5,046 bases of DNA from a bacterium (GTDB taxonomy: Bacteria > JALSQH01). Under the pieces are notes generated by a model, which did not search any database, had not been told where the DNA came from, and was given only the letters and a program-made list of their open reading frames with translations. The stretch is taken from assembly GCA_026985515.1 (NCBI GenBank), contig JALSQH010000026.1, positions 1 to 5,046 of the forward strand, read 5' to 3'. Below, in pieces: positions 1 to 5,046 of the stretch. A program made the position numbers and the translations under genes. Positions within the stretch are counted from its first letter, which is position 1. Every line of letters begins with the position of its first letter.

Positions 1-134
1 CCGGCAGTGGAGAGGTTATTTTAAAAGTAAATGAATTCCTTCACAATTATCAATTTGCAAATAGAACCACTTCTGACGAGTGGAAAAAATATGCTGAAGA
101 ATTTATTAAAAGGGTTAGAAAATGGGAAGAATAG
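1..134 (+). CDS. C-terminal fragment of probable BatD-like protein (5' end outside window)
   Basis: An open frame enters from the left edge (first whole codon at base 3) and ends at TAG 132-134. It encodes 43 visible residues, highly charged and probably helical towards the end (DEWKKYAEEFIKRVRKWEE). The stop lies 13 bases inside the next gene, whose ATG is at 122, so the two are translationally coupled. What I infer: the following gene is recognisably BatE, and in bat operons BatD normally precedes BatE. BatD proteins end in a cytoplasmic tail of this general kind, with a Tyr/Phe-Ala segment, a Ser-Asp/Glu-Glu turn and a closing charged helix. The fragment is too short to prove the family, and the label rests mainly on gene order. 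BatD would be a membrane-anchored partner of the VWA-domain proteins BatA and BatB. Confidence 0.5.
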   Translation, partial: GSGEVILKVNEFLHNYQFANRTTSDEWKKYAEEFIKRVRKWEE

Positions 135-922
135 TACTTTTCCTCATTTTGTGTTTTACACTTTTCATGAATAATCTCGCTGCTGATCCGCGCATAATTT
201 TTTCAAAAGGTTACTCAGCCCTGTCCCATGGAGACCTTGATTCCGCACTGTCCTACTTCCGCCAGCTTGAGGATCTGCATATAACTTCTCCTCAGCTTTT
301 TTATAATATGGGGATAATTTTTTTCGATAAAAAGCAGTTTTCTCTTTCCCGTCTCTACTTTGAAAGGGCAAAATTTCTCGATCCAGGATTCGAGGATAAC
401 AATTTTAATCTGAAACAGGTTGTATCGATTCTTGAAAGTAACTTTCCGGTGGAACTTAAAATAAATACGGGTGTTAAAGGATGGCATGAGTGGCTTTCAA
501 AGGTTTCCCTTAAAAGTGTAATATGGGTTCTAACACTTCTGTATGTGCTTCTTTTGCTCTCAGTTATACCTCTCTTTATTGCACGAAACTGGAAGTGGTT
601 TACCATATTTACAGTGGTATTTATCATCTGGTTTGCTCTACTGGTGGTGGCATGGGAAAAGATAAATTTTACATTTACCCCAATGGGCATAATACTGCAT
701 AAATGTGAGATGAGAATGACCCCTGATAAACAGAGTAAAGTTATGCTTGAATTACCTTCGGGGGTTAAGATACAGATAGTGGAGAGGGTGCCTTTCTGGA
801 TAAAAGTTACACTTGAAAATGGAATAACAGGATGGATTGCAGAGAAAAAAGTGGGTCTGATAAATCCCCCTTATTTTTTCCATGTCCCCACTGCGGTACG
901 GAAAATTTTGTCCATCCATTGA
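122..922 (+). CDS. batE: BatE-like TPR/SH3 membrane protein
   Basis: Predicted envelope protein of 266 residues with the BatE layout. It has a signal peptide (about 1-20, hydrophobic core then NLA-AD), a TPR-type helical repeat region (about 23-92; GDLDSALSYFRQ, then YNMGIIFF and the FERAKFLDPG turn), two membrane helices (about 133-153 and 159-177) and an SH3-like domain (about 187-247, closing with GWIAEKKVGLI). Bat proteins were first linked to aerotolerance in Bacteroides; their biochemical role is unsettled. The ATG follows AAAAGGG by 7 bases and overlaps the upstream stop, so this start is firm. Oddity: the family normally stops at the end of the SH3 domain, but this frame runs 19 residues further (248-266) across DNA that encodes the first CxxC knuckle of the next gene in another frame. 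That tail is probably not conserved protein. Symbol assigned from domain order; no alignment was possible. Confidence 0.8.
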   Translation: MGRIVLFLILCFTLFMNNLAADPRIIFSKGYSALSHGDLDSALSYFRQLEDLHITSPQLFYNMGIIFFDKKQFSLSRLYFERAKFLDPGFEDNNFNLKQVVSILESNFPVELKINTGVKGWHEWLSKVSLKSVIWVLTLLYVLLLLSVIPLFIARNWKWFTIFTVVFIIWFALLVVAWEKINFTFTPMGIILHKCEMRMTPDKQSKVMLELPSGVKIQIVERVPFWIKVTLENGITGWIAEKKVGLINPPYFFHVPTAVRKILSIH

Positions 923-1044
923 GACTGGAAAAGATAGGGGAGTTTCCTCTTAAGTGCTGGGCGTGTGGTAAAATTATTCCTCCTGATTATGTTTTAAAAT
1001 TTGTCAGGAATACTCAGGGGGGAGATAGGGATAGCCAATCTTGA
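832..1044 (+). CDS. Small zinc-ribbon protein overlapping batE (possibly its frameshifted C-terminus)
   Basis: A 70-residue frame with a clear double knuckle, CPHCG at residues 18-22 and CWACG at 42-46. The 20 residues between them include FVHPLRLEKIGEFPLKC, typical of zinc ribbons that bind one Zn(II). No further domain is visible and the tail is polar. The only possible ATG is 832, because TGA at 814-816 closes the frame upstream. It has a poor SD (ACAGG directly against the ATG) and lies 91 bases inside batE. The first six residues are simply the BatE GWIAEK codons read in the -1 frame. The module is therefore either a poorly started small protein, or a C-terminal domain of BatE separated by one base within the A6, C5 or T6 runs at 845-879. 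Its 3' end overlaps the convergent iclR by 41 bases. The zinc ribbon is convincing; its status as an independent gene is not. Confidence 0.55.
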   Translation: MDCREKSGSDKSPLFFPCPHCGTENFVHPLRLEKIGEFPLKCWACGKIIPPDYVLKFVRNTQGGDRDSQS

Positions 1045-1798
1045 AGGATAACTGCCATCCTTTTCTTATAACTTTCTCTATCAGTTTTTCTTTTATTGTT
1101 TCATTGAAGCGTGTGACTGGAACAAAGATTCCTATACCAGCAATAATTCTGGATGTGAAATCTCTCACTGGAGACGCAATTCCAATTACACCATCCTGCC
1201 ACTCTTCATTTTCAAAAGCGTAACTGGTATTTTCAATGGCCTTCACTTCTTCTAACAACCTGCTTTTATTTGTGATGGTATTGTCTGTGTATTTTTTTAA
1301 TTCACCTAAAGGTGGTAAACCGTTATGCTGATCGTAATATGAGTAGAGAAGAATTTTTCCCAGGGCTGTGGCGTGTAGAGGGTATCTCTCACCGGGAGAA
1401 GCTGCAACTTTCAATTTATGCGGTGAATCTTTCACCGATATACAAACTGGATCCATCCCTGAAAATACAACCAGCAGAGATGTTTCTCCTGTTTCTTCAT
1501 TAAGTTCCGTAAGGAGAGGTTCCGAAATAACTGCCAGTCCCGATTTCTGGAGATAGCTCTGGCCAAGTTGAAGAACTTTGATCCCAAGTCTGTAAAGCTG
1601 GGTCTCAGGATTTTGTTCAATGTATCCGTATGATTCAAGTGTGGCAAGGATTCTGAATACCTTGTTTTTATGCAATCCAGTTTTCTCACTCAGTTCAGTT
1701 ATCCCCAATTCAGGATTATCGTAGAGAAATTGTTCCATGATCTTTATTGTGTCGGCAAGAACATTTATCTTGTACTCCTTCTTGTCCTTGTATTTCAT
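1004..1798 (-). CDS. IclR-family transcriptional regulator
   Basis: A 264-residue regulator with the usual IclR length and two-domain layout. The N-terminal winged helix spans about 10-75, with helix-turn-helix GITELSEKTGLHKNKVFRIL at 32-51 and the wing YGYIEQNPETQLYRLG. The C-terminal GAF-like effector domain spans about 85-255, with the family signatures PGERYPLHATALGKILL (135-151) and DGVIGIASPVRD (202-213). IclR proteins are dimeric or tetrameric and usually sense small organic acids or sugar-derived metabolites; the ligand here cannot be read from sequence. The start is supported by AAAGGGG five bases before the ATG and a good promoter just upstream. The gene is divergent from the winged-helix/sfsA operon and shares a 158-base control region with it, so autoregulation and control of that operon are plausible. 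Its last 41 bases overlap the convergent zinc-ribbon frame. Confidence 0.9.
   Translation of the reverse strand: MKYKDKKEYKINVLADTIKIMEQFLYDNPELGITELSEKTGLHKNKVFRILATLESYGYIEQNPETQLYRLGIKVLQLGQSYLQKSGLAVISEPLLTELNEETGETSLLVVFSGMDPVCISVKDSPHKLKVAASPGERYPLHATALGKILLYSYYDQHNGLPPLGELKKYTDNTITNKSRLLEEVKAIENTSYAFENEEWQDGVIGIASPVRDFTSRIIAGIGIFVPVTRFNETIKEKLIEKVIRKGWQLSFKIGYPYLPPEYS
1043..1064 (+). terminator. Weak candidate terminator of the bat operon
   Basis: AAGGAT (1044-1049) and ATCCTT (1057-1062) form a perfect 6-bp stem around a 7-base loop. G1043 can add a G-U pair, and the 3' side runs into TTTTC. It sits right at the zinc-ribbon stop, where a terminator would be expected, but the stem has only two G-C pairs, the U tract is short and partly inside the stem, and the bases also code for iclR. 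Low confidence. Confidence 0.25.
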
Positions 1799-1824
1799 TT
1801 TTTCCCCTTTTTATCCTGTAAAAC

Positions 1825-1853
1825 AGTTTATCATAATTTTCTGGTAATGTCAA
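1825..1853 (-). promoter_or_regulatory. Sigma70-type promoter of the iclR gene
   Basis: On the minus strand an exact TTGACA (1853-1848) is followed after 17 bases by TAAACT (1830-1825, 4 of 6 match to TATAAT). Transcription would begin near 1818, giving a leader of about 20 bases before the ATG at 1798, with the SD at 1810-1804. Spacing and position fit well. Confidence 0.65.
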
Positions 1854-1868
1854 TAACGGTGTGTTATT
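1852..1868. promoter_or_regulatory. Candidate operator: perfect inverted repeat in the divergent control region
   Basis: AATAAC (1852-1857) and GTTATT (1863-1868) are exact reverse complements separated by GGTGT, a 17-base dyad. It overlaps the last two bases of the iclR -35 box and ends about 20 bases before the -35 box of the divergent operon. IclR-family operators are commonly short AT-rich dyads of this size placed on their own promoter, so this is a reasonable autoregulatory site. Only six bases per arm match, so chance is possible in AT-rich DNA. Confidence 0.4.
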
Positions 1869-1887
1869 TATCAAGTTTTTTAACGCC

Positions 1888-1915
1888 TTGACATGAATAT
1901 AAAAAATCGTATATT
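1888..1915 (+). promoter_or_regulatory. Sigma70-type promoter of the winged-helix/sfsA operon
   Basis: Exact TTGACA (1888-1893), a 16-base spacer, then TATATT (1910-1915). Transcription would start near 1922, about 35 bases before the ATG at 1957. It is back to back with the iclR promoter; the two -35 boxes are 34 bases apart. Confidence 0.7.
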
Positions 1916-1942
1916 AAAATAAATTCAAAAATAAAACTTTTC

Positions 1943-1950
1943 AAAGGAGG
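1943..1950 (+). promoter_or_regulatory. Strong Shine-Dalgarno that fixes the start of the winged-helix gene
   Basis: AAAGGAGG ends six bases before ATG 1957. The in-frame TTG at 1951 directly abuts the SD and cannot be the start. The protein therefore begins MDPKQIV, not two residues earlier. Confidence 0.85.
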
Positions 1951-1956
1951 TTGGTC

Positions 1957-2136
1957 ATGGATCCGAAACAGATTGTCATTGATTTTCTAAGAAACAGTGG
2001 AGAACCGAAAAAAAGTGAAGAAATTGCAAAGGGAACGGGTCTTGATAAGAAAGAGGTCACGAAGATCATTAACAAGCTGAAAAAGGAAGGAATTGTCTAT
2101 TCTCCAAAGAGATGTTACTATCAGGTTAAGGAGTAG
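1957..2136 (+). CDS. Small winged-helix DNA-binding protein (59 aa)
   Basis: A complete one-domain winged helix. Helix 1 is DPKQIVIDFLRNSG (2-15). The helix-turn-helix follows, EEIAKGTGLDKKEVTKIINK at 21-40. The last helix and wing are LKKEGIVYSPKRCYYQV (41-57). It has no ligand or dimerisation domain. Small proteins of this form with a closing SPKRCYY-type motif occur in anaerobic bacteria and archaea and are usually annotated only as transcriptional regulators; that recall is from memory. The single Cys in the wing (C53) could be redox- or metal-sensitive, which is speculation. It is first in a two-gene operon: its stop codon is directly followed by the sfsA ATG, and its last codons supply the sfsA SD. 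It could be a local repressor or a chromatin-like protein. Confidence 0.8.
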   Translation: MDPKQIVIDFLRNSGEPKKSEEIAKGTGLDKKEVTKIINKLKKEGIVYSPKRCYYQVKE

Positions 2137-2868
2137 ATGAAGGTTTTTGATTTACCATATGATGCCTCTGGTATCTTCAAAGTAAGGGAAAACAGGTTTA
2201 CAGGTATAGTGGACATTGTTTATCCTGTTAAAATGAGAGATGTGCCTGTTCATATTCACGACTCGGGGAGGTTGGGGGAGATTCTCTTTGAGGGTAACAG
2301 GGTTTATCTCAGAAGAGCTGACACGAAGAACAGCAAGAGAAAAACAAAATGGGATCTTATTGCAGGGGATGTTAAAGGAAATATTGTTTTTACCAATTCC
2401 ATGTATCACAGGAACATAGCTTTATGGAGTTTTAAGAATCTTGATCTATTCAGAGGCAGGATTGTTAATGTACAACCGGAATTCCCTTATGGTAATAGCA
2501 GACTTGATTTTCTTGTTGAAACGGAATCTGAAAGATTTTTGATAGAGACAAAGGGATGCACTCTTGGAATTGATAACGCAGCGGTTTTTCCCGATGCCCC
2601 TACAGAAAGAGGAAGAAGGCATGTGAAGGAATTGTTAGAAGCGGCAAAGGAGTTTAAAAAAGTGATTATTTTTCTTGTCTTTGTACCGTGGGCAAACTGT
2701 TTTTATCCAAATGAAGATACGGATCCAGGTTTTTCACACTTATTTTTCACCGCAATTAGGAAGGGGGTTAAAAGCATTCAGCTTCAGTTTAGATATGACG
2801 GCAGAGCAATTTATTATTTGAAGGAACTGCCCATTTGCAGAAAATCACCTTTTTCTAATTTCAAGTAA
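2137..2868 (+). CDS. sfsA: SfsA family protein (sugar fermentation stimulation protein homologue)
   Basis: A 243-residue protein, close to the usual SfsA length. The N-terminal OB-fold-like part (about 1-75) carries VHIHDSGRLGEILFEG (38-53) and the RKTKWDLIAGD stretch (68-78). The C-terminal nuclease-like domain has SRLDFLVE with D124 and IETKG with E137 and K139, the D...E-x-K arrangement of PD-(D/E)XK folds. It is followed by the hallmark FPDAPTERGRRH (151-162). E. coli SfsA was described as a DNA-binding protein affecting maltose metabolism; the molecular activity in other lineages is unknown. Here the glycine motif reads HDSGRL rather than the HxPNTG form of E. coli, which I recall as typical of archaeal and thermophile homologues. 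The start codon touches the upstream TAG and uses AAGGAG at 2128-2133, only 3 bases away. The last 24 bases overlap the convergent glutaredoxin gene. Confidence 0.92.
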   Translation: MKVFDLPYDASGIFKVRENRFTGIVDIVYPVKMRDVPVHIHDSGRLGEILFEGNRVYLRRADTKNSKRKTKWDLIAGDVKGNIVFTNSMYHRNIALWSFKNLDLFRGRIVNVQPEFPYGNSRLDFLVETESERFLIETKGCTLGIDNAAVFPDAPTERGRRHVKELLEAAKEFKKVIIFLVFVPWANCFYPNEDTDPGFSHLFFTAIRKGVKSIQLQFRYDGRAIYYLKELPICRKSPFSNFK

Positions 2869-3102
2869 TCGATCAAGTAGTTCTTTATTAAATCCAACAA
2901 CAGGTCTGTTGTTGATAAGGGTGACCGGTACACCTCTCTGACCAGTTCTTCTCACTATATCCCTTGCTGCAGCCGGATCCTTTGTGACATCTATTTCTTT
3001 GAATCTTATGTTATTTTTTCTCAGATATTCTTTTGTTTTCCTGCACCATGGACAGTTTGGAGTGGTGAAGATAACAACCCGTTTCTGCTGTTTTCCGCTC
3101 AT
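2845..3102 (-). CDS. Glutaredoxin-like protein, YruB-type
   Basis: An 85-residue thioredoxin-fold protein of glutaredoxin size. It has strand VVIFTTP (9-15), the active site CPWC (17-20), helix RKTKEYLRKNNI, EIDVTKDP (37-43), the cis-proline loop GVPVT (57-61) and the VGFNKELLDRLL ending (69-80). The CPWC site and the GVPV...VGF pattern match the short bacterial YruB/NrdH-like glutaredoxins, which exchange thiols and disulfides in the cytoplasm. No signal peptide is seen. The start is supported by AGGTGG six bases before ATG 3102. It lies 57 bases downstream of the Memo-AMMECR1 gene in the same direction, with its own promoter in the gap. It may be co-transcribed by read-through but is not obviously dependent on that operon. 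Its 3' end overlaps sfsA by 24 bases with no terminator between. Confidence 0.9.
   Translation of the reverse strand: MSGKQQKRVVIFTTPNCPWCRKTKEYLRKNNIRFKEIDVTKDPAAARDIVRRTGQRGVPVTLINNRPVVGFNKELLDRLLEIRKR
2895..2914. repeat. Perfect 8-bp inverted repeat with 4-base loop inside the glutaredoxin gene
   Basis: CAACAACA (2895-2902) and TGTTGTTG (2907-2914) flank GGTC. It lies 27 bases past the sfsA stop, so it could form a hairpin at the 3' end of the sfsA mRNA, but no U tract follows on either strand. It also simply encodes Asn-Asn-Arg-Pro-Val-Val of the glutaredoxin, so it may be a codon coincidence. Confidence 0.35.
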
Positions 3103-3128
3103 ACTCTTCCACCTCGTTTTTTAGAAGT

Positions 3129-3156
3129 AATTTAATCTGAAAACAGGGGGTGTCAA
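3129..3156 (-). promoter_or_regulatory. Sigma70-type promoter of the glutaredoxin gene
   Basis: On the minus strand TTGACA (3156-3151) is followed after 16 bases by TAAATT (3134-3129, 4 of 6 match). It fills the short gap after the Memo-AMMECR1 stop. Transcription near 3122 would give a leader of about 20 bases containing the SD at 3114-3109. The exact -35 box and the same geometry as the other two promoters make this credible. Confidence 0.6.
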
Positions 3157-3159
3157 GGG

Positions 3160-4803
3160 TTATTTCAGCTGGTCTCTGTATTCATCCTCATCCCATACTT
3201 CAGCACTGAATTTCTCAATCTTTGTATCGGGATCTTTCCAGCAACCGGGGGGAAGACCTGCTTTCAGGCATGTGTGGTCAAGAAATGTATAGAGATCCCA
3301 GTGATATTCAACTGGCACCTGCGGGAGAAGCAGACCTCTGTAAAATCCTTTTGTAATAATTAAACCATCTCTTCCAACTTTTATCTCTGAAATATCCTTC
3401 ACCGGAACCACTGGTGTTAATCTTGATATTTCAATGTGGATGAGAGGTAACTCATCCTTCCTCAGAGGTGGAAAACGTGGATCATGAAAGGCTGCCTCAA
3501 TAGCCATATGCTTCACATTTTCCACAAGTGGTTCATGGGGTATTATTGTGCCAATGCAACCTCTCAGGTCACCGTGCTCTTTCAATGTTACAAAAACAGC
3601 ACCGGGCTGAAGTAGTCTCTTGGTTGGTGGTTTCCAGTCAGGTGGATCCTTTCCTTCCAGTGCGTTGGCGATTGTCTGCCTTGCCAGTTTTAAAAGGAAG
3701 ATTCTCTCTTCATCCGTTAATCTTTCTTCACCCAGTTTTTCAAGTTCCATCTTTCCCTCCTTATTTCCCTCTTCTTTTATAATAACCATACTTGCATAAC
3801 CTACAACCCTGTCAGGTGGACCAGCTGTATCTCCGGAGTTCAGATATTTTAAGAGAAGAATTTTTCTTGGTGTTTTTTCGAAGATTTTCAGTACTGCAAT
3901 TACAGGTCCCCAGCTGCACATCTCTGCTTTCTTATCTCTTACAGCGAAATAGAGGAGTTCCGGGTCTCCCTTTTTAATGTAATCTATGGTAGCTTTGTCA
4001 AGTTTCTCCGCTACATTATAGGGGTGGTAGTGAGAGAGGTCTGTACTGGCAATGTAAAAGGCTTTTTCACCAATTACATTTTTCAAAATCTTACCCAATT
4101 TTTCTGCTGTTGAAATGTCCTGATTTCCCATGACAAGTGGAATAATTTCTATGTTATTTCCGAGAAAATATTGAAGATATGGTATCTGTGTTTCCACCGA
4201 ATGCTCCCTCATAAAAAGAGTGTCATCGGTGGTGATCAGACCATTGCTGACTTTTATGAGTTTTCTCTCCAGTTTTCTTGCGATTTTCACCTTTCCAAGG
4301 GGTGTTTCGTAATAATCTTTGTCAAGAACCGCTACATAAGGTCTTAAGAAATAGTGGGAGATCCCGATTATTACAAAGAGATGTGGAATTTCATTACTGT
4401 GCTTTGCGATAAGTTTGTATCCATATACTGCAACAGGTGCTGCATACCTGTAACCAGCATGGGGACTGACAATAGCCACTATCTTCCCCTTTGTGGATGG
4501 AAGGGATGTGACCTTTGATGAGAAGTTTTCAAGCATTGAATCAATCTCTTCCCTGTTTGCTGGATAAAATCCTCCACTGACCACAGAGTAAAATATTTCT
4601 TCATGTTTTTTAACAATTTTCTTCTTCTTGTGGCATGCGGGGAGTATCACAAAGAAAATGATTAAAATTACCGGAAGTACCCTGTACCATTTTGCCTCTT
4701 TACGGGAAGTTTCGCTTTTTCCTTTTGATATGAAAATTCTTTCCAGTTTTATTTCTGGAAGAAGGGCTAAGAGGTAGAGAAAAAATCTTCTTGAAAACTT
4801 CAT
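3160..4803 (-). CDS. Fused AmmeMemoRadiSam proteins B (Memo-like) and A (AMMECR1-like), with membrane or lipoprotein N-terminus
   Basis: A 547-residue fusion. Residues 1-70 are an unusual leader: twin-arginine-like SRRFFLYLLALL (4-15), then a hydrophobic stretch ending ILPAC (43-57), which resembles a lipobox with C57. Residues about 71-345 are Memo/LigB-like: SPHAGYRYA with H115, GISHYF with H150, HSVETQIPYLQ (201-211), STDLSHYH (253-260) and CSWGP with C296. H115, H150 and C296 match the metal-ligand positions of human MEMO1. Residues about 360-540 are AMMECR1-like: LRGCIGTI (413-420), FHDPRFPPL (439-447), IHIEISRLTP (455-464) and YHWDLYTFLDH. Both domains belong to a radical-SAM-linked system of unknown reaction, and that enzyme is encoded directly upstream. 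I chose ATG 4803: it overlaps the upstream TGA as ATGA and has GGAGGT seven bases away. A start at 4845 would lie deep in the upstream gene. The domain joint holds signs of recent fusion, annotated separately. Confidence 0.9.
   Translation of the reverse strand: MKFSRRFFLYLLALLPEIKLERIFISKGKSETSRKEAKWYRVLPVILIIFFVILPACHKKKKIVKKHEEIFYSVVSGGFYPANREEIDSMLENFSSKVTSLPSTKGKIVAIVSPHAGYRYAAPVAVYGYKLIAKHSNEIPHLFVIIGISHYFLRPYVAVLDKDYYETPLGKVKIARKLERKLIKVSNGLITTDDTLFMREHSVETQIPYLQYFLGNNIEIIPLVMGNQDISTAEKLGKILKNVIGEKAFYIASTDLSHYHPYNVAEKLDKATIDYIKKGDPELLYFAVRDKKAEMCSWGPVIAVLKIFEKTPRKILLLKYLNSGDTAGPPDRVVGYASMVIIKEEGNKEGKMELEKLGEERLTDEERIFLLKLARQTIANALEGKDPPDWKPPTKRLLQPGAVFVTLKEHGDLRGCIGTIIPHEPLVENVKHMAIEAAFHDPRFPPLRKDELPLIHIEISRLTPVVPVKDISEIKVGRDGLIITKGFYRGLLLPQVPVEYHWDLYTFLDHTCLKAGLPPGCWKDPDTKIEKFSAEVWDEDEYRDQLK
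3748..3762 (-). promoter_or_regulatory. Internal ribosome binding site and ATG before the AMMECR1 domain
   Basis: Inside the fused gene, AAGGAGGG (3762-3755) precedes an in-frame ATG (3750-3748, Met352) by 4 bases, as good as any gene start in this window. From here a 196-residue AMMECR1-like protein could be made on its own (3160-3750), the normal length for free-standing AmmeMemoRadiSam protein A. Its first residues, MELEKLGEERLTDEE, look like a natural N-terminus. The site is either a relic of a separate gene or an active internal start. Confidence 0.6.
3761..3769 (-). other. G-GGA-AAT slippery heptamer leading into a -1 frame TAA at the fusion joint
   Basis: Codons 345-347 read gaG GGA AAT, an X-XXY-YYZ heptamer in the correct phase for -1 slippage (3769-3763). 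After a -1 slip the next codon is TAA (3763-3761), which would release protein B alone at about 347 residues. The same TAA overlaps the SD of the AMMECR1 start. No stimulatory pseudoknot was identified, so function is unproven. An ancestral stop codon displaced by a one-base change explains it equally well. Confidence 0.4.
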
Positions 4804-5046
4804 TGGTTCCACCTCCCGTAAATTGGGTAACCACAGTAGGGACATTTCCCATTTTTAATATGGTTTTCAACAACAAAGTATCCTATTCTTTTTATCAGCA
4901 ATCTACCGCATCTGGGGCAGTATGTTGATTCAGCCGGATGTCCCGGCACATTGCCTATGTATACATACTTCATTCCGCTATTTTTAGCAATTTCTCTGGC
5001 TTTTTCAAGGGTTTTAACCGGGGTTGGGTAAATATGTTTCATCTTG
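4800..5046 (-). CDS. C-terminal part of AmmeMemoRadiSam system radical SAM enzyme (5' end outside window)
   Basis: The frame is open through the right edge; the Met codon at 5042-5040 is preceded by a Lys codon, so it is internal. About 81 residues are visible. PTPVKTLEKAREIAKNSG is followed by KYVYIGNVPGH, then a zinc-ribbon-like end with CPRCG and CPYCG, and the final GRWNQ. This matches the characteristic C-terminus of the radical SAM enzyme that accompanies Memo and AMMECR1 proteins. The CxxxCxxC cluster motif and the TIM-barrel core are upstream, outside the window. The enzyme would use S-adenosylmethionine and a [4Fe-4S] cluster; its substrate is unknown. The stop overlaps the fused partner's start as ATGA, so the two proteins are probably made in fixed ratio. 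Confidence 0.88.
   Translation of the reverse strand, partial: KMKHIYPTPVKTLEKAREIAKNSGMKYVYIGNVPGHPAESTYCPRCGRLLIKRIGYFVVENHIKNGKCPYCGYPIYGRWNQ
4809..4817 (-). promoter_or_regulatory. Shine-Dalgarno that sets the start of the Memo-AMMECR1 gene
   Basis: GGGAGGTGG lies in the last codons of the radical SAM gene, with its GGAGGT core seven bases before ATG 4803. It selects this start over the in-frame ATG at 4845 and indicates translational coupling through the ATGA overlap. Confidence 0.8.

Follow-up and report, generated by a model that had tools for sequence, protein, structure and literature searches.

The stretch of DNA analysed here (the window; 5,046 nucleotides of bacterial contig JALSQH010000026.1) contains an open reading frame that joins a Memo domain to an AMMECR1 domain, and at the joint are sequences of the kind expected between two separate genes. 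This raises the questions of whether the locus is one gene or two, and whether the start-like sequences at the joint would give rise to a second protein. Memo and AMMECR1 proteins are found from archaea to humans, and in the AmmeMemoRadiSam system they are components B (Memo, TIGR04336) and A (AMMECR1, TIGR04335), together with a radical SAM enzyme (TIGR04337).

The fused gene and its joint

The features of the window are as follows.

4800–5045, minus strand: AmmeMemoRadiSam radical SAM enzyme (TIGR04337), C-terminal end; same operon, upstream, cut by the contig end
3160–4803, minus strand: fused Memo-AMMECR1 gene, 547 aa, a single open frame spanning both domains
4633–4803, minus strand: N-terminal leader, from sequence, hydrophobicity and comparison with other fusions
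3781–4587, minus strand: Memo domain, residues 73–341 (PF01875 / TIGR04336 profile matches)
3697–3780, minus strand: linker between the Memo and AMMECR1 domains, of low confidence in a poor structure model
3755–3763, minus strand: putative internal ribosome-binding site TAAGGAGGG, from sequence and Shine-Dalgarno (SD) scoring; the same nine bases occur in L003, the corresponding locus of a second genus
3160–3750, minus strand: predicted free AMMECR1, 196 aa, complete, from the internal in-frame ATG at 3750–3748 (sequence and SD scoring)
3193–3696, minus strand: AMMECR1 domain, residues 370–537 (PF01871 / TIGR04335 profile matches)
2845–3102, minus strand: YruB-family glutaredoxin (TIGR02196), downstream of the fused gene
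1957–2136 and 2137–2868, plus strand: small winged-helix protein, its gene with a strong SD AAAGGAGGTTGGTC, then sfsA

The 547-residue frame runs on the minus strand from the Memo domain through a short linker to the AMMECR1 domain; its start codon overlaps the stop codon of the upstream radical SAM gene within ATGA and has its own SD, GGGAGGTGG (−11.6 kcal/mol). The Memo part scores 246 bits against TIGR04336 (cut-off 26) and 198 bits against PF01875, and the AMMECR1 part 197 bits against TIGR04335 (cut-off 99) and 199 bits against PF01871, as well as matching the structure 1vaj (E=1e-42). Only the last 81 residues of the radical SAM enzyme are on the contig, scoring 73 bits to TIGR04337 (full-length cut-off 220), and a complete radical SAM gene lies at the corresponding place in L003. 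The putative Memo metal ligands H115 (in PHAGY), H150 and C296 are invariant in A1. An AlphaFold2 model of the fused protein from a 3-row alignment (mean pLDDT 58, pTM 0.39, linker below 50) is too poor to describe the B-A interface.

The joint reads GTT ATT ATA AAA GAA GAG GGA AAT AAG GAG GGA AAG ATG GAA CTT on the minus strand, with the Memo end VVGYASMVII directly 5′ of the codons from AAA GAA through ATG GAA. The initial annotation had described here a Memo end, a −1 frame TAA, an SD and an ATG for a full-length AMMECR1, and each of these is present to the base: the AAGGAGGG core is at 3762–3755, the TAA at 3763–3761 forms the first three bases of TAAGGAGGG, and the ATG at 3750 opens a complete AMMECR1 gene inside the joint. 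The TAA also belongs to TAAGGAGG, the complement of the 16S rRNA 3′ end. SD strength was scored as the computed pairing with ACCUCCUUA 5′ of each in-frame start, and the joint ATG, at −12.4 kcal/mol, is the strongest among all 162 ATGs that the window has on its two strands, exceeding even the fused gene's own start. The site is also unusually unstructured (97th percentile among positions in the gene). The SD and ATG at the joint of the window are thus beyond chance.

The probable explanation, as we read the sequence, is a two-product gene: an old fusion that has kept the start of A, and that would encode both an exported B-A protein and a signal-less cytosolic A. Ribosomes starting at 4803 would make the 547-residue B-A protein, whose leader probably directs it to or across the membrane, and those starting at 3750 would make a 196-residue AMMECR1 without the leader. 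The latter would be cytosolic, and might act with a Memo protein in the cytosol or with a radical SAM enzyme.

Retention of the putative internal start within clades

The clade of the window is represented by two sequences, the second being L003, from the one further genome of this phylum that was compared. Alignment of the joint with this closest relative, which the initial annotation had proposed, shows the genes fused in frame there too, with a joint (AGT AAG GAG GGT AAG AAA ATG GAA CTT) that is one codon (3 nt) longer and has the same SD and ATG; TAAGGAGGG and ATGGAACTT are unchanged between the two and nearby linker bases differ. Two further phyla were taken, each on the strength of a member with the site, and they therefore test its retention and not its frequency. 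In one of these, nine fusions from six genera keep the SD and start (ATG, or in one case GTG), and the peptides that encode the SD vary (KGVPM, KEGAM, KGGDM, KEVEV, QEEKM). In the other, 16 joints were read: 15 have an in-frame ATG, 14 of these with an SD of −8 kcal/mol or stronger, and with peptides such as KGGDML, KGRRKML, REKKML and KEGEESM. The SD is found in all three codon phases at joints, and base-by-base identity of the SD in ungapped pairs was uninformative, since its register varies.

On a tree of 113 fusions built on the two domains only, and with an SD cut-off of −7, the SD trait is clustered, being present in 25 members of one 33-gene clade, and requires 16 changes, at least seven of them on well-supported branches.

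The strongest rival explanation, although an unlikely one, is that the SD and ATG are an unused scar of the former gene A, with the fused protein as the sole product. An SD could indeed have been inherited from the fusion event, as there are unfused same-frame Memo-AMMECR1 tandems with nearly identical joints, L121 (AGA TAA GGAGGT AAA ATG) and L133, and the other fusions nearest to the window on the tree (L004, L058, L075, L079) have no SD. Nonetheless, the SD and start have been kept across genus-to-phylum divergence while the linker peptide changes and the SD moves from one codon phase to another, which is unlike the behavior of a functionless scar; within the window pair the two elements have likewise stayed the same amid changed linker bases, and the choice among synonymous codons favours the SD (see below).

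Putative internal starts at the joints of other fusions

The two-product reading was compared with a sample of 99 fused genes chosen without regard to the SD trait, with a strong SD taken as −8 kcal/mol or below. A strong SD precedes 25 of the 65 joint ATGs vs 14 of the 657 other ATGs in the same genes (p=4e-19), and if the joint is delimited a little more tightly, a strong SD and ATG are found in 23 genes, representing 17 of 71 families. The joint sites equal genuine starts in strength, since −8 is attained by 17 of the 39 separate AMMECR1 genes for which there is a candidate ATG. About 70% of the fusions do not have a strong SD and ATG, so free A is not needed universally.

The spacing between the SD (9-mer end) and the ATG peaks at 1–7 nt, with none beyond 15, and away from any ATG strong SDs are just 1.5 times as frequent in joints as in the body of the genes. 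These patterns bear on the idea that an SD-like run merely slows translation for the folding or export of Memo, with no initiation. The site does lie exactly between the two domains, in a protein that in most cases bears an export-type leader. Strong SDs, however, go together with an in-frame ATG at the distance suited to initiation and fall close to background elsewhere in the joints, and pausing has no need of an ATG; we regard this explanation as improbable.

In a larger set, 33 of 113 joints have a strong SD with an ATG, as against a mean of 5.1 (maximum 13) in 300 runs of codon-order shuffling, a mean of 15.4 (maximum 24) when synonymous codons are resampled, and 1.2 in windows of the same size elsewhere in the genes. 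Both residue order and codon choice therefore favour the site. Joints are purine-rich (60% vs 52% overall), and synonymous resampling alone yields about 15 of 113, so flexible linkers rich in K, E, G and M could be imagined to mimic an SD and ATG by chance; with the composition-keeping shuffles and the resampling both falling short of the observed 33 even at their maxima, this is very improbable.

Age and origin of the fusion

The fused protein of L003 is 77% identical to that of the window, and Memo and AMMECR1 share one open frame in about 100 of the 386 genomes sampled; their linkers measure 8 to 50 residues and have no sequence in common. By these comparisons the fusion of B and A is long-established and in frame. 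The initial annotation had entertained a very young natural fusion, and this is contradicted both by the fusion being common to a second genus at this level of identity and by the unrelated linkers in many other fusions, the latter being an observation that it had itself named as telling against recency. Its suggestion of an ordinary gene pair as the source fares better: tandem pairs with a similar joint exist, from one of which the fusion plausibly arose, and it is only the recent date that falls. That two normal genes were merged by one missing base through a base-calling or assembly error, as the initial annotation also considered, is hardly credible, for although homopolymer runs lie by the joint, the assembly is in 268 contigs and a TAA is present in the −1 frame, an independent genome of another genus is fused in frame, about 100 fused genes occur elsewhere, and a −1 frame stop is found in 84 of 113 fused joints (74%) regardless. 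For this last reason, and because the TAA lies within TAAGGAGG, the off-frame TAA is not diagnostic of a former stop, and its identification as a relic was rejected. A scan of genome contigs returned one distant archaeal locus only, and a plasmid search two fused records, both distant.

Leaders and probable export

The leader of the window protein contains a twin-arginine-like SRRFFLYLLAL, the motif RKEAKWYR, a hydrophobic run, and a lipobox-like ILPA preceding C57 (SRRFFLYLLAL...VILIIFFVILPA followed by C). The lipobox-like sites (LPAC57 in the window, STGC in L003) are rule-based calls, and the N-region of the window protein is atypically long and has the twin-arginine motif. Leaders were called by a hydrophobicity rule rather than with signal-peptide prediction software. 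On this rule, 82 of the 96 fusions with room for one have a hydrophobic leader ahead of Memo, and many of these leaders end in a lipobox-like sequence. Among separate proteins leaders are found in 6 of 49 Memo and 1 of 42 AMMECR1. The sole leader-bearing AMMECR1 is that of L166 (1834–1962, plus strand, genome G088), which has its own leader and follows an unfused, exported-type Memo that also has one. Fusion seems to let A travel with an exported B, and initiation at the joint, past the leader, would keep a copy of A inside the cell.

Leaders are also present on radical SAM enzymes. Beside many fused B-A genes the radical SAM enzyme bears a Sec- or twin-arginine-like leader with KEAxFYxKL (L201–L216, L006, L007, L049, L050 and L161, in each case 5′ of the fused gene). 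In the family of the window, the L003 radical SAM protein has no leader, whereas those of several other clades do. In the window (4803–4633, minus strand), L003, L067 and L068 it is the fused B-A protein that bears a twin-arginine-like leader with RKEAxFYR, a combination found elsewhere on the radical SAM enzyme; the leader may have moved from one gene to its neighbour in the window family and in L067/L068. The leaders on the radical SAM partner in several clades raise the possibility that a whole branch of AmmeMemoRadiSam systems acts outside the cytoplasm. We tentatively suggest that AMMECR1 might be present on both sides of the membrane, as an exported Memo-AMMECR1 and a cytosolic AMMECR1, with the branch as a whole perhaps extracytoplasmic, although we consider this arrangement somewhat less likely than not to be correct.

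Separate AMMECR1 genes

If the joint start supplies cytosolic A, separate A genes are expected to be absent, and the prediction that genomes with the joint start should lack them was set before the test. Close separate AMMECR1 genes (at least 150 bits) are present in none of 38 genomes with the start vs 12 of 42 without; counted by family, the figures are 0 of 20 vs 11 of 36 (p=0.005). When any AMMECR1 is counted, the difference (7 of 38 genomes with the start vs 12 of 42 without) is not significant. Genome size is a confounder, genomes with the joint start being smaller (1.9 vs 3.3 Mb). The prediction is partly borne out, for close homologues only, and offers the two-product reading weak support. 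The genome of the window itself has a divergent second AMMECR1 (L198; G000:C121:9849-10226) and a second complete AmmeMemoRadiSam radical SAM gene (L218; G000:C128:694-1701).

Gene neighbourhood

In L225 (1914–4115, plus strand; IMGVR_UViG_3300024262_001784, IMG/VR), a 733-residue frame contains Memo, AMMECR1 and radical SAM in one polypeptide, which directly supports the three acting together. In L223 (IMGVR_UViG_3300009296_000163), a contig filed as viral, a fused B-A gene (2025–3452, plus strand) comes immediately after one for a large serine recombinase (165–1793, plus strand). The YruB-family glutaredoxin that follows the fused gene in the window does not adjoin it in the other genus. The winged-helix protein at 1957–2136 has the Z-alpha family as its top Pfam match (E=2.7e-7), which is unusual in bacteria.

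Relationships to known systems

Both the AmmeMemoRadiSam system and the principle of an in-frame internal start are already known. The window resembles that system in having A and B, both above the NCBIfam cut-offs, in one operon with what appears to be the radical SAM component, of which the C-terminal end is on the contig. It differs in that B and A form one polypeptide, with a leader and a candidate internal start for A, features absent from the family descriptions consulted. Memo-AMMECR1 systems are credited to Burroughs et al. 2019 in PMC7159879.

Two known internal starts can be compared. First, Cas11 is made from an internal start inside cas8/cas10, as proven by start-codon mutation (PMC11899642); there, as proposed here, an in-frame internal start missed by annotation adds a C-terminal domain as a separate protein. 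The proteins are unrelated, the Cas11 start is proven whereas that of the window is inferred from sequence, and here the products would probably be in different compartments. The window has one open frame, with an SD and ATG at the domain border that are beyond chance and conserved. Secondly, ClpB of M. tuberculosis has an internal translation start giving ClpB-deltaN (PMC6168691), likewise a conserved internal start with an N-terminally shortened product; in that case a single enzyme loses a domain, whereas here the product of a formerly separate gene would be regenerated from a fusion. As for the domains themselves, the metal ligands H49, H81 and C244 of human MEMO1 (PMC11081632) appear equivalent to H115, H150 and C296 by motif match and not by structure alignment, and the archaeal AMMECR1-family protein PH0010 (1vaj) shares the AMMECR1 domain; unlike the window protein, both of these are separate proteins with no fusion. 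In the open-licence literature we found neither a conserved internal start described for Memo-AMMECR1 fusions nor any account of such fusions being generally exported.

The retention of a separate supply of A by a fusion would imply that B and A act jointly and also that free A does something more, and the presence of leaders on fusions vs their general absence from separate genes provides a clue as to compartment. If the leaders on the radical SAM enzymes do place those enzymes outside the cytoplasm, this would be a most unexpected location for a radical SAM enzyme. Gene callers that give one fused reading frame would overlook a probable second protein in many lineages.
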